This document shows positions 1 to 64,000 of a stretch of 64,000 bases of DNA, piece after piece; positions within the stretch are counted from its first letter, which is position 1, and each line of letters opens with the position of its first letter. A model generated the notes under the pieces. That model was not told where the DNA came from and made no database searches. It was given only the letters and a program-made list of their open reading frames with translations. The DNA is from Agrobacterium larrymoorei (GTDB lineage: Bacteria; Pseudomonadota; Alphaproteobacteria; Rhizobiales; Rhizobiaceae): positions 1,872,001 through 1,936,000 of the forward strand of contig NZ_CP039691.1 of NCBI RefSeq assembly GCF_005145045.1, read 5' to 3'. The translations under genes and the position numbers were made by a program.

Positions 1-1236
1 GCGGATGCCATGCATGTGCGCCTGGCGGACGAAAGCGTGTGTATTGGCCCGCCCCCTTCGCGTGACAGCTACCTCAACATCCACCAGATCGTTGCGGCCT
101 GCGAAATCACCGGTGCGGACGCCGTTCACCCCGGCTATGGTTTCCTTTCGGAAAACGCCAAGTTCGCAGATATTCTCGACGCGCACGGCATCACCTTCAT
201 CGGGCCGACCGCCGATCATATCCGCATCATGGGTGACAAGATCACTGCCAAGCAGACGGCTCAGGAACTGGGTATTCCCGTCGTTCCCGGCTCCGACGGC
301 GAAGTGAAGCCTGAGAACGCGATGGAAATCGCCAGGCAGATCGGCTTCCCCGTACTCATCAAGGCCACGGCAGGCGGCGGCGGACGCGGCATGAAGGTCG
401 CCAAGACCGAAGCCGATCTGGACGAAGCCGTTTCGACCGCCCGTTCCGAAGCGCTGGCTGCTTTCGGCAACGACGCCGTCTACATGGAAAAATATCTCGG
501 CAAGCCGCGCCACATCGAGGTGCAGGTTTTCGGCGATGGCGAAGGCAATGCCGTCCATCTGGGTGAACGCGACTGCTCTCTGCAGCGCCGCCACCAGAAG
601 GTTCTGGAAGAAGCCAACTCCCCTGCTCTCACCGTCGAGCAGCGCATGGAAATCGGCGAGATTTGCGCGAGCGCCATGCGCAAGCTGAAGTATCGCGGTG
701 CTGGCACCATCGAGTTCCTCTACGAAAACGGCGAGTTCTATTTCATCGAAATGAACACCCGTCTTCAGGTGGAGCATCCGGTCACCGAAGCCATCACCGG
801 CATGGACCTGGTGCAGGAGCAGATTCGCGTCGCTTCCGGCCAGGGCCTTTCGGTTACGCAGGCTGATATCGAATTCCATGGTCACGCCATCGAATGCCGT
901 ATCAATGCGGAAGATCCGCGCACTTTCGTTCCGTCTCCGGGTACGCTGACCTATTTCCACACGCCCGGCGGTCTCGGCGTGCGCGTGGATTCTGGTGCTT
1001 ATCAGGGTTACAAGATCCCGCCTTACTACGACAGCATGATCGGCAAGCTGATCGTACATGGTCGCGACCGTGACGAATGCATTCGTCGCCTGCGCCGCGC
1101 ACTGGACGAGTTCGTCGTTGACGGCATCAAGACGACGCTTCCGCTGTTCCAGGACCTGCTTCAGAACGAAGACATTCTGGCGGGCAATTACGACATTCAC
1201 TGGCTGGAGAAATATCTGGCCGGCGACGCTCACTAA
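1..1236 (+). CDS. accC: Acetyl-CoA carboxylase biotin carboxylase subunit (5' end outside window)
   Basis: ATP-dependent carboxylation of the biotin on BCCP, the first half-reaction of malonyl-CoA and fatty acid synthesis in the cytoplasm. The frame is open from base 1, so the start lies upstream; 411 residues are visible of a family length near 450. The ATP-grasp glycine-rich loop (ATAGGGGRGMK, near residue 121) and the catalytic motif EMNTRLQVEHPVTE (near residue 250) are intact. The gene ends only 3 nt before aat, so the two are probably co-transcribed. A biotin protein ligase that would modify the partner BCCP is encoded in this window at 45683. Confidence 0.96.
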   Translation, partial: ADAMHVRLADESVCIGPPPSRDSYLNIHQIVAACEITGADAVHPGYGFLSENAKFADILDAHGITFIGPTADHIRIMGDKITAKQTAQELGIPVVPGSDGEVKPENAMEIARQIGFPVLIKATAGGGGRGMKVAKTEADLDEAVSTARSEALAAFGNDAVYMEKYLGKPRHIEVQVFGDGEGNAVHLGERDCSLQRRHQKVLEEANSPALTVEQRMEIGEICASAMRKLKYRGAGTIEFLYENGEFYFIEMNTRLQVEHPVTEAITGMDLVQEQIRVASGQGLSVTQADIEFHGHAIECRINAEDPRTFVPSPGTLTYFHTPGGLGVRVDSGAYQGYKIPPYYDSMIGKLIVHGRDRDECIRRLRRALDEFVVDGIKTTLPLFQDLLQNEDILAGNYDIHWLEKYLAGDAH

Positions 1237-1239
1237 GAG

Positions 1240-1851
1240 ATGGGGCGGCGCAGCAGAGATAGCGATATCACCGTCGATATGCTGCTGCGCGCCTACTCTA
1301 TCGGCCTGTTTCCCATGGCCGAATCGGCTGACGATCCCGAGCTTTTCTGGGTCGAGCCGGAATTACGGGGCATCATACCGCTCAATGATTTCCACGTCTC
1401 GAAAAGCCTTACCAAGACCATTCGAAAGACGCCTTTCGATATCCGCTTCGACACGGCCTTCGATGCCGTGATGGCCGGGTGCGCCGAAGAAGCGCCGGAT
1501 CGCCCCAGCACCTGGATCAACGAGACCATCCGCAAACTTTACGTCGAACTTCACCAGATCGGCCACGCCCACAGCGTCGAAGCCTGGGAAGAAGACCAAC
1601 TCGTCGGAGGCCTCTACGGCGTCTCCCTCGGCTCCGCCTTCTTCGGCGAAAGCATGTTCTCCAGACGCACCAACGCCTCGAAGATTTGTCTCGTGCATCT
1701 GGTAGAGAGGCTGCGTGAAAACGGCTTCACTCTGCTCGACACACAGTTCACGACGGAACATCTCAAGACGTTTGGAGCTATCGACGTGCCTAAAGCAGAA
1801 TACGCGAAGATGCTGCAACGGGCAGTGAATTCGGCGGATTTGGAATTTTAG
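1240..1851 (+). CDS. aat: Leucyl/phenylalanyl-tRNA--protein transferase
   Basis: Transfers Leu or Phe from aminoacyl-tRNA to proteins with N-terminal Arg or Lys, creating N-degrons for ClpS/ClpAP. The 203-residue product has family hallmarks: [14 protein letters not shown] near the N-terminus, [20 protein letters not shown] in the centre, FFGESMFSR, and [16 protein letters not shown] near the C-terminus. The ATG lies 3 nt after the accC stop with only a weak ribosome-binding site, suggesting translational coupling. The next in-frame ATG (1279) would remove part of the conserved N-terminus. Confidence 0.95.
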
Positions 1852-1893
1852 TGAGTTCGTCGCTCTGCCAATTGGCGGCAATCACAGACCTCT

Positions 1894-2009
1894 CCTCATT
1901 CCTGTCCTTGTGACAGGAATCCAGCCAGCCCAAGTCTTTGGGCTGAAAGACCCTCCCTCCACGCAGACGCGAGTCGACTGAATTCCTGTGACGAACACAG
2001 GAATGAGGG
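1894..2009. repeat. Palindromic intergenic repeat with two hairpin ends
   Basis: Both ends are hairpins and mirror each other. On the left ATTCCTGT (1898-1905) pairs with ACAGGAAT (1913-1920). On the right ATTCCTGTG (1982-1990) pairs with CACAGGAAT (1996-2004). The outer CTCATTCCTGT and ACAGGAATGAG are inverted copies, so the whole element can also fold on itself. The layout matches the element at 4155-4265, although the hairpin sequences differ. It sits between convergent genes aat and DUF2155, as REP/BIME-like elements often do, and may act as a bidirectional transcription end. Confidence 0.75.
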
Positions 2010-2018
2010 AGTGCGATG

Positions 2019-2456
2019 TTAGTTCTTCGCCGTCGAAGGCGCAGGAACGTCCGATTCCTGTTTGCAGCCAGTCAGCCACACGTCATAAATCGGGTGTTCC
2101 ACGGCGTTGAGGCCGGGGCTGTCGGCGAACATCCAGCCGGTGAAGATGCGGCGGATTTTGCGGTCCAGGGTGATTTCATCGACTTCCACGAAGGAATCGA
2201 TCTTCTGCGCCTCGGTATCGTCGCGCGAATAGCAGACCTTCGGTGTCACCTGAAGCGCGCCGAACTGCACGGTTTCATCGATATAGACATCGAAGGAGGT
2301 GATGCGGCCGGTGATCTTGTCGATGCCGGAAAAAACCGCGACCTTGTTTTCAAGGCGGGCTGCGGAGACTGGGGAGACGAGACCGACTGCTGGCACCAGC
2401 GCCAAAAGCGACATTACCAGCGCACGCAAAGACATATCCCGCGTGAATGTTCTCAT
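2019..2456 (-). CDS. DUF2155 domain-containing exported protein
   Basis: A 145-residue protein with an N-terminal signal peptide (basic start, hydrophobic run LRALVMSLLALVPAVGLV, A-A cleavage region) and a DUF2155 core containing KVAVFSGIDKITGRI, FGALQVTPKVCYSR and FTGWMFADSPGLNAVEHPIYDVWL. Two cysteines in the mature part could form a disulphide. DUF2155 is common in Alphaproteobacteria and has no defined reaction; a periplasmic location is inferred. I chose the ATG at 2456 because the upstream alternative at 2489 would add a non-signal-like extension. It faces aat across the palindromic repeat. Confidence 0.85.
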   Translation of the reverse strand: MRTFTRDMSLRALVMSLLALVPAVGLVSPVSAARLENKVAVFSGIDKITGRITSFDVYIDETVQFGALQVTPKVCYSRDDTEAQKIDSFVEVDEITLDRKIRRIFTGWMFADSPGLNAVEHPIYDVWLTGCKQESDVPAPSTAKN

Positions 2457-2599
2457 ATCGAATCGTCTCCAGAAAACTGCCCCGCTCATCCAAGAGCCAG
2501 ACCACGCCTAAGGGCCGAATGTGGCAAAAGCGGGTGGCGGTCATGATCAAATGTCCGCCAGTTTCACTCCGTTCAGAACAGAGTGTCCGTCACGCGATA

Positions 2600-2998
2600 T
2601 CAGCCGCCGGGCGTCCACGCATCGTAATCGCCGGTTACGCGAGGACGCTCGCCGGAAACCGCCAGAGAACCCTGCGGGCGATAGGCCTTGGAAGAGCCGG
2701 TCAGGTTTGGCTGATGCGCCTTCTGCCAATCGCGAGCCACATAGTTTTCCTGGCTCGGCGGCGTATCGGTGCGGTAGTGCATCCAGCCGTGCCAGCCCGG
2801 AGGAATGGCAGAGGCTTCAGCATAACCATTATAGATGACCCAACGGCGCGGCATGCCCCAGGAGGTGGTGCCACCCTCGTAGTAGGTGTTGCCCAACTCG
2901 TCCGTGCCCACCTTCTTGCCGAAGCGCCATGTGTGGAAGCGCGTTCCGATCGTCTGGCCGTTCCACCAGGTGAAGATTTGCGTCAGAAGAGTCTTCAT
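2600..2998 (-). CDS. NDUFA12-family NADH:ubiquinone oxidoreductase subunit
   Basis: A 132-residue homologue of the mitochondrial complex I accessory subunit B17.2/NDUFA12, which is retained in Alphaproteobacteria. Conserved features are GTRFHTWRFGKKVGTDELGNTYYE at the N-terminus, RRWVIYNGYAEASAIPPGWHGWMHY in the centre and W-QKAHQPNLTGS-KAYRPQGSL toward the C-terminus. The ATG at 2998 gives the normal N-terminus, MKTLLTQIFTWW; the frame stays open to 3049 but that part is not family-like. The gene is far from the nuo operon at 46.4-61.9 kb, whose product it probably decorates. Confidence 0.9.
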   Translation of the reverse strand: MKTLLTQIFTWWNGQTIGTRFHTWRFGKKVGTDELGNTYYEGGTTSWGMPRRWVIYNGYAEASAIPPGWHGWMHYRTDTPPSQENYVARDWQKAHQPNLTGSSKAYRPQGSLAVSGERPRVTGDYDAWTPGG

Positions 2999-3102
2999 TA
3001 TCCGTTCCTCGGGCTTTTCAGGTGCGGCGCTTTCGCACCCGCACAGCAACAGCTTATGCCGTTACCGGCGTGAATTGTCCAGCATTTCCATGAGCGGAAA
3101 CA

Positions 3103-3576
3103 CTATTTCAGCTTCACTCGAAAGCCGAAATGACGCTTCTCGAAACCAAGCCGCTCATAGAAACGATGAGCATCGATTCGAGCCGCGTTGGAGGTGAGCT
3201 GAACTGTCGAAAGTCCGCGTTTCCGGGCCTCTTCGATGCAGTAGCGGATCATGATCGCGCCAATGCCACGCCCGCGCATGTCTTCACGCGTCTGCACCGC
3301 CTCGATGACCATGGAGACCGCACCGCGCCCGACAAGCTTCGTCAGAACTGCCGTCTGGAAGGTGCCGACCACCGTTCCATCGAGCTCCGCCACGTAGAGC
3401 GTCTCGTTGGGTGACATGGCGATTGCGCGGAACGCTGCGAGATAATCCGGCAGGGCCGCCTCGTCCGTCGTGTCGCCATGCCCGCCGATTTCATCGGCTG
3501 CAAACAGCGCGGCCAGTGCCGGAACATCCTCTTCGCGCGCTTCACGAATGACCAGATTATCCAGCGTGGTAGTCAT
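3103..3576 (-). CDS. GNAT family N-acetyltransferase
   Basis: A 157-residue Gcn5-related acetyltransferase. The acetyl-CoA-binding motif A is clear (VIEAVQTREDMRGRGIGAIMIRYCIEEAR), followed by the C-terminal QLTSNAARIDAHRFYERLGFEKRHFGFRVKL, typical of small-molecule acetyltransferases. The substrate cannot be read from the sequence. Its ATG overlaps the stop of the upstream GNAT gene (3573-4073) by 4 nt (ATGA), so the two are translated as a coupled pair. Confidence 0.9.
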   Translation of the reverse strand: MTTTLDNLVIREAREEDVPALAALFAADEIGGHGDTTDEAALPDYLAAFRAIAMSPNETLYVAELDGTVVGTFQTAVLTKLVGRGAVSMVIEAVQTREDMRGRGIGAIMIRYCIEEARKRGLSTVQLTSNAARIDAHRFYERLGFEKRHFGFRVKLK

Positions 3577-4073
3577 CTCTTGAGGCTCTTTTCCATCACG
3601 ATACCCGGCATTCCTTCTACGCCCGCCATGCGTTCGATTCGGTCCACCTCGGTAAAACCCACGCCTTCATAGAAGGCGATTGCGACAGTATTTTTAGGCT
3701 CCACTTCCAGCCGCATGATTTCCGCATCCAGGAAACAGGTCTCGACCTCGGCAAAAAGATCGCGCCCCACGCCCTGACGCTGAAACTGCGGATCGACGTA
3801 AAGCTGATAGAGCAGCGCCGTCTTCGCCATCTGGGTGGACATGACCGCATAGGCCATGCCGCCGATGCGCTTGCCATCATCGGCCACCAGAAACTCGCCA
3901 CCCTTTTTCTCGACGCGCTCCTTCAGTGCCTGCGGTGTGTGCCACAGCGCAATCATGTCGTTCACCTTGTCCGTGCCATAGATCGCGTCATAGGTGGCGT
4001 GCCACGTCTTCATCAGCAAAGACCGGACCGGCTCGATATCGCGTTCACTGGCGGTGCGAATGAAGAACACCAT
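3573..4073 (-). CDS. GNAT family N-acetyltransferase
   Basis: A 166-residue GNAT acetyltransferase with the motif QLYVDPQFQRQGVGRDLFAEVETCF for acetyl-CoA and a C-terminal VEPKNTVAIAFYEGVGFTEVDR strand-helix region. The ATG at 4073 is preceded by a strong GGAGG Shine-Dalgarno with 5-nt spacing; the frame is open further upstream but without a comparable site. It is the first gene of a two-GNAT unit. Substrate unknown. It resembles RimI-like small acetyltransferases only in general fold. Confidence 0.9.
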   Translation of the reverse strand: MVFFIRTASERDIEPVRSLLMKTWHATYDAIYGTDKVNDMIALWHTPQALKERVEKKGGEFLVADDGKRIGGMAYAVMSTQMAKTALLYQLYVDPQFQRQGVGRDLFAEVETCFLDAEIMRLEVEPKNTVAIAFYEGVGFTEVDRIERMAGVEGMPGIVMEKSLKR

Positions 4074-4154
4074 TTTTCCTCCGTCGAAATAGAAAAGCCG
4101 GGAAGAATCCCGGCAAGTAAGGGCGCACCGTAGAGAGTGAGGAAGCCTCCTCCT

Positions 4155-4265
4155 CGTCACCCCGGACTTGATCCGGGGTCCAGCGCCATCAAGTCCTTGA
4201 TGGCAGAAGAGTCTCTCGCCGCGCAGACGCGCGGCACTGGATTCCGGCTCAAGGCCGGAATGACG
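4155..4265. repeat. Palindromic intergenic repeat (CCCCGGA...CCGGAATGAC type)
   Basis: The left end GTCACCCCGGACTTGATCC and the right end GGCTCAAGGCCGGAATGAC are each hairpins: CCCCGGA/TCCGGGG at 4160-4178 and TTCCGG/CCGGAA at 4242-4260. They bracket two further inverted repeats, GCCATCAAG/CTTGATGGC and GCCGCGC/GCGCGGC. This is a frequent dispersed element in rhizobial and other alphaproteobacterial genomes. It lies just after the gatB stop and may act as its transcription end. A half copy occurs at 31402-31430. Confidence 0.8.
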
Positions 4266-4279
4266 GGAAATAGGAGCGC

Positions 4280-5782
4280 CTACTCCTCGATCCCCAACTT
4301 GGCCTTCACCAGTTCCTGTACCGCCTGCGGGTTTGCCTTGCCGCCGGTGGCCTTCATGACCTGGCCGACGAACCAGCCCGCGAGTGTGGGCTTGGCCTTT
4401 ACCTTCTCGACCTGATCCGGGTTGGCGGCGATGATGTCGTCCACGGCCTTTTCGATGGCGCCCGTATCCGTCACCTGCTTCATGCCGCGGCTTTCCACGA
4501 TGTCCGCCGGGTTACCGCCCTCGTTCCAGACGATTTCGAACAGGTCCTTGGCAATCTTGCCGGAGATCGTGTTCGCCTTGATGAGGTCGATGATGCCGCC
4601 GAGCTGCTCTGGCGAAACCGGGGTTTCCTCGATGGATTTGCTGGACTTGTTCAGCGCGCCGAGCAGGTCATTGATCACCCAGTTGGCAGCAGACTTCGGG
4701 TCACGGCCAGCGGCAACCGCCTCGTAATAATCCGCAATCGCTTTTTCCGAGACGAGAATGGAAGCGTCATAGACCGACAGGCCAAGCTCGGAAACGAAAC
4801 GCGCTTTCTTGTCATCCGGCAGTTCCGGCAGATCGACCTTGAGGCTTTCTACGAAAGCATCGTCGAATTCCAGCGGCAGCAGGTCCGGGTCGGGGAAATA
4901 GCGGTAGTCATGCGCATCTTCCTTGGAGCGCATGGAGCGCGTCTCGCCCTTGCCGGGATCGAACAGGCGGGTTTCCTGATCGATGGCGCCGCCATCTTCC
5001 AGAATTGCGATCTGGCGACGGGCTTCGTATTCGATGGCCTGGCCGATAAAGCGGATCGAGTTGACGTTCTTGATTTCGCAACGCGTGCCGAAACCTTCAC
5101 CCGGACGACGAACGGAAACGTTGACGTCCGCACGCATGGAGCCTTCGTCCATATTGCCATCGCAGGTCCCGAGGTAGCGCACGATAGAGCGCAGCTTGGT
5201 CATGTAGGCCTTCGCCTCGTCGGAAGAACGCATATCCGGCTTGGACACGATTTCCATCAGCGCCACACCGGAGCGGTTCAGGTCCACGAAGGACATTGTG
5301 GGGTGCTGGTCGTGCATCAACTTGCCCGCGTCCTGCTCCAGATGCAGACGCTCGATGCCGATTTCGATGTCTTCGAAATTGCCCTGACGATCCGGCCCCA
5401 GCGAAATTGTGATGGTGCCCTCACCCACGATAGGGTCCTTGAACTGCGAAATCTGGTAGCCCTGCGGAAGGTCCGGGTAGAAATAGTTCTTGCGGTCGAA
5501 GATCGAACGGTTGTTGATCTTCGCCTTCAAACCAAGGCCGGTGCGCACGGCCTGCGCCACGCATTCCTCGTTGATGACGGGCAGCATGCCGGGCATCGCG
5601 GCATCCACCAGCGAGACGTTGGTATTCGGCGCATTGCCGAATGTGGTGGAGGCGCCGGAGAACAGCTTGGAGTTGGACAGAACCTGTGCGTGAACCTCCA
5701 TGCCGATGACGATTTCCCAGTCGCCGGTGGCGCCGGGAATGAAGCGTTTCGGATCGGGTGTGCGCACGTCTACAAGGGTCAT
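4280..5782 (-). CDS. gatB: Asp-tRNA(Asn)/Glu-tRNA(Gln) amidotransferase subunit B
   Basis: Tail-binding and kinase-like subunit of GatCAB, which converts misacylated Glu-tRNA(Gln) and Asp-tRNA(Asn) to the cognate amide forms. The 500-residue product has the family signature [19 protein letters not shown] near residue 27, [35 protein letters not shown] and KNVNSIRFI, plus the C-terminal YqeY-like helical domain. Unusually, gatB is separated from gatC-gatA (7867-9693) by several acetyltransferase genes instead of being contiguous. Confidence 0.97.
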
Positions 5783-5934
5783 ATCAAGCTCTTAAGATAC
5801 GGAATTTCTATCTGTGGTGAGGTAGAGCAAATGGCTTGATGGTGCAAGACTTCAAGAGGAGGAAGCGCGAAAGCTCTGGATTTTTAGGCAGGCATGATGC
5901 TACCTGTCTACAATTCAGGATTACATCGAGCAAT

Positions 5935-6252
5935 ATGACAACCATTCTCATCGCAGCCGCGACCTATCTCACCTTCAATCTCTTCGTTTTCCTCATCTAT
6001 TGGTGGGACAAGGAAGCTGCAAAAAACAGGGAAAGGCGCGTCCCCGAGAGCACCCTGCTCTGGCTCGCCTTTCTGGGCGGAAGTCTCGGCGCGGTGACAG
6101 CGCAGCGCCTGCTTCGTCACAAGACGCGCAAGGAGCCCTTCCGCAGCCTGCTTATGGCAATCGTCGTGCTTCACTTAGGGCTTATTTTATCGCTGGCAAT
6201 CATGCCCGACTGGCCGTTGCGGGCTTTGAAGTTTTTCGATCTTCCGGCTTAA
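5935..6252 (+). CDS. DUF1294 family small membrane protein
   Basis: A 105-residue protein with three predicted hydrophobic stretches (residues 3-22, 41-55 and 75-92). The DUF1294 core is present: YWWDKEAAKN, RVPESTLLWLAFLGGSLGAVTAQRLLRHKTRKEPFR. The family is found alone or fused to cold-shock domains; its function is unknown. I chose the ATG at 5935, since the frame upstream encodes nothing family-like. The ribosome-binding site is weak. The last 4 nt overlap the 3' end of the convergent GNAT gene. Confidence 0.8.
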   Translation: MTTILIAAATYLTFNLFVFLIYWWDKEAAKNRERRVPESTLLWLAFLGGSLGAVTAQRLLRHKTRKEPFRSLLMAIVVLHLGLILSLAIMPDWPLRALKFFDLPA

Positions 6253-6758
6253 AAGGACGGCCCGTAGGTTACCATCTCGAATTCCTTCAACTGCTTGCGC
6301 AGACCGATGGATTGCACCTCGCGATCCAGCTTTCGCGCATATTTCATCGATAGCCAGCTGACCTCATATCCATGCTTGCGGAAGAAGGAGAGCGCCTTTT
6401 CATTATCGGCATGGCTCTCCAGTTTGACCGAGGGGAACCCCGCCGCGAGAACTTGCGCCTCGAGTTCATCGAGCAGCATTTCTCCGATTCCCTGCCGTTG
6501 ATAGAACGGATCGATCCAGAAATCGGAGATCATGTCATCGGAATTTTCCCGTGCGGCCCAACCTGCAAGAGTGCCGTCACTCTCCGCAACAAGAATGCAA
6601 TGCCATGCGCCTAGCGTGAAATGGGCAAAGGCCGAGCGGGCATTCTCGCGAATCTCGTCATTCGTCTGGATGGATCGGGTGGCATCTTCCCAGGCACGGA
6701 AGCCAATTGCCGCAAGTATCGCCGCGTCATCCTGCCGTGCTTGCCGAATGGTTATCAA
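6249..6758 (-). CDS. GNAT family N-acetyltransferase
   Basis: A 169-residue GNAT protein beginning MITIRQARQDDAAILAAIGFRAWEDA. Acetyl-CoA-binding motif A reads DFWIDPFYQRQGIGEMLLDELEAQV and is followed by VKLESHADNEKALSFFRKHGYEVSWLSMKYARKL. It is about as similar to the GNAT at 7385 as two family members with the same N-terminal layout (R-x-A-W after the first strand, then I-S-D-[FI]-W-I-D-P); the two may be diverged paralogues. Substrate unknown. Confidence 0.88.
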   Translation of the reverse strand: MITIRQARQDDAAILAAIGFRAWEDATRSIQTNDEIRENARSAFAHFTLGAWHCILVAESDGTLAGWAARENSDDMISDFWIDPFYQRQGIGEMLLDELEAQVLAAGFPSVKLESHADNEKALSFFRKHGYEVSWLSMKYARKLDREVQSIGLRKQLKEFEMVTYGPSF

Positions 6759-6845
6759 ACCACGTCCCCGTGTTCTATTTCGAAACTCGTGACGCTGTTG
6801 TGATTCGGCAAGCCTGTCCTCGTCAAGTGATAGCTAATCAAAGCG

Positions 6846-7316
6846 TTAAATCTTCGCCACCAGCGCCGTTAGCTGATCCGCCGCAGCGCCCCAGCCTTCA
6901 TGAAAACCCATCGCCTCATGCGTTTTCTTGTCCTCTTCGTTCCAGTGGCGCGCAATGGCCGTGTATTTGGTGCGCCCGCCACCCATATCATCAAGCAGAA
7001 CGATGCCTGTCATGAATGGCTTTTCGGAGGGCACCCAAGCGCTGGTAAAGGCGTCGGTAAAGACCAGCTTTTCATTCGGTACGACTTCCAGATAGACGCC
7101 GCGATTCTCCACCACTTCGCCATTCGGCCCGTTCATGACGATGAAGCTAGAGCCACCTGCGCGCAGATCAAGCTCGGCATGGGAAACCGCCCAGGGCTTG
7201 GGACAGAACCACTCCTTCATCAGTTCAGGATCGGTCCATGCGCGGAAGATTTTCTCACGCGGCGCGTCGATTTCGCGCATCAAAACCAGTTCATGCCTTG
7301 CCGTATCAGTCGTCAT
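6846..7316 (-). CDS. SRPBCC family (AHSA1-like) protein
   Basis: A 156-residue START-like (SRPBCC) protein of the 'activator of Hsp90 ATPase homologue 1-like' group. Recognisable are the N-terminal strand ELVLMREIDAPREKIFRAWTDPELMKEWFCP, the central GGSSFIVMNGPNGEVVENRGVYLEVVPNEKLVFTDAF and the C-terminal helix HEAMGFHEGWGAAADQLTALV. Such bacterial proteins bind hydrophobic ligands in a helix-grip cavity and are often linked to ArsR regulators; no regulator is adjacent here. The ligand is not known. Confidence 0.88.
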   Translation of the reverse strand: MTTDTARHELVLMREIDAPREKIFRAWTDPELMKEWFCPKPWAVSHAELDLRAGGSSFIVMNGPNGEVVENRGVYLEVVPNEKLVFTDAFTSAWVPSEKPFMTGIVLLDDMGGGRTKYTAIARHWNEEDKKTHEAMGFHEGWGAAADQLTALVAKI

Positions 7317-7384
7317 GATCGCCTCCCGCTGTCTTGATTGAGCGGCAGAATAGCAGAGGATGAAGGGTTAAAAAGGGCGCATTT

Positions 7385-7876
7385 TCAGAGCAGCTTTTCC
7401 AGCCTTACTTTTTCAAGATCGACCTGCATACTCTCCGACCATTGCGTGCCTTGCCACACGATGCTGAAGCCGCAGCGCTCATAAGCGCGGATGGCATTGA
7501 CGTTCTTTGCATGCGTGGCGATCTTTGCGATGGCAATGCCGGAACTGCGCATCTTTTCAAGGAGATGATCAACGAGAGCGCGGCCAATGCCCCTGCCCTG
7601 ATAATCCGGATCGATCCATATGTCCGAAATATAGTCCGGCTCTCCGGCCCGCGCACCCCACCCAACGGTGGCGCCGTCCATCTCGGCAACCACAACGTCG
7701 CAACTGGTCTCTTGAGCGAACTTGGCGAATTCGCCGCCCACGCGCTCGATCACGGCAGGGTCGAGATAGCTATCTTCAAATGCGCTGCTCGATTGCCAGG
7801 CGCGAATACCAACAAGGCCGACCGCATCGCGATCGGCCTCTGTCATGGCTCGAATTGTAAGACCGCTTACCACCAT
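7385..7876 (-). CDS. GNAT family N-acetyltransferase coupled to gatA
   Basis: A 163-residue GNAT protein with motif [26 protein letters not shown] and a C-terminal [23 protein letters not shown]. Its ATG (7874-7876) lies inside the last codons of gatA, a 10-nt overlap, so it is translationally coupled to and co-transcribed with gatC-gatA. Whether that reflects a functional link, for example acetylation related to translation, or simple genome packing cannot be decided from sequence. Confidence 0.9.
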
Positions 7877-9348
7877 TTGGCGGGCGTGAATTTGCCCGCG
7901 GCCTGCTCGATGGCGTGTGCCGTCTTGAACAGGGTTTCTTCCTCGAATGGCTTGCCGATAAGCTGAAGACCAAGCGGCAGGCCCTTGCCGTCAAGACCGG
8001 CAGGAACGGACAGACCCGGCAGACCGGCCATGTTGACAGTGATGGTGAACACGTCCTGCAGGTACATCTTCACCGGATCGGCTGCCAGTTCCTTGTCGCC
8101 GATTTCGAAGGCGGAGGATGGCGTAATCGGTGCCAGAACGGCGTCCACACCCTCATGGAAGACGTTTTCGAAGTCGCGCTTGATCAGCGTGCGAACCTTC
8201 TGCGCCTTGAGGTAATAGGCGTCGTAATAGCCAGCGGAAAGCACATAGGTACCGACCATGATACGGCGCTTCACTTCCGAGCCGAAACCGGCAGCGCGGC
8301 TCTTCTCGTACATATCGGCAATGTCCTTGCCATCGACGCGCAGGCCGTAGCGAACGCCATCGTAACGCGCGAGGTTGGACGATGCTTCCGCAGGGGCCAC
8401 GATGTAATAGGCTGGCAGCGCGTATTTCGTATGCGGCAGAGAAATATCGACAACTTCCGCGCCAGCATCCTTCAGCCACTGAACGCCCTGCGCCCACAGC
8501 TTTTCAATCTCTTCCGGCATGCCATCGACGCGATACTCCTTCGGAATACCAATCTTCAGCCCCTTCAGCGACTGGCCGATGGCCTTTTCGTAATCCGGCA
8601 CCGGCAGATCGACGGAGGTCGTATCCTTCGCATCGACGCTGGCCATGGATTTCAGAAGGATTGCGGCATCGCGCACGTCGCGGGCAATCGGACCGGCCTG
8701 ATCGAGCGAGGATGCATAGGCGACCACGCCCCAGCGCGAAACGCGGCCATAGGTCGGCTTGATGCCGACCGTGCCGGTAAAGGCTGCAGGCTGGCGAATG
8801 GAGCCGCCGGTATCGGTGGCTGTCGCGCCTGCGCAAAGATGCGCGGCAACGGCTGCGGCGGACCCACCGGAGGAGCCGCCGGGAACGAGGTTCTTGTCGG
8901 AACCGTTGGCGCGCCAGGGGTTGATGGCCGGGCCGTAATAGGAGCTTTCGTTGGACGAGCCCATTGCGAATTCGTCCATGTTAAGCTTGCCCAGAAGCAC
9001 GGCGCCGTCGTCCCACAGGTTCTGCGTAACGGTCGATTCGTATTTCGGCTTGAAGCCATCCAGAACGTGCGAGCATGCCTGCGTATGGATATCGCGCGTG
9101 GCGAAAAGGTCCTTCACGCCAACCGGAATACCTTCCAGCGCGCCGCCCTTGCCTGCCGCCAGTCGCTCATCCGAAGCCCTGGCCATCTCGCGCGCCTTTT
9201 CCGGCGTCGTCACGACATAGGCGTTCAGCTTCTCATTGGCAGCATCGATGGACTTCAGATAGGCGTCCGTCAGTTCAACGGCGGTGAATTCCTTGGCCTT
9301 CAGCTTATCACGTGCTTCGGCAATGGTGAGGCTGGTCAGTTCGGTCAT
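7867..9348 (-). CDS. gatA: Asp-tRNA(Asn)/Glu-tRNA(Gln) amidotransferase subunit A
   Basis: Glutaminase subunit of GatCAB: it hydrolyses Gln and channels ammonia to GatB. The 493-residue amidase-signature protein carries the Ser-cisSer-Lys triad: Lys79 in GVKDLFAT, Ser159 in [15 protein letters not shown] and Ser183 in [12 protein letters not shown]. GatC is encoded 57 nt upstream on the same strand, so the order is gatC-gatA-GNAT, with gatB 2 kb away in the same direction. Confidence 0.98.
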
Positions 9349-9405
9349 ATCGGCAACGGCTTTCGAAAACTTTTGAAATCTTGGAGCGGGAGCAAGCGAA
9401 ATCGC

Positions 9406-9693
9406 TTACTCGACCACCTTCGGAACCATGAAGAAATTACGGTCTGTGGCAGGCGCATTGGCGACGATGTCATCAGCCTTGTCGCCGTCATTCACGTCGT
9501 CAACCCGCTTCTTCATGGCCACCGGCGTAACGGAGGTCATCGGCTCGACGCCATCCACATTCACTTCCGACAACTGCTCCACGAAACCGAGAATGCCATT
9601 CAGCTGGCCAAGCATGATATTGGCCTCTTCTTCGCTGACGGCAATACGGGAAAGACGCGCAACGCGCTTCACGGTGGCAAGATCGACGGACAT
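9406..9693 (-). CDS. gatC: Asp-tRNA(Asn)/Glu-tRNA(Gln) amidotransferase subunit C
   Basis: The small 95-residue subunit that wraps around the GatA-GatB interface and stabilises the complex. It starts [20 protein letters not shown], continues with the helical [25 protein letters not shown] and ends in the family's typical [11 protein letters not shown]. First gene of the gatC-gatA-GNAT unit; its promoter should lie in 9694-9944, a region shared with the divergent M48 peptidase gene. Confidence 0.96.
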
Positions 9694-9944
9694 GGTGTGA
9701 CTCCGGTAGAATTTTCCTACCCGCTATAATGACCGCGCTCGCAGTTCGCAACCTTCATCACAGCCATAAACAACCACGAAAACAATATTCTCCTTATGCG
9801 GGAACTTTTATTCATCACGCGAGTTTTCGCGCGGGCTTCACCGCTCAATTTATAGATGCATTGCCTTTTTGAAACCGTTGTGAGTGCGCAGGATCGTATT
9901 CTTTACCGTTCGCATACTTGCAGCCATTTAACCGGGGGATTTCC

Positions 9945-10802
9945 ATGAATTTCCAAATGTCGAAAGTGCGCCATTCGAAAGAGAAACTGTATGGCTTCCT
10001 TGTCTCATTGATCGGGGTGCTTGTCTGGATGACGGTTGCCGCCTCAATTCTGTACGCTGCCACATCCGAAAGCCTGGCAATCCTCTTTGTCGCGCTGTTC
10101 TACATCCTCATCATATGGTTCTTCTCTTATGTGGCAAGGGCGTTGGTCCGCGCCTATATGATGGGCCATTACGTCATGGTCAGCGAAACGCAGTTTCCAC
10201 ATCTTCACAAAATGGTCGTGGATGGTGCCCGGGCTCTGGGCCTGAAGGAAGCTCCAACGGCGTTCGTTTACAACTCTCATGGCGTGATGAACGCCATGGC
10301 GCTGACGCTCGTCGGACGCACGCGTTATATCTGGCTGACATCTACCCTGATCGATGCGGACGATGAGGAACAGGTCAAATTCGTGATCGGACATGAACTC
10401 GGCCACCACGTTGCAGGCCATCTGGATGAGCCTTGGAGCTTCCTGCGCCTTCCCGGTTTGATCGTGCCGTTTCTTGGTCAGGCCTACTCGCGAGCCCGCG
10501 AACTCACCTGTGACCGCGTCGGGCTCGTGGTGTCGGGAAATTTGAAGGCATCGCACACCGCACTTCAGATGCTGGCGTGCGGCAGTGCAAAGCTGAATGC
10601 CCAGATGAATCCCGCCGCTTTCGAAGCGCAAGACAAGATGGTGCCTTCGATTGCAGGCTTCTTCCTCACCATCTTCTCGCTCTACCCTCGCCACACGAGA
10701 CGCGTGGCCGCTTTGAGCGAATGGAGAAACGCCGTAGGCGGCGTTTCCGAGGCTCCAGCAAGACAGCCACAGCCGGGCCGCGTGGAGCCGCAACTCGCTT
10801 AA
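9945..10802 (+). CDS. M48 family membrane-associated zinc metallopeptidase
   Basis: A 285-residue M48 (Ste24/HtpX-like) peptidase. Two hydrophobic segments near residues 17-37 and 43-62 anchor it in the membrane. The zinc site is HELGHH, with ligands His150 and His154 and catalytic Glu151; Glu186 in ARELTCDR is the likely third ligand. A C-terminal Pro/Gln-rich tail follows. The start at 9945 has a strong GGGGGA ribosome-binding site. Substrates are unknown, with membrane protein quality control the general role of the family. Confidence 0.88.
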   Translation: MNFQMSKVRHSKEKLYGFLVSLIGVLVWMTVAASILYAATSESLAILFVALFYILIIWFFSYVARALVRAYMMGHYVMVSETQFPHLHKMVVDGARALGLKEAPTAFVYNSHGVMNAMALTLVGRTRYIWLTSTLIDADDEEQVKFVIGHELGHHVAGHLDEPWSFLRLPGLIVPFLGQAYSRARELTCDRVGLVVSGNLKASHTALQMLACGSAKLNAQMNPAAFEAQDKMVPSIAGFFLTIFSLYPRHTRRVAALSEWRNAVGGVSEAPARQPQPGRVEPQLA

Positions 10803-10823
10803 AAAAATGCCTCCCAAGGCGTG

Positions 10824-10851
10824 AGCCCGGGGCGAAATATCGCGCCGGGCT
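10824..10851. terminator. Hairpin terminator between convergent genes
   Basis: A near-perfect 11-bp stem (AGCCCGG then CGCGCCGGGCT, one mismatch) with an AAATAT loop lies between the M48 gene (+) and the UPF0173 gene (-). It is followed on + by TTATTTGA, a short U-rich end. It probably terminates the M48 transcript and may work in both directions. Confidence 0.65.
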
Positions 10852-10860
10852 TATTTGATG

Positions 10861-11565
10861 TCAGAACGTCAGCGTCTGCCCAACCTTAGGCACATCAACA
10901 CGCGTCTGCGAGCCTTCCATACCAGTCACGAATTTTTCCGGGGTCTGGTCGATGATGGGGAACGAGCCATAGTGGCAGGGAATGGCGTGGCGGAATTTGA
11001 AGAAGCGCTGGCAGGCAAGTGCCGCGACCGCGCCGCCCATCGTGAAGCGATCCCCTACCGGCACGAGGCCGACTTCGGGTTCGTGCAGCTCGTTGATCAG
11101 GGCCATGTCGGAGAAGATGTCCGTATCGCCCATGTGGTACACCGTCGGGCCGTCTTCGAAATGCAGCATCAGGCCGTTTGCGCTTCCGAGAGAATGAGAG
11201 ACACCGTCTTCCGTAATCTGCGCGGAGGAATGCAATGCGTTGGTGAGTGTCACGGAGAAGCCGTCAAATGTCACGGTTCCGCCTGTTCCGCCCATTTCCA
11301 GTTTCTTGACGCCGCGGTGTCCCATCCAGCTTGCCAGATCTGCGTTGGCAAACACTGTCGCTCCCGTTTCTTCGGCCAGCCTGATGGTATCGCCCACATG
11401 GTCTCCATGGCCGTGGGTCAGCAGGATATGGGTGATGCCGCTCGCTGCATCCTTTGCGTCCTGCCCGGCAAAGCCCGGATTGCCGGTGAAGAACGGGTCG
11501 ATGAGAATTTTGGCATGTCCCGTTTCGATGCGGAATGCGGAGTGGCCAAGCCAGGTGAGTTTCAT
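10861..11565 (-). CDS. UPF0173 metal-dependent hydrolase (metallo-beta-lactamase fold)
   Basis: A 234-residue MBL-fold protein of the UPF0173 (YtkL-like) family. The metal-binding motif is TH-G-HGDH (His51, His53, Asp55, His56). Later ligands fall in [23 protein letters not shown] and CHYGSFPII near the C-terminus. It is a probable di-metal hydrolase with unknown substrate. The N-terminal [14 protein letters not shown] is the family start, so the ATG at 11565 is secure. It is divergent from the PhnA-like gene. Confidence 0.92.
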
Positions 11566-11648
11566 GGAAGTTCTCCTTTGTATTGCAGGTATATTGTGAC
11601 ATAGGACGGGTCAGACAACGGGACGCCGATAATTTTAGGAATTTGACC

Positions 11649-11951
11649 ATGGCCGCAGATGATGACGAATATGTGTATGACGAAGCGAGCGGTGAATGGC
11701 GCCCGGCATCGGAAGTGGCGGCTGCCGCAGCCAAGGCCAATGAAGTTCGCGATGCGGCTGGAAATCTGCTGACGGATGGAGATTCCGTCACGCTTATCAA
11801 GGATTTGAAGGTCAAGGGCACCAGCACGACGCTGAAGCAGGGCACTGTGATACGCTCCATTCGCCTGACCGGAAATCCGGAAGAAATCGATTGCAAGCAT
11901 GAGACCGTGAAGGGCTTGGTCCTGCGCACGGAATTCGTTCGTAAACGGTGA
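11649..11951 (+). CDS. PhnA/YjdM-like domain protein lacking the zinc ribbon
   Basis: A 100-residue protein whose C-terminal ~70 residues match the PhnA (YjdM) domain: [59 protein letters not shown]. Classical YjdM proteins carry an N-terminal zinc ribbon; here that region is an acidic/Ala-rich segment with no cysteine pair. PhnA was once linked to alkylphosphonate use, but a phosphonoacetate-hydrolase role for this family is not supported, so no reaction is assigned. It precedes ruvX by 7 nt and is probably co-transcribed. Confidence 0.78.
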
Positions 11952-11958
11952 GAGACAT

Positions 11959-12447
11959 ATGGCGACGCTGACTATCGAGGAACTTCCGGGCTTTCTTCAA
12001 ACCGGACAGGCCATTGCCGGGCTGGACCTCGGCACCAAGACAATCGGCCTTGCCATGTCCGATCTTTCGCGTCGTTTCGCCACCCCTCGCCCGGTTTTGA
12101 AGCGCATCAAGTTCACGCAGGATGCACAGGTTCTGCTGGATTTTGCCGCAAAGGAAAAAGTCGCCGCCTTCGTCATCGGCCTGCCGATGAATATGGATGG
12201 CTCCGCAGGCCCCCGCGTTCAGGCCACCCGCGCCTTCGTGCGCGCCATGAGCGAGAAGACCGAAATTCCGTTCGTCTTCTGGGATGAGCGGCTTTCGACA
12301 GTTGCCGCCGAGCGCGCCTTGCTGGAAATGGATGTTTCCCGCGCAAAGCGCGCCGAGCGCATCGATTCCGCTGCGGCGAGCTTCATCCTTCAGGGCGCTT
12401 TGGACAGGCTCTCGGCACTCGCCAGAGAAACTGCCTCAGACGACTGA
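11959..12447 (+). CDS. ruvX: Putative pre-16S rRNA nuclease / Holliday junction resolvase-like protein
   Basis: A 162-residue YqgF/RuvX protein with an RNase H-like fold. The first acidic residue is in [38 protein letters not shown] and [15 protein letters not shown] follow, and the last acidic motif is in [12 protein letters not shown]. The E. coli homologue matures the 16S rRNA 5' end. Its 3' end overlaps the convergent DUF6105-like gene by 58 nt. Confidence 0.94.
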
Positions 12448-12716
12448 CGCTTTCGCCACCAAGCAACAATGGCTGCGCGCTTGCGAAACGCAATGATGGC
12501 AAAAACGATGAGGCTGTCGACGGCGATAGCCCTTGCGACCAGCGGCGGGATCGTCTCAGGCGGAATGCCGAGAACATTTCCGTAAATCTGGAAAACCAGA
12601 TCATGCGCCTGCCGGGTCAGCATGAAAACCCCGAAGCTCATGTCGTAATAGGACAGGCTGTACCAGCTTCCGAGCAGCATCACCGGTCCGGCCCACAGGA
12701 TCAGAAACCACTTCAT
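12390..12716 (-). CDS. Small two-TM membrane protein (DUF6105-like)
   Basis: A 108-residue protein with a hydrophobic N-terminus ([25 protein letters not shown]), an amphipathic centre and a second hydrophobic stretch [23 protein letters not shown], followed by a polar Ser/Ala tail. It resembles the rhizobial DUF6105 family as I remember it, which I cannot confirm. Its ATG overlaps the stop of the small upstream frame by 4 nt (ATGA). Function unknown. Confidence 0.65.
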
Positions 12717-12904
12717 GCCATCTGCTCCCGCGCGAAATACGCATCCGGAATTGCGGCAAGAACGCCCCGGCGCAGCGCTGCCATGATGCAGAGATTAAGC
12801 GTCGGAGCATCGAGGTCCAACGGCAGAAAAGTAAAAAACGTCATCATGACGCTCAAGGATATCCAGCGGCTCACAGCGCTTCCTTTATGCGCCCACAGAC
12901 GCAT
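12713..12904 (-). CDS. Small hypothetical protein upstream of the DUF6105-like gene
   Basis: A 63-residue frame if begun at the ATG at 12904. It has a hydrophobic middle (VMMTFFTFLPLDL) and a C-terminus with basic and aromatic residues. Support for coding is the 4-nt ATGA overlap with the next gene. Against it are the lack of a clear ribosome-binding site and the uncertain start: the ATG at 12847 is an alternative. A CtrA box sits immediately upstream at 12907-12922. Function unknown. Confidence 0.4.
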   Translation of the reverse strand: MRLWAHKGSAVSRWISLSVMMTFFTFLPLDLDAPTLNLCIMAALRRGVLAAIPDAYFAREQMA

Positions 12905-12906
12905 GG

Positions 12907-12922
12907 TTAATAAATCATTAAC
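12907..12922. promoter_or_regulatory. Predicted CtrA box (TTAA-N7-TTAAC)
   Basis: TTAA at 12907-12910, seven bases, then TTAAC at 12918-12922, an exact match to the CtrA consensus. A second, weaker pair TTAA-N7-TTTA lies at 12971-12985. It would control the minus-strand small membrane genes or the 3' side of the intergenic region. The match is by motif only. Confidence 0.5.
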
Positions 12923-12988
12923 ACAATGATCCGAGCAGAAACTCAGGGCAAACAAAACTTGCGAATATGGTTAACGCAGGGTTTAGCT

Positions 12989-12997
12989 TGTGGATAA
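12989..12997 (-). promoter_or_regulatory. Perfect DnaA box 9-mer
   Basis: TGTGGATAA at 12989-12997 is the reverse complement of the high-affinity DnaA box TTATCCACA. It lies 67 nt from the CtrA box and is followed by an AT-only-like tract at 13049-13074. A single box is common by chance on a chromosome; the clustering is what makes it notable. Confidence 0.45.
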
Positions 12998-13074
12998 GTC
13001 TCTGCTCTGAAGGCAGCAACGGGCAACCGGGCGCGAGGCTCCGCAATACATTAGTAAATAATAATATTAATGAA

Positions 13075-13725
13075 TCAGCCGTAAACGCCGCGAACGAGAC
13101 GCTTTACGGCAGAACCGATCTTGTCCCAATCCCTGGCGGTTTTCAGGGAAACACCAGCAAACTGACCATTTGTGGCACCGGCAATCACGAGGTGCTGAAT
13201 AGCAGCGAAAAGCACGGCGTTCAGCGCCGCCGGATCCACACCTTTCGGCGGCTCGAGCGAGCCGCGCATGCGTTCGATCCATTTCGACAAGGCCTTTGCA
13301 CGCGCTTCCGCAAGTTGCTTTACCTGCGGCGTACTCTCGGAAATCTCCCAAGCCACGATCTTGCAGACCAGCGGATCGGAGCGAAGCGCATCGAGATAAT
13401 AAAGCGCCAGTTTTTCCATCAGGTCGCCATAGGTCAGCAGAAACATGCCGCCCGTATCTTCCGGAATTCTATCCTGCACCCAGGAGCCGAGGTCCTGCCC
13501 GATGGCATCGACCAGCCCTTCCAGCCCGCCGAAATAGCGATAGATCAACTGCTTGTCGCAGCCCGCACGCCGTGCGACGGCGTTGATACCGAAGCCCTGA
13601 AACCCCTCCTGCGCCAGCAATGCCTTGGCGGCAGTAAAAATCGCCTTCTCCGTCGCAGCGCGATCCTTGATACGCTTTTCAGGCGCAGACGAATTAAGGG
13701 CGGCAGCGCCGTCGATTGCCAGCAT
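13075..13725 (-). CDS. TetR family transcriptional regulator
   Basis: A 216-residue repressor-type regulator. The N-terminal HTH is clear: AKALLAQEGFQGFGINAVARRAGCDKQLIYRYFGGLEGLVDAIG (residues about 33-76). The C-terminal ligand domain is not assignable to a known inducer. No obvious target gene is adjacent; autoregulation or control of the divergent region is possible. A near-match CtrA box (TTAG-N7-TTAA, 13765-13779) lies 40 nt upstream of the start. Confidence 0.9.
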   Translation of the reverse strand: MLAIDGAAALNSSAPEKRIKDRAATEKAIFTAAKALLAQEGFQGFGINAVARRAGCDKQLIYRYFGGLEGLVDAIGQDLGSWVQDRIPEDTGGMFLLTYGDLMEKLALYYLDALRSDPLVCKIVAWEISESTPQVKQLAEARAKALSKWIERMRGSLEPPKGVDPAALNAVLFAAIQHLVIAGATNGQFAGVSLKTARDWDKIGSAVKRLVRGVYG

Positions 13726-13861
13726 GGCTCCACGAATCTCCGTGTGGTGACTTCGATTATGGAGTTAGCAAAGGGTTAAGGTGGGGGCAATGAGGCCAGC
13801 TTCCTGCTCAAGAAGTAACTGTGGATGATGAATATAAATAGGCTACTAGAGCGGCAGATTG

Positions 13862-13890
13862 CTGAATTCTGTATTTTCTGTATTATTCAG
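13862..13890. promoter_or_regulatory. Putative antitoxin operator
   Basis: CTGAAT (13862-13867) and ATTCAG (13885-13890) form an inverted repeat enclosing two direct TGTATT copies (13870-13875 and 13879-13884). It lies 17 nt before the antitoxin start, where Phd/YefM-type operons normally carry an autoregulatory operator. Placement and symmetry are the only evidence. Confidence 0.45.
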
Positions 13891-13906
13891 AAAAATGGAG
13901 AATGCC

Positions 13907-14170
13907 ATGCCTAAGTCGATAACCACAGCAGAGTTCATGCGTCATTTTGGAAAGTACCACGATGAAGCACAAAAAGAGCCGATAACGCTGACTAAACACG
14001 GACGTCCTTCGGTAGTCGTTTTGCCTGTAGATTTATTTGAGAAACTGGCTGGCAATCAGGACCCCCGTAAGGCTTACGCTCGCGGGGAAATGCCGGAAGA
14101 GCTTAATTCTCTCTTCCTCGAACAACTCGATAAGGATTCAAAAGAATATCGGGACTCGCCGGATGAGTGA
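13907..14170 (+). CDS. Phd/YefM-family antitoxin
   Basis: An 87-residue antitoxin. The N-terminal part matches Phd/YefM DNA-binding proteins: ITTAEFMRHFGKYHDEAQKEPITLTKHGRPSVVVLPVDLFEKL. The acidic C-terminal tail (EELNSLFLEQLDKDSKEYRDSPDE) would neutralise the toxin. The ATG at 13907 is preceded by GGAG at the right distance; an earlier in-frame ATG (13895) overlaps that site. The next gene overlaps its stop by 8 nt. Base composition is more AT-rich than the neighbours, which suggests acquisition. Confidence 0.85.
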   Translation: MPKSITTAEFMRHFGKYHDEAQKEPITLTKHGRPSVVVLPVDLFEKLAGNQDPRKAYARGEMPEELNSLFLEQLDKDSKEYRDSPDE

Positions 14171-14573
14171 AAAATTCCGTCGAGGGGATATTGTAACTTA
14201 CCCTTACCTCTGGCGCTGGCAGGATGATCGCGAGCATGGTGAAAAAGACAGGCCTGTCTGTATGATCCTCACGATCATTGATAAACAAGGACTGACACAT
14301 ACTCTGCTGCTGCCAATATCGTCACGACCGCCACATGCGGATCAGACTGCTTTGGAAATTCCGCCACTCGAACTTCGGCGCGCTAAGCTTGCGCGATACG
14401 AACGAGGCTGGATTACGGTCAGCGAATGTAATTACGATATTCTCGAACGATCTTATTATTTCGACACACGCCAAGAGCCAGTAGGCCGGTTTAGCGACGC
14501 TTTTCTCGAAGAAATCCGTATGGCTTTCAAGCCTTTTCTGGCCAAAGGTTCAGCAAGAATCAGCCGCACCTGA
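14163..14573 (+). CDS. PemK/MazF-like toxin of the TA pair
   Basis: A 136-residue protein. It starts FRRGDIVTYPYLWRWQDDREHGEKDRPVCMILTI, the PemK/MazF-type SH3-like barrel with the G-D-I and R-P motifs, then LTHTLLLPISSRPPHADQTALEIP. The C-terminal half (RRAKLARYERGWITVSECNYDILERSYYF) is unlike canonical MazF, so this is either a diverged member or a related rhizobial family. The 8-nt overlap with the antitoxin supports a type II system with mRNA interferase activity as the likely, untested function. Confidence 0.7.
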   Translation: MSEKFRRGDIVTYPYLWRWQDDREHGEKDRPVCMILTIIDKQGLTHTLLLPISSRPPHADQTALEIPPLELRRAKLARYERGWITVSECNYDILERSYYFDTRQEPVGRFSDAFLEEIRMAFKPFLAKGSARISRT

Positions 14574-14581
14574 ATTCCTGT

Positions 14582-16234
14582 TCAAGACACCGGCGGATAC
14601 AGCAGATCAATAATATAAGTCGGGTCGAACCTGCTATCCAGCATGCCGTATGTATGGCGCCAGCCGCCAGCGAGGCGGGTCTCCAGGAAGGCGTCGGCTA
14701 TGCGGCCTGCGCCGATGCGGCAGAGTTCGGCGGCGGCGGCGGCGAGGGCGAATTGTTCCACCAGCAGGCGGGCTGCCCCCTCATCGCGTTCGCACAGCGC
14801 GATTGCTGCGCGCAGGACATCCGTCGTCTTCTTGCCCGAGTGACCTAGATCGCGCTCAAGCGTTTCGAAGACGAGATCGAACAGGTCCTTGCCGCGCTGA
14901 AGCACTCGCAGCACGTCCAGCGCCATGACGTTGCCGGAACCTTCCCAGATGGCGTTGACCGGTGCTTCCCGGTAATGGCGGGCAATCGGACGATCTTCGA
15001 CATAACCGTTGCCGCCGAGGCTTTCCATTGCCTCGTAGATCAGCGCGGGCGCAATTTTGCAGCACCAGTATTTAACGATTGGCGTCATGACGCGGGCATA
15101 GGCCGCTTCTGCTGGATTGTTGCGTGCGCTATCGAAAGCAGTCGCAAGGCGGAAGGAAAGAGCCGTCGATGCTGCGACGTCCAGCGCCATATCGGCAAGC
15201 ACGCGCGTCATGATCGGCTGACTGACCAGAGGCTTGCCGAACACGTTGCGTCCACGCGCGAAATGAACCGCTTCCGCCAGCGAGGCGCGCATCATGCCGG
15301 AAGATGCCAGCGCGCAGTCCAGCCGGGTCAATGTCACCATGTCGAGAATTGTGCGGATACCGGCACCGGGTTCCCCGAGCAGATAACCGAAGGCATCGGT
15401 AAACTCGACTTCGGCAGACGCGTTGGAGCGGTTGCCGAGCTTATCTTTCAAGCGCTGGAAATGCAGACCGTTGGCCGAACCGTCTTCCAGAAAGCGCGGC
15501 ACAAGGAAGCAGCCCATGCCGTCGCCCATCTGCGCCAGCATCACGAAGCCATCGCTCATGGGCGCGGAAAGAAACCATTTGTGGCCGGAGAGCCGATAGA
15601 TACCCTCACCCACCCGCTCCGCCGTCGTGCGGTTGGCCCGAACATCCGTGCCGCCCTGCTTTTCCGTCATGCCCATGCCGATGGTCACGGCGGTTTTCTG
15701 GAGTGCGGGCTTTTGCGCGGAATCATATTTGCGCGACAGGATTTTCGGCGCCCACTCCTTCTGCACGCGCGGTGACGCCATAAGGGCTGCAACGGAGGCA
15801 TGGGTCATGGTAAGCGGGCAAAGATGGCCGGCTTCCAGCTGCGCAGTCAGATAGAACTTGGTTGCACGGGCCTTATGCTCGTTCCCGCGCGTATCGGCAG
15901 TGTTTTCCCATGCAGCGCTGTGAAGGCCGGATGACATGGAGCGGCGCATCAGCGCGTGCCAGGCCGGGTGAAACTCCACCTGATCCAGACGCTCGCCGCG
16001 CGGTCCGTGCGTATGCAGTTGTGGCGTGCTGCGGTTGGCCATGCGCGCCAGTTCCTGCGCTTCCGCAGAGGTGACGTAGCGACCGATCTGGTCCATTTCA
16101 TCCCGAACGGGGCGCGAAAGACTGGAGGTCAGATCCACGATCAAAGGATCGGAACGATAGGCGTTGATTCCGGACCAGAGGCTAGGCTGGTTCAGTTCTG
16201 CGAGCTGTTCTTCGGTCCGGTTCATCTCTGTCAT
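14582..16234 (-). CDS. aidB: AidB-like acyl-CoA dehydrogenase family protein
   Basis: A 550-residue flavoprotein resembling E. coli AidB (541 residues), which is induced by alkylation stress, binds FAD and binds DNA through a C-terminal domain. Seen here are the N-terminal RSDPLIVDLTSSL-RPVRDEMD region, CPLTMTHASVAAL, IGMGMTEKQGGTDVRANRTTAE, RLSGHKWFLSAPMSDGFVMLAQ and the flavin-binding YEAMESLGGNGYVEDRPIARHYREAPVNAIWEGSGNVMALDVLR. No Ada or alkB is next to it. An enzymatic role is uncertain because AidB has low dehydrogenase activity. Confidence 0.9.
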   Translation of the reverse strand: MTEMNRTEEQLAELNQPSLWSGINAYRSDPLIVDLTSSLSRPVRDEMDQIGRYVTSAEAQELARMANRSTPQLHTHGPRGERLDQVEFHPAWHALMRRSMSSGLHSAAWENTADTRGNEHKARATKFYLTAQLEAGHLCPLTMTHASVAALMASPRVQKEWAPKILSRKYDSAQKPALQKTAVTIGMGMTEKQGGTDVRANRTTAERVGEGIYRLSGHKWFLSAPMSDGFVMLAQMGDGMGCFLVPRFLEDGSANGLHFQRLKDKLGNRSNASAEVEFTDAFGYLLGEPGAGIRTILDMVTLTRLDCALASSGMMRASLAEAVHFARGRNVFGKPLVSQPIMTRVLADMALDVAASTALSFRLATAFDSARNNPAEAAYARVMTPIVKYWCCKIAPALIYEAMESLGGNGYVEDRPIARHYREAPVNAIWEGSGNVMALDVLRVLQRGKDLFDLVFETLERDLGHSGKKTTDVLRAAIALCERDEGAARLLVEQFALAAAAAELCRIGAGRIADAFLETRLAGGWRHTYGMLDSRFDPTYIIDLLYPPVS

Positions 16235-16363
16235 CGTGTGCTTTTATGGGGATTCGCAATTAATTGCCTATATAGGCTCATTCCCGGCTTATCCCATGCT
16301 TGCCGACAAAGCCACCTGTCTTTATAGACCGCGATTGACTATTCCGGCCCGGAGGACAGTTCC

Positions 16364-17305
16364 ATGGTCTATTTTCCCCACCGCCATCTTCTAGGCATAA
16401 AGGGGCTTTCCCATCAGGATATAACCACCCTTCTAGACAAGGCCGACGAGGCCGTGAAGATCAGCCGCCAGCGAGAGAAGAAGACATCGACTCTGCGTGG
16501 CCTGACGCAGATAAACCTGTTTTTCGAAGCCTCCACCCGCACCCAATCTTCTTTCGAGCTGGCCGGGAAACGCCTCGGCGCAGACGTTATGAATATGTCC
16601 GTCGGCAATTCTTCCGTGAAAAAGGGCGAGACGCTGATCGATACGGCCATGACGCTGAACGCCATGCGTCCGGACGTGTTGGTGGTGCGCCACTCTTCCG
16701 CAGGTGCGGCAGCACTTCTGGCGCAGAAGGTCGCCTGCTCCGTGGTCAATGCCGGTGATGGCCAGCATGAGCACCCGACACAGGCCCTGCTCGATGCGCT
16801 GACCATCCGCCGTGCCAAGGGCAGGCTCTCCGGCATTACCGTCGCCATATGCGGCGATGTGCTGCATTCGCGCGTCGCGCGCTCCAACATCATTCTTTTG
16901 AACCAGATGGGCGCGCGCGTTCGTGTAGTATCCCCGCCCACGCTTCTGCCTTCCGGCATTGGAGATATGAGCGTCGAAGTCTTTCACGACATGAAGGAAG
17001 GCCTGAAGGGCGCGGATGTCGTCATGATGCTTCGTCTCCAGCGAGAGCGCATGGCGGGCTCCTTCGTGCCTTCGGTGCGCGAATATTTCCATTACTATGG
17101 TCTCGATGCGGAAAAGCTGAAGGCGGCAAAAGAAGATGCGCTCGTCATGCATCCCGGCCCGATGAACCGCGGCGTGGAAATCGCCTCCGAAGTGGCCGAT
17201 GGCCCGCAGAGCGTCATCGAAAGTCAGGTGGAAATGGGTGTCGCCGTTCGCATGGCCGTTATGGAAACTCTTCTCCTTTCGCAAAACAACGGAGAGCGCG
17301 CATGA
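16364..17305 (+). CDS. pyrB: Aspartate carbamoyltransferase catalytic subunit
   Basis: Second step of de novo pyrimidine synthesis: carbamoyl phosphate + aspartate gives N-carbamoyl-aspartate. A 313-residue protein with the carbamoyl-phosphate site [12 protein letters not shown] (STRT at 57-60), [22 protein letters not shown], and the Asp-binding loop LRLQRERM plus [18 protein letters not shown] site lies 8 nt upstream of the ATG. The stop overlaps the start of the pyrC-like gene by 4 nt. That pairing is typical of the PyrB class that forms a complex with an inactive dihydroorotase homologue. Confidence 0.97.
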
Positions 17306-18594
17306 GCACTGCCACCGTTCTCAAAAATGTCCGCATCATCGATCCCTCCTGCAATCTGGATGAGACAGGTACAATCATCATTGGAGCGGATGGCAACATA
17401 ATCGCGTCCGGCAAGGAGGCCCAAAACCAGGGCACGCCGGAAGGTGCGACGGTCCGCGATTGCAAGGGTTTGATCGCCGCGCCCGGCCTCGTGGATGCCC
17501 GCGTTTTTGTCGGCGAACCCGGCGCCGAACATCGCGAAACCATCGAGTCCGCCTCCCGCGCAGCCGCCGCCGGTGGCGTCACCAGCATCATCGTCATGCC
17601 GGATACGGATCCGGTGATCGATGACATTGCGCTTGTGGAATATGTAAAGAAGACGGCGCGCGACAAGGCCATCGTCAACGTCCACCCGGCAGCGGCCCTC
17701 ACCAAGGGGCTTCTGGGCGAAGAGATGACCGAATTCGGCATGTTGAAGGAAGCTGGTGCCGTTGCTTTCACCAATGGCCGCAAGGCCCTGTCCGACACGC
17801 TCGTCCTGCGCCGCGCCATGACCTATGCACGCGAACTGGGCGCGGTCATCTCGCTCGAAACGCGCGACAAATATATCGGCAATGGCGATATGAATGAGGG
17901 GCTGCTGGCAAGCTGGCTCGGTCTTCCGGGTATTCCCAAGGAGGCGGAAATCATTCCGTTGGAACGTGATCTGCGCATTGCCGCACTGACGCGGGCCAAC
18001 TACCACGCCGCCAAGATTTCCGTGCCGGAATCGGCAGAAGCCATCAAGCTGGCCAAGTCGCGCGGGGCGAAAGCGACCTGCGGCATCTCGATCAACCATC
18101 TGACACTGAACGAAAACGACATCGGCGAATACCGCACCTTCTTCAAGCTCTCCCCACCGCTGCGCTCGGAAGACGACCGCGTTGCCATGGTGGAGGCGCT
18201 GAAGAACGGCACGATCGACATCATCGTCTCATCGCACGATCCGCAGGATGTCGACACCAAGCGCCTACCCTTCTCGGATGCGGCAAGCGGCGCCATCGGC
18301 CTCGAAACCATGCTCGCAGCGGCCCTTCGCCTGCACCACAGCGAACAGGTTCCGCTAATGCGCCTCATCGACGCGCTCTCCACCCGCCCCGCCCAAATCT
18401 TCGGCCTGGATGCCGGAACCCTGAAGCCCGGCGCAAAAGCGGACATCACCCTGATCGATCTCGACGAACCATGGCTGGTTTCGGAAAAGAATCTGGTATC
18501 GAAGTCCAAGAACACACCGTTCGAAGACGCCCGCTTCAGTGGCCGCGCAGTTGCGACATATGTTGCTGGCAAGCTGGTTCATTCATTGCAGTAA
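17302..18594 (+). CDS. Dihydroorotase-like protein with degenerate metal site (PyrC'/PyrX type)
   Basis: A 430-residue amidohydrolase-fold protein aligned with class I dihydroorotases over its length (start [51 protein letters not shown]). The metal ligands are gone: the DxHxH motif reads D65-A-R67-V-F69, the usual H-x-E-D region reads LETRDKY, the H-[IV]-S-T strand reads AKISVPES, the HHL motif is NHL, and the usual D-x-A-P-H reads HDPQD. Family precedent in Pseudomonas is a non-catalytic subunit needed for PyrB assembly. A true dihydroorotase must be encoded elsewhere. Often labelled pyrC in automatic annotation. Confidence 0.9.
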
Positions 18595-18638
18595 TTCATG
18601 TTCGTGCGCAAAGATGCACGAAAAGAGGGGACATGTAG

Positions 18639-19256
18639 ATGACTGCTTTGACCGTCTGGCAGACCGCGCCAGCACTCTTGGCGCTTGCCGCCATCATTGG
18701 TTATTTGCTCGGCTCCATCCCATTCGGCTTGCTGCTGACGCGCGCGGCGGGGCTTGGGGATGTTCGCAAGATCGGTTCCGGTAACATTGGGGCGACAAAT
18801 GTCTTGCGTACCGGCAACAAGAAGCTGGCGGCAGCGACGCTTCTTTGCGATGCCTTGAAGGGTACGGCGGCGGTGCTGATTGCGCATTCGCTCTGGGGCT
18901 TTGAGGCTTCGCTGGTTGCGGGCTTCTTTGCTTTTCTCGGCCATCTGTTTCCAGTCTGGCTGGGGTTCAAAGGCGGCAAGGGCGTGGCCGTTTATATCGG
19001 CGTTCTGCTGGGTGCTGCACCGCTGATGATGCTGGCATTCGCGGCCATCTGGCTGATCACGGCTTTCGTTACGAAATATTCTTCTCTATCCGCGCTGGTT
19101 GCAATGCTTGTCATTCCGGTTGCATTGTGGATATTAGGTCCGGAGAAAACGGCGCTTCTGGTGACGCTGCTGAGTGTGATTTCCTGGTTCATGCACCGGG
19201 AAAACATCAAGCGGCTGCTGGCGGGCACGGAAAGCAAGATCGGTAAGAAGGGTTGA
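18639..19256 (+). CDS. plsY: Acyl-phosphate:glycerol-3-phosphate acyltransferase
   Basis: Membrane enzyme that acylates glycerol-3-phosphate from acyl-phosphate, the first step of phospholipid synthesis. The 205-residue product has about five hydrophobic segments and the three signature motifs: [32 protein letters not shown] (residues ~24-57), [24 protein letters not shown] (~104-125), and a C-terminal [19 protein letters not shown]. It stands 44 nt after the pyrC-like gene and 34 nt before dprA. Confidence 0.97.
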
Positions 19257-19266
19257 GGCATTGATC

Positions 19267-19290
19267 GTCTCGCCCGGTTAGGGGCGAGAC
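19267..19290 (+). promoter_or_regulatory. Hairpin covering the dprA ribosome-binding site
   Basis: A perfect 9-bp stem, GTCTCGCCC (19267-19275) with GGGCGAGAC (19282-19290), and a loop of 6 nt (GGTTAG). The right arm ends immediately before the dprA ATG (19291) and includes the purine-rich GGGGCGAG that would bind 16S rRNA. It could limit dprA translation or, lacking a U-tract, be only an inefficient end for plsY. Confidence 0.5.
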
Positions 19291-20433
19291 ATGCCGCATG
19301 ACGGCGAGACGAGGCGCGGCATCGCGCTGACGGAACGGCAGAAATTTGCCTGGTTGCGGCTGATCCGTAGCGACAATATCGGCCCGGTCACCTTCCGGGA
19401 ACTCATCAATCATTTCGGTAGCGCGGAAAAAGCGCTGGAAGCCTTGCCCGATCTGGCGCGGCGCGGCGGCGGTGCGCGCAGTCCGCGCATTGCGGCAGCA
19501 GCAGATGTGGAACGAGAGCTTGAAACGGCGGATCGTTTCGGCGCGCGTTTTGTCGGTATAGGCGAGCCGGATTATCCGCCTGCCCTTCGAGAAATCGATG
19601 GCGCCCCTCCTCTGATTGCCATGAAGGGATCCGGGCAGACGGTCGTTCGCCACTCGTTCGGTATTGTCGGCTCGCGCAACGCCTCCATCAACGGCGCGAA
19701 ATTCGCCGCCATGCTGGCGCGCCAATGCGGACAGGCGGGTTATACCATCGCCTCCGGCCTTGCGCGCGGCATAGATGCGGCAGCACATTCCGCCAGTCTC
19801 TCGACCGGAACGGTTGCCATGCTGGCAGGCGGGCTGGACAAGCCCTACCCGCCTGAAAACTTTCGGCTGCTGGATGAAATCTATGCCAATGGCGGCGCCA
19901 CCATCAGCGAGATGCCATTCGGCTGGGAGCCACGCGCGCGGGATTTTCCACGCCGTAACCGGTTGATTGCAGGTGTCTCACTGGGCGTCCTGATCGTGGA
20001 GGCAGCGGAACGCTCCGGCTCCTTGATCACCGCGCGGCTTGCGGGCGAGTTCGGGCGTCTGGTCTTTGCCGTGCCGGGCTCACCGCTGGATTCCCGGTGC
20101 CATGGCACCAACCGGCTGATCAAGGATGGCGCGATGCTGGTTACGGAAGCAGCCGATATTCTCGATGCGCTCTCGCCGCTCATCGAACCGCGGCTTCCGC
20201 TACAACATGTCGCCAAGGAACGCATCGAGGAGGGAGACATGTCTCCACCCGGAGATGATGAGCGCACAATCATCGCTCAGGCACTCGGCCCCTCGCCTGT
20301 CGAAACCGACGATATCATCCGCCATACCGGCCTTCCAGCAGCGACGGTTTATCTCGTGCTTCTGGAGCTGGATATTGCCGGTCGTTTAAACCGGCATTCC
20401 GGTGGTCGGGTTTCGCTGATCATGGCCGACTGA
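19291..20433 (+). CDS. dprA: DNA-processing protein DprA
   Basis: Single-stranded-DNA-binding loader of RecA in transformation-like uptake; present in many non-competent bacteria. The 380-residue protein has an N-terminal SAM-like helical region, the Rossmann core (FGIVGSRNASINGAKFAAMLAR, ASGLARGIDAAAHSASL, TVAMLAGGLDKPYPPEN, FPRRNRLIAGVSLGVLIVEAAERSGSLITARLAGEFGR, VFAVPGSPLD), and a C-terminal winged-helix domain (DDIIRHTGLPAATVYLVLLELDIAGRLNRHSGGRVSL). The 3' end overlaps a small minus-strand gene. Confidence 0.96.
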   Translation: MPHDGETRRGIALTERQKFAWLRLIRSDNIGPVTFRELINHFGSAEKALEALPDLARRGGGARSPRIAAAADVERELETADRFGARFVGIGEPDYPPALREIDGAPPLIAMKGSGQTVVRHSFGIVGSRNASINGAKFAAMLARQCGQAGYTIASGLARGIDAAAHSASLSTGTVAMLAGGLDKPYPPENFRLLDEIYANGGATISEMPFGWEPRARDFPRRNRLIAGVSLGVLIVEAAERSGSLITARLAGEFGRLVFAVPGSPLDSRCHGTNRLIKDGAMLVTEAADILDALSPLIEPRLPLQHVAKERIEEGDMSPPGDDERTIIAQALGPSPVETDDIIRHTGLPAATVYLVLLELDIAGRLNRHSGGRVSLIMAD

Positions 20434-20622
20434 GAGTTTGCGCCGTCCACTCTGGATATCGCCTGCCTCCACATAGGCCATCTCGATGAGGTAGCAGAGC
20501 ATTTCCGCGCCCTCGCGCTGTGCTACGCCACGCAGCTCCGCCAGCATTTGCCGAATGTAAGCCAAGCTCTCTTTCGTGTCCGTCTTTTCCGTCGGACTGG
20601 ATTTTTTCAGTTCGGCCGCCAT
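20386..20622 (-). CDS. Small conserved hypothetical protein between dprA and topA
   Basis: A 78-residue mostly helical polar protein: KESLAYIRQMLAELRGVAQREGAEMLCYLIEMAYVEAGDIQSGRR. An AAGGA site sits 6 nt upstream of the ATG at 20622. It overlaps the dprA 3' end by 48 nt on the opposite strand. The pattern resembles small rhizobial proteins of unknown function found at this position, which I recall but cannot check. No motif assigned. Confidence 0.7.
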   Translation of the reverse strand: MAAELKKSSPTEKTDTKESLAYIRQMLAELRGVAQREGAEMLCYLIEMAYVEAGDIQSGRRKLSVGHDQRNPTTGMPV

Positions 20623-20880
20623 ATGTATCCTTCATTCTCATAGACAGGCTGTGCTTGCCTGCGGGCACCTCAATGCGTCCAGGCAACCATAGCTTGTTTA
20701 TTATAAATTGCAAGAAATAACGATATCTCTTTCAGGTTGTATATCGTTGCAAAGGCAGAAAAACGGCCTCTCCCTCTTGACCCGAACGCATTACCTGTCC
20801 ATGTCGAAATAAAAGGGTGGCGTTGTTGCGGGTTTAAAAGCGGCAAGGCGGGTTAACGGGCAAGTTCCGAGAGAAGAAAT

Positions 20881-23562
20881 ATGAAGGTTGTCGTAGTCGA
20901 ATCCCCCGGCAAGATTAAGAGCATCAACAAGTATCTTGGCTCTGGCTATAAGGTCATGGCATCGTTCGGCCACGTCCGCGATCTGCCAGCCAAGGACGGC
21001 TCCGTGCTGCCGGATCAGGATTTCGAAATGTCCTGGGAAGTGGATAGCGCTTCGCAGAAACGCATCAAGGATATTGCCGACGCCGTGAAAAGCGCCGATG
21101 GCCTCGTTCTCGCAACCGACCCGGATCGCGAAGGCGAAGCCATTTCATGGCACGTGCTCGATATTCTGAAAAAGAAGAAGGTGCTTGGCGACAAGACCGT
21201 TGAGCGTGTGGTGTTCAACGCCATCACCAAGAAGGCCGTGCTGGATGCGATGGCGCAGCCGCGCAGCATCGACGTGCCGCTGGTGGACGCTTATCTCGCC
21301 CGCCGCGCGCTGGATTACCTCGTCGGCTTCAATCTTTCTCCGGTTCTGTGGCGCAAGCTGCCGGGCGCCCGTTCGGCTGGCCGCGTACAGTCCGTGGCAC
21401 TTCGCCTCGTCTGCGACCGTGAATCCGAAATCGAGCGTTTCGTTTCGGAAGAATACTGGAATATCTCCGCACTTCTGAAGACACCGCGCGGTGACGACTT
21501 CGAAGCCAAGCTGGTCATGGCCGATGGCAAGCGCCTGCAGAGCAAGTCCATCAAGACCGGCGACGATGCGACTCGCCTGAAGACGCTGCTGGAAGGCGCG
21601 ACTTACGTGGTCGATACGGTCGAGGCAAAGCCCGTCAAGCGCAACCCCGGCCCTCCCTTCACCACGTCCACGCTTCAGCAGGCCGCATCCTCGCGCCTCG
21701 GCTTCGGCGCTTCACGCACCATGCAGGTGGCGCAGAAGCTTTATGAAGGCATCGAAATCGGTGGCGAAACCGCCGGTCTGATCACCTATATGCGTACCGA
21801 CGGTGTGCAGATCGCGCCGGAAGCCATCGACGCTGCCCGTCGTGCAATCGGCGATCAGTTCGGTGCGCGCTACGTGCCGGAAAAAGCACGCTTCTATTCG
21901 ACCAAGGCGAAGAATGCCCAGGAAGCGCACGAAGCGATCCGCCCCACGGATTTCACCCGCACGCCAGACAGTATCAAGCGCTTCCTCGATCCGGACCAGT
22001 TCCGTCTTTACGACCTGATCTGGAAGCGCGGCATTGCCAGCCAAATGGCGTCTGCCGAAATCGAGCGCACGACGGTCGAAATCCTTGCGGAAAACAAGGG
22101 CGATAAGGCTGGCCTTCGCGCCGTTGGCTCCGTCATCCGTTTCGATGGCTTCATTGCCGCCTATACGGACCAGAAGGAAGATGGCGAACAGGAAGACGAT
22201 GGCGAAGACGGTGGCCGCCTGCCGCAGATCAATGCGCGCGAGAATGTCGCCAAGCAGAAGATCAACGCCAGCCAGCACTTCACCGAGCCGCCACCGCGTT
22301 ACTCGGAAGCATCGCTGATCAAGAAGATGGAAGAGCTCGGCATCGGTCGTCCTTCCACCTATGCCGCGACGCTGAAGACGCTGAGCGACCGCGAATATAT
22401 CATAGTCGACAAGCGCAAGCTGATCCCGCATTCGCGCGGAAGGCTGGTGACGGCGTTCCTCGAAAGCTTCTTCACCAAATATGTGGAGTATGATTTCACC
22501 GCCGATCTGGAAGAAAAGCTGGACCGTATTTCCGCAGGCGAACTGGACTGGAAGCAGGTTCTCCGCGATTTCTGGAAGGACTTCTTCGCCCAGATCGAAG
22601 ACACCAAGGAACTGCGCGTCACCAACGTTCTGGACGCGCTGAACGAAGTTTTGGCACCGCTGGTCTTCCCCAAGCGCGAAGACGGTTCCGATCCGCGCAT
22701 CTGCCAGGTTTGCGGCACGGGCAATCTCTCGCTGAAGCTCGGCAAATACGGCGCTTTCGTCGGCTGCTCCAACTACCCGGAGTGCAACTACACCCGCCAG
22801 CTGACCTCGGATGGTGCGGAGGCAGAAGCCGCCGCCCTCAACGAGCCGAAGGCGCTTGGCGCGGACCCGATGACGGGCGAAGAGCTGACGCTCCGCTCTG
22901 GCCGTTTCGGGCCTTATATCCAGCGCGGCGAAGGCAAGGATGCCAAGCGTTCTTCCCTGCCAAAGGGGTGGAAGCCGGAAGAGATCGATCACGAAAAGGC
23001 ACTGGCGCTCATCAACCTGCCTCGCGATATCGGCAAGCATCCCGAAAGCGGCAAGATGATTTCTGCTGGTATCGGTCGCTATGGGCCGTTCCTGATGCAT
23101 GATGGCGGCTATGCCAATCTCGAGAGCGTGGAGGACGTGTTCTCCATCGGCCTCAACCGCGCCGTCACCGTCATTGCGGAAAAGAAAGCGGCACCGGGTC
23201 GCGGTCGCGGCTCTACACCAGCGGCGCTGAAATCGCTTGGCGATCACCCCGATGGCGGCGCGATCACCGTTCGCGATGGCCGTTTCGGGCCTTACGTGAA
23301 TTGGGGCAAGGTCAACGCCACCATCCCCAAGGCTCAGGCCCCAGATACGGTAACGCTGGATGAGGCTTTGGTGCTGATCGCAGAGCGCATTGCCAAAACC
23401 GGCACCGGCGGCAAGCCCACCAAGGCGAAAAAGGCTCCAGCCAAGAAGGCGACGGCTGACGGCGAAGCAAAGCCGAAGGCAACCAAGGCAAAGGCCGCTA
23501 CCAAAACCAAGGCAGCCGCCAAGCCGAAGACAGCAGCAAAAACCAAGAAAGCAGCATCGTGA
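20881..23562 (+). CDS. topA: DNA topoisomerase I
   Basis: Relaxes negative supercoils by a type IA mechanism. The 893-residue protein has an N-terminal Toprim (VVVESPGKIKSINKYLG and LATDPDREGEAISWHVL), the active Tyr303 in GLITYMRTDG, and a C4 zinc ribbon near residue 611 (CQVCGTG...GCSNYPECNY). Repeated C-terminal RxGxFGPYI(Q/N) modules follow near residues 675-810. The last 50 residues are a Lys/Ala-rich tail, common in rhizobial TopA. The start has a GAGAAGAAAT purine-rich site. It overlaps rnr by GTGA. Confidence 0.98.
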   Translation: MKVVVVESPGKIKSINKYLGSGYKVMASFGHVRDLPAKDGSVLPDQDFEMSWEVDSASQKRIKDIADAVKSADGLVLATDPDREGEAISWHVLDILKKKKVLGDKTVERVVFNAITKKAVLDAMAQPRSIDVPLVDAYLARRALDYLVGFNLSPVLWRKLPGARSAGRVQSVALRLVCDRESEIERFVSEEYWNISALLKTPRGDDFEAKLVMADGKRLQSKSIKTGDDATRLKTLLEGATYVVDTVEAKPVKRNPGPPFTTSTLQQAASSRLGFGASRTMQVAQKLYEGIEIGGETAGLITYMRTDGVQIAPEAIDAARRAIGDQFGARYVPEKARFYSTKAKNAQEAHEAIRPTDFTRTPDSIKRFLDPDQFRLYDLIWKRGIASQMASAEIERTTVEILAENKGDKAGLRAVGSVIRFDGFIAAYTDQKEDGEQEDDGEDGGRLPQINARENVAKQKINASQHFTEPPPRYSEASLIKKMEELGIGRPSTYAATLKTLSDREYIIVDKRKLIPHSRGRLVTAFLESFFTKYVEYDFTADLEEKLDRISAGELDWKQVLRDFWKDFFAQIEDTKELRVTNVLDALNEVLAPLVFPKREDGSDPRICQVCGTGNLSLKLGKYGAFVGCSNYPECNYTRQLTSDGAEAEAAALNEPKALGADPMTGEELTLRSGRFGPYIQRGEGKDAKRSSLPKGWKPEEIDHEKALALINLPRDIGKHPESGKMISAGIGRYGPFLMHDGGYANLESVEDVFSIGLNRAVTVIAEKKAAPGRGRGSTPAALKSLGDHPDGGAITVRDGRFGPYVNWGKVNATIPKAQAPDTVTLDEALVLIAERIAKTGTGGKPTKAKKAPAKKATADGEAKPKATKAKAATKTKAAAKPKTAAKTKKAAS

Positions 23563-25913
23563 GTAAAGCGCCGCGTCAGAAACAGAATTCCGCAAATGAC
23601 GGTTTCGGACGCACCGCCCGCTCGAAGCGTGTGAACGAGGGCGAAGGCATTATCCATGGCGAGGTGCCTCCCCGCGAAGTGCTTTTGAAGTTCATTGCCG
23701 AACACCCGCAGCAGGCATCCAAGCGCGAAATTGCCAAGGCTTTCGGCCTCAAGGGCGATGATCGCGTGGTGCTTAAAGCACTGCTGAAGGAACTCGAAAC
23801 CGATGGCATGGTGCAGAAGAACCGCAAGTCGCTGATGCGCCCGGGCGGTCTGCCGCCTGTCACGGTTCTCGATATCACAACCCGTGACAAGGATGGCGAA
23901 CTGATCGGTCGGCCTGCGGAATGGCCGGATGATCAGGGTGCCGCACCCGCCGTTCTCATCCGCCAGACCTCGCAGGATCGCGGCAAGAAGGCGCCTGCCG
24001 TCGGCCTCAACGACCGCATTCTGGCAAAGATCTTTCCGTCCAAGGACCGCGTCGGACCGGCCTATACGGCCCGCGTCATCAAGATCATCGACCGTCGCCA
24101 GAACGCGCTTCTCGGCGTGTTCAGACTTTCGCCCGGCGGCGGTGGCCGTCTGATGCCGATCGATCGGCGCGGCGAGGAACTGGTCATCGATCCGGAAGGC
24201 GTCAATGATGCGAAGGACGGAGACCTGATCGAGGTCGACGTATCGCGCAACAGCGGACGCTACGGCCTGAAGCGCGCAAGCGTGCTTTCCGTCATCGGCT
24301 CCGTGGCCTCGGAAAAGGCGATCTCGATGATCGCCATCTATGCGCACGGCATTCCGCATATCTTCCCGCAGAATGTTCTGGCGGAAGCGGATGACGCAAA
24401 GCCTGCAAGCATGTCGCACCGTGAAGACTGGCGCGACCTGCCGCTGATCACCATCGATCCGGCGGACGCCAAGGACCATGACGATGCGGTTTATGCCGAA
24501 CCCGACCCGTCGCCGGATAACCCGGATGGCGTGATCGTCACCGTCGCCATTGCCGATGTGTCTTATTATGTCCGATCCGGTTCGCCGCTGGATCGCGAAG
24601 CGCTGAAGCGTGGCAACTCGGTCTATTTCCCGGATCGCGTCGTGCCCATGCTGCCCGAGCGCATCTCCAACGATCTCTGCTCGTTGAAAGAAGGCGTGGA
24701 CCGCCCTGCCATTGCCGTTCGCATGGTGTTTTCCAAGGAAGGTCGCAAGGCCTCCCACACCTTCCACCGCATCATGATGAAGAGCGCCGCAAAGCTCTCC
24801 TACCAGCAGGCGCAGGCCGCCATCGACGGCAAGCCGGATGACAAGACCGGACCATTGCTGGAGCCGATCCTGAAGCCCCTGTGGCATGCTTATGAGATCA
24901 TGAAGCGCGGGCGGGATCGTCGCCAGCCGCTTGAACTCGACATGCCGGAGCGAAAGATTCTACTGCGTTCCGATGGCACGGTGGATCAGGTCATCATTCC
25001 CGAACGTCTCGATGCGCATAAGCTCATCGAAGAAATGATGATTCAGGCGAACGTTGCTGCGGCGGAAACGCTGGAAAAGAAGAAGCAGCCGCTGATCTAT
25101 CGCATCCACGATGCGCCGACGCTTGCCAAGCAAGAAACGCTGCGCGAGTTTCTGGCAACGCTCAGCATTTCCATGGCCAAGGGTGGGCAGGTTCGCGCCA
25201 ACTCCTTCAATGGTATTCTGGCCCGCGCCGTCGATACGCCGCACCAGATCATGGTCAACGAGATGGTGCTGCGCTCGCAAAGCCAGGCGATCTACAGCCC
25301 GGAAAATATCGGCCATTTCGGCCTGAACCTGTTGAAATACGCCCACTTCACCTCTCCGATCCGTCGCTATGCCGATTTGATCGTGCACCGTGCGCTCGTT
25401 GGTTCGCTGGGTCTGGGCGAAGGCGGCATCACGCCGCAGGAAGAAGCGACGCTGGACGATATCGCCGCTGAAATCTCGACTTTCGAGCGTCGCGCAATGG
25501 CGGCGGAGCGTGACACGATCAACCGCCTGATCGCCCACCATCTCTCCGAGCGTGTGGGCGAGGAATTCGAAGGCCGAGTCGGCGGTGTCACCAAGGCGGG
25601 ACTATTTGTCGCGCTTCCGCAGTTTGGCGCGGACGGTTTCGTTCCTATATCTACGCTTGGAATGGATTACTTCATCTATGACGAGGCCCATCAGGCTTTG
25701 ACGGGTGAAAAGACCGGCCTCGGTTATCAGCTCGGCGACACGGTTCAGGTTCGCTTGGCGGAAGCCGTGCCGCTGGCAGGCGCACTTCGCTTCGAGATAT
25801 TGAGCGAAGGCCGCAAGATGCCGGCAGCCACGAGGTCGTTCCACAAGGCAACGCGCAAGGGCGGGCGCAACACGGCGAAACCGGGGACAAGGCCTCCACG
25901 CAAGAGACGGTAG
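23559..25913 (+). CDS. rnr: Ribonuclease R
   Basis: A 3'-5' processive exoribonuclease that degrades structured RNA. The 784-residue protein has an N-terminal winged-helix and cold-shock region, the RNB catalytic core (PLITIDPADAKDHDDAVYAE with the acidic cluster, then YFPDRVVPMLPERISNDLCSL), HFTSPIRRYADLIVHRAL, and a C-terminal S1 domain (VGEEFEGRVGGVTKAGLFVALPQFGADGFV). A basic tail ends it. The start is GTG at 23559, overlapping the topA stop by 4 nt. Confidence 0.97.
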   Translation: MSKAPRQKQNSANDGFGRTARSKRVNEGEGIIHGEVPPREVLLKFIAEHPQQASKREIAKAFGLKGDDRVVLKALLKELETDGMVQKNRKSLMRPGGLPPVTVLDITTRDKDGELIGRPAEWPDDQGAAPAVLIRQTSQDRGKKAPAVGLNDRILAKIFPSKDRVGPAYTARVIKIIDRRQNALLGVFRLSPGGGGRLMPIDRRGEELVIDPEGVNDAKDGDLIEVDVSRNSGRYGLKRASVLSVIGSVASEKAISMIAIYAHGIPHIFPQNVLAEADDAKPASMSHREDWRDLPLITIDPADAKDHDDAVYAEPDPSPDNPDGVIVTVAIADVSYYVRSGSPLDREALKRGNSVYFPDRVVPMLPERISNDLCSLKEGVDRPAIAVRMVFSKEGRKASHTFHRIMMKSAAKLSYQQAQAAIDGKPDDKTGPLLEPILKPLWHAYEIMKRGRDRRQPLELDMPERKILLRSDGTVDQVIIPERLDAHKLIEEMMIQANVAAAETLEKKKQPLIYRIHDAPTLAKQETLREFLATLSISMAKGGQVRANSFNGILARAVDTPHQIMVNEMVLRSQSQAIYSPENIGHFGLNLLKYAHFTSPIRRYADLIVHRALVGSLGLGEGGITPQEEATLDDIAAEISTFERRAMAAERDTINRLIAHHLSERVGEEFEGRVGGVTKAGLFVALPQFGADGFVPISTLGMDYFIYDEAHQALTGEKTGLGYQLGDTVQVRLAEAVPLAGALRFEILSEGRKMPAATRSFHKATRKGGRNTAKPGTRPPRKRR

Positions 25914-25939
25914 CGCTGCATTTCTTTTGAGGAAAGAGC

Positions 25940-26374
25940 ATGAGCGATTCACAGACAGTGCAATATGGCGGCGCAAAGGAAGAACGGCCACTCGGGCGTT
26001 CCATCATGCGGGGAATCTTGAGCAGGTGCCCTGCCTGCGGCAGTGGTCGCCTTTTTCGGGCATGGCTGAAGCCGGTGGATCAGTGCGCCGCTTGCGGTGA
26101 GGATCTGCACCACCAGCGTTCAGACGACCTTCCCCCTTACATCTCCATCATGATCCTCGGCCACGTTGCCGTGGGCGGCTTCATGATGACGGACACGATC
26201 TTCATCGTCCCCATGTGGGTGCATCTCGCCATCTGGGTTCCAATCACCGTTCTCGTCGCGCTGTTGACGATCCAGCCGATCAAGGGCGGCGTCATCGGCC
26301 TGCAATGGGCGTTGAAGATGCACGGCTTTGGCGGTGAGCCGGAGAAGAAGCAGATAGACGGCTCTTCGCACTGA
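25940..26374 (+). CDS. DUF983 domain-containing protein
   Basis: A 144-residue protein. N-terminal zinc-ribbon-like cysteines: RCPACGSGRLFRAWLKPVDQCAACGEDL (two CxxC pairs), then two transmembrane segments (ISIMILGHVAVGGFMMTDTIFIV and VHLAIWVPITVLVALLTIQPIKGGVIGL). Family of unknown function common in Alphaproteobacteria. It follows rnr by 26 nt with a GAGGAAAGAGC ribosome-binding site. Confidence 0.88.
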   Translation: MSDSQTVQYGGAKEERPLGRSIMRGILSRCPACGSGRLFRAWLKPVDQCAACGEDLHHQRSDDLPPYISIMILGHVAVGGFMMTDTIFIVPMWVHLAIWVPITVLVALLTIQPIKGGVIGLQWALKMHGFGGEPEKKQIDGSSH

Positions 26375-26390
26375 CCGAGGCCTGATCCCC

Positions 26391-27062
26391 TTGCCTCCCG
26401 AAACCATCGCTGAAAAACCAGCCTGTCTGCGGCCCAAAGATGCCGCATCCCTCATCCTTGTCGATCGTTCGACCGGCAATCCACGCATTCTGGTCGGCAA
26501 ACGCAGCAGCGGGCATGTCTTCATGCCTGACGTCTATGTGTTTCCCGGCGGTCGGCGTGATCCACGAGATCACGCCCTGCCCTTCAGCGGCGATCTGCAC
26601 CCCGCAGTCGCCCATAACCTGCTGCGCTCCGCCTCGCGCCCGATGACGATTTCCGGTGCCCGCGCATTGGCGCTGGCCGCCCTCCGCGAACTTCATGAGG
26701 AAACCGGATTGAGCTTCGGCAGCACTCCCGAACAGCGGAATAATCCCGATCTTTCGAAGCTGCGTTATGTCGCCCGTGCGATCACGCCGCCGGGAAGAGT
26801 AAGGCGATTCGACACCCGATTCTTCTGCTGTTTTACCGATGAAGTGGGTATCGACCCGGAGACAATTCAGGACTCTCATGAGCTGGAAAGCCTTCATTGG
26901 CTTGACATTAGGGACAATTCCAGTCTGAACATGGCGCCGATAACGCGCATGGTTCTCGAAGATGTCACAAAGTTCATGATAGGTGATCAGACATTGCAAT
27001 TCGAAAGCCCGGTGCGACAATATTTCGAGCGTCGCGGCAAATTCATTCGTGGCTTTCTATAA
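26391..27062 (+). CDS. Nudix hydrolase
   Basis: A 223-residue Nudix-fold protein. The Nudix box is partly conserved: ARALALAALRELHEETGLSFG (residues about 87-107), with REL-HEETGL intact and the upstream Glu replaced. VGKRSSGHVFMPDVYVFPGGRRDPRD precedes it. The general reaction is hydrolysis of a nucleoside diphosphate linked to another moiety; substrate unknown. The start is the TTG at 26391, with GAGG 10 nt upstream; the first internal ATG would remove the N-terminal strand. Confidence 0.85.
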   Translation: MPPETIAEKPACLRPKDAASLILVDRSTGNPRILVGKRSSGHVFMPDVYVFPGGRRDPRDHALPFSGDLHPAVAHNLLRSASRPMTISGARALALAALRELHEETGLSFGSTPEQRNNPDLSKLRYVARAITPPGRVRRFDTRFFCCFTDEVGIDPETIQDSHELESLHWLDIRDNSSLNMAPITRMVLEDVTKFMIGDQTLQFESPVRQYFERRGKFIRGFL

Positions 27063-27071
27063 AAGGTCTCC

Positions 27072-28244
27072 ATGTCCCATCCCAATTGCGACGCCGATAA
27101 TATTCACTGGCCATCGCTCATTGCCGCAACTTCCGCCATCAGCGCCGTTGGTATCGCCATCGGCCTCGGGCTGCCGCTTCTAAGCCTGATCCTCGAGCGG
27201 CGCGGCATTTCCTCCTCTATGATCGGCCTGAACACGGCCATGGCCGGTGTCGCTGCCATGATCGCAGCGCCACTGACGAGCAAGCTGGCACATGATTACG
27301 GCGTGGCGCGCACCATGCTGACGGCGGTCGTCATCTCCGCAATCAGCGCCATGGGATTTTACTTCGCGCCCGATTTCTGGATGTGGTTTCCGCTGAGAAT
27401 TGCCTTCCACGGTGCCACCGCAACGCTCTTCATTCTTTCGGAATTCTGGATCAACGCCGCAGCGCCACCGCGAAAACGCGGCTTCGTGCTCGGTCTCTAC
27501 GGAACGGGGCTTGCCGTTGGCTTCGCCGTCGGGCCAATTCTGTTTTCCACGGTCGGAAGCGAAGGCATCACGCCCTTCCTCGTTGGCTGCAGCATCATTC
27601 TTCTTGCATCCATCCCCATCTTTCTTGCACGCGGCGAAAGCCCGGCACTGGATGAGAAGCCGAACCACCATTTCGCCCGCTACATCTGGCTGGTGCCCAT
27701 GGCCTCTGCCGCCGCATTCGTCTTCGGGGCCGTTCAGGCTGGCGGACTGGCGCTGTTTCCCATCTATGCCACACGAGAGGGCTTCAACGGCGCTCAGGCG
27801 GCGCTGTTTCTCACGGCCATGGCCATCGGAAACATGACGTTCCAGATACCCATCGGCCTCCTCTCCGACAGAATGAGGGACCGCCGCCACCTGCTGGGGC
27901 TGATGGCCTTCATCGGCGTGTGCGGCACCCTTGCCCTGCCCTTTCTCGTGTCCAACTGGATTATGGTCGCGGTTCTGCTTCTGCTGTGGGGTGGCTGCGT
28001 CTCCGGCATGTACACGGTCGGCCTGACGCATCTCGGCTCGCGACTCAGCGGCTCGGATCTTGCTGCCGCAAATGCCGCCTTCATTTTCTGCTACGCGACC
28101 GGCACCATTGCAGGCCCACAGACGGTGGGAATTGCCATGGACATCTTCGGAACCAACGGCTTTGCATGGGCTCTTGCCCTGTTTTTCGGGCTCTATGTCG
28201 TTCTTTCCATTGCCCGTTCGGTTTTCAGATCAAAACGGACTTGA
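27072..28244 (+). CDS. MFS transporter
   Basis: A 390-residue major facilitator with 12 hydrophobic segments. The loop 2-3 region reads TSKLAHDYGVARTML, and the second half has LSDRMRDRRHLLG, a recognisable version of the family's G-x-x-x-D-R-x-G-R-R motif. The segment RAFGFVLGLYGTGLAVGFAVGP (here KRGFVLGLYG) resembles YcaD/UMF-type efflux transporters. The substrate is unknown. It starts 9 nt after the Nudix gene. Confidence 0.9.
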   Translation: MSHPNCDADNIHWPSLIAATSAISAVGIAIGLGLPLLSLILERRGISSSMIGLNTAMAGVAAMIAAPLTSKLAHDYGVARTMLTAVVISAISAMGFYFAPDFWMWFPLRIAFHGATATLFILSEFWINAAAPPRKRGFVLGLYGTGLAVGFAVGPILFSTVGSEGITPFLVGCSIILLASIPIFLARGESPALDEKPNHHFARYIWLVPMASAAAFVFGAVQAGGLALFPIYATREGFNGAQAALFLTAMAIGNMTFQIPIGLLSDRMRDRRHLLGLMAFIGVCGTLALPFLVSNWIMVAVLLLLWGGCVSGMYTVGLTHLGSRLSGSDLAAANAAFIFCYATGTIAGPQTVGIAMDIFGTNGFAWALALFFGLYVVLSIARSVFRSKRT

Positions 28245-28268
28245 CTTTTCAGGCGCGATCCGTAGTTT
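28241..28268 (+). promoter_or_regulatory. Likely rpmG promoter
   Basis: TTGACT (28241-28246) and TAGTTT (28263-28268) are spaced by 16 nt, 65 nt before the rpmG start. The -35 hexamer overlaps the MFS stop codon. The match is moderate. Confidence 0.4.
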
Positions 28269-28333
28269 CGCGCCAGATTTAGCCGGGGTCGAACAGGTCC
28301 GCGGCTCACTTACTTGTTAAAGGCAGGACGACC

Positions 28334-28501
28334 ATGGCGAAAGCTACAACAATCAAGATCAAGCTGCTGTCGACAGCCGACACCGGTACTTTCTACGTCA
28401 CCACTAAGAACAGCCGTACCTTCACGGACAAGATGACGAAGACCAAGTACGACCCGGTCGTTCGCAAGCACGTTGAATTCAAGGAAACCAAGATCAAGTA
28501 A
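28334..28501 (+). CDS. rpmG: 50S ribosomal protein L33
   Basis: A 55-residue ribosomal protein, [21 protein letters not shown] at the start and [11 protein letters not shown] at the end. It lacks the zinc-binding cysteines, so it is the C-minus paralogue. AGGACG precedes the ATG. A strong terminator follows 24 nt after the stop, so it is a single-gene unit. Confidence 0.97.
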
Positions 28502-28525
28502 TTCCACTTGGTCTTAGTCCTAAAG

Positions 28526-28550
28526 AACGCGCCCTTGAGGCGCGTTTTTT
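28526..28550 (+). terminator. Rho-independent terminator of rpmG
   Basis: AACGCGCC (28526-28533) pairs with GGCGCGTT (28539-28546), loop CTTGA, followed by a run of T to 28550. Confidence 0.92.
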
Positions 28551-29238
28551 GTTTCTGCCCGCAAAGCTGCGCACGGCAAAGTAACGCTGTTTGAAGAGCC
28601 ATGCTCGACTGGATTGTTCTGCTTGGAGAAGTGGGGTCGACCGGGACAGCAAAGACAGCACGAGGAACCGTTCAATAGCGTCGCCGGTCGACCGACCCCA
28701 AGACCCAGGAGATGCGGCGGACCTGAGCATCAAGGGGTATCTCTACAGCCCCTCCTCTGGGAGAGACCGTCACATCATTCCTTCAAGTTCCCCAGGCGCT
28801 ATTTTTGTTTTCGCCTGCTTGCCGAAGGTTATGTTCTTGAACTAATAGTCGCGTAAGAAATCAAGAAAATCAACAAATTATTAATCCGCCGGCAGCCTGC
28901 TTTGCGGATATGGTTAAATCTCCCGCTTTGGCACAGCTTTGGTCTACCTGCTACGCAAGTTATGGCACAGGCTTCAGCCTTTAAAACTAAGGAGTTTTAA
29001 AGTTTGACTTGGATAATCTGCGTTTCGTTGATGGAGACACAAGAGATAAAGAAGTAATCGTTACGCGCTCTTGTTCGCGTCCATTTTCGCTTGCGTCTAT
29101 GCAAAAGCAATCGAGAACCGACTTTTCTATAGTCGTCAGTTCAGCACCATGCCTGGACACTGGGAATAGTTGCTGCAAACAAGCTGTTCAAAAACCTGCG
29201 AGGGGAGCTATATTACTGGGTCTCGCCATCGAAAAAGA
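28551..29238. other. Long intergenic region between rpmG and pleD
   Basis: About 690 nt without a convincing gene. It contains an imperfect hairpin, GGGGTCGACCGG (28633-28644) with CCGGTCGACCGACCCC (28684-28699), and two near-direct TGGCACAG copies around 28930 and 28964. A perfect 10-bp palindrome stands at 28979-29002. Codon-like open frames here start at TTG without family resemblance. Nothing further seen. Confidence 0.6.
28979..29002. repeat. Perfect 10-bp inverted repeat with AAGG loop
   Basis: CTTTAAAACT (28979-28988) and AGTTTTAAAG (28993-29002) with loop AAGG. It is AT-rich and lies 237 nt beyond the pleD stop. There is no strong U-tract, so it could be an operator or a weak terminator for a minus-strand transcript. 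Confidence 0.6.
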
Positions 29239-30606
29239 TCAGGCGGCAGACGCCACGACCCGGTTACGCCCGCCATTCTTCGCCTCATACAGCGCGCGGT
29301 CTGCCTGACGCAGAAGCTGCTCGGGCGTTTCAACGGAAACAGCGTTGGAAGCGATACCAAGAGAGGCCGTGATGTGCAGTTCCCGACCGGAACGCAGCAC
29401 GAAAGCACGGTCTTCGATGATGGAGCGCAGGCGCTCCGCGACCATCGCAGCCATCTCAACAGGCGTATCGGGCATGACCACCACGAACTCTTCGCCGCCA
29501 TAGCGGCAGGCCAGATCCGCACCACGCACGGTGGAGCGAAGGCGGGCAGCGAATTCGCGCAGAACTTCATCACCGGCATCATGCCCATAGGTATCGTTCA
29601 CCTGCTTGAAGCGGTCGATATCGGTAATGCAGACGGAAAGCGGGCGGCCACGGGTGGCAGCACGGTTGAACAGCGTCTTGAGATGGGTATCGAGGTAACG
29701 GCGGTTGTTGAGGCCTGTCAGGCCATCGATGACCGCCAGTTCCATCGTGTGGTTCAGGCTCTCGCGCAGACGGTCGTTGAAGCGCTTGCGCTTAACCTGC
29801 GTCAGCGTGCGCGCCACCAACTCGTTCGGATCGACCGGGCGCACGATGTAATCATTGACCCCGAGTTCCAGCGAGCGGATGACCATATTGTCATCCCCCT
29901 GCTCCGTTACGAGCAGTAGCGGCAGGAAACGCGTTCGGTCCAGCGAGCGCAGCTGCGAACACAGGCGCAGCGGATCGAAATTATCGAAATTCGAGTTGAT
30001 GATCACCAGCTCGTACGGGTTCTCGGCTGCCTCGAACAGGGCATTGCCGGGATCGGTGATCGCCACGACTTCCGCCGCAGGTTTCAAAGCCTTGATGATG
30101 CGTTCCTGAGAACTCGCGCGGCCATCGACCAGCAACACCTTGCCGGGCTTTTCGATGTGACCATCTTCACCAATGGCGTCTTCGAGGCCGATGGTCTTCG
30201 CGGTTGCGGCGCGGCCACGCATCTCGTCGCTCATCGTTTTCAGGCGCGCTAGGCTTTTCACGCGGGATATGAGTTGCAGGTCATTGACCGGCTTCGTCAA
30301 AAAATCATCGGCACCGGCTTTCAAGCCGCGCACGCGGTCCGAAGGCTGGTCGAGCGCCGTCACCATCACGACCGGGATATGCGCTGTCTTGGGATTGGCT
30401 TTGAGACGCTCGCACACCTCGAAGCCATCCATATCCGGCATCATGATGTCGAGCAGAATGACATCCACCTGCTCCCGGTTACAGATTTCCAATGCCCTGC
30501 GGCCATTTTCGGCGCAGACGACATCAAAATATTCAGCGAGCAGACGCGCTTCCAGAAATTTCACATTAGCTGGAATGTCGTCGACGACCAGAATTCTAGC
30601 AGTCAT
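29239..30606 (-). CDS. pleD: PleD-type response regulator with diguanylate cyclase domain
   Basis: A 455-residue regulator: receiver 1 (residues 1-~120, phosphoacceptor Asp53 in DVILLDIMMPDMDG), a second degenerate receiver (~155-275, with NSNFDNFD in place of the phosphoacceptor), and a C-terminal GGDEF domain. The active site is GGEEF with the product-inhibition site RGAD (RxxD) just before it in RGADLACRYGGEEF. The architecture matches Caulobacter PleD, which makes c-di-GMP at one pole in the swarmer-to-stalked transition. It lies 18 nt after divK, so divK-pleD is one unit. Confidence 0.97.
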   Translation of the reverse strand: MTARILVVDDIPANVKFLEARLLAEYFDVVCAENGRRALEICNREQVDVILLDIMMPDMDGFEVCERLKANPKTAHIPVVMVTALDQPSDRVRGLKAGADDFLTKPVNDLQLISRVKSLARLKTMSDEMRGRAATAKTIGLEDAIGEDGHIEKPGKVLLVDGRASSQERIIKALKPAAEVVAITDPGNALFEAAENPYELVIINSNFDNFDPLRLCSQLRSLDRTRFLPLLLVTEQGDDNMVIRSLELGVNDYIVRPVDPNELVARTLTQVKRKRFNDRLRESLNHTMELAVIDGLTGLNNRRYLDTHLKTLFNRAATRGRPLSVCITDIDRFKQVNDTYGHDAGDEVLREFAARLRSTVRGADLACRYGGEEFVVVMPDTPVEMAAMVAERLRSIIEDRAFVLRSGRELHITASLGIASNAVSVETPEQLLRQADRALYEAKNGGRNRVVASAA

Positions 30607-30624
30607 TGGCTCGCCCCTGTCGCC

Positions 30625-30996
30625 TTATGCATCGCCGAGATATGTTTTTATCGTCTCTATGAATTTCGGAACGGAAATTGGCTTGGAAACATAGGCCTCG
30701 CATCCGCCTTGGCGAATACGCTCCTCATCCCCCTTCATCGCAAAAGCCGTAACCGCAATCACTGGAATCACATGCAGTTCGTCATCTTCCTTGAGCCATT
30801 TGGTGACTTCAAGGCCGGAGACTTCAGGCAGCTGAATATCCATGAGAATAAGATCGGGCCGGTGCTTGCGCGCAAGGTCAAGCGCTTCCATGCCATTGCG
30901 GGTCTGGATCGTGGTATAGCCGGATGCCTCGATCAGATCGCGAAAGAGCTTCATGTTCAGCTCGTTGTCTTCAACTATCATGACCTGCTTGGGCAT
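30625..30996 (-). CDS. divK: Single-domain response regulator DivK
   Basis: A 123-residue receiver-only protein. DivK controls the PleC/DivJ and CckA-ChpT-CtrA pathway in polar Alphaproteobacteria. The acidic pocket is VEDNELNM, the phosphoacceptor is Asp53 in [13 protein letters not shown], and the conserved Lys is in [11 protein letters not shown]. The ATG at 30996 gives the usual length, preceded by AAGGA; the open frame continues upstream without similarity. It is followed by pleD, as in Caulobacter. Confidence 0.96.
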
Positions 30997-31124
30997 GGTG
31001 GCAGTCCTTGTTCCGCTTTGAAACCTTCCTCTGGACATATAAGTTGTCGCAGAACCGATTCCATTATCCCCCGCGCAGTATGCTAGGGCGATTTGGTTGA
31101 GAAATAGGTAACTCGGGTAAAGAA

Positions 31125-31433
31125 ATGTTGCGTGATACAAAAAGCGGCAAGTTGACCACCAGAGACCCCGAGGAAACGGTAACCGCCATACTTGGCTGGC
31201 TTGCGAACGAGCCGGATATGCTTGCCCGTTTCCTCGCGCTGAGCGGCCTGCAACCCAACATGCTGCGCCAGGCTTTCAGCGACCCCGGCTTTCTCGCGGG
31301 CCTGACGGATTTCATCATGAGCCACGAACCGGACCTCCTGGCTTTCTGCGAAGCCACCGGCTGCAAGCCGGAAGACGTACAGGCGGCATGGCATCGTTAT
31401 TCTGGACCCGGGCTGGATTCCGGGGTCTATTGA
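31125..31433 (+). CDS. DUF3572 domain-containing protein
   Basis: A 102-residue, mostly helical protein: [74 protein letters not shown]. This is the DUF3572 core, of unknown function. It is divergent from divK. The final residues, [10 protein letters not shown], are encoded by a half copy of the CCCCGG-type palindromic repeat, so the C-terminal end was probably altered by it. Confidence 0.85.
31402..31430. repeat. Half copy of the palindromic repeat in the 3' end of the DUF3572 gene
   Basis: TCTGGACCCGGG followed by CTGGATTCCGGGGTC reproduces the CTGGA...CCGGGGTC ends of the element at 4155-4265. Inverted GACCC/GGGTC arms bracket it. It forms the last ten codons of the upstream gene. Confidence 0.65.
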
Positions 31434-31437
31434 AGCT

Positions 31438-31713
31438 TCAAGACTGGCGCGAACGCTGCTTCAATACGGTTGTTGCGTAGGATTCGAGCACACTGTTCAT
31501 GCGCGTTTGATAGCCCTTGCCCGTCGACTTGTAAGCCTCGACAACCGACTTCTTCACCCGAAGCGTGATCTGCTGTGTTCCCTCAGGCTCCACATACTTT
31601 GCGTTCGCCCAGAAGTTCTCATCCAGTTCGGGGATGTCTGAATAATCGAGTTCCTCATCCGGCATTGCGGCAAGCGCTTCAAGACTCAACTCTTTTTCGT
31701 ATTTCTTCGTCAT
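31438..31713 (-). CDS. Orphan BrnA-family antitoxin
   Basis: A 91-residue protein with an acidic N-terminus (PDEELDYSDIPELDENFWANAKYV) and the ribbon-helix-helix region QQITLRVKKSVVEAYKSTGKGYQTRMNSVLESYA. This is the arrangement of BrnA, the antitoxin of the RNase-like toxin BrnT. BrnA is normally translated just after BrnT, and the 150 nt upstream contain no BrnT frame. It is either a solitary regulator or a relic. A GGAAAGGAAACGGT site precedes the ATG. Confidence 0.8.
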   Translation of the reverse strand: MTKKYEKELSLEALAAMPDEELDYSDIPELDENFWANAKYVEPEGTQQITLRVKKSVVEAYKSTGKGYQTRMNSVLESYATTVLKQRSRQS

Positions 31714-31850
31714 ACCGTTTCCTTTCCCGACGGTTCGCTGGACGCGCCGAAATAATGCCTATCAGTCAGGCTTTTTGAAAACGTCATCAAATATTGTACA
31801 AGAAGCTTATCCACTTGAGGTGGCATTGGCAAAGGATTATGGTCAAGACC

Positions 31851-31865
31851 GTTCTCTTTTTGTTT
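31851..31865 (+). promoter_or_regulatory. Near-match LexA box before dinB
   Basis: GTTC (31851-31854), seven bases, then GTTT (31862-31865): one mismatch from the alphaproteobacterial LexA direct repeat GTTC-N7-GTTC. It ends 8 nt before the dinB ATG. SOS control of dinB is known in many bacteria and would fit. Confidence 0.5.
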
Positions 31866-31872
31866 CTTGGCC

Positions 31873-33156
31873 ATGCCCGCGATTTTGAACTACGATCCCG
31901 GTTTCTGTCGTGATTGTCTGGCTGGCCAGCCGGAGGCGTTTAGGCGTTGTCGGAAATGTGGCAGTCCGCGCCTGCTCTATCACGCCGAGCTTTATGATCT
32001 CACCATCGCGCATATCGACTGCGATGCCTTTTATGCTTCCGTCGAGAAGCGCGACAACCCGGACCTCGCCGACAAGCCCTTGATCATCGGCGGCGGCAAG
32101 CGGGGTGTGGTTTCGACTGCCTGTTACATCGCCCGCATCCACGGCGTGCGTTCCGCCATGCCGATGTTCAAGGCGCTCGAAGCCTGCCCGGATGCGGTGG
32201 TGATAAAGCCGAACATGGAGAAATACAGCCTCGTCGGAAGGCAGATCCGCGCGATGATGCAGGATTTGACGCCGCTCGTGCAGCCGCTGTCGATCGATGA
32301 AGCGTTTCTCGATCTCTCCGGCACCGAGCGTTTGCACCACGATCCCCCTGCCCGCGTTCTTGCCAATTTTGCCCGGCGGGTGGAAAAGGAAATCGGGATC
32401 AGCGTTTCCGTCGGCCTGTCCTACTGCAAGTTTCTGGCAAAGGTGGCCTCCGATCTTCAGAAGCCGCGCGGTTTTTCGGTGATTGGCGAAAAGGAGGCGA
32501 CGGCCTTTTTGGCCACGCGTCCGGTCACCACGATTTGGGGTGTCGGCAAAGCTTTTGCCGCAACGCTCGAGGCGGATGGCATTCGCATGATCTCGCAGTT
32601 GCAGGAGATGGAAGAGACGGAACTGATGCGCAAATATGGCTCCATGGGCCAGCGCCTGTTCCGCCTTGCACGCGGCATTGATGACCGCGAGGTCCATACC
32701 AATGATCCGGCCAAGAGCGTTTCTTCCGAAACCACATTCTTCAATGACATTTCGCGCCATGACGATCTTGTGCCGATCCTGCGTTCGCTTTCGGAAAAGG
32801 TCGCCTGGCGGTTGAAGAAGAATGCGACGGCCGGGCACACTGTCGTCCTCAAGATGAAGACATCCGACTTCAAATCCCGCACGCGCAACCGCAGGCTGGA
32901 GGACCCGACCCAGCTTGCCGATAGAATATTCCGCACCGGCCTTTCGCTTTTGGAAAAAGAGACTGATGGCACCAAGTTCCGCCTGATCGGCATCGGCGTG
33001 ACCGACCTGTGCGATCCCGCTCTCGCCGACCCTCCCGATCTGGTCGATAAATCCGCAGGCCGACGCGCCGCGGCGGAGGCAGCCATGGACAAGCTGCGGG
33101 AAAAATTCGGCAAGGGCACCGTCGAAACCGGCTATACGTTCGGCGCTAAAAAGTAA
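31873..33156 (+). CDS. dinB: DNA polymerase IV with N-terminal zinc-ribbon extension
   Basis: A Y-family error-prone polymerase for translesion synthesis. The 427-residue protein has catalytic acidic residues Asp49 ([15 protein letters not shown]) and Asp142-Glu143 ([12 protein letters not shown]), then the thumb helix-hairpin-helix ([21 protein letters not shown]) and little finger. Ahead of the palm is an extension of about 40 residues containing two CxxC pairs (Cys12/15 and Cys26/29, ending [10 protein letters not shown]), which E. coli DinB lacks. No canonical beta-clamp motif is obvious at the C-terminus. The ATG lacks a Shine-Dalgarno, so translation may be leaderless or start at the TTG at 31867. 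Confidence 0.93.
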
Positions 33157-33307
33157 CGATAAACACGCCTTCGTGAAGGGTATTTAAAAACTTCATTAAA
33201 TGAGCACGCATATGCTCCACCGTTGAAGCGGCGCAGTTTTTCGCGCCATGAGCCTCCCTTGCCGCCTCGATTTTTGGCGGCATGCTTTGTACCGCGTTGG
33301 AGCAGAC

Positions 33308-34537
33308 ATGATGTTGCGTGCCTTTGTAGGAGCCTGCCTCCTATCCACTTCCGTTTTTGTGCAAGCGGCCACCGCCAGGGATGCGCGCAGCCTGCAGGTC
33401 GTCGTCTCGAAGAACGAGCAGACGCTTTCCCTCTATGAAGATGGAGAGATCGTCGCCACTTCCAGAGTGTCCACCGGCAAGGCGGGGCATGATACGCCGA
33501 GCGGCATCTTCTCCATTCTGGACAAGCGCAAATATCACGAATCCAACATCTATTCCGCCGCTCCCATGCCATTCATGCAGCGGCTGACATGGTCCGGCAT
33601 CGCGCTGCATGAAGGCAATGTGCCGAACTATCCGGCCTCTCACGGCTGTATCCGTCTGCCCAGCAAGTTCGCCAAATCGCTCTATGGCATAACCGCGCGC
33701 GGCGTCCACGTCATCGTTTCGGGCGCGGATGTCTCGTTGCAACGGATCGATCACCCTGCCCTGCTTCAGCCGAAAGATGCCGATGAGGGGCGGCTGCTTT
33801 CCGATGTGGAAATGCGCCCGGCAACATTCGATGCGTCGCTGAAGCTGGTGGAAGTGGCCGTGAACGAGAAGACGAGTTCCGTTCCCACCAAGGCCTCACC
33901 GCGCGCAACGGGCGCCCCGTTGCGCATTCTCATCACACGGCGGGGCGACCGTGAAAAAATCATGGACGTTCAGCGCCTTCTCACCAGTCTCGGTTTCGAT
34001 GCCGGTGTTGCGGATGGTTATGCGGGCGAAATGACCGTCAATGCCGCCAACGGCTACAAGCGCTGGAAGAACCTGAAGACAACCGGCCCATTATTGACGG
34101 ACGAATTCGTCGACGCCCTCTACGCCTCCGCCGGAGAAGATGCAGCACCGAATGGCCAGTTGATGGTGCGCCAGAACTTCAAACCTCTGTTCGAAGCCCC
34201 GATCCATATCAAGCAGCCGAATATCGCTCTCGGCACCCATTTCTTCGAAGTCATCGACATTGATGGCGACAGGGCCGAATGGAATGGCCTGACGCTGGAA
34301 AACCACATTCCGCTCGCCGCACGCAAACGCCTCGGCATCGACGTGGCCGATGCGCCGGGCGGCTATGACCAGTTGAGCGCAGTGCTGGATCGCATCGAAA
34401 TTCCGGCAGATGTCCGCGAAAAGCTCGAAGAGCAGCTTTCTGTCGGCAGCTCCATCACCGTTTCCGACTTGAGCCACGGGCTGGAGACGGGTCAGGGCAC
34501 GGATTTCGTGACCGTCACCCGCGAAAGGCCGATCTGA
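33308..34537 (+). CDS. L,D-transpeptidase with peptidoglycan-binding-like domain
   Basis: A 409-residue periplasmic protein with a signal peptide (MMLRAFVGACLLSTSVFVQAATA). The YkuD/L,D-transpeptidase domain occupies about residues 28-145 and has the catalytic SHGCIRLP (Cys114, His112). A PG-binding-1-like region lies near residues 220-265 (DVQRLLTSLGFDAGVADGYAG). The C-terminal half (EAPIHIKQPNIALGTHFFEV...) is a conserved rhizobial extension. It makes 3-3 crosslinks or anchors proteins to peptidoglycan, relevant to polar growth in Rhizobiales. I take the ATG at 33308; an earlier in-frame ATG at 33248 would bury the signal. Confidence 0.9.
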   Translation: MMLRAFVGACLLSTSVFVQAATARDARSLQVVVSKNEQTLSLYEDGEIVATSRVSTGKAGHDTPSGIFSILDKRKYHESNIYSAAPMPFMQRLTWSGIALHEGNVPNYPASHGCIRLPSKFAKSLYGITARGVHVIVSGADVSLQRIDHPALLQPKDADEGRLLSDVEMRPATFDASLKLVEVAVNEKTSSVPTKASPRATGAPLRILITRRGDREKIMDVQRLLTSLGFDAGVADGYAGEMTVNAANGYKRWKNLKTTGPLLTDEFVDALYASAGEDAAPNGQLMVRQNFKPLFEAPIHIKQPNIALGTHFFEVIDIDGDRAEWNGLTLENHIPLAARKRLGIDVADAPGGYDQLSAVLDRIEIPADVREKLEEQLSVGSSITVSDLSHGLETGQGTDFVTVTRERPI

Positions 34538-34623
34538 CCGCTTCACCGGGAGACACGCTCTAACGGAACAACTGCGCAGCCATGACGTTTAAAGGCTCAT
34601 CCACTCGCGTTGGGGAGCCTGCA

Positions 34624-34914
34624 ATGAACGTGAAATATGTCGCAGCAGCTGTTCTTGGCCTGGCCTGCGTTTCCGCCGCCGAAGCACCAGAGAATTACAG
34701 CGTCTATGGCGGACCCGCCGTGGTCAGCGATCCCATCATCCTGAACGTTTATGACAACGCCCTGGCAAAATGCACGGCAGAAGCCAGCACGCCGCCACGC
34801 GGCACCGAGTTCACCGGTTCTTACTACTATAATGCCGCGCTACGCGCCTGTCTGTCCCGTCACGGCTTCATCGATAACGGCGCATTTGCCTATCCGACGA
34901 ACAGCCTGTTTTAA
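34624..34914 (+). CDS. Small exported hypothetical protein
   Basis: A 96-residue protein with a short signal sequence (MNVKYVAAAVLGLACVSAAEA) and a mature part rich in Tyr, Ala and Pro (NYSVYGGPAVVSDPIILNVYDNALAKCTAEASTPPRGTEFTGSYYYNAALRACLSRHGF). The two mature-part cysteines could form a disulphide. A GGGGAG site is 8 nt before the ATG at 34624. It resembles no family I can name. It ends 12 nt before the dnaE 3' end, convergent with it. Confidence 0.7.
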   Translation: MNVKYVAAAVLGLACVSAAEAPENYSVYGGPAVVSDPIILNVYDNALAKCTAEASTPPRGTEFTGSYYYNAALRACLSRHGFIDNGAFAYPTNSLF

Positions 34915-34926
34915 CGGTCGCCAGTA

Positions 34927-37900
34927 TCAGACCAGTTCGACATCGATAACGCCGGGAGCAGAGCGCAGCGCCGCTGCTATTTCCGGCGAAATCCTGTATT
35001 TCTCCGTCAGTTCGACCTCGATTTCGCGTTGCCCCTCATCCTTTATGACAACGAAGTAAACCGAGCCATCACCTCTGGTGTTGAGATGCCGGGCAACGGT
35101 TTTGAGAGGCCCGGAATCGCGAACATAAACCCGCAGAGCCTTCTGCATCTGCACCGACTTCTCCTCCAGAGATTGCGCTGTCTGGATGCGAAGTCCGATA
35201 CCCTCCGGTCGCTCTTCCGCCTGAACGGTAATGACGAGCGATTTGCCGACTTCCAGCAGATCACGATACTGCCCCAGACCTTCCGAAAACAGCACGGCTT
35301 CATACTGACCGGATGCGTCCGAGAAGGTGACGATGCCCATCTTGTTGCCGGTGCGGGTCTTGCGCTCCTGTTTACCCGTTACGGTCCCCGCCAGACGACC
35401 GGCAGTGGCGCCCTGTTTCACTGCCGCTGAGAAATCCGAGATATTCTGGACGCGCAGCTTGTCGAGCACGTTGCGATAAGTGTCGAGCGGGTGGGCCGTT
35501 AGATAGAAGCCGAGCACCTGATATTCCCGCAACAGCTTTTCCGAGGCGAGCCACGGCTGGTAGGCAGGCAGCACCAGCTTTTCCGGGCCGGTTGCGGCAC
35601 CGGAACCGAACATATCATGCTGCCCGGTAACGCGGCTTTCCTGCGCGCGTTGCGAATAGCCGATGATCCGGTCCAGACCACCGATCAGTTCCGCGCGATC
35701 CTTGCAGAAGCAATCGAAGGCTCCGGCATTGATAAGGCTTTCCAGAACACGGCGGTTGATCTGCTTGGGATCGATCCGCAGGCAGAAATCTTCAAGGCTC
35801 GAAAACGGCTTATCGCCGCGCACGTCCACGATGTGGTCCACCGCCCCTTCGCCAACGCCCTTTAAAGCGGCGAGCGAATAATAGATGCGGTTCTCGCCCG
35901 TCTCGAAGCGGCGGAAGGACGTCTGCACCGAAGGTGCCACGATCTCGATGCCGAGGCGCGCCGCATCCTGCCGGAAGTCGTTCACCTTTTCCGTATTCGC
36001 CATATCCAGCGTCATGGACGCGGCGAGGAATTCGACCGGATAATGCGCCTTCATATAGGCGGTCTGGTAGGACACAATAGCGTAGGCGGCGGCATGCGAC
36101 TTGTTGAAGCCGTAATTAGCGAACTTGGCCAGCAGATCGAAAATCATGTCCGACTGGGCCTTGGACACGCCGTTCTTCATCGCACCGTCAACGAAACGTT
36201 CACGCTGCTGGTCCATCTCCTCCTTGATCTTCTTACCCATGGCGCGGCGCAGAAGATCGGCTTCACCAAGCGAATAACCGGACAGGACCTGGGCGATCTG
36301 CATCACCTGTTCCTGATAAACGATAACGCCCTGCGTCTCCTTCAGCAGGTAGTCGATCGTCGGATGAATGGATTCGATTTCTTCGTCGCCATGCTTGCGG
36401 GCATTATAGACCGGGATGTTCTCCATCGGGCCCGGACGATAAAGCGCAACAAGCGCGATGATGTCCTCGATACAGTCCGGGCGCATGCCGATCAGCGCCT
36501 TGCGCATGCCCGCACTTTCCACCTGGAACACGCCGATGGTTTCACCGCGCGAGAGCATCTCGTAGGTCTTCGGATCGTCCAGCGGGATGGAGGCGAGATC
36601 GACATGGATGTTGCGCTTGGCAACGAAATCGACGGCGACCTTAAGCACCGTCAGCGTCTTCAGACCGAGAAAGTCGAACTTTACGAGACCGGCGCTTTCC
36701 ACCCATTTCATGTTGAACTGCGTAACCGGCATGTCCGAACGCGGATCGCGATACATCGGCACGAGCTTCGATAGCGGTCGGTCGCCGATGACGATACCGG
36801 CGGCGTGCGTGGAGGCGTGACGGTAGAGCCCCTCGATCTTCTGGGCGATATCCAGAAGCCGGGCAACGACCGGCTCCTTGTCTATCTCTTCCTGAAAACG
36901 CGGCTCTTCTTCGATGGCTTTCGAAAGCGGCGTCGGGTTGGCCGGATTATTCGGGACGAGCTTACAGATGCGGTCCACCTGCCCGTAGGGCATTTCCAGC
37001 ACGCGACCCACGTCACGAAGAGCCGCACGCGCCTGCAGCGAACCGAAGGTGATGATCTGCGCCACCTGCTCGCGCCCGTATTTCCGCTGCACGTAGCGAA
37101 TGACCTCTTCGCGGCGGTCCTGACAGAAATCGATATCGAAATCCGGCATCGAAACGCGTTCCGGGTTGAGGAAGCGTTCGAAGAGAAGCGAGAAGCGCAG
37201 CGGATCGACGTCGGTAATCGTCAGGGCATAGGCAACCAGCGAGCCTGCACCGGAACCACGACCGGGGCCGACCGGAATATCGTGCTGCTTGGCCCATTTG
37301 ATGAAGTCGGCAACGATGAGGAAGTAGCCCGGAAACTTCATGCGCTCGATAACGCTGAGTTCGAAATCCAGCCGCTCGCGATATTCCTGTTCCGTATAGC
37401 CCGGTGCCATGCCGAGTGCGGCAAGGCGTTGATCGAGACCTTCCACGGCCTGTCGCCGAAGCTCCAGCGACTCGGCGCGTTCCGCTTCCTCCGGATCATC
37501 GCTGGCGCCGGTGAAGCGCGGCAGGATCGGCCCGCGCTTCTTCAGCACATAGGAGCAGCGCTGCGCAATCTCGATCGTATTTTCGATGGCCTCGGGAATA
37601 TCCTTGAACAGCGATATCATCTCATCGCGGCTTTTCAGATAGTGGTCGGGCGTCAAGCGGAACCGGCTGTCATCGGACACGATGGCATTATGCGCCACGG
37701 CCATCAGGGCGTCATGTGCCTCATAATCCGCCTTCGAGGGAAAGAAGGCTTCGTTGGTGGCGACAAGCGGAATGTCGTGCTCGTAGGCAAGCGCAATCAT
37801 CCGGCGCTCATGCGCGCGGTCATAATTGCCCTGCCGCTGTAGCTCTATGTAAAGCCTGTCGCCGAAAAGGTTCCTGAGGGCGAGCAGCCGTGCGGTTGCC

Positions 37901-38424
37901 TGCGCCGCATGGCCTTCCCTGATGGCCATATCGACAGGGCCACCGGATGCGCCGGTGAGTGCGATCAGTCCTTCATTGCTAGCCTCTTCAAGCCAGGATT
38001 TGGAAATATTGACCGAATGGCCGCTGCCTTCTCCGTCGAGATAAGCACGGCTTATAAGATCGACCAGCCGCTCATACCCGGCAGCATCCGCAGCCAGAAG
38101 CACGATGGCAGGCAACTTGGACAGGTTGTTATGCCCCCGCTTATCGTCGGTGGCATCCTGCATGTCGATGGAGACCTGGCAGCCGATGATGGGCTGCAAG
38201 CCTTCATCCCGCGCCTTTTCGGAAAATTCCAGCGCGACGAAAAGATTATTCGTATCGGTAATCGCTATGGCGGGCTGTGCATCGCTGACAGCCTTGGCCA
38301 TGATCTTCTTCAAGGGCAGCGCGCCCTCGAGCAGGGAATAAGCGGAGTGAACCCGCAGATGGACGAAGCCGGGCGATTTCATGATGGTGCCCGAAACGTC
38401 CTGTCCCGCCAAAGTGTCACTCAT
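34927..38424 (-). CDS. dnaE: DNA polymerase III subunit alpha
   Basis: Replicative polymerase catalytic subunit. The 1165-residue product has an N-terminal PHP domain (FVHLRVHSAYSLLEGALPLKKI), the palm with GPGRGSGAGSLVAYAL and the acidic motif PDFDIDFCQDRR, fingers and thumb regions (GMRPDCIEDIIALVALYRPGPM, NYGFNKSHAAAYA), a tandem HhH region (FDCFCKDRAELIGG) and a C-terminal OB-fold region (RLAGTVTGKQERKTRTGNKMGIVTFSDASGQYEA). I place the start at 38424 (MSDTLAGQ); the frame reaches 38442. Confidence 0.97.
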   Translation of the reverse strand: MSDTLAGQDVSGTIMKSPGFVHLRVHSAYSLLEGALPLKKIMAKAVSDAQPAIAITDTNNLFVALEFSEKARDEGLQPIIGCQVSIDMQDATDDKRGHNNLSKLPAIVLLAADAAGYERLVDLISRAYLDGEGSGHSVNISKSWLEEASNEGLIALTGASGGPVDMAIREGHAAQATARLLALRNLFGDRLYIELQRQGNYDRAHERRMIALAYEHDIPLVATNEAFFPSKADYEAHDALMAVAHNAIVSDDSRFRLTPDHYLKSRDEMISLFKDIPEAIENTIEIAQRCSYVLKKRGPILPRFTGASDDPEEAERAESLELRRQAVEGLDQRLAALGMAPGYTEQEYRERLDFELSVIERMKFPGYFLIVADFIKWAKQHDIPVGPGRGSGAGSLVAYALTITDVDPLRFSLLFERFLNPERVSMPDFDIDFCQDRREEVIRYVQRKYGREQVAQIITFGSLQARAALRDVGRVLEMPYGQVDRICKLVPNNPANPTPLSKAIEEEPRFQEEIDKEPVVARLLDIAQKIEGLYRHASTHAAGIVIGDRPLSKLVPMYRDPRSDMPVTQFNMKWVESAGLVKFDFLGLKTLTVLKVAVDFVAKRNIHVDLASIPLDDPKTYEMLSRGETIGVFQVESAGMRKALIGMRPDCIEDIIALVALYRPGPMENIPVYNARKHGDEEIESIHPTIDYLLKETQGVIVYQEQVMQIAQVLSGYSLGEADLLRRAMGKKIKEEMDQQRERFVDGAMKNGVSKAQSDMIFDLLAKFANYGFNKSHAAAYAIVSYQTAYMKAHYPVEFLAASMTLDMANTEKVNDFRQDAARLGIEIVAPSVQTSFRRFETGENRIYYSLAALKGVGEGAVDHIVDVRGDKPFSSLEDFCLRIDPKQINRRVLESLINAGAFDCFCKDRAELIGGLDRIIGYSQRAQESRVTGQHDMFGSGAATGPEKLVLPAYQPWLASEKLLREYQVLGFYLTAHPLDTYRNVLDKLRVQNISDFSAAVKQGATAGRLAGTVTGKQERKTRTGNKMGIVTFSDASGQYEAVLFSEGLGQYRDLLEVGKSLVITVQAEERPEGIGLRIQTAQSLEEKSVQMQKALRVYVRDSGPLKTVARHLNTRGDGSVYFVVIKDEGQREIEVELTEKYRISPEIAAALRSAPGVIDVELV

Positions 38425-38550
38425 TTCCCGCATTCCCGTCATTCTGAATCGGGCTGATTTTGGGGCTTTCCGGCGGCAAAGTCCACCGCCAAAGGAGGCT
38501 ATGCACGTCTATCAATCCTTGCGGCGGCGACGTGATTTCCGCCAGAATAG

Positions 38551-38637
38551 TCACATGGAGGTGAGGATCACCGAGAAGCTGGCAACAAAGACAGCTATGG
38601 AAGCGAAGGCGGCAATGTCACGGAAGATGTCGGTCAT
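38551..38637 (-). CDS. 28-residue single-TM peptide under a LexA box (SidA-like candidate)
   Basis: Codons give MTDIFRDIAAFASIAVFV followed by ASFSVILTSM and TGA. A short amphipathic start is followed by one hydrophobic helix from about residue 8 to 26. The AAGGAG ribosome-binding site is 7 nt before the ATG. The promoter TTGACA (38688-38693) is followed after 17 nt by a -10 at 38665-38670, and a perfect LexA box overlaps that -10. SOS-induced tiny inner-membrane peptides are known in Caulobacter (SidA, 29 residues, which inhibits division through FtsW/FtsN). Similarity in sequence to SidA is untested; the parallel is size, topology and regulation. It stands between dnaE and lolD on the same strand. 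Confidence 0.75.
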   Translation of the reverse strand: MTDIFRDIAAFASIAVFVASFSVILTSM

Positions 38638-38658
38638 TTGTCTCTCCTTACTCGTTAT

Positions 38659-38673
38659 GTTCTAAATTTGTTC
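38659..38673 (-). promoter_or_regulatory. Perfect LexA (SOS) box GTTC-N7-GTTC
   Basis: On + the sequence is GTTC (38659-38662), TAAATTT, GTTC (38670-38673), the alphaproteobacterial LexA direct repeat. On the minus strand it reads GAAC-N7-GAAC and covers the -10 region of the 28-residue peptide gene. The -35 TTGACA lies 15 nt upstream (38688-38693). Confidence 0.8.
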
Positions 38674-38687
38674 TCATTTTGTTTCCG

Positions 38688-38693
38688 TGTCAA
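38688..38693 (-). promoter_or_regulatory. -35 element TTGACA of the peptide promoter
   Basis: Consensus TTGACA on the minus strand, 17 nt from the -10 hexamer CAAATT (38665-38670). Transcription would begin near 38658, about 20 nt before the ATG, giving a short leader that carries the Shine-Dalgarno. Confidence 0.6.
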
Positions 38694-38783
38694 CAGCTTT
38701 TTTAGTCTGTTCTTTTGAAGCGCCACCTGACCTGCACCCGCGCATCTGCGACATGTTTCTGCAAGTGTTTGACTCAAAACGAA

Positions 38784-38811
38784 AAACCCGCATGAAAGCT
38801 CATGCGGGTTT
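38784..38811 (-). terminator. Strong rho-independent terminator downstream of lolD
   Basis: A perfect 12-bp stem, AAACCCGCATGA (38784-38795) with TCATGCGGGTTT (38800-38811), loop AAGC. On the minus strand it is followed by a U-rich end (TTCGTTTTG). It lies 140 nt past the lolD stop. Confidence 0.85.
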
Positions 38812-38950
38812 CAGAAGACTTTTTTGATTGTAGAGTTAGAGGAACAGCCTCATCAGAACAGGAAGCCATGCATGCCAGATAAGCACGGTCACGCTGCTGG
38901 ATCTCTCTATCCAAGGAGCCTCCCGACTGCCCAAGGGCCGTCGCAGGCGC
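38812..38950 (-). ncRNA. Candidate small RNA or long 3' UTR of lolD
   Basis: A 139-nt stretch between the lolD stop and the strong terminator, without a coding frame. It contains small hairpins (for example GGATAGAGAGATCC and GGAGGCTCC on the minus strand). The combination of a non-coding stretch and a strong terminator could be an independent or 3'-derived sRNA. No promoter was identified. Confidence 0.3.
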
Positions 38951-39634
38951 CTAGAATTCGACGATCTTGCCTTCGCTTAGCGTAACCCGGCGATCCATGC
39001 GGGCGGCAAGATCGTGGTTGTGCGTGGCGATCAGCGCTGCAAGGCCGGATTGGCGCACGAGGGCTTCCAGTGCGTCGAACACATAGGATGCGGTTTCGGG
39101 ATCGAGGTTGCCCGTCGGTTCATCGGCCAGAAGCAGGAAGGGCGCGTTGGCCACCGCTCTGGCAATCGCCACGCGCTGCTGCTCACCGCCGGAAAGCTCT
39201 GCCGGGCGATGTTCGCCGCGATGGCCGATGCGCATATAATCGAGAAGCGCCTTGGCGCGTTGCTGCGCTTCCTTGTGTGGAAGGCCCGCAATAAGCTGCG
39301 GCATCATGATGTTTTCCAGTGCGGAAAACTCGGGCAGCAGATGGTGGAACTGGTAGACGAAACCGATATCGCTGCGGCGAATGGCCGTGCGCTCTTCATC
39401 CGACAGCGTTCCGCAAGGCTTGCCGTTGATGAAGACTTCGCCCGCATCCGGATGCTCCAGCAAACCGGCCAGATGCAGCAGGGTCGATTTGCCCGTGCCG
39501 GAAGGTGCAACGAGCGCGACGATTTCGCCGCTTCTAAGCTCGAAATTCGCCTGTTTCAGAATGGAAAGGCTGGTCTCGCCCTGCCCATAGGTCCGTTCCA
39601 CGCCGGAAAGCTGTAAAGCCATTTTCTTTGCCAT
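38951..39634 (-). CDS. lolD: Lipoprotein-releasing ABC transporter ATP-binding protein
   Basis: ATPase of LolCDE, which releases mature lipoproteins from the inner membrane to LolA. The 227-residue protein has Walker A APSGTGKS (43-50), Q-loop, signature [14 protein letters not shown], Walker [13 protein letters not shown] and the His switch [12 protein letters not shown]. The Ala at the first Walker A position, where Gly is usual, is a small deviation. It follows lolC by 15 nt. Confidence 0.94.
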
Positions 39635-39649
39635 GGTGTGAAGCAGTCC

Positions 39650-40969
39650 TTATTCGTATCGCAGGGCCTGGACAGGATCGAGCTTCGAAGCACGCCAGGC
39701 TGGGAAGATCGTTGCCAGAAAGGACAGGGTCAGTGCCATGATGACGACGGTGATCGTTTCGCTAACGTCCATTTCCGCAGGAAGCTGGCTGAGGAAATAA
39801 AGCTGCGGATCGAACAGAACCGTTCCGGTTATCCACGAGAAGAACTGACGGATGGACTCCACGTTCAGACAGACGAGCACGCCGAGCGCAACACCGGCAA
39901 AGGTGCCAACGATGCCGATGGCGGCACCCGTCATGAAGAAGATACGCATGACTGCGCCGGAACTCGCACCCATGGTGCGCAGAATGGCGATATCGCTACC
40001 CTTGTCCTTCACCAGCATTATGAGGCCGGAAATGATATTGAGCGCGGCCACGAGCACGATCAGCGTCAGGATCATGAACATGACGTTTCGCTCCACCTGA
40101 AGGGCGGAGAAGAAGGTCTGGTTACGCTGTCGCCAGTCGGTGATATAGACTTGACGCCCTGCCGCGGCCTCCACCAGAGGCCTTATTCCGTCGACATTAT
40201 CAGGGTGGCTGACGAAGAGTTCGATGGACTGAACGATGCCTTCCGAATTGAAATAAAGCTGCGCTTCCGAAAGCGGCATATAGATCATCGACGCATCATA
40301 TTCCGACATGCCGATCTCGAAGATACCGGAAATCGTGTAGGATTTGACGCGCGGATTGACGCCCATCGGCGTCACGTCACCCTCCGGTGATATCAGCGTG
40401 ATCTGGTCCCCCGCGCTCACGCCCAGCTGTGCTGCAAGCCGTGAGCCGACGAGCACGCCCTGCCCCGACATGAAGCCGACGAGATCGCCGGTCTTCACAT
40501 TGCCCGAGACTTCCTTGATCTTTTCGATGTCCTCCGGGCGAACGCCGCGCACCAGCGCACCGCTGCCAGCACCACCGCGACCGGATGCCAGCGTCTGGCC
40601 CTCCACCAGCGGCAGGGCCATGTTGACGCCCGGCACGCCTGCGAACTTCTTGGCAAGGTCGTCGTAATTGTTGAAGGGCTCATCGATCGGCTGGACGATC
40701 ATGTGACCGTTGATGCCGAGAATGCGCGAGATCAGCTCCGTGCGGAAACCATTCATCACCGCCATGACGATGATGAGCGTTGCCACGCCCAGCATGATGC
40801 CGACGAAAGAGAAACCGGCAATGACGGAGATGAACGCTTCCTTGCGGCGCGAGCGCAGGTAGCGCCAGGCCACCATGCGCTCGAAAGCCGAAAACGGCCG
40901 TGCCGCCCCATCCTTGACGGATGCAACCGCACCGTTGTCAGCCTCGGCCTTTGCGCCGGCTTTTACCAT
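39650..40969 (-). CDS. lolC: Lipoprotein-releasing system permease (LolC/E family)
   Basis: A 439-residue membrane protein with the MacB/FtsX-like layout: an N-terminal TM (FISVIAGFSFVGIMLGVATLIIVMAVMNGF), a large periplasmic domain, and three C-terminal TMs (about 295-430). The core domain has LVVGSRLAAQLGV and the C-terminus ATIFPAWRASKLDPVQALRYE. Alphaproteobacteria usually have a single LolC/E-type protein acting as a homodimer, consistent with only one gene here. It starts 20 nt after proS. Confidence 0.94.
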   Translation of the reverse strand: MVKAGAKAEADNGAVASVKDGAARPFSAFERMVAWRYLRSRRKEAFISVIAGFSFVGIMLGVATLIIVMAVMNGFRTELISRILGINGHMIVQPIDEPFNNYDDLAKKFAGVPGVNMALPLVEGQTLASGRGGAGSGALVRGVRPEDIEKIKEVSGNVKTGDLVGFMSGQGVLVGSRLAAQLGVSAGDQITLISPEGDVTPMGVNPRVKSYTISGIFEIGMSEYDASMIYMPLSEAQLYFNSEGIVQSIELFVSHPDNVDGIRPLVEAAAGRQVYITDWRQRNQTFFSALQVERNVMFMILTLIVLVAALNIISGLIMLVKDKGSDIAILRTMGASSGAVMRIFFMTGAAIGIVGTFAGVALGVLVCLNVESIRQFFSWITGTVLFDPQLYFLSQLPAEMDVSETITVVIMALTLSFLATIFPAWRASKLDPVQALRYE

Positions 40970-40989
40970 GTCTTCTCCTTGTCGGCTTT

Positions 40990-42312
40990 TCAGCCGAGAA
41001 CCCTGTTCATTGCAGCTTCGACGGTCACGCTCTCGCGGGCGCCGGTCTTGCGATCCTTGACCTCGACCTCACCGCCGGCAATGCCGCGCGGGCCGACGAT
41101 GATCTGCAACGGAACGCCGATGAGATCGGCTGTTGCGAACTTCTGGCCAGCACGGTCATCCGTGTCGTCGTACAGAACATCCTTGCCCGCGTTGGAGAGC
41201 GAGTAATAGAGCTTCTCGCAGGCCGCGTCGCAGGCCGCATCACCCGCCTTCATGTTGATGATGACGACATCGAAAGGAGCGACCGAAGCAGGCCAGATGA
41301 TTCCGTTCTCATCATGCGATGCTTCAATGATGGCGGGAACAAGGCGTGTCGGCCCGATACCATAGGATCCCATGTGGACAAGGTGTTCCTTGCCATCCGG
41401 CCCCTGAACCTTCGCACCCATCGGCTCGGAATATTTCGTACCGAAATAGAAGATGTGGCCAACTTCGATACCGCGTGCGGAAACGCGCTCGCCTTCGGGA
41501 ATCGCATCGAAAGCAGCTTCGTCATGCATTTCGGATGTCGCGGCGTAATCGGCCGTCCACTCGTCGAAAACACCCTGAAGACCGGCAACATCATCGAAAT
41601 TGGTGTCGTCGGACGGAATATCCTTTTCAAGGAAGCTCTTGTGGCAGAAGACTTCGGACTCACCCGTATCCGCCAGAATGATGAATTCATGGCTGTGATT
41701 GCCACCGATCGGGCCCGTATCGGCGCGCATTGGAATAGCGCGCAGACCAAGGCGCGAGAAGGTGCGCAGGTAAGCGGTAAACATCTTGTTATAGGAGTGG
41801 ATCGCGCCTTCCTTCGTAAGGTCGAAGGAATAGGCATCCTTCATCAGGAATTCGCGCGAACGCATCGTGCCGAAGCGCGGGCGAACCTCGTCACGGAACT
41901 TCAGCTGGATGTGATAAAGGTTCAGCGGCAGGCCCTTATAGGACTTCACATAGGACCGGAAGATGTCGGTGATCATCTCCTCATTGGTCGGGCCATACAG
42001 CATGTTACGGTCCTGACGGTCCTTGATGCGCAGCATTTCCTTGCCGTAGTCATCGTAACGACCGCTTTCCTGCCAGAGTTCGGCAGACTGCAAAGTCGGC
42101 ATCAGAAGCTCGATTGCGCCGGAGCGATCCTGCTCTTCGCGAATGATCTTGTTGACTTTGTCCATCACGCGCTTGCCCAGCGGCAGCCAAGAATAGATGC
42201 CCTGGCTCTGCTGGCGGATCATGCCTGCGCGCAGCATGAGGCGGTGAGACACGATTTCCGCTTCCTTGGGATTTTCCTTCAGGATGGGCAAAAAGTAACG
42301 GCTGAGACGCAT
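40990..42312 (-). CDS. proS: Prolyl-tRNA synthetase, short alphaproteobacterial type
   Basis: Charges tRNA-Pro. The 440-residue product has class II motif regions ([63 protein letters not shown]) and a C-terminal anticodon-binding domain. The INS editing domain found in the long bacterial type is absent, as usual in this class. The start at 42312 (MRLSRYFLP) fits the family; the frame extends four codons upstream to 42324. Confidence 0.95.
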
Positions 42313-42324
42313 GACTATTTCCAT

Positions 42325-42605
42325 GACTTAAGACGACTCGCCGATCTCATGGGAATCGCCAGAATTAAGGGATATTGGCGCCGTACATAGCTGTTTCTGC
42401 AACGGAAGGAAACCCGCCCGTAAACCCTACTAAACTGTCGATAAACAGCATTTTGAGGAGAGGACATTCGCCGCTGAACGGTTTCAGGAGAAATAATTTT
42501 GCGAGCAACCTGCGACAAATTGCGTCAGGGGGAATTTTTTCCCGACTGTAACAAAAATGCAAAAAACGTGGTGACAAGGTGGAATCTTTGGGCTAGCTTC
42601 AGCTT
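42325..42605. other. Upstream region of proS
   Basis: No gene seen. It should hold the proS promoter on the minus strand. A possible promoter for the plus-strand candidate RNA lies at 42571-42599 (GTGACA, 17 nt, TAGCTT). Confidence 0.4.
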
Positions 42606-42723
42606 ACAAAAGAGGCAGGAAGTTTAAATTCTTGTCGTTTTCGCGGTCAGTCTTGGGAGGATTAGATCTTAGGCGCGCTAGTTCGCTGCCCCGGCAACGG
42701 TTACAGATCACGCGAAACTAAGA
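42606..42723 (+). ncRNA. Candidate small RNA ending in a strong terminator
   Basis: About 120 nt of non-coding sequence before a plus-strand rho-independent terminator (42724-42752), downstream of a plausible promoter at 42571-42599. No open frame with family resemblance lies between proS and the DUF1467 gene on this strand. The presence of a terminator where no plus-strand gene ends is the main reason to propose an RNA gene. The exact 5' end is unknown. Confidence 0.45.
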
Positions 42724-42752
42724 AACAAGGCTGAAAAGCCTTGTTTTTTTTT
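42724..42752 (+). terminator. Strong rho-independent terminator without an upstream gene
   Basis: AACAAGGCT (42724-42732) pairs with AGCCTTGTT (42737-42745), loop GAAA, followed by at least seven T. The tetraloop and U-tract are ideal. Confidence 0.92.
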
Positions 42753-42911
42753 GCTTTTTCGCGACGCAGACGCCATCGTCCCGCAAATTTGGTCAAATCT
42801 GTGATCGTCAACGGAGCCGCTTTTGCCAAATCCAGTGCGAAAGCGCGCTTCCGACCTACTTTCAACACTTAGGCCTGTTTGGACGCTTTCAATGACACCT
42901 GTATGACAGAC

Positions 42912-43181
42912 TCAGTCGTAGACGGGAATGATGCGTGGCAGATCATCCAGGCTGAAGCCAAAATACCACGTTGCGGCATACCATGTGGCGCAGAGCAATA
43001 TGGAAATCACCGTCGTCATCAGCACGATCATCGCCCCCCGGAAGCGGGTTGGCGCGCTGGCCACCGTTCCTAGAGCCACATCGCCATCATCCAGCTGCGT
43101 GCGCAGGCCGATTGGCAGCACGATGAACAGAACCGTCCACCAAACGATGAAAAATACGGCGGCGACCGAAAGCCATTGCAT
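42912..43181 (-). CDS. DUF1467 family membrane protein
   Basis: An 89-residue protein with two transmembrane helices (WLSVAAVFFIVWWTVLFIVLPIGL and AMIVLMTTVISILLCATWYAATWYF). The segment WWTVLFIVLPIGLRTQ is the DUF1467 signature. Unknown function; the gene is conserved downstream of mce in rhizobia. It lies in the same direction as proS and mce. Confidence 0.88.
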   Translation of the reverse strand: MQWLSVAAVFFIVWWTVLFIVLPIGLRTQLDDGDVALGTVASAPTRFRGAMIVLMTTVISILLCATWYAATWYFGFSLDDLPRIIPVYD

Positions 43182-43211
43182 CTAAAACCTCCCATTCCCA
43201 TGCCTGCTCTT

Positions 43212-43229
43212 AGAGCGTTTCCAAAAACG
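43212..43229 (-). other. Small hairpin between mce and DUF1467
   Basis: AGCGTTT and AAACGCT (43212-43229), loop of 4 nt, in the 115-nt gap. There is no U-tract; a possible processing or attenuation site. Confidence 0.35.
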
Positions 43230-43296
43230 CTTAGCATTTTCGCTCGACACATTCTAACCCGTTTATACGATGGCGAGCCGCGAAAGCCGCGTCCGA

Positions 43297-43701
43297 TCAA
43301 ATCTCTTCCAGCTCAATCAATGTGCCGAAAAAGTCCTTGGGGTGGAGGAAAAGAACAGGTTTTCCGTGCGCGCCGATCTTCGGCTCGCCATCCCCCAGCA
43401 CCCGCGCGCCGCCAGCCTTCAGCCGCTCCCGCGCGGCGATGATGTCTTCCACCTCATAGCAGATGTGGTGCATGCCGCCTGACGGGTTCTTTTCGAGGAA
43501 GGACGCAACCGGTGACGCTTCGCCCATCGGCTCCAGCAATTCAACCTTGCTGTTCGGAAGCGAGACGAAAACCACCCGCACCCCGTGATCGGGCAAGGCC
43601 TGTGGCTGGGAAACGGCGGCGCCCAGCATATCGCGGTAGGTGGCGCTTGCCGCAGCCAGATCAGGCACGGCGATGGCAATGTGGTTGATGCGGCCCAGCA
43701 T
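43297..43701 (-). CDS. mce: Methylmalonyl-CoA epimerase
   Basis: Interconverts (2S)- and (2R)-methylmalonyl-CoA in propionate metabolism. A 134-residue vicinal-oxygen-chelate fold protein: LGRINHIAIAVPDLAAA (first metal His), the central SLPNSKVELLEPMGEASPV and GGMHHICYEVEDIIAARERLKAGG (second metal site), and KPVLFLHPKDFFGTLIELEE at the C-terminus. Length is as usual. It follows rnj on the same strand. Confidence 0.93.
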   Translation of the reverse strand: MLGRINHIAIAVPDLAAASATYRDMLGAAVSQPQALPDHGVRVVFVSLPNSKVELLEPMGEASPVASFLEKNPSGGMHHICYEVEDIIAARERLKAGGARVLGDGEPKIGAHGKPVLFLHPKDFFGTLIELEEI

Positions 43702-43815
43702 AATGTCTCCTCCCGAGACGCCTTGCGAAAATCACGCGCGATCTTCGGAAAACGCAGTTGCTGCGCTTGGAAGGCACCGCGCGAGCAAGACGCGCAATGC
43801 TTTCCAAGCTTAACC

Positions 43816-45483
43816 TCAAACCTTGGTGACGAATACCGTCACGATGGGCTTTTTGCCCCAACTCTGGTTGGCGGCGGCACGCACGGAGCGGCGCACGGAT
43901 TCCTTGACGACGCCGAGATCCTTGCGGCGGGCGCGCGGAATGCTTTCGACAGCGCCGAGAACGGCGTCATAAAGCGTGTCTTCCATGTCCTCGCCTTCGT
44001 CATCGAATTCCGGCAGGCCGAACGGCACGACATCTGGATCGCCGACGAAATCGTAGCGGCTGTCCAGAACGACGTTGACCGAGACGTGACCGGCGAAGGA
44101 CAGCTTGCGGCGGTCGCCAATGCCCATTTCCTCGAAATCACCGACCAGACGGCCATCCTTGAAGACGCGGCCATGCGGCGCATCATCGATGACTTCGGCG
44201 GGGCCAGGAGCAAGCCGCAGGATGTTACCGTTACGAACCTTCGGCACCTGCTTGATGCCAGCCTGTTCGGCCAGCTCCTTCTGCGCCACCAGATGCGCCG
44301 CTTCACCGTGAACCGGAACGACGATCTGTGGCTTGGTCCACTCATACATTCTGAGCAGCTCGTTACGACGCGGGTGGCCAGAAACGTGAACGAGCGCCTC
44401 ATTATCGGTGATGATGTTGATACCCTGCTCGATCAGGCCGTTCTTGATATCGAGAATGGCCTTTTCATTGCCGGGAATGGCGCGTGAGGAGAAGACGACC
44501 GTATCGCCCTTTGCCAGCGCGACGTTGCGCATCTCGTCCCGCGAGAGTTTCGCCAGTGCTGCGCGCGGCTCGCCCTGCGAACCGGTGAGGATGACCACGA
44601 CCTTATCGCGCGGGATATAACCATACTCATCTTCGGCCAGAAACGGCTTGATACCTTCCATGATGCCGAGATCATGCGACACGTTGACGACGCGCTTCAG
44701 CGAGGAACCGAGCAGCAGGACTTCACGACCGGCACGATCTGCGGCTTGCGCGATGGACCTGATACGGCCCACATTAGAGGAGAAGGTGGTGATGGCCACA
44801 CGGCCCTCGGCATTTTCGATGATCTGGCGCAGACCTTCGGACACCTGTTCCTCCGAAGGAGAAACGCCGTCGCGCACGGCATTGGTGCTGTCGCAAAGCA
44901 GCGCCAGAACGCCCTCTTCGCCAATGGCGCGGAAGCGTGCCTCATCGGTGATGGGACCGAGCGATGGCGCATCATCGATCTTCCAGTCGCCCGTGTGGAC
45001 AACATTGCCGAGCGGCGTGCGGATGACCAGCGACATGGGTTCCGGAATGGAGTGGTTGACGCCGATGGCCTCGATTTCGAACGGGCCGACATTGATACGG
45101 TCGCCTGCCTTGAACGGCGTGATCGGAATTTCGGCGCGCGTGCCCTCATAATCGCGCTTGGCTTCCAGCATGCCTGCGGTGAAGCCGGAGGCGTAGACCG
45201 GCACGTTGAGGCCCGGCCACAAATCGTTCAGCGCGCCGTAATGATCCTCATGGGCGTGAGTGATGATGATGCCCTTCAGGTTCTGCCGCTGCTCTTCGAT
45301 GAAGCGGATATCGGGCAGCACGAGATCGACGCCCGGCAGATCGAGCCCGGCGAAGGTGACGCCGCAATCCACCATTATCCACTGCCGCTTGGCCTTGGGG
45401 CCATAACCATAAAGCGCCAAATTCATACCGATTTCACCAACGCCGCCAAGCGGCAGGAAAACCAGTTCGTCTTGTTGAGACAT
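43816..45483 (-). CDS. rnj: Ribonuclease J
   Basis: A 555-residue MBL/beta-CASP RNase with 5'-3' exonuclease and endonuclease activity. Motifs: N-terminal VFLPLGGVGEIGMNL, the metal-binding THAHEDH (His76, His78, Asp80, His81), SIPEPMSLVIRTPLGNVVHTGDWKID, and beta-CASP elements (LTGSQGEPRAAL, VHVSGHPRRNELLRMYEW). An earlier ATG at 45546 would add 21 residues without similarity. Confidence 0.95.
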   Translation of the reverse strand: MSQQDELVFLPLGGVGEIGMNLALYGYGPKAKRQWIMVDCGVTFAGLDLPGVDLVLPDIRFIEEQRQNLKGIIITHAHEDHYGALNDLWPGLNVPVYASGFTAGMLEAKRDYEGTRAEIPITPFKAGDRINVGPFEIEAIGVNHSIPEPMSLVIRTPLGNVVHTGDWKIDDAPSLGPITDEARFRAIGEEGVLALLCDSTNAVRDGVSPSEEQVSEGLRQIIENAEGRVAITTFSSNVGRIRSIAQAADRAGREVLLLGSSLKRVVNVSHDLGIMEGIKPFLAEDEYGYIPRDKVVVILTGSQGEPRAALAKLSRDEMRNVALAKGDTVVFSSRAIPGNEKAILDIKNGLIEQGINIITDNEALVHVSGHPRRNELLRMYEWTKPQIVVPVHGEAAHLVAQKELAEQAGIKQVPKVRNGNILRLAPGPAEVIDDAPHGRVFKDGRLVGDFEEMGIGDRRKLSFAGHVSVNVVLDSRYDFVGDPDVVPFGLPEFDDEGEDMEDTLYDAVLGAVESIPRARRKDLGVVKESVRRSVRAAANQSWGKKPIVTVFVTKV

Positions 45484-45682
45484 GTCATAATCCAATCTGC
45501 GAAAGCCCGATGGCTTAAGCCCTTCCGGCCAGCCATCGCTTTTCACCTAAACACGTCGGACTTATCGAAACATCGGGATGCCGGGCCGACGCGGACCGCA
45601 TTGACGCCCTGCTTTTACGAGCAGCAGGGATGCTCCAAACTCAAGTGGCGAAGGCTGTGCAACATTGTCGCGCCAAGACCCT

Positions 45683-46453
45683 TCAGCCGAAGAAAACGTC
45701 GCCAGCGGCGATGGCGCGTCTTGGGCCATCATCCTCATCCAGCAACAGGAAACCATGATCATCGATCCCCGCAAAGCGCCCGCCGATGGAGCGATCCGGG
45801 AAATTGACGGTGATATGTTCGCCGATCCCGCAGGCCGCTGTGCGCCAGTCGCGCATGACCTCCGCCACGCCCCTGCCCTCGTTCCAGACAGAGAGAACCT
45901 CCGCCGTTTCACGATAGAGATGGGCAAATAGCTCATCCGGCGAGCAGGACGCGCCGTGCTCAGACAGCATGGTGACGGGATAGAGCGGGTTTTCAGGCTT
46001 ATGCGCAATATTGATGCCGATGCCGATGACGATGGCGCGACGACCGTCAGCCAGCATCTCGGCTTCCATCAGAATGCCGCAGGTCTTCATCCGGCCAATC
46101 AGAATATCGTTGGGCCACTTGATCTCGAGCGATGCACCGCCGAATGGCAGCACCGCACCGACGGCCCGGTAAACGGCCAGCGCAAAGGCAAGCGGCAGGG
46201 AGCCAATGCGCTCCACCGGGGCCGGGTCGATCAAAAGCAGGGATGCATAAAGATTGCCAGGTTCGGAAACCCATGGCCTGCCGCGGCGGCCCTTGCCGCC
46301 GGTCTGGCGGGTTGCGGTAACCCAGAGATTGCCACTATTACCCGCGCGTGCACGGGCGAAACATTCCAGGTTGGTGGAGGCTGTCTCCCCCAGAGCTTCG
46401 TGCCGGAAGTCGTCAAGCGACACCCGGCCCATTTTCATGACGCTATCGATCAA
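45683..46453 (-). CDS. birA: Biotin--[acetyl-CoA carboxylase] ligase
   Basis: Attaches biotin to BCCP through biotinyl-AMP. A 256-residue monofunctional ligase with no N-terminal HTH, so no repressor role. Motifs: [27 protein letters not shown] (biotinyl-AMP loop), [24 protein letters not shown] and [10 protein letters not shown]. Its start overlaps the nuoN stop by 4 nt (ATGA), so it is the last gene of the complex I operon transcript. Confidence 0.95.
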
Positions 46454-47898
46454 AAGAAGGTCTTCGCAGCGGCAGTCACCGCGTTGCCCAGCATGCCGCC
46501 GAAGAAGATGAAGGCAATGACAAAGAGACCGGAGAGCGCGTAGACGATACGCAGTTCGCCCGCAGCCTTTTCAAAGCCACCCTTGGCTTCATCGAACCAC
46601 ATGACCTTGACGATGCGCAGGTAGTAGTAGGCACCGATAACGGATGCGATCACACCGATAACGGCCAGCGCATAAAGCTTCGCTTCGATGGCAGCAAGGA
46701 AGACGTAGTACTTGCCGAAGAAGCCTGCGAGTGGCGGAATGCCTGCCAGCGAGAACATCAGCGCTGTCAGAACGAGCGCCATGAACGGATTGCTGGACGC
46801 GATGCCCGAGAGATCGTCGACATTCTCGACATTGCCGACATCCTTGCGACGCATTGCGAGAATGCAGGCGAAGGTGCCGAGCGTCATGCCCATATAGACT
46901 GCCATGTAAATCAGAACGCCAGCGACACCCGCTTCCGAACCGGCGGCAAGACCGACCAGCGCGTAACCCATGTGACCGATGGAGGAATAGGCCATCAGGC
47001 GCTTGATGTTCTTCTGGCCGATGGCAGCAAAGGAGCCAAGCAGCATGGAGGCAATCGACACGAAGACGACGATCTGCTGCCAGTCGGTGAAGACGGGCTG
47101 GAAGGCATCTACCACGATGCGAACGAAGATTGCCATGGCGCCGATCTTCGGAGCGGCTGCGAGGAAGGCCGTGACCGGGGTCGGCGCGCCTTCATAAACA
47201 TCCGGCGTCCACATGTGGAACGGAACGGCGGAAATCTTGAATGCGAGACCGGCCAGCACGAAGACCAGACCGAAAACCAGACCGAGCGAGCGGGTTTCAG
47301 CCGAAAGAACGGCTGCAATTTCCTGAAAGCCGGTGTTGCCGGTAAAGCCGTAAACCAGCGACATGCCGTAGAGCAGCATACCGGAGGAGAGCGCACCGAG
47401 AACGAAGTACTTCAGACCGGCTTCCGTCGAACGCAGGCTTTCGCGGTTGATGGCGCAGATGACGTAGAGCGCCAGCGACTGGAGTTCCAGCGCCATGTAG
47501 AGCGAGATCAGGTTGTTGGCGGAGATCATCAGCAGGATGCCGAGGGTCGCCAGAACCAGAAGCACCGGATATTCGAAACGGCCAATCGGCTCGACGCGGC
47601 TGTGGCCGACCGACAGGATCATGGCGACGATGGAGCCGATCAGCGCCAGTATCTTCATGAAGTTACCGAAGGCATCGGCGACGTAAACGCCGCCGAAGGC
47701 TAGTCCGCTTGCAGGAGCGAAGATGATCCACAGGCCGACGACGACCAGAAGAGCGACGGAAAGGCCCGTCACCGTGTTGGTCGACTTGTCGCCGGAGAAG
47801 ACGCCAATCATGAGCAGTGCCAGCGCACCGACCGCAAGGATCAGTTCGGGCGTCGCGATGCGCAGACTGGCAAGAAGAATTTCAGCGGTCATGTCCAA
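46450..47898 (-). CDS. nuoN: NADH-quinone oxidoreductase subunit N
   Basis: Antiporter-like proton-pumping subunit of complex I. A 482-residue protein with about 14 transmembrane helices and the conserved Lys/His in [41 protein letters not shown] and [17 protein letters not shown]. It is the last of the nuo genes. Confidence 0.97.
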
Positions 47899-47910
47899 CG
47901 GGTCCTGTCG

Positions 47911-49422
47911 TCAGTTCAGAGTAAGCGCAACATTCTGCGCTGCCTGCAATGCGGCGGTATAATTATTGATCAGAAGGTCGACAGATGCGGCCGTCGCATC
48001 GAAGACCGGTGCCGGGTAGACACCGAAGAAGATCGTCAGCACCACCAGCGGATAAAGGATGACCTTTTCGCGGGTGTTGAGGTCCAGCAGGCCTTTCAGG
48101 CTTTCCTTTTCCAGCGCACCGAAAATAACGCGGCGATAGAGCCACAGCGCGTAGGAAGCAGAGAGGATGACGCCCGTTGCAGCAAACAGCGCAACCCAGG
48201 TGTTGGCGCGGAAGACACCGACGATCGTCAGGAATTCACCGACGAAACCGGAGGTGCCGGGCAGACCGACATTCGCCATGGTGAAGACCATGAAGGCGAC
48301 GGCATATTTCGGCATGTTGTTGACGAGACCGCCATAGGCCGAAATCTCGCGGGTATGGAGGCGATCATAGATCACGCCGACGCAGAGGAAGAGCGCGCCG
48401 GAGACGATGCCGTGCGACAGCATCTGGAAGATTGCACCCTGCACACCCTGAACGTTGGCGGCGAAGATACCCATGGTAACGTAGCCCATGTGAGCGACGG
48501 ACGAATAGGCGATGAGCTTCTTGATGTCATCCTGCATCATGGCCACCAGCGAGGTGTAGATGATGGCGAGGACCGACAGCGTGAAGACGAAGGGCGCGAA
48601 ATGCTCGGACGCCAGCGGGAACATGGAGAGCGAGAAACGGATGAAACCGTAACCGCCAAGCTTCAGCATGACGCCAGCCAGAATGACCGAGCCTGCGGTG
48701 GGCGCCTGAACGTGGGCATCCGGCAACCATGTGTGAACCGGCCACATCGGCATCTTGACGGCAAAGGCTGCAAAGCATGCGAGCCAGAGCCATGTCTGCA
48801 TGCCAGCCGGGAAGCCGTGCTTCAGCAGTTCCGTCATATCCGTCGTGCCAGCCTGCCAGTACATCGCCATGATGGCGAGCATGGTCAGAACCGAGCCGAG
48901 CAGCGTGTAAAGGAAGAACTTGTAGGATGCATAAACGCGATCCTTGCCGCCCCACACGCCGATGATGATGAACATCGGGATCAGCGTTGCTTCGAAGAAG
49001 ACGTAGAAGAGAACCGTATCCAGCGCGACGAAAACGCCGATCATGACGACTTCCAGAAGAAGGAAGGCGATCATGTATTCCTTCAGGCGCTTCTCGATGG
49101 AATCCCAGCTTGCGAGAACGCAAAACGGCATGAGGAACGTCGTGAGGATGACGAAGAGCATGGAAATGCCATCGACGCCGAGATGGTAGGCTGCGATGTT
49201 GCCGAACCAGTTGTGCTTCTCGACCATCTGGAAGCCCGGGTTCGAATTGTCGAAACCGATCCAGATGAACAGCGAGACGATGAAGGTGAATACCGTCGTC
49301 AGCAGCGAGACATTAAGAATGTTGCGGCGTCCATAGGGGCCGCTCTCATTCGTCAAAAGCAGGAGCACCACGCCGACGAGCGGCAGGAAGGTGACCGTTG
49401 AAAGAATGGGCCAATCGGTCAT
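47911..49422 (-). CDS. nuoM: NADH-quinone oxidoreductase subunit M
   Basis: A 503-residue antiporter-like subunit. The conserved region [41 protein letters not shown] contains the Lys and His of the proton channel, with [22 protein letters not shown] following. It overlaps nuoL by 1 nt (TGATG) and is followed by nuoN 12 nt later. Confidence 0.97.
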
Positions 49423-51419
49423 CAGAGGGCACTCCCGAGCATCATCCAGGTGACAAGTGCTGCGATGCCGATCAGCATCGCGAAAGCATAGTGATAAAGG
49501 TAACCGGATTGCAGGCGGACTACGCGATTGGTCACATCAACCACGCGCGCTGCAATGCCATTGGGTCCATAGGCGTCGATGACGGCCACGTCGCCCTTCT
49601 TCCACAGGAAGCGGCCAAGCGCCTTTGCGGAACGAACGAAGAGGAAGTCGTAGAGTTCGTCGAAGTACCACTTGTTCAAGAGGAACTGGTAGAGGCCGCG
49701 ATGGGTCTCTGCCAGACGCTTCGGCGTTTCCGGCGACTTGATGTAGAACACCCACGCGGTGATGAAACCGAGAGCCATGGCGACGAAGGGGCTCCACTTG
49801 ACCCACAGAGGAACGTGGTGGAACTCTTCGAGGATCTCGTTGGATGGAAGCGTAAAGAGCGCACCCTTCCAGAATTCCGCATATTCATGGCCGAAGAAAT
49901 AGCCTTCGAAGACAACGCCAGCGAAAACAGCGCCAACCGTCAAGACGAAGAGCGGGATCAGCATCACCATCGGCGATTCATGGACGTGGTGCATGACATC
50001 TGCGGAAGCGCGCGGCTTGCCGAAGAAGGTCATGAACGCCAGACGCCAGGAATAGAAGCTGGTGAAGAGCGCGGCAACCACGAGAAGAACGAAGGCGAAA
50101 CCGGCGACTGCATTGTGAGATGCATAAGCGGATTCGATGATGACGTCCTTGGAGAAGAAGCCGGCAAAGCCGATCATCGTGCCAGGGATACCAACGCCGG
50201 TCAGCGCCAGCGTACCAACCGTCATCGTCCAGAAGGTGATGGGGATGTGCTTGCGCAGGCCACCCATGTAGCGCATGTCCTGCTCACCATCCACAGCGTG
50301 GATGACCGAACCGGCGCACAAGAACAGGAGAGCCTTGAAGAAGGCGTGCGTGAAGAGGTGGAATACCGCAGCACCGTAAGCGCCTGCACCCAGAGCCACG
50401 AACATGTAGCCGAGCTGCGAACAGGTGGAATAGGCGATGACGCGCTTGATATCGTTCTGCACAAGGCCGACCGTTGCCGCGAAGAAGGCGGTGATCGCGC
50501 CGATGAGCATGACGAAAGTCAAGGCATCCTGCGACAATTCGAAAATCGGCGACATGCGGGCAACGAGGAAGACGCCAGCCGTGACCATGGTCGCGGCGTG
50601 AATGAGCGCCGACACAGGTGTCGGGCCTTCCATCGCGTCCGGCAACCATGTGTGCAGCAGGAACTGCGCCGACTTACCCATGGAGCCCATGAACAGCAGC
50701 AGGCAGACGCCGGTGATGGCGTGGGCCTTGTCCAGCTGCATGCCGAACAGGTTGATGACGACATCAGCCGACGCCGAGCCATCGGCAGGCAGGTAGGTGC
50801 CAGCGGCTGCGAAGATGGTTTCGAAATTGATCGAGCCGAACAGCACGAAGAGGCCGGAAATGCCGAGGATGAAGCCGAAGTCACCGACGCGGTTGACGAT
50901 GAAGGCCTTCATGGCGGCAGCCGAAGCGGATGGCTTCTTGAACCAGAAGCCGATCAGCAGATAGGACGCAAGACCAACGCCTTCCCAGCCGAAGAACATC
51001 TGCAGCAGGTTGTCGGAGGTCACCAGCATGAGCATGGCGAAGGTAAAGAGCGAGAGATAGGCAAAGAAACGCGGACGATGCGGATCGTGATGCATGTACC
51101 CGATGGAGTACAGGTGCACGAGGCACGACACCGTGTTGACCACCACGAACATGACAGCCGTCAGCGTGTCGATGCGGAACGCCCATTCGACGTCGATGCC
51201 GCCGGACTGGATCCAGCGCAGCACGGTCACCTTGATGACTTCGCCTGCTTCATGGGTGAAGAGCGCGACGTCGAAGAAGACGATCCATGACAGGATCGCG
51301 ACGACGATCATCAGACCGGTGGTGACGTATTCCGAGGCCTTGGCGCCAATCGAGCGGCCAAAAAGGCCTGCGATCAGGAAGCCGATCAGCGGAAGAAAGA
51401 CGATAGCTTTATAGATCAT
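49422..51419 (-). CDS. nuoL: NADH-quinone oxidoreductase subunit L
   Basis: A 665-residue distal proton-pumping subunit. Motifs: [48 protein letters not shown] and [22 protein letters not shown]. The C-terminal long horizontal helix region is followed by a further TM ([20 protein letters not shown]). Standard length. Confidence 0.97.
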
Positions 51420-51426
51420 AGCCTTA

Positions 51427-51735
51427 TCAGCCCTTCATCATATTGACGTCTTCCACGGCGATCGATCCGCGGTTGCGATAGAAGACTACGAGTATTGCAA
51501 GACCGATAGCGGCTTCGGCAGCAGCGACAGTCAAAATGAACAGGGCGAAGACCTGGCCCACGATGTCGTTCAGGTAGGACGAGAACGCAACCATGTTGAG
51601 GTTGACCGCCAGAAGGATGAGTTCGATCGACATAAGGATGACGATGACGTTCTTCCGGTTGAGGAAGATACCGAAGATGCCGATCGTGAAGAGGATCGCG
51701 CTGACCGTCAGGTAATGGGAAAGACCGATTTCCAT
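51427..51735 (-). CDS. nuoK: NADH-quinone oxidoreductase subunit K
   Basis: A 102-residue subunit with three TMs. The conserved Glu-containing segments are [16 protein letters not shown] and [26 protein letters not shown]. Confidence 0.96.
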
Positions 51736-51764
51736 ATTCTAAATTCCTTGGATCCGTTCGCGCC

Positions 51765-52379
51765 TCAGATGCCCTGACCCGGCTTGACCTTAACCGTCGT
51801 GACGGCAGTCTTCGGATCGCGAGCAACCTGCGTTGAAATATCCTGACGCTTGATGTCCGTGCGGTGACGAAGCGTCAGCACGATGGCGCCGATCATGGCC
51901 ACCAGCAGCACGAGACCGGCCAGCTGGAAGAAGTAGACGTAATTCGTATAGAGAACGTCACCCAGCGCCGCGGTATTGGTGCGCTCTGCCGGGTTCGGGA
52001 TCGGCATGGTGATGGACTTTGCCGCTTGCGGGTTCAGCACGCTGCCACCGATGACGACGATGAGTTCCGCAGCCAGGATCACGCCGATCAATGCGCCCAT
52101 GGGTGCATATTGCAGCACGCCGGAGCGCAACTCGGCGAAATCGACGTCGAGCATCATCACGACGAAGAGGAACAACACCGCCACAGCGCCGACATAAACG
52201 ACCAGCAGGATCATGCCGAGGAATTCAGCACCCGTCAGGAGGAAGAGTGCCGCCGCGTTGAAGAAGGTCAGGATCAGGAAAAGAACCGAGTGAACCGGGT
52301 TCTTCGATGCGATGACCAGAAACGCAGACGCCACGGCGACGAAAGCGAAAATGTAAAAGAATACAGCGTGCAGACCCAT
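51765..52379 (-). CDS. nuoJ: NADH-quinone oxidoreductase subunit J
   Basis: A 204-residue subunit with five TMs. GAEFLGMILLVVYVGAVAVLFLFVVMMLD is the pi-bulge-containing TM3 of the family. The C-terminal tail is longer than that of E. coli (about 30 charged residues, RHRTDIKRQDISTQVARD), common in Rhizobiales. Confidence 0.95.
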   Translation of the reverse strand: MGLHAVFFYIFAFVAVASAFLVIASKNPVHSVLFLILTFFNAAALFLLTGAEFLGMILLVVYVGAVAVLFLFVVMMLDVDFAELRSGVLQYAPMGALIGVILAAELIVVIGGSVLNPQAAKSITMPIPNPAERTNTAALGDVLYTNYVYFFQLAGLVLLVAMIGAIVLTLRHRTDIKRQDISTQVARDPKTAVTTVKVKPGQGI

Positions 52380-52389
52380 GTTGGTGCCT

Positions 52390-52410
52390 TTTTGTCCTCA
52401 CCGGACAAAA
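52390..52410 (-). other. Intra-operon hairpin between nuoI and nuoJ
   Basis: TTTTGTCC (52390-52397) with GGACAAAA (52403-52410), loop TCACC, in a 137-nt gap that is unusually long within this operon. It could be an attenuator or an mRNA processing site. Confidence 0.4.
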
Positions 52411-52516
52411 GCGGCCCTTGGACCGCCCTGCCCGTTTCGTTCCCGCCAGCGAACGCCGACGGGCATTTTACTCAATATCCTCTCCGGAACGATGCTCCGA
52501 AGACACTGACGCGGCC

Positions 52517-53008
52517 TTAGCGGTAAGGCGCATCCAGAGCGAGGTTGCGAGCGATTTCACGCTCCCAGCGGTCGCCATTGTCGAGAAGCTTCTGCTTGTC
52601 GAAATAGAGTTCTTCGCGGGTTTCCGTCGCAAATTCGAAATTCGGGCCTTCGACGATTGCATCCACCGGGCAGGCTTCCTGGCAGAAGCCGCAATAGATG
52701 CACTTGACCATGTCGATATCGTAACGAACCGTGCGGCGCGTACCATCGTTGCGGCGCGGGCCAGCTTCGATGGTGATGGCCTGAGCAGGACAGATCGCTT
52801 CGCACAGCTTGCAGGCAATGCAGCGTTCTTCGCCGTTCGGGTAGCGACGCAGCGCGTGCTCACCACGGAATCGCGGGGAAACCGGACCCTTTTCGAAGGG
52901 ATAGTTCACCGTTGCCTTCTGTTTGAAGAAGTGGCGCATCGTCAAGAAGATGGCGCCAACGAATTCCTTGAGGAACAGCGAATTGACGGCTTGGGAAAGA
53001 CTGGCCAT
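52517..53008 (-). CDS. nuoI: NADH-quinone oxidoreductase subunit I
   Basis: A 163-residue ferredoxin-like subunit with two 4Fe-4S clusters, [12 protein letters not shown] and [12 protein letters not shown]. The start at 53008 is the family start ([19 protein letters not shown]); the frame begins four codons earlier at 53020. Confidence 0.97.
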
Positions 53009-53044
53009 CTCAACCTCCAAATCTGCAAGCGAGGACTATAGACA

Positions 53045-54088
53045 TCATGCGCCTGCCGTCAGCTTGAGTACGAATGCAACAATCACGACCATGGCGAGCG
53101 ACAGGGGAAGGAAGACCTTCCAGCCGAGACGCATCAGCTGGTCATAGCGGTAACGCGGGACGAATGCCTTCACCAGACCGAACATGAAGAACACCATGAC
53201 GCCCTTCAGTGCGAACCAGACGATGCCCGGAACCCAGTTCAGGAACCATACATCCACGATTGGCAGCCAGCCGCCAAGGAAGAGAATGGTCGTCAGGCAG
53301 CACATCAGAACGATGGCGGCATATTCGCCCAGCATGAACATCATGTACGGGGTGGAGCCATACTCCACCATGTGACCGGCCACAAGTTCCGATTCCGCTT
53401 CAGGCAGATCGAAGGGTGGACGGTTCGTTTCGGCAAGCGCCGAAATGAAGAACACGATGAACATCGGGAAGAGCGGCAGCCAGTGCCAGTCGAGGAACGA
53501 CGCAGGCAGGCCGAGCGACGTGCCGATGCCGGAATGCTGGGCATTGACGATATCGGTCAGGTTCAGCGAACCGACGCAGAGCAGAACGGTGACGATGACG
53601 AGACCGATGGACACTTCATAGGACACCATCTGCGCAGCAGAACGAAGCGCGCCGAGGAACGGGTACTTCGAGTTGGAAGCCCAGCCACCCATGATGATGC
53701 CGTATACTTCGAGCGAAGAAATCGCGAAGATATAGAGAATGCCGACATTGATGTTGGCAACGACCCAGCCCTGGTTGAAGGGGATGACGGCGTAGGTGGC
53801 GAGCGCCAGCGTTACGGCAACCAGCGGCGCCAGGAGGAAGACGGCCTTGTTCGCACCCGACGGAATGACGGGTTCCTTGAGGATGAACTTCAGAAGATCG
53901 GCGAAGGACTGGAACAAGCCGAAAGGACCGACGACGTTCGGGCCGCGGCGCAGCTGAACGGCAGCCCAAATCTTGCGGTCTGCCAGAAGTAGGAACGCAA
54001 TCGCGACCAGAAGTATAACGAGAAGCAGCAGAGACTGGCCGACCATAATCAGCGCTGGCCAGACATAGCTCCAGAAAAACGAGTCCAT
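53045..54088 (-). CDS. nuoH: NADH-quinone oxidoreductase subunit H
   Basis: A 347-residue membrane subunit at the quinone chamber and E-channel. Motifs: [92 protein letters not shown] and [16 protein letters not shown]. Confidence 0.97.
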
Positions 54089-54100
54089 AATCCCCTACCC

Positions 54101-56182
54101 TTACTCTGCCGCAGCTTTGAAGTTGTTGCGGGCCAATGCGGAGCATTCGGCCATCACGGCGGACGCTCTCGCAATCGGGTTCGTCAAATAGAAATCCTTA
54201 ACCGGCGAAGCGAAACCTGCCTTGTTAAGAGTGCCGGTCTTGCCAGCGAGTGTTTCGATATCCCGGGCGTTGCCAACGGCAATCTCATCGGCATCCGCGA
54301 AATGCGGGTGGGCGAGGTAGAGCTGTGCACGCAGGCCGGACAGGCTGTCGAATGGCAGCTTCTTGCCGAGAACATCGGAAAGCGCACGCAGGATTGCCCA
54401 GTCTTCGCGCGCTTCGCCCGGAGCAAAGCCTGCGCGGTTACCGAACTGAACGCGGCCTTCGGTGTTGACCCAGATACCGGATTTTTCGGTATAGGCCGCA
54501 CCCGGCAGGATGACATCGGCATTCATTGCGCCATTGTCGCCATGCGAACCGATATAGACGGTAAGCTGCGCAGCCTTGGCCGACAGATCGATCTCATCCG
54601 CACCGAGAAGGAAGAGCACCTCGGAAGAAGCGACGATGGACGCAGCATTTGCCGACTTGTCCGCAGGGACGAAGCCGAGATCGAGACCGCCGACGCGCGA
54701 TGCTGCCGTGTGCAGAACGGAGAAGCCGTTCCACTCTTCGGAGGTAGCACCGACAACACCAGCGAGCTTCGCAGCAGCGGCGAGTACGGCTGCGCCGTCT
54801 TCGCGGGCCAGAGCCCCCTGCCCTACGATAATCATCGGGTTCTTGGCGGACTTCAGCTTGTCGAGGAAGCTGCCGGAGCCGTTGACCAGGTCGGTCAGCG
54901 TGTCGGTGCCGGCACCGAGATATTCGTAGTCGTAACGCAGCTCGCCTGCCTCACCGATCACACCGATCGGGAAGCCGCCACGGCGCCAGCGCTTGCGGAT
55001 GCGGGCGTTGAGAACAGCCGCTTCGAAGCGTGGGTTGGAGCCGATGATCAGCAGCGCGTCGGCATGTTCGATGCCTTCGATCGTCGTGTTGAAGATGTAG
55101 CTTGCACGACCGAGCGACGGATCGAGCGCTGCGCCATCCTGACGGCAATCGACATTGGTCGAGCCGAGCGATGCGAGCAGCGACTTCAGCGCGAACATTT
55201 CTTCAACGGAAGCGAGATCGCCAGCGATTGCGCCGATCTTCTCGCCCGAAGTCGCGGAAACGGCGGCCTTGATAGCACCGAATGCTTCACCCCATGTTGC
55301 GGGCTGAAGGCGGCCATCCTTGCGGACGTATGGTTTGTCGAGACGCTGGGTCTTGAGGCCATCCCAGATGAAGCGGCTCTTGTCGGAAATCCACTCTTCA
55401 TTGATGGCTTCATTGACGCGCGGCATGACGCGCATAACTTCGCGGCCACGCGTATCGACACGGATTGCCGAGCCAAGAGCATCCATCACGTCGATGGTTT
55501 CGGTCTTGCCGAGTTCCCATGGACGCGCCGTAAAGGCGAAAGGCTTGGAGGTGAGCGCGCCGACCGGGCAGAGGTCAACGACGTTGCCCTGCAACTCGGA
55601 GGTCATGGCCTGCTCGAGATAGGTTGTGATTTCGGCATCTTCGCCGCGACCGATCAGGCCTAGCTCGGAAATGCCCGCGACTTCCGTCGTGAAGCGGACG
55701 CAGCGCGTGCAGTGAATGCAGCGGTTCATCACCGTCTTGACGAGCGGGCCGATATACTTGTCTTCAACCGCGCGCTTGTTTTCGGAGTAGCGAGAACCGG
55801 CAATACCGAAGGCCATGGCCTGGTCCTGCAGGTCGCATTCGCCGCCCTGGTCGCAGATGGGACAATCGAGCGGGTGGTTGATGAGCAGGAATTCCATCAC
55901 GCCTTCGCGGGCCTTCTTGACCATCGGCGTGTTGGTGAAAACTTCCGGCAGTTCGCCATTCGGACCGCCGCGAATATCGCGCACGCCCATGGCGCAGGAG
56001 GCAGCAGGCTTCGGTGGTCCGCCCTTTACCTCGATGAGACACATACGGCAGTTACCTGCGACCGACAAACGCTCATGAAAACAAAAGCGCGGAACTTCGG
56101 CACCAGCCTCCTCGCACGCCTGCAACAGCGTGAAATGATCCGGAACTTCGATCTCTTTACCGTCAACCTTGAGCTTTGTCAT
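54101..56182 (-). CDS. nuoG: NADH-quinone oxidoreductase subunit G
   Basis: A 693-residue iron-sulphur subunit. N-terminal [2Fe-2S] region (FCFHERLSVAGNCRMCLIEV), a His-coordinated cluster region, two [4Fe-4S] clusters (CPICDQGGECDLQD and CIHCTRCVRFTTEVAG), then a molybdopterin-oxidoreductase-like domain. I take the start at 56182 (MTKLKVDGKEIEV); the frame is open to 56260. Confidence 0.96.
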   Translation of the reverse strand: MTKLKVDGKEIEVPDHFTLLQACEEAGAEVPRFCFHERLSVAGNCRMCLIEVKGGPPKPAASCAMGVRDIRGGPNGELPEVFTNTPMVKKAREGVMEFLLINHPLDCPICDQGGECDLQDQAMAFGIAGSRYSENKRAVEDKYIGPLVKTVMNRCIHCTRCVRFTTEVAGISELGLIGRGEDAEITTYLEQAMTSELQGNVVDLCPVGALTSKPFAFTARPWELGKTETIDVMDALGSAIRVDTRGREVMRVMPRVNEAINEEWISDKSRFIWDGLKTQRLDKPYVRKDGRLQPATWGEAFGAIKAAVSATSGEKIGAIAGDLASVEEMFALKSLLASLGSTNVDCRQDGAALDPSLGRASYIFNTTIEGIEHADALLIIGSNPRFEAAVLNARIRKRWRRGGFPIGVIGEAGELRYDYEYLGAGTDTLTDLVNGSGSFLDKLKSAKNPMIIVGQGALAREDGAAVLAAAAKLAGVVGATSEEWNGFSVLHTAASRVGGLDLGFVPADKSANAASIVASSEVLFLLGADEIDLSAKAAQLTVYIGSHGDNGAMNADVILPGAAYTEKSGIWVNTEGRVQFGNRAGFAPGEAREDWAILRALSDVLGKKLPFDSLSGLRAQLYLAHPHFADADEIAVGNARDIETLAGKTGTLNKAGFASPVKDFYLTNPIARASAVMAECSALARNNFKAAAE

Positions 56183-56338
56183 GGTTCTGCTTACGTCCTG
56201 TTGCCTGTCCGAACCGCTCTTATCACGCGGTTCCTGACAAATCCTGATCACATCCGGCAAAGACTCATATGCCAGATGCTTAAACGATTGCGGGGACGGT
56301 TACACCCGTTCCCAGCGCCTCGCAACACCTGAGGTGTG

Positions 56339-57643
56339 TTACTCGGCAGCTTCCAGCACAGCGCCATCATCCATGGCCCTGTAGGTATATTGATCGATCC
56401 GCTTTTCGATTTCCGGACGGAAATTGCGGATCAGCGCTTGAACCGGCCATGCAGCAGCATCGCCAAGCGCGCAGATGGTGTGGCCTTCGATCTGCTTCGT
56501 CACTTCGAACAGCATATCGATTTCGCGCTTCTGCGCGTTGCCCTTGACCATGCGCTCCAGAACGCGCCACATCCAGCCCGTGCCTTCACGGCAAGGCGTG
56601 CACTGGCCGCAGCTCTCGTGCTTGAAGAAGGCCGCGATACGGGCAATTGCCTTGATGACGTCGGTGGACTTGTCCATGACGATCATGCCGCCGGTGCCGA
56701 AGGAAGACTTCACTTCGCGCATGCCGTCGAAGTCCATGATGGCGTCCTTCATGTCCTCACCGCGTACGATGGGGCAGGATGCGCCGCCGGGAATGACGCC
56801 GAGAAGATTATCCCAGCCGCCACGAATGCCGCCGCAATGACGCTCGATCAGTTCCTTGAAGGACAGGCCGAGTGCGTCTTCGAAGGTGCACGGACGCTCG
56901 ACATGGCCGGAGACCATGAACAGCTTGGTGCCGACATTGTTCGGACGACCGATGGCAGAGAACCAGGAGGCACCGCGACGCAGAATGGTCGGAGCAACGG
57001 CGATGGATTCGACGTTGTTGACCGTGGTCGGGCAGCCATAAAGGCCCATGTTTGCCGGGAATGGAGGCTTAAGGCGCGGCTGGCCCTTCTTGCCTTCAAG
57101 GCTTTCGAGAAGTGCCGTTTCCTCGCCACAGATATAAGCACCTGCGCCGTGGTGAACGTAGATATCGAAATCCCAACCGTTCTTGTTGTTTACGCCGAGC
57201 AGACCTGCATCGTAGCACTCGTCGATGGCCGCCTGAAGCGCTTCGCGCTCACGCATATATTCGCCACGAACATAGATGTAAGCCGTGTGGGCGCCCATGG
57301 CGAAACCGGCAATCACGCAGCCTTCGATCAGCGTATGCGGATCGTTGCGCAGGATTTCGCGGTCCTTGCAGGTGCCGGGCTCGGATTCATCGGCATTGAC
57401 CACGAGGTAATGCGGACGACCATCGCTTTCCTTCGGCATGAAGGACCACTTGAGACCCGTCGGGAAGCCAGCGCCGCCACGCCCGCGAAGGCCGGAGGCC
57501 TTCATCTCGTTGATGATCCAGTCACGGCCCTTTTCGATGATCTGCTTGGTGCCGTCCCAGTGGCCGCGCGCGAGATTGCCCTTCAGGGACTGATCCTTGA
57601 GGCCGTAGAGATTGGTAAAGATGCGATCTTGATCTTTTAACAT
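56339..57643 (-). CDS. nuoF: NADH-quinone oxidoreductase subunit F
   Basis: A 434-residue flavoprotein, the NADH and FMN site of complex I. The N-terminal [21 protein letters not shown] is the NADH/FMN loop; the central [16 protein letters not shown] (here [17 protein letters not shown]), and [30 protein letters not shown] follow. The 4Fe-4S cluster lies in [16 protein letters not shown]. The next gene, nuoE, is 12 nt away. Confidence 0.97.
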
Positions 57644-57654
57644 GGTTCAACCTC

Positions 57655-58467
57655 TCACTCTGGCTTCTTGCCGGAGTTTTCCTTCTCGGAAACCTTGACG
57701 TTTTCAGCGGCAGCCTTCGGCTCCGTTGCAGGCGTCTTCAGCTTCGGATCGGTCTCTGGCGTATCCGTCTTCGGCTTTGCAGCATTGGAAGGCGGCGTCT
57801 GCGCAGCATCTGCGGCAGGCTCTTCCTTTTTGTCGAGATTGGAGCGATCCGGCTTGGTTTCTTCCGTCAGCGTGGTCAAGCCGCCAACCGGAACCGACTG
57901 ATGGCGGTCGATCTGCGGGCCCGTCTTCACGGTGTCGCCCTTGCCTGCTTCGAAAGCATCGATGATCTCTTCCAGACGCTCTGGCGTCAGATCCTCATAG
58001 GCATCCTTGAAGATGATGACCATCGGCGCGTTCACGCAGGCACCCTGACATTCCACTTCTTCCCAGGAAAGCGTGCCGCTTTCGTTGGTATGAAGCGGGT
58101 CATGGTGAATCTTGTGACGGCAGACATCCATCAGCGCTTCGGAACCACGCAGCATGCACGGCGTGGTGCCGCACACCTGAATATGCGCCTTGGTACCAAC
58201 CGGCTTGATCTGGAACTGCGTATAGAAGGTCGCCACTTCAAGAACACGGATGTAAGCCATGTCCAGCATGTTTGCGATCTTCTCGATGGCGGCGCGGGTC
58301 ACCCAGCCGTCCTGCTCCTGAGCGCGCATCAGCAGCGGAATGACCGCGGACTGCTGGCGACCTTCGGGATATTTCTTGATCGTTTTTTCCGCCCACGCAG
58401 TATTCTCCGCGTTAAACGCGAAATCCGCGGGCTGGAACTGATCTTCGGCTAGTCGACGAACGGACAT
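57655..58467 (-). CDS. nuoE: NADH-quinone oxidoreductase subunit E with C-terminal tail
   Basis: A 270-residue protein. The thioredoxin-like [2Fe-2S] domain fills about residues 1-180 (HIQVCGTTPCMLRGSEALMDVC and VECQGACVNAPMV). The last 85 residues are low-complexity and rich in Lys, Pro, Thr and Glu (KKEEPAADAAQTPPSNAAKPKTD...), absent from E. coli NuoE. Such tails occur in rhizobial NuoE. Function of the tail unknown. Confidence 0.94.
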   Translation of the reverse strand: MSVRRLAEDQFQPADFAFNAENTAWAEKTIKKYPEGRQQSAVIPLLMRAQEQDGWVTRAAIEKIANMLDMAYIRVLEVATFYTQFQIKPVGTKAHIQVCGTTPCMLRGSEALMDVCRHKIHHDPLHTNESGTLSWEEVECQGACVNAPMVIIFKDAYEDLTPERLEEIIDAFEAGKGDTVKTGPQIDRHQSVPVGGLTTLTEETKPDRSNLDKKEEPAADAAQTPPSNAAKPKTDTPETDPKLKTPATEPKAAAENVKVSEKENSGKKPE

Positions 58468-58483
58468 ACTTCCTCACGCCTCA

Positions 58484-58738
58484 TCAATTTAACGATTCAC
58501 ACCGCGATCTCGCCACCGTGACGAATTCGCAAGCATAAGCCGCTTTGTCTTTTTGCATGAACACAATGAATTTGCTGCCATTTGGGAGCGAGGATTTGAT
58601 CTCGTATCCCAGATCAAGCAGCTGCTTGATGGTGGAACTGCCGCCGCTTGCACCCGAAGGCACGTCGCTCGTCGCCGTCTGGGCGAAGAGCGGTGCGCTC
58701 GTGGCAAGAAGTGCCGATATGGCCAGCGGCAGACGCAT
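58484..58738 (-). CDS. Small exported protein inside the nuo operon
   Basis: An 84-residue protein with a signal sequence ([22 protein letters not shown]) and a mature part with TIKQLLDLGYEIKSSLPNGSKFIVFMQKDKAAYACEFVTVARSRCESLN. Two cysteines sit near the C-terminus. Its ATG overlaps the nuoD stop by 1 nt (TGATG), tight coupling to nuoD. Complex I assembly or an unrelated periplasmic role cannot be distinguished. Confidence 0.75.
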   Translation of the reverse strand: MRLPLAISALLATSAPLFAQTATSDVPSGASGGSSTIKQLLDLGYEIKSSLPNGSKFIVFMQKDKAAYACEFVTVARSRCESLN

Positions 58739-59928
58739 CAGCGATCGACCTCCCCGAACACGATGTCGAGAGAGCCGAGAACAGCGGTAACGTCGGCAAG
58801 CTGATGGCCTTTGCAGAGAAAGTCCATGGCAGCCAAATGCGCGAAACCAGGAGCGCGGATCTTGCAGCGATATGGCTTGTTGGTGCCATCCGCCACAACA
58901 TAGACGCCAAACTCACCCTTGGGCGCTTCGACGGCAGCATAAACTTCGCCAGCCGGAACGTGGTATCCTTCAGTGTAGAGTTTGAAGTGGTGGATCAGCG
59001 CTTCCATCGACCGCTTCATCTCGCCACGCTTGGGCGGAACGACCTTGCCGTCCAGCGAGGAAACCGGGCCGATGCGGTGCTTGCCGGAGAGAAGCTCCAC
59101 GCACTGCTTCATGATCTTCACCGATTCGCGCATTTCCTGCATGCGGATCAGGTAACGGTCGTAGCAGTCACCGTTCTTGCCGACAGGAATGTCGAATTCA
59201 AGATCGGAATAGCACTCGTAAGGCTGCGCACGGCGCAAGTCCCAGGCAGCGCCCGAACCGCGCACCATGACGCCGGTAAAGCCCCAGGCGAACGCATCTT
59301 CAAGCGAGACGACGCCGATATCGACGTTACGTTGCTTATAGATGCGGTTATCGGTCAGAAGGCCTTCGATATTGTCGAGAACCGTGATGAACGGATCGCA
59401 CCACTTGCCGATATCATCGACCAGTTCCTGCGGAATATCCTGATGAACGCCGCCCGGACGGAAATAGGCTGCGTGCATGCGCGCGCCGGAAGCACGCTCA
59501 TAGAACACCATCAGCTTTTCACGCTCTTCAAAGCCCCAGACCGGCGGCGTCATGGCGCCGACGTCCATGGCCTGGGTCGTGACGTTCATGATGTGCGACA
59601 GGATACGGCCGATCTCGGAATAGAGAACGCGGATCAGCTGGCCACGCATGGGAATTTCAAGGCCGATCAGCTTTTCCACGGCCAGCGCGAAAGCATGTTC
59701 CTGGTTCATCGGCGCCACGTAGTCGAGGCGGTCGAAGTAAGGAACGGCCTGAAGATAGGTCTTGGCTTCGATCAGCTTCTCGGTTCCGCGGTGCAGCAGG
59801 CCGATATGCGGGTCCACGCGCTCGACGATTTCGCCGTCGAGTTCCAGAACCAGACGCAACACGCCGTGCGCGGAAGGGTGTTCCGGGCCGAAGTTGATCG
59901 TAAAATTGCGAACGTTATGTTCAGTCAT
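58738..59928 (-). CDS. nuoD: NADH-quinone oxidoreductase subunit D
   Basis: A 396-residue 49 kDa-type subunit at the quinone site. Motifs: [84 protein letters not shown] and C-terminal [16 protein letters not shown]. Only the Asp and His of the quinone pocket are expected to be conserved and are present. Confidence 0.97.
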
Positions 59929-60374
59929 TGCTGTTGCTCCGCCGACGTGATCATGGCGATGAATTCGGGGCCGGTCATGTTCTTGGTGGCCTCAGCGAAC
60001 GAATAGCTGGTCGGCTTTTCGTCAATGAAAATCTGCGATGCCAGCGTGAAGCTGGACGGATCGTTGAAGACCTGAACGGAAACCTCTTTATGGCTACCGT
60101 CCTTGGAACGCCACATCATCGTGCTGCCGCAAACCTTGCAGAAGCAACGCTCGCCCCATTCGGATGATTCGTAAACACCAAGCTGCTCAGTGCTATCGAA
60201 AAACACATCCTGGCACTCGACTGCGAGAAAAACGCCGCCGGACCAGCGACGGCACTTGGAACAGTGACAAACGCCGATCTTTCGGGCGCCGATCGTCGCC
60301 TCAAGGCGAACGGCGCCGCAAAGACATTGTCCCTGCTCTTTTGCCACTTGTTCGTTGGCATGTAGCTGGCTCAT
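59925..60374 (-). CDS. GFA (glutathione-dependent formaldehyde-activating-like) zinc protein inside the nuo operon
   Basis: A 149-residue Mss4-like zinc protein of the GFA/CENP-V family. Zinc ligands fall in CLC (Cys17/19), CHCSKC (36/38/41) and CFCKVC (77/79/82). Its ATG overlaps the nuoC stop by 4 nt and its stop overlaps the nuoD start by 4 nt, so it is translationally embedded between two core subunits. The GFA name comes from a proposed formaldehyde-glutathione activity that is not shown for most members. The frame is open upstream to 60422, but that part lies inside nuoC. Confidence 0.88.
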
Positions 60375-60973
60375 TGCTTGGCCTTTTCGTCGCCGGGCAG
60401 AACGTAATCCGTTCCTTCCCAAGGCGAGAGGAAGTCGAAGCTGCGGAATTCCTGCTTCAACTCGACCGGCTCGTAAAGAACGCGCTTCTGTACGTCATCA
60501 TAACGTACTTCCACGAAACCCGTGAGCGGGAAATCCTTGCGCAGAGGGTGACCTTCGAAACCGTAATCCGTAAGGAGGCGGCGAAGATCGGAATGGCCTT
60601 CGAATGGAATGCCATACATGTCCCATGCTTCGCGCTCGAACCACTCCGCGCCGTAGAAGACAGACGTTGCCGAAGGAACGCCCTCGTCTTCCGCCACCTG
60701 AAGCTTGACGCGAACGCGCAGGTTCTGGCGTGGAGACAGGAGGTGGTAGACGACATCGAAGCGCTTTTCGCGCTGAGGCCAGTCAACGCCGCAAATGTCG
60801 ATGATATTCACGAAACCGCACTGCACATCGTCACGCAGAAAGGTGAGAAGCGCGATGACGTTTTCAGGCGTCGTATTCAGCGTCAACTCGCCAAAGGCGA
60901 TTGCCTGCGACACCAGAAGAGAGCCGCGCGCTTCCTGCACATGGGCCGCGAGATCGTTAAGAGCTTCGCTCAT
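60371..60973 (-). CDS. nuoC: NADH-quinone oxidoreductase subunit C
   Basis: A 200-residue 30 kDa-type subunit. The signature [12 protein letters not shown] appears as [48 protein letters not shown]. It is a stand-alone NuoC, not a NuoCD fusion. It follows nuoB by 17 nt. Confidence 0.97.
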
Positions 60974-60990
60974 TCTTTAGTCCTCTGCCC

Positions 60991-61575
60991 TTAACGCTCG
61001 ATCGTACCGGTACGGCGGATTTTCTTCTGCAGCAGAAGCACGCCATAAAGCAGCGCTTCCGCCGTGGGGGGACAGCCCGGCACGTAGATATCGACAGGCA
61101 CGACCCGGTCACAGCCACGCACGACGGCGTAGGAGTAGTGATAGTAACCGCCGCCATTGGCGCAGGAGCCCATGGAAATTACGTAACGCGGCTCCGGCAT
61201 CTGGTCATAGACCTTGCGAAGCGCTGGCGCCATCTTGTTGGTCAGCGTGCCGGCAACGATCATCACGTCGGACTGGCGCGGCGAAGCGCGCGGAGCAACA
61301 CCGAAGCGTTCCATGTCGTAACGCGGACCGGAAGCCTGCATCAGGCCTTCAACGGCGCAACAGGCCAGGCCGAACTGCATCCACATCAGCGAGCCGGTGC
61401 GCGCCCAGGTGATCAGTTCGTCGGTGGAGGTAACGAGAAAGCCCTTATCGGCCAGCTCGTCATTGATTTCCGTGAAATACGCATCGTCACTGCCAACGGG
61501 CTTGCCGGTCGACGGATCGATAATACCCTTGGGCTTTTGCGCAACAAGCGTAGTGTCGTTTTGAACTATGCCCAT
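60991..61575 (-). CDS. nuoB: NADH-quinone oxidoreductase subunit B
   Basis: A 194-residue subunit carrying cluster N2. Cysteine ligands: [20 protein letters not shown] and [11 protein letters not shown] take [11 protein letters not shown] at 61575 as the start, overlapping the nuoA 3' end by 10 nt; the frame runs to 61596. Confidence 0.97.
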
Positions 61576-61931
61576 TCCAGCGCTCCCTTCTTCCATTCAT
61601 AGATGAAGCCGATGGTGAGAACCGCGAGGAACACCATCATGGACCAGAAGCCGAACCAGCCGAGCTCACCGAAGGACACAGCCCACGGGAACAGGAACGC
61701 GACTTCAAGATCGAAAATAATGAAGAGAATCGACACGAGATAGAATCGGATGTCGAACTTCATACGAGCGTCATCGAACGCATTGAATCCGCATTCGAAG
61801 GCGGACAGTTTCTCGGGATCTGGGTTCTTGTAAGCAACAGCGAAGGGCGCGATCAACAGCGCCAGGCCGATGACAAGGGCGATACCGATGAAAATTGCGA
61901 TCGGAATATAGGAACTGAGGAGTTCAGTCAT
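61566..61931 (-). CDS. nuoA: NADH-quinone oxidoreductase subunit A
   Basis: A 121-residue, three-TM subunit, the first gene of the operon. Motifs: [41 protein letters not shown]. The start is 61931 ([14 protein letters not shown]) with a GAGA-rich site just upstream. Promoter sequence is expected in 61932-62348, where I see no clear hexamers. Confidence 0.96.
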
Positions 61932-62348
61932 TGTCTCTTCCCTGCCCGACCGAGCGTCGGGCACCCTTTGGAACGTTTTTCCGCAGGATCGAATTATGTT
62001 GCAACGCCGCAGTGGTTAGCGCAGCCACGCCGTCTCTGCAAGAGTTTAAGCACCATTTCAAGACAATCCCGCCAAGGATTGACCATTATAATGCCACACA
62101 GCCGGTGCCGCAGCTGCAAGGCTTATCCCTAAATACTTAAAATATATCGACAATCAGGCCGCAGATCGAGCCCTCAAAAAGTCACATAATTTTGTGCGCC
62201 AGAAGGGTCTTTTTCGAGACGAAACCGGCCGCCAAAACCTGATTTTTTGAAACAAGAAAGAAGGTGATGAAGCGCTCTCGCGCGCAAAATTTCTTGACCG
62301 TTACGTGGTTTTCGACAAAGGAAAAATCAACCGCTTCAAGAAGAAAAA
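61932..62348. other. Intergenic region between nuoA and tRNA-Asp
   Basis: Should hold the nuo operon promoter on the minus strand. Apart from short AT-rich stretches I see no defined element. Confidence 0.4.
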
Positions 62349-62425
62349 TGGCGCGAGTGACGGGGCTCGAACCCGCGACCTCCGGCGTGACAGGCCGGCA
62401 CTCTAACCGACTGAGCTACACCCGC
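62349..62425 (-). tRNA. tRNA-Asp (GTC), copy 1
   Basis: 77 nt including an encoded CCA. On the minus strand it starts GCGGGTGTAGCTCAG, has anticodon loop CTGTCAC (anticodon GTC) in a CCGGC/GCCGG stem, the T-loop GGTTCGAGCCC, and acceptor pairing GCGGGTG with CACTCGC. Confidence 0.97.
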
Positions 62426-62471
62426 GCATTTTGACGAACGCTTAGCGTTCGTAGAGTTCCGAGGGACAGGA

Positions 62472-62548
62472 TGGCGCGAGTGACGGGGCTCGAACCCGCG
62501 ACCTCCGGCGTGACAGGCCGGCACTCTAACCGACTGAGCTACACCCGC
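62472..62548 (-). tRNA. tRNA-Asp (GTC), copy 2
   Basis: Sequence identical to copy 1 over its length, 46 nt away, same strand. Encoded CCA. Upstream of copy 1 in transcription, so both probably come from one transcript. Confidence 0.97.
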
Positions 62549-63197
62549 ATCTTCCTGACAGAGAGGCCGAAGCCCCGCTGCACGAACCGCCTCGGCTGTT
62601 CGTTGAGCGGCTAACTAAGGCGTTCGTGTGGGGGTGTCAAGCAGGTTTCACGACAAAAGAATAAGCTTGTGCATTTTGCGTTTGCCCAAACGCAAAGAGT
62701 GCCGGTTTTCCGGCACTTCTCCATCTAAACTTTTTTACACGCTATGAATTCGGTTATCCACAGCAGCCGGATCGGACCTTCTATGAGGAGACTCAGATCG
62801 TAATTAGTGACTCGCTTCTTCACTCACGCCACGAATTATATCATGGCGACACAGCAATATCATGACACAGTACCCGCCTCATCTCCTCCCCCACATAAGA
62901 ACACAGGTGGATTCGCAAAAACGGCGCCCACGCGTTGTCTTCCCTCCCTTTTCTTCAGATTCGTGCGCCAGCGCTTAGCAAGCCTGTGGAAATCCACACC
63001 GAAGAACGCGAGCATATCAAAACGCGGAAACGCCGTATTTCCAAGGCATCCCAGCGAGAAGAAGCGAAATCTGCAAAAATGACCAGCAACGAAAATTCAA
63101 AAAAATCAAAAAAACTTCACAAAGGCTCTTGCGGTTCTGATCCGATCCGAATAGATCACAGCCACCGACGCGGCGGACACGATCCGCAAGACGCGAA
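62549..63197. other. Intergenic region between tRNA-Asp and tRNA-Val
   Basis: About 650 nt. It contains two adjacent hairpins at 62675-62717, a TTATCCACA box at 62754-62762 and AT-rich DNA. Long open frames here lack ATG starts or run into the tRNA and are not supported. Confidence 0.5.
62675..62717. repeat. Two adjacent perfect hairpins
   Basis: TTTGCGTTTG (62675-62684) with CAAACGCAAA (62687-62696), 2-nt spacer, immediately followed by AGTGCCGG (62698-62705) with CCGGCACT (62710-62717), TTTT loop. No T-run follows on either side; could be an RNA element or DNA extrusion site. Confidence 0.6.
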
Positions 63198-63273
63198 GGG
63201 CGATTAGCTCAGTTGGTAGAGCGCCTCGTTTACACCGAGGATGTCGGGAGTTCGAGTCTCTCATCGCCCACCA
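63198..63273 (+). tRNA. tRNA-Val (TAC)
   Basis: 76 nt with encoded CCA: GGGCGATTAGCTCAGTTGG start, anticodon loop TTTACAC (anticodon TAC) between CCTCG and CGAGG, T-loop AGTTCGAGTCT, acceptor GGGCGAT with ATCGCCC. Confidence 0.97.
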
Positions 63274-63535
63274 TTTCCCCAAGTTACTATGATTTTGATT
63301 TCGCCTGGCAGAACATTGCTGAGTCGAATCAATTCGATACGCGGCTTTCTTCATGTTGAACCGAAGCAAGCATTCAGCGTCATCGAAGCGTGGTTATACT
63401 AATTATCCTCAAGCATTCGAAATTTTTTAAATTCGCTAAAGAGCTACATTAGTTGATTCAGCAATTATAAACAGATTGTGCCGCATAACTATCCCGTCGC
63501 CCTCATGATGAGGTCGTGTTTCGATGGGATGAACC

Positions 63536-63640
63536 ATGTCTGCAAATGCTATTGCCACTTTGGCGCTTATTGCCCTGCCAGTCTATCTCTTCTTCCGCTG
63601 GGTCCAGTACGACTCGGAAAAGCAGGATAAGCCGAAGTAA
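63536..63640 (+). CDS. 34-residue single-TM peptide
   Basis: MSANAIATLALIALPVYLFFRW followed by a charged tail, VQYDSEKQDKPK. One hydrophobic helix with a positively charged C-terminus predicts an N-out/C-in small membrane protein. GGGAT lies upstream but spacing is loose. A short size, TM helix and polar tail look like small subunits of oxidases or secretion devices; nothing in the neighbourhood supports either. Confidence 0.5.
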   Translation: MSANAIATLALIALPVYLFFRWVQYDSEKQDKPK

Positions 63641-63670
63641 AGACCCCGGCTCCCCTCCCTCGTTCTCCGC

Positions 63671-64000
63671 TCATTTATCCGCTGGATGCGGAAGTGCTGT
63701 AAAGCCTCCGCCTTGATAGATGACTGCCGGGTCCTTCGGGTCTTCCGCACCGATTTCGGCAAGCAATTCTGCGCGCCACTCGGCGGCGCTGTCCTTGGGT
63801 TGCCAGCCAAGGAAGCTTGCCTTGCAGTTGTCCCACCAGCTTTCAGCGTTGTTCGAGGCGCCGTAAACGATGGCATTGCCCAGCCGTGGCGCCTCGAATG
63901 CTCTTGCGCAGAGCAGAGTCAGATCCTCCACGCTCAGCCAGGTCGCAAGCATGCGAGTTGTGGTTGGCTGCGGCGTGCAGGAGCCGATGCGCACGGACAG
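63671..64000 (-). CDS. Uronate-dehydrogenase-like NAD-dependent oxidoreductase (3' end in window)
   Basis: The C-terminal 109 residues of a short-chain/extended dehydrogenase; the 5' part is beyond base 64000. RIGSCTPQPTTTRMLATWLSVEDLTLLCARAFEAPRLGNAIVYGASNNAESWWDN and FLGWQPKDSAAEWR align with the C-terminus of Agrobacterium uronate dehydrogenase (galacturonate/glucuronate to aldarate lactone). Specificity is not proven from this part. Confidence 0.8.
   Translation of the reverse strand: MSVRIGSCTPQPTTTRMLATWLSVEDLTLLCARAFEAPRLGNAIVYGASNNAESWWDNCKASFLGWQPKDSAAEWRAELLAEIGAEDPKDPAVIYQGGGFTALPHPADK

Follow-up and report, generated by a model that had tools for sequence, protein, structure and literature searches.

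SidA of Caulobacter, the closest described system, is a protein of 29 amino acids which interacts with FtsW and FtsN (PMC4211646). Deletion of lexA in Caulobacter leads to filaments via constitutive sidA expression, and about 97% of the Caulobacter SOS promoters carry a single LexA box (PMC12700426). In C. crescentus, sidA is CCNA_02004 (PMC10769358), CCNA_02005 is a nucleoside hydrolase (PMC3667746) and dnaE is CC1926 (PMC1839093); from the locus numbers, we infer that CC1926 and CCNA_02004 are adjacent. Another SOS-regulated peptide, E. coli DinQ, is toxic and spans the membrane once (PMC3567139). Our literature search found no recognised report of SidA outside Caulobacter, earlier mention of a wider conservation being possible, and gave no SOS division inhibitor that has been named in Agrobacterium, Sinorhizobium or their kin.

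In this study, we describe a short gene of Agrobacterium larrymoorei which lies under a predicted LexA operator directly upstream of dnaE1. We give evidence for its conservation, for selection on its peptide and for in-register similarity to the corresponding Caulobacteraceae peptides.

The locus in the Agrobacterium larrymoorei window

The stretch of DNA analysed (the window) comprises 64,000 nucleotides and is part of a 2.97-Mb contig in a genome of 5.26 Mb, which also encodes FtsW. Two further contigs of this genome are identical to A. larrymoorei replicons over the lengths compared, 8.0 kb for pTiAF3.44 of strain AF3.44 and 6.5 kb for NZ_CP072170, in line with an origin from this species of the Rhizobiaceae. 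The window sequence, read on the minus strand, gives the order lolD, TTGACA, LexA operator, AAGGAG, 28-codon open reading frame (ORF) and dnaE1. The sidA-like ORF MTDIFRDIAAFASIAVFVASFSVILTSM (38551..38637, minus strand) starts with ATG at 38637 and ends after 28 codons with TGA (38553-38551). The encoded peptide has a hydrophobic stretch from A9 to L25, predicted to form a single membrane helix. Searched against Pfam and NCBIfam, this peptide and four relatives matched no family at E <= 1.

The TTGACA, perfect direct repeat, Shine-Dalgarno sequence, 28-codon ORF with one hydrophobic helix and TGA listed in the initial annotation are all confirmed by the sequence, with corrections to two details. 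The Shine-Dalgarno sequence AAGGAG (38644..38649, minus strand) is present, yet it lies 6 nt before the ATG and not 7 nt as stated. The -35 hexamer TTGACA (38688..38693, minus strand) is found at a fixed offset in 35/37 genus loci. A -10 element had been placed 17 nt past it under the LexA box; the hexamer at this distance, CAAATT (38665..38670, minus strand), does overlap the operator, but it is weak as a presumed -10, matching TATAAT in three of six positions, and a sigma-70 consensus scan gave no site.

The predicted LexA operator GAACAAATTTAGAAC (38659..38673, minus strand) is a perfect GAAC-N7-GAAC with half-sites at 38673-38670 and 38662-38659; on the plus strand it reads GTTCTAAATTTGTTC. 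A degenerate third half-site, AAAC (38681..38684, minus strand), lies in phase 11 bp upstream of it. AAAC is the commonest degenerate form, and the third half-site is GAAC in 19/30 genus loci and 20/24 other family loci. Triple operators of the form GAAC-N7-GAAC-N7-GAAC, with one half-site per 11 bp, are frequent, all three half-sites being exact at the fixed offset in 24/37 genus loci and 5/24 other family loci. The box alone is not significant, as the window holds three exact boxes against 1.73 expected; genome-wide there are 167, compared with 94 for the pattern read backwards. The operator is considered more than chance because it is conserved. The organism's own lexA has the same motif upstream in exact form (GAACACATATGGAAC).

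Further observations concern other genes of this genome. Upstream of its recA (L293) only one-mismatch boxes are found, GAACAAAAAGAGTAC among them, the boxes of lexA and of the peptide gene being exact. Two further DnaE-family genes are present in the genome (G000), at C2:330941-333433 and C3:102785-105721. ImuA- and Y-family polymerase genes accompany the C3 copy on the plasmid whose record matches; this copy has an exact LexA box (L290:508), and none was found in the stretch fetched for the C2 copy.

Downstream, dnaE1 (replicative DNA polymerase III alpha; 34927..38442, minus strand) starts 108 nt past the peptide stop. The upstream neighbour is an ABC ATPase gene (38951..39634, minus strand), which we take to be lolD; in the S. 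meliloti record the corresponding gene is an ABC transporter ATP-binding protein beside a lipoprotein-releasing permease. The terminator scan placed a terminator-like hairpin after lolD (38783-38812) and found none between the peptide ORF and dnaE1, so that a transcript starting here could reach dnaE1. No Rfam family reached threshold within about 3.9 kb of the peptide locus. Elsewhere in the window, Rfam matches were obtained for the alphaproteobacterial sRNA ar9 (42606-42752, plus strand) and for EcpR1 (28630-28740, minus strand), an sRNA modulating the cell cycle in alpha-rhizobia (PMC4414408).

Conservation in the genus and family

The ORF is present in 37/37 genus genomes searched, including its own, at E 1e-7 or better and with 28 codons in each. 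Of these loci, 36 have an exact GAAC-N7-GAAC no more than 60 nt upstream, L034 being the exception. Over the 37 loci, the mean column identity is 0.66 in the upstream flank, 0.98 in the -35 hexamer, 0.92 in the operator, 0.91 in the ORF and 0.61 after the stop. Among 33 distinct genus sequences pN/pS is 0.13 in frame, which indicates purifying selection, and mean pairwise differences at codon positions 1, 2 and 3 are 0.108, 0.002 and 0.292. In the other five frames pN/pS is 1.17, 54, 1.25, 10.9 and 0.24; the last value belongs to an antisense frame and may mirror the true one. These values bear on the idea that a chance ORF lies under a real LexA operator aimed at dnaE1 alone. Exact boxes are indeed not rare in the genome; the constant length in all genus genomes, the related frames in other genera and the strong in-frame selection nevertheless largely refute this idea, and we regard it as very improbable.

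The association with dnaE extends beyond the genus. Among the 24 best non-genus family loci, from 24 genomes, 24/24 lie beside dnaE and 21/24 have an exact operator. In total, the peptide ORF is beside dnaE in 61/61 distinct loci (37 genus, 24 others; L038 was counted out as a repeat of L017). Thus the frame is conserved beyond the species, together with operator and dnaE neighbour, so that the lack of such conservation, which would have refuted the initial annotation, does not apply. Searching 297 family genomes with the peptide gave a match in 204 and none in 93 at E <= 1, a loose cut-off which includes chance matches. Two genomes (G336 and G287) have four peptide-model matches each at E <= 1, spread in part over several contigs; the extra matches are possibly paralogues away from dnaE, or chance.

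A counterpart is found in a Sinorhizobium meliloti strain, where a 28-residue ORF, MADFVRDLAAFASMSLFIVSISVIALGL, stands under a triple operator with the lol genes on one side and dnaE on the other. The S. meliloti gene table, which is incomplete, lists no gene at this place. Ribo-seq of S. meliloti revealed a novel translated sORF, sORF25, in the dnaE1 5'-UTR (Hadjeras et al. 2023, PMC10117765); the words LexA and SOS are absent from the main text of that paper. Since sORF25 has the same genomic position, it is probably the MADFVRDLAAFASMSLFIVSISVIALGL gene. The S. meliloti Ak57 record (L295) is titled plasmid pSymB; at 3.7 Mb, and with dnaE, a proline-tRNA ligase gene and lol genes, it is probably a mislabelled chromosome.

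The main rival explanation is a cis-acting leader ORF (uORF) whose translation tunes dnaE1 in the SOS response, the peptide itself being inert. Some sORFs of this kind have been suggested to act as uORFs (PMC10117765), and both the constant place beside dnaE and the lack of a terminator-like site before dnaE1 in our scan agree with such a role. Against it stand the selection on amino acids with a retained hydrophobic helix, the poor identity after the stop and a stop-to-dnaE gap which varies from 85 to 117 nt in the genus and more widely elsewhere. Moreover, the RNA fold of the peptide-dnaE gap is not unusual (z -1.0). Given the amino-acid selection and the variable gap, a uORF role would not be the whole story, and we consider it unlikely, even if co-transcription with dnaE1 may be real.

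Loci beyond the family and the link to SidA

A search of 385 class genomes with the peptide family gave nothing strong outside its own genome; 18 genomes matched at E <= 0.1, of which 17 were at E 0.0056 or worse and were set aside. As sequence search alone stays within the family, the survey was anchored on dnaE. In the order, 119 genomes had a dnaE match and 68 upstream regions were examined; in the class, 127 genomes had a match and 29 regions were examined. Removal of four regions at contig edges from these 97 left 93 (66 order, 27 class), two of which (L090, L092) belong to the window's own family. An exact operator lies within 600 nt upstream of dnaE in 48/93 regions; the five shuffled sets gave between 1 and 5.

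The peptide model used on these regions was built from three peptide groups. Fourteen of the 93 regions supplied sequences for it, hand-picked after the upstream regions had been viewed, and 13 of the 14 have a box. The association was therefore also computed without them. At 10 bits or more, the model found the peptide in 21/79 held-out regions, compared with 1/93 antisense and 0/465 shuffled regions; 58/79 held-out regions scored below. Peptide and operator occur together in 32 of all 93 regions, with 3 peptide only, 16 operator only and 42 neither (Fisher p 7e-10). The 79 held-out regions gave 19 with both, 2 peptide only, 16 operator only and 42 neither (Fisher p 8e-7); they are not fully independent, as at least L106, L108 and L109 come from genera that also supplied a model sequence. 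Some operator-only regions, e.g. L110, L120 and L125, contain hydrophobic short ORFs with a low model score.

A PopZ search of the class for a Caulobacter genome gave no close match, the first four having 46-56% identity. From the 80 loci of the PopZ scan 26 genomes were picked by eye. All but G825 (Caulobacter vibrioides isolate 32-67-7), in which dnaE had no match, yielded a dnaE locus. All 25 Caulobacteraceae-type dnaE loci have a peptide of 29-30 residues directly upstream, as counted with a regular expression written after these loci had been inspected. Their operator is present with at most one mismatch in 25/25, an exact one being missing in 11/25. The fetched flank contains a nucleoside hydrolase gene in 15/25 loci, including that of C. 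vibrioides OR37 (L244), which agrees with the neighbour expected for C. crescentus sidA from the published locus numbers. The 29-residue ORF of L232, from a metagenome-assembled genome (Proteobacteria bacterium isolate CAULO1), is preceded by a nucleoside hydrolase gene (PF01156, E 6e-75) and followed by dnaE. From their locus only, we concluded that the Caulobacteraceae ORFs upstream of dnaE are putative sidA genes.

A LolD-like stretch is found in the flank of 13/25 Caulobacteraceae loci, hence lolD has also stayed close to the locus in some Caulobacteraceae. In the flanks of L224, L226, L227 and L237 the LolD-like match is almost complete and a nucleoside hydrolase match is missing, and several hydrolase-bearing loci (L232 and kin) show a LolD fragment only, at the flank end. 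It looks as if the nucleoside hydrolase gene had been inserted between lolD and the peptide gene.

The family and Caulobacteraceae groups are connected through peptides from further families in the order. The profile pairs, all in register, gave E values of 1.7e-10 (A2-A4), 1.4e-5 (A4-A3) and 1.3e-4 (A2-A3), the latter two being modest: for A2-A3 the probability is 54% and the best core-shuffled control reached 18.0 against a real score of 19.0, and for A4-A3 the best such control reached 22.7 against 23.0. None of 200 shuffles per profile pair reached the real score. By position and profile, the Agrobacterium gene is probably a positional orthologue of sidA; the possible SidA analogue of the initial annotation is thereby supported and raised to a probable orthologue.

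Type I toxins are not known to be retained at one locus across families. This bears on the explanation that the gene encodes another SOS-induced small membrane peptide, similar to DinQ, which disturbs the membrane or hits a target outside the divisome. Such a peptide would be of similar size, with one helix and an SOS operator. The gene is, however, kept beside dnaE across families, no Rfam family reached threshold within about 3.9 kb of it, and its Caulobacteraceae counterparts upstream of dnaE correspond to the FtsW and FtsN interactor SidA (PMC4211646), so that we rate a DinQ-like function as improbable, a little more so than a uORF role.

Proposed role and comparison with known inhibitors

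We favour the reading, with a probability of roughly 0.7, that the Agrobacterium gene is a sidA orthologue, repressed by LexA and induced by DNA damage, which encodes a single-helix inhibitor of the septal synthase and is likely co-transcribed with dnaE1. Weighing against this reading are the two modest profile matches, the 93 of 297 family genomes with no peptide match and the failure of sequence search to give strong matches elsewhere in the class, the different C-terminal half, the inexact operators at 11/25 Caulobacteraceae loci, the 58/79 held-out regions below 10 bits and the one-mismatch boxes of recA. LexA would repress the promoter by binding to the direct-repeat half-sites, which lie downstream of the -35 hexamer and upstream of the start codon. 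Upon DNA damage, RecA-driven cleavage of LexA would free the promoter and the 28-residue single-helix inner-membrane peptide would be produced. By analogy to SidA, it might dock on the septal synthase FtsW/FtsI/FtsN and keep it inactive until repair is complete, thereby arresting division; the same transcript probably extends into dnaE1. By the same analogy, the peptide should insert in the inner membrane and keep the septal synthase inactive for as long as LexA is being cleaved.

In a broader reading, which we put forward tentatively and at slightly less than even odds, sidA is an ancestral alphaproteobacterial checkpoint gene and not a Caulobacter oddity, lying in an SOS-driven sidA-dnaE unit where one LexA operator both stops septation and raises the supply of replicative polymerase. 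The conserved face R-(D/E)-x2-A-x2-(S/A)-x3-F would be the divisome-binding surface, and the C-terminal half would have diverged with the FtsW of each lineage. If true, SidA becomes a family instead of a Caulobacter case, and its natural diversity could map the FtsW contact. The arrangement also suggests that in these bacteria the replicative polymerase gene itself is under LexA. Being conserved, below the usual annotation size and at a fixed address, the gene is a direct target for study.

Two other division inhibitors were ruled out as counterparts. SulA is a soluble protein which disrupts FtsZ polymerisation, whereas the Agrobacterium peptide has 28 amino acids and a membrane-helix sequence. 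DidA has 71 amino acids and is induced by DriD independently of SOS (PMC4211646), in contrast to the 28 amino acids and the LexA operator found here.

SidA of C. crescentus (CCNA_02004) is alike in size, 29 amino acids compared with 28, and shares with the Agrobacterium peptide gene the single hydrophobic helix, the LexA operator and the site immediately upstream of dnaE. Aligned in register, the Caulobacteraceae peptides and the Agrobacterium peptide have M1, R6, D/E7, A10, S13, F17 and V18 in common. The C-terminal half differs, a W-M motif being present in the Caulobacteraceae peptides and missing in the Agrobacterium peptide, and the nucleoside hydrolase found upstream at many Caulobacteraceae loci is absent at the Agrobacterium locus. 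In other bacteria YneA, SosA and ChiZ are SOS-induced membrane inhibitors of septal synthesis, as proposed for the peptide described here. YneA, likened to it by description only, differs by its LysM domain and by acting outside the membrane. Like SidA, YneA interacts with FtsW, and in models the two are placed on opposite sides of FtsW TM7 (PMC13396833).
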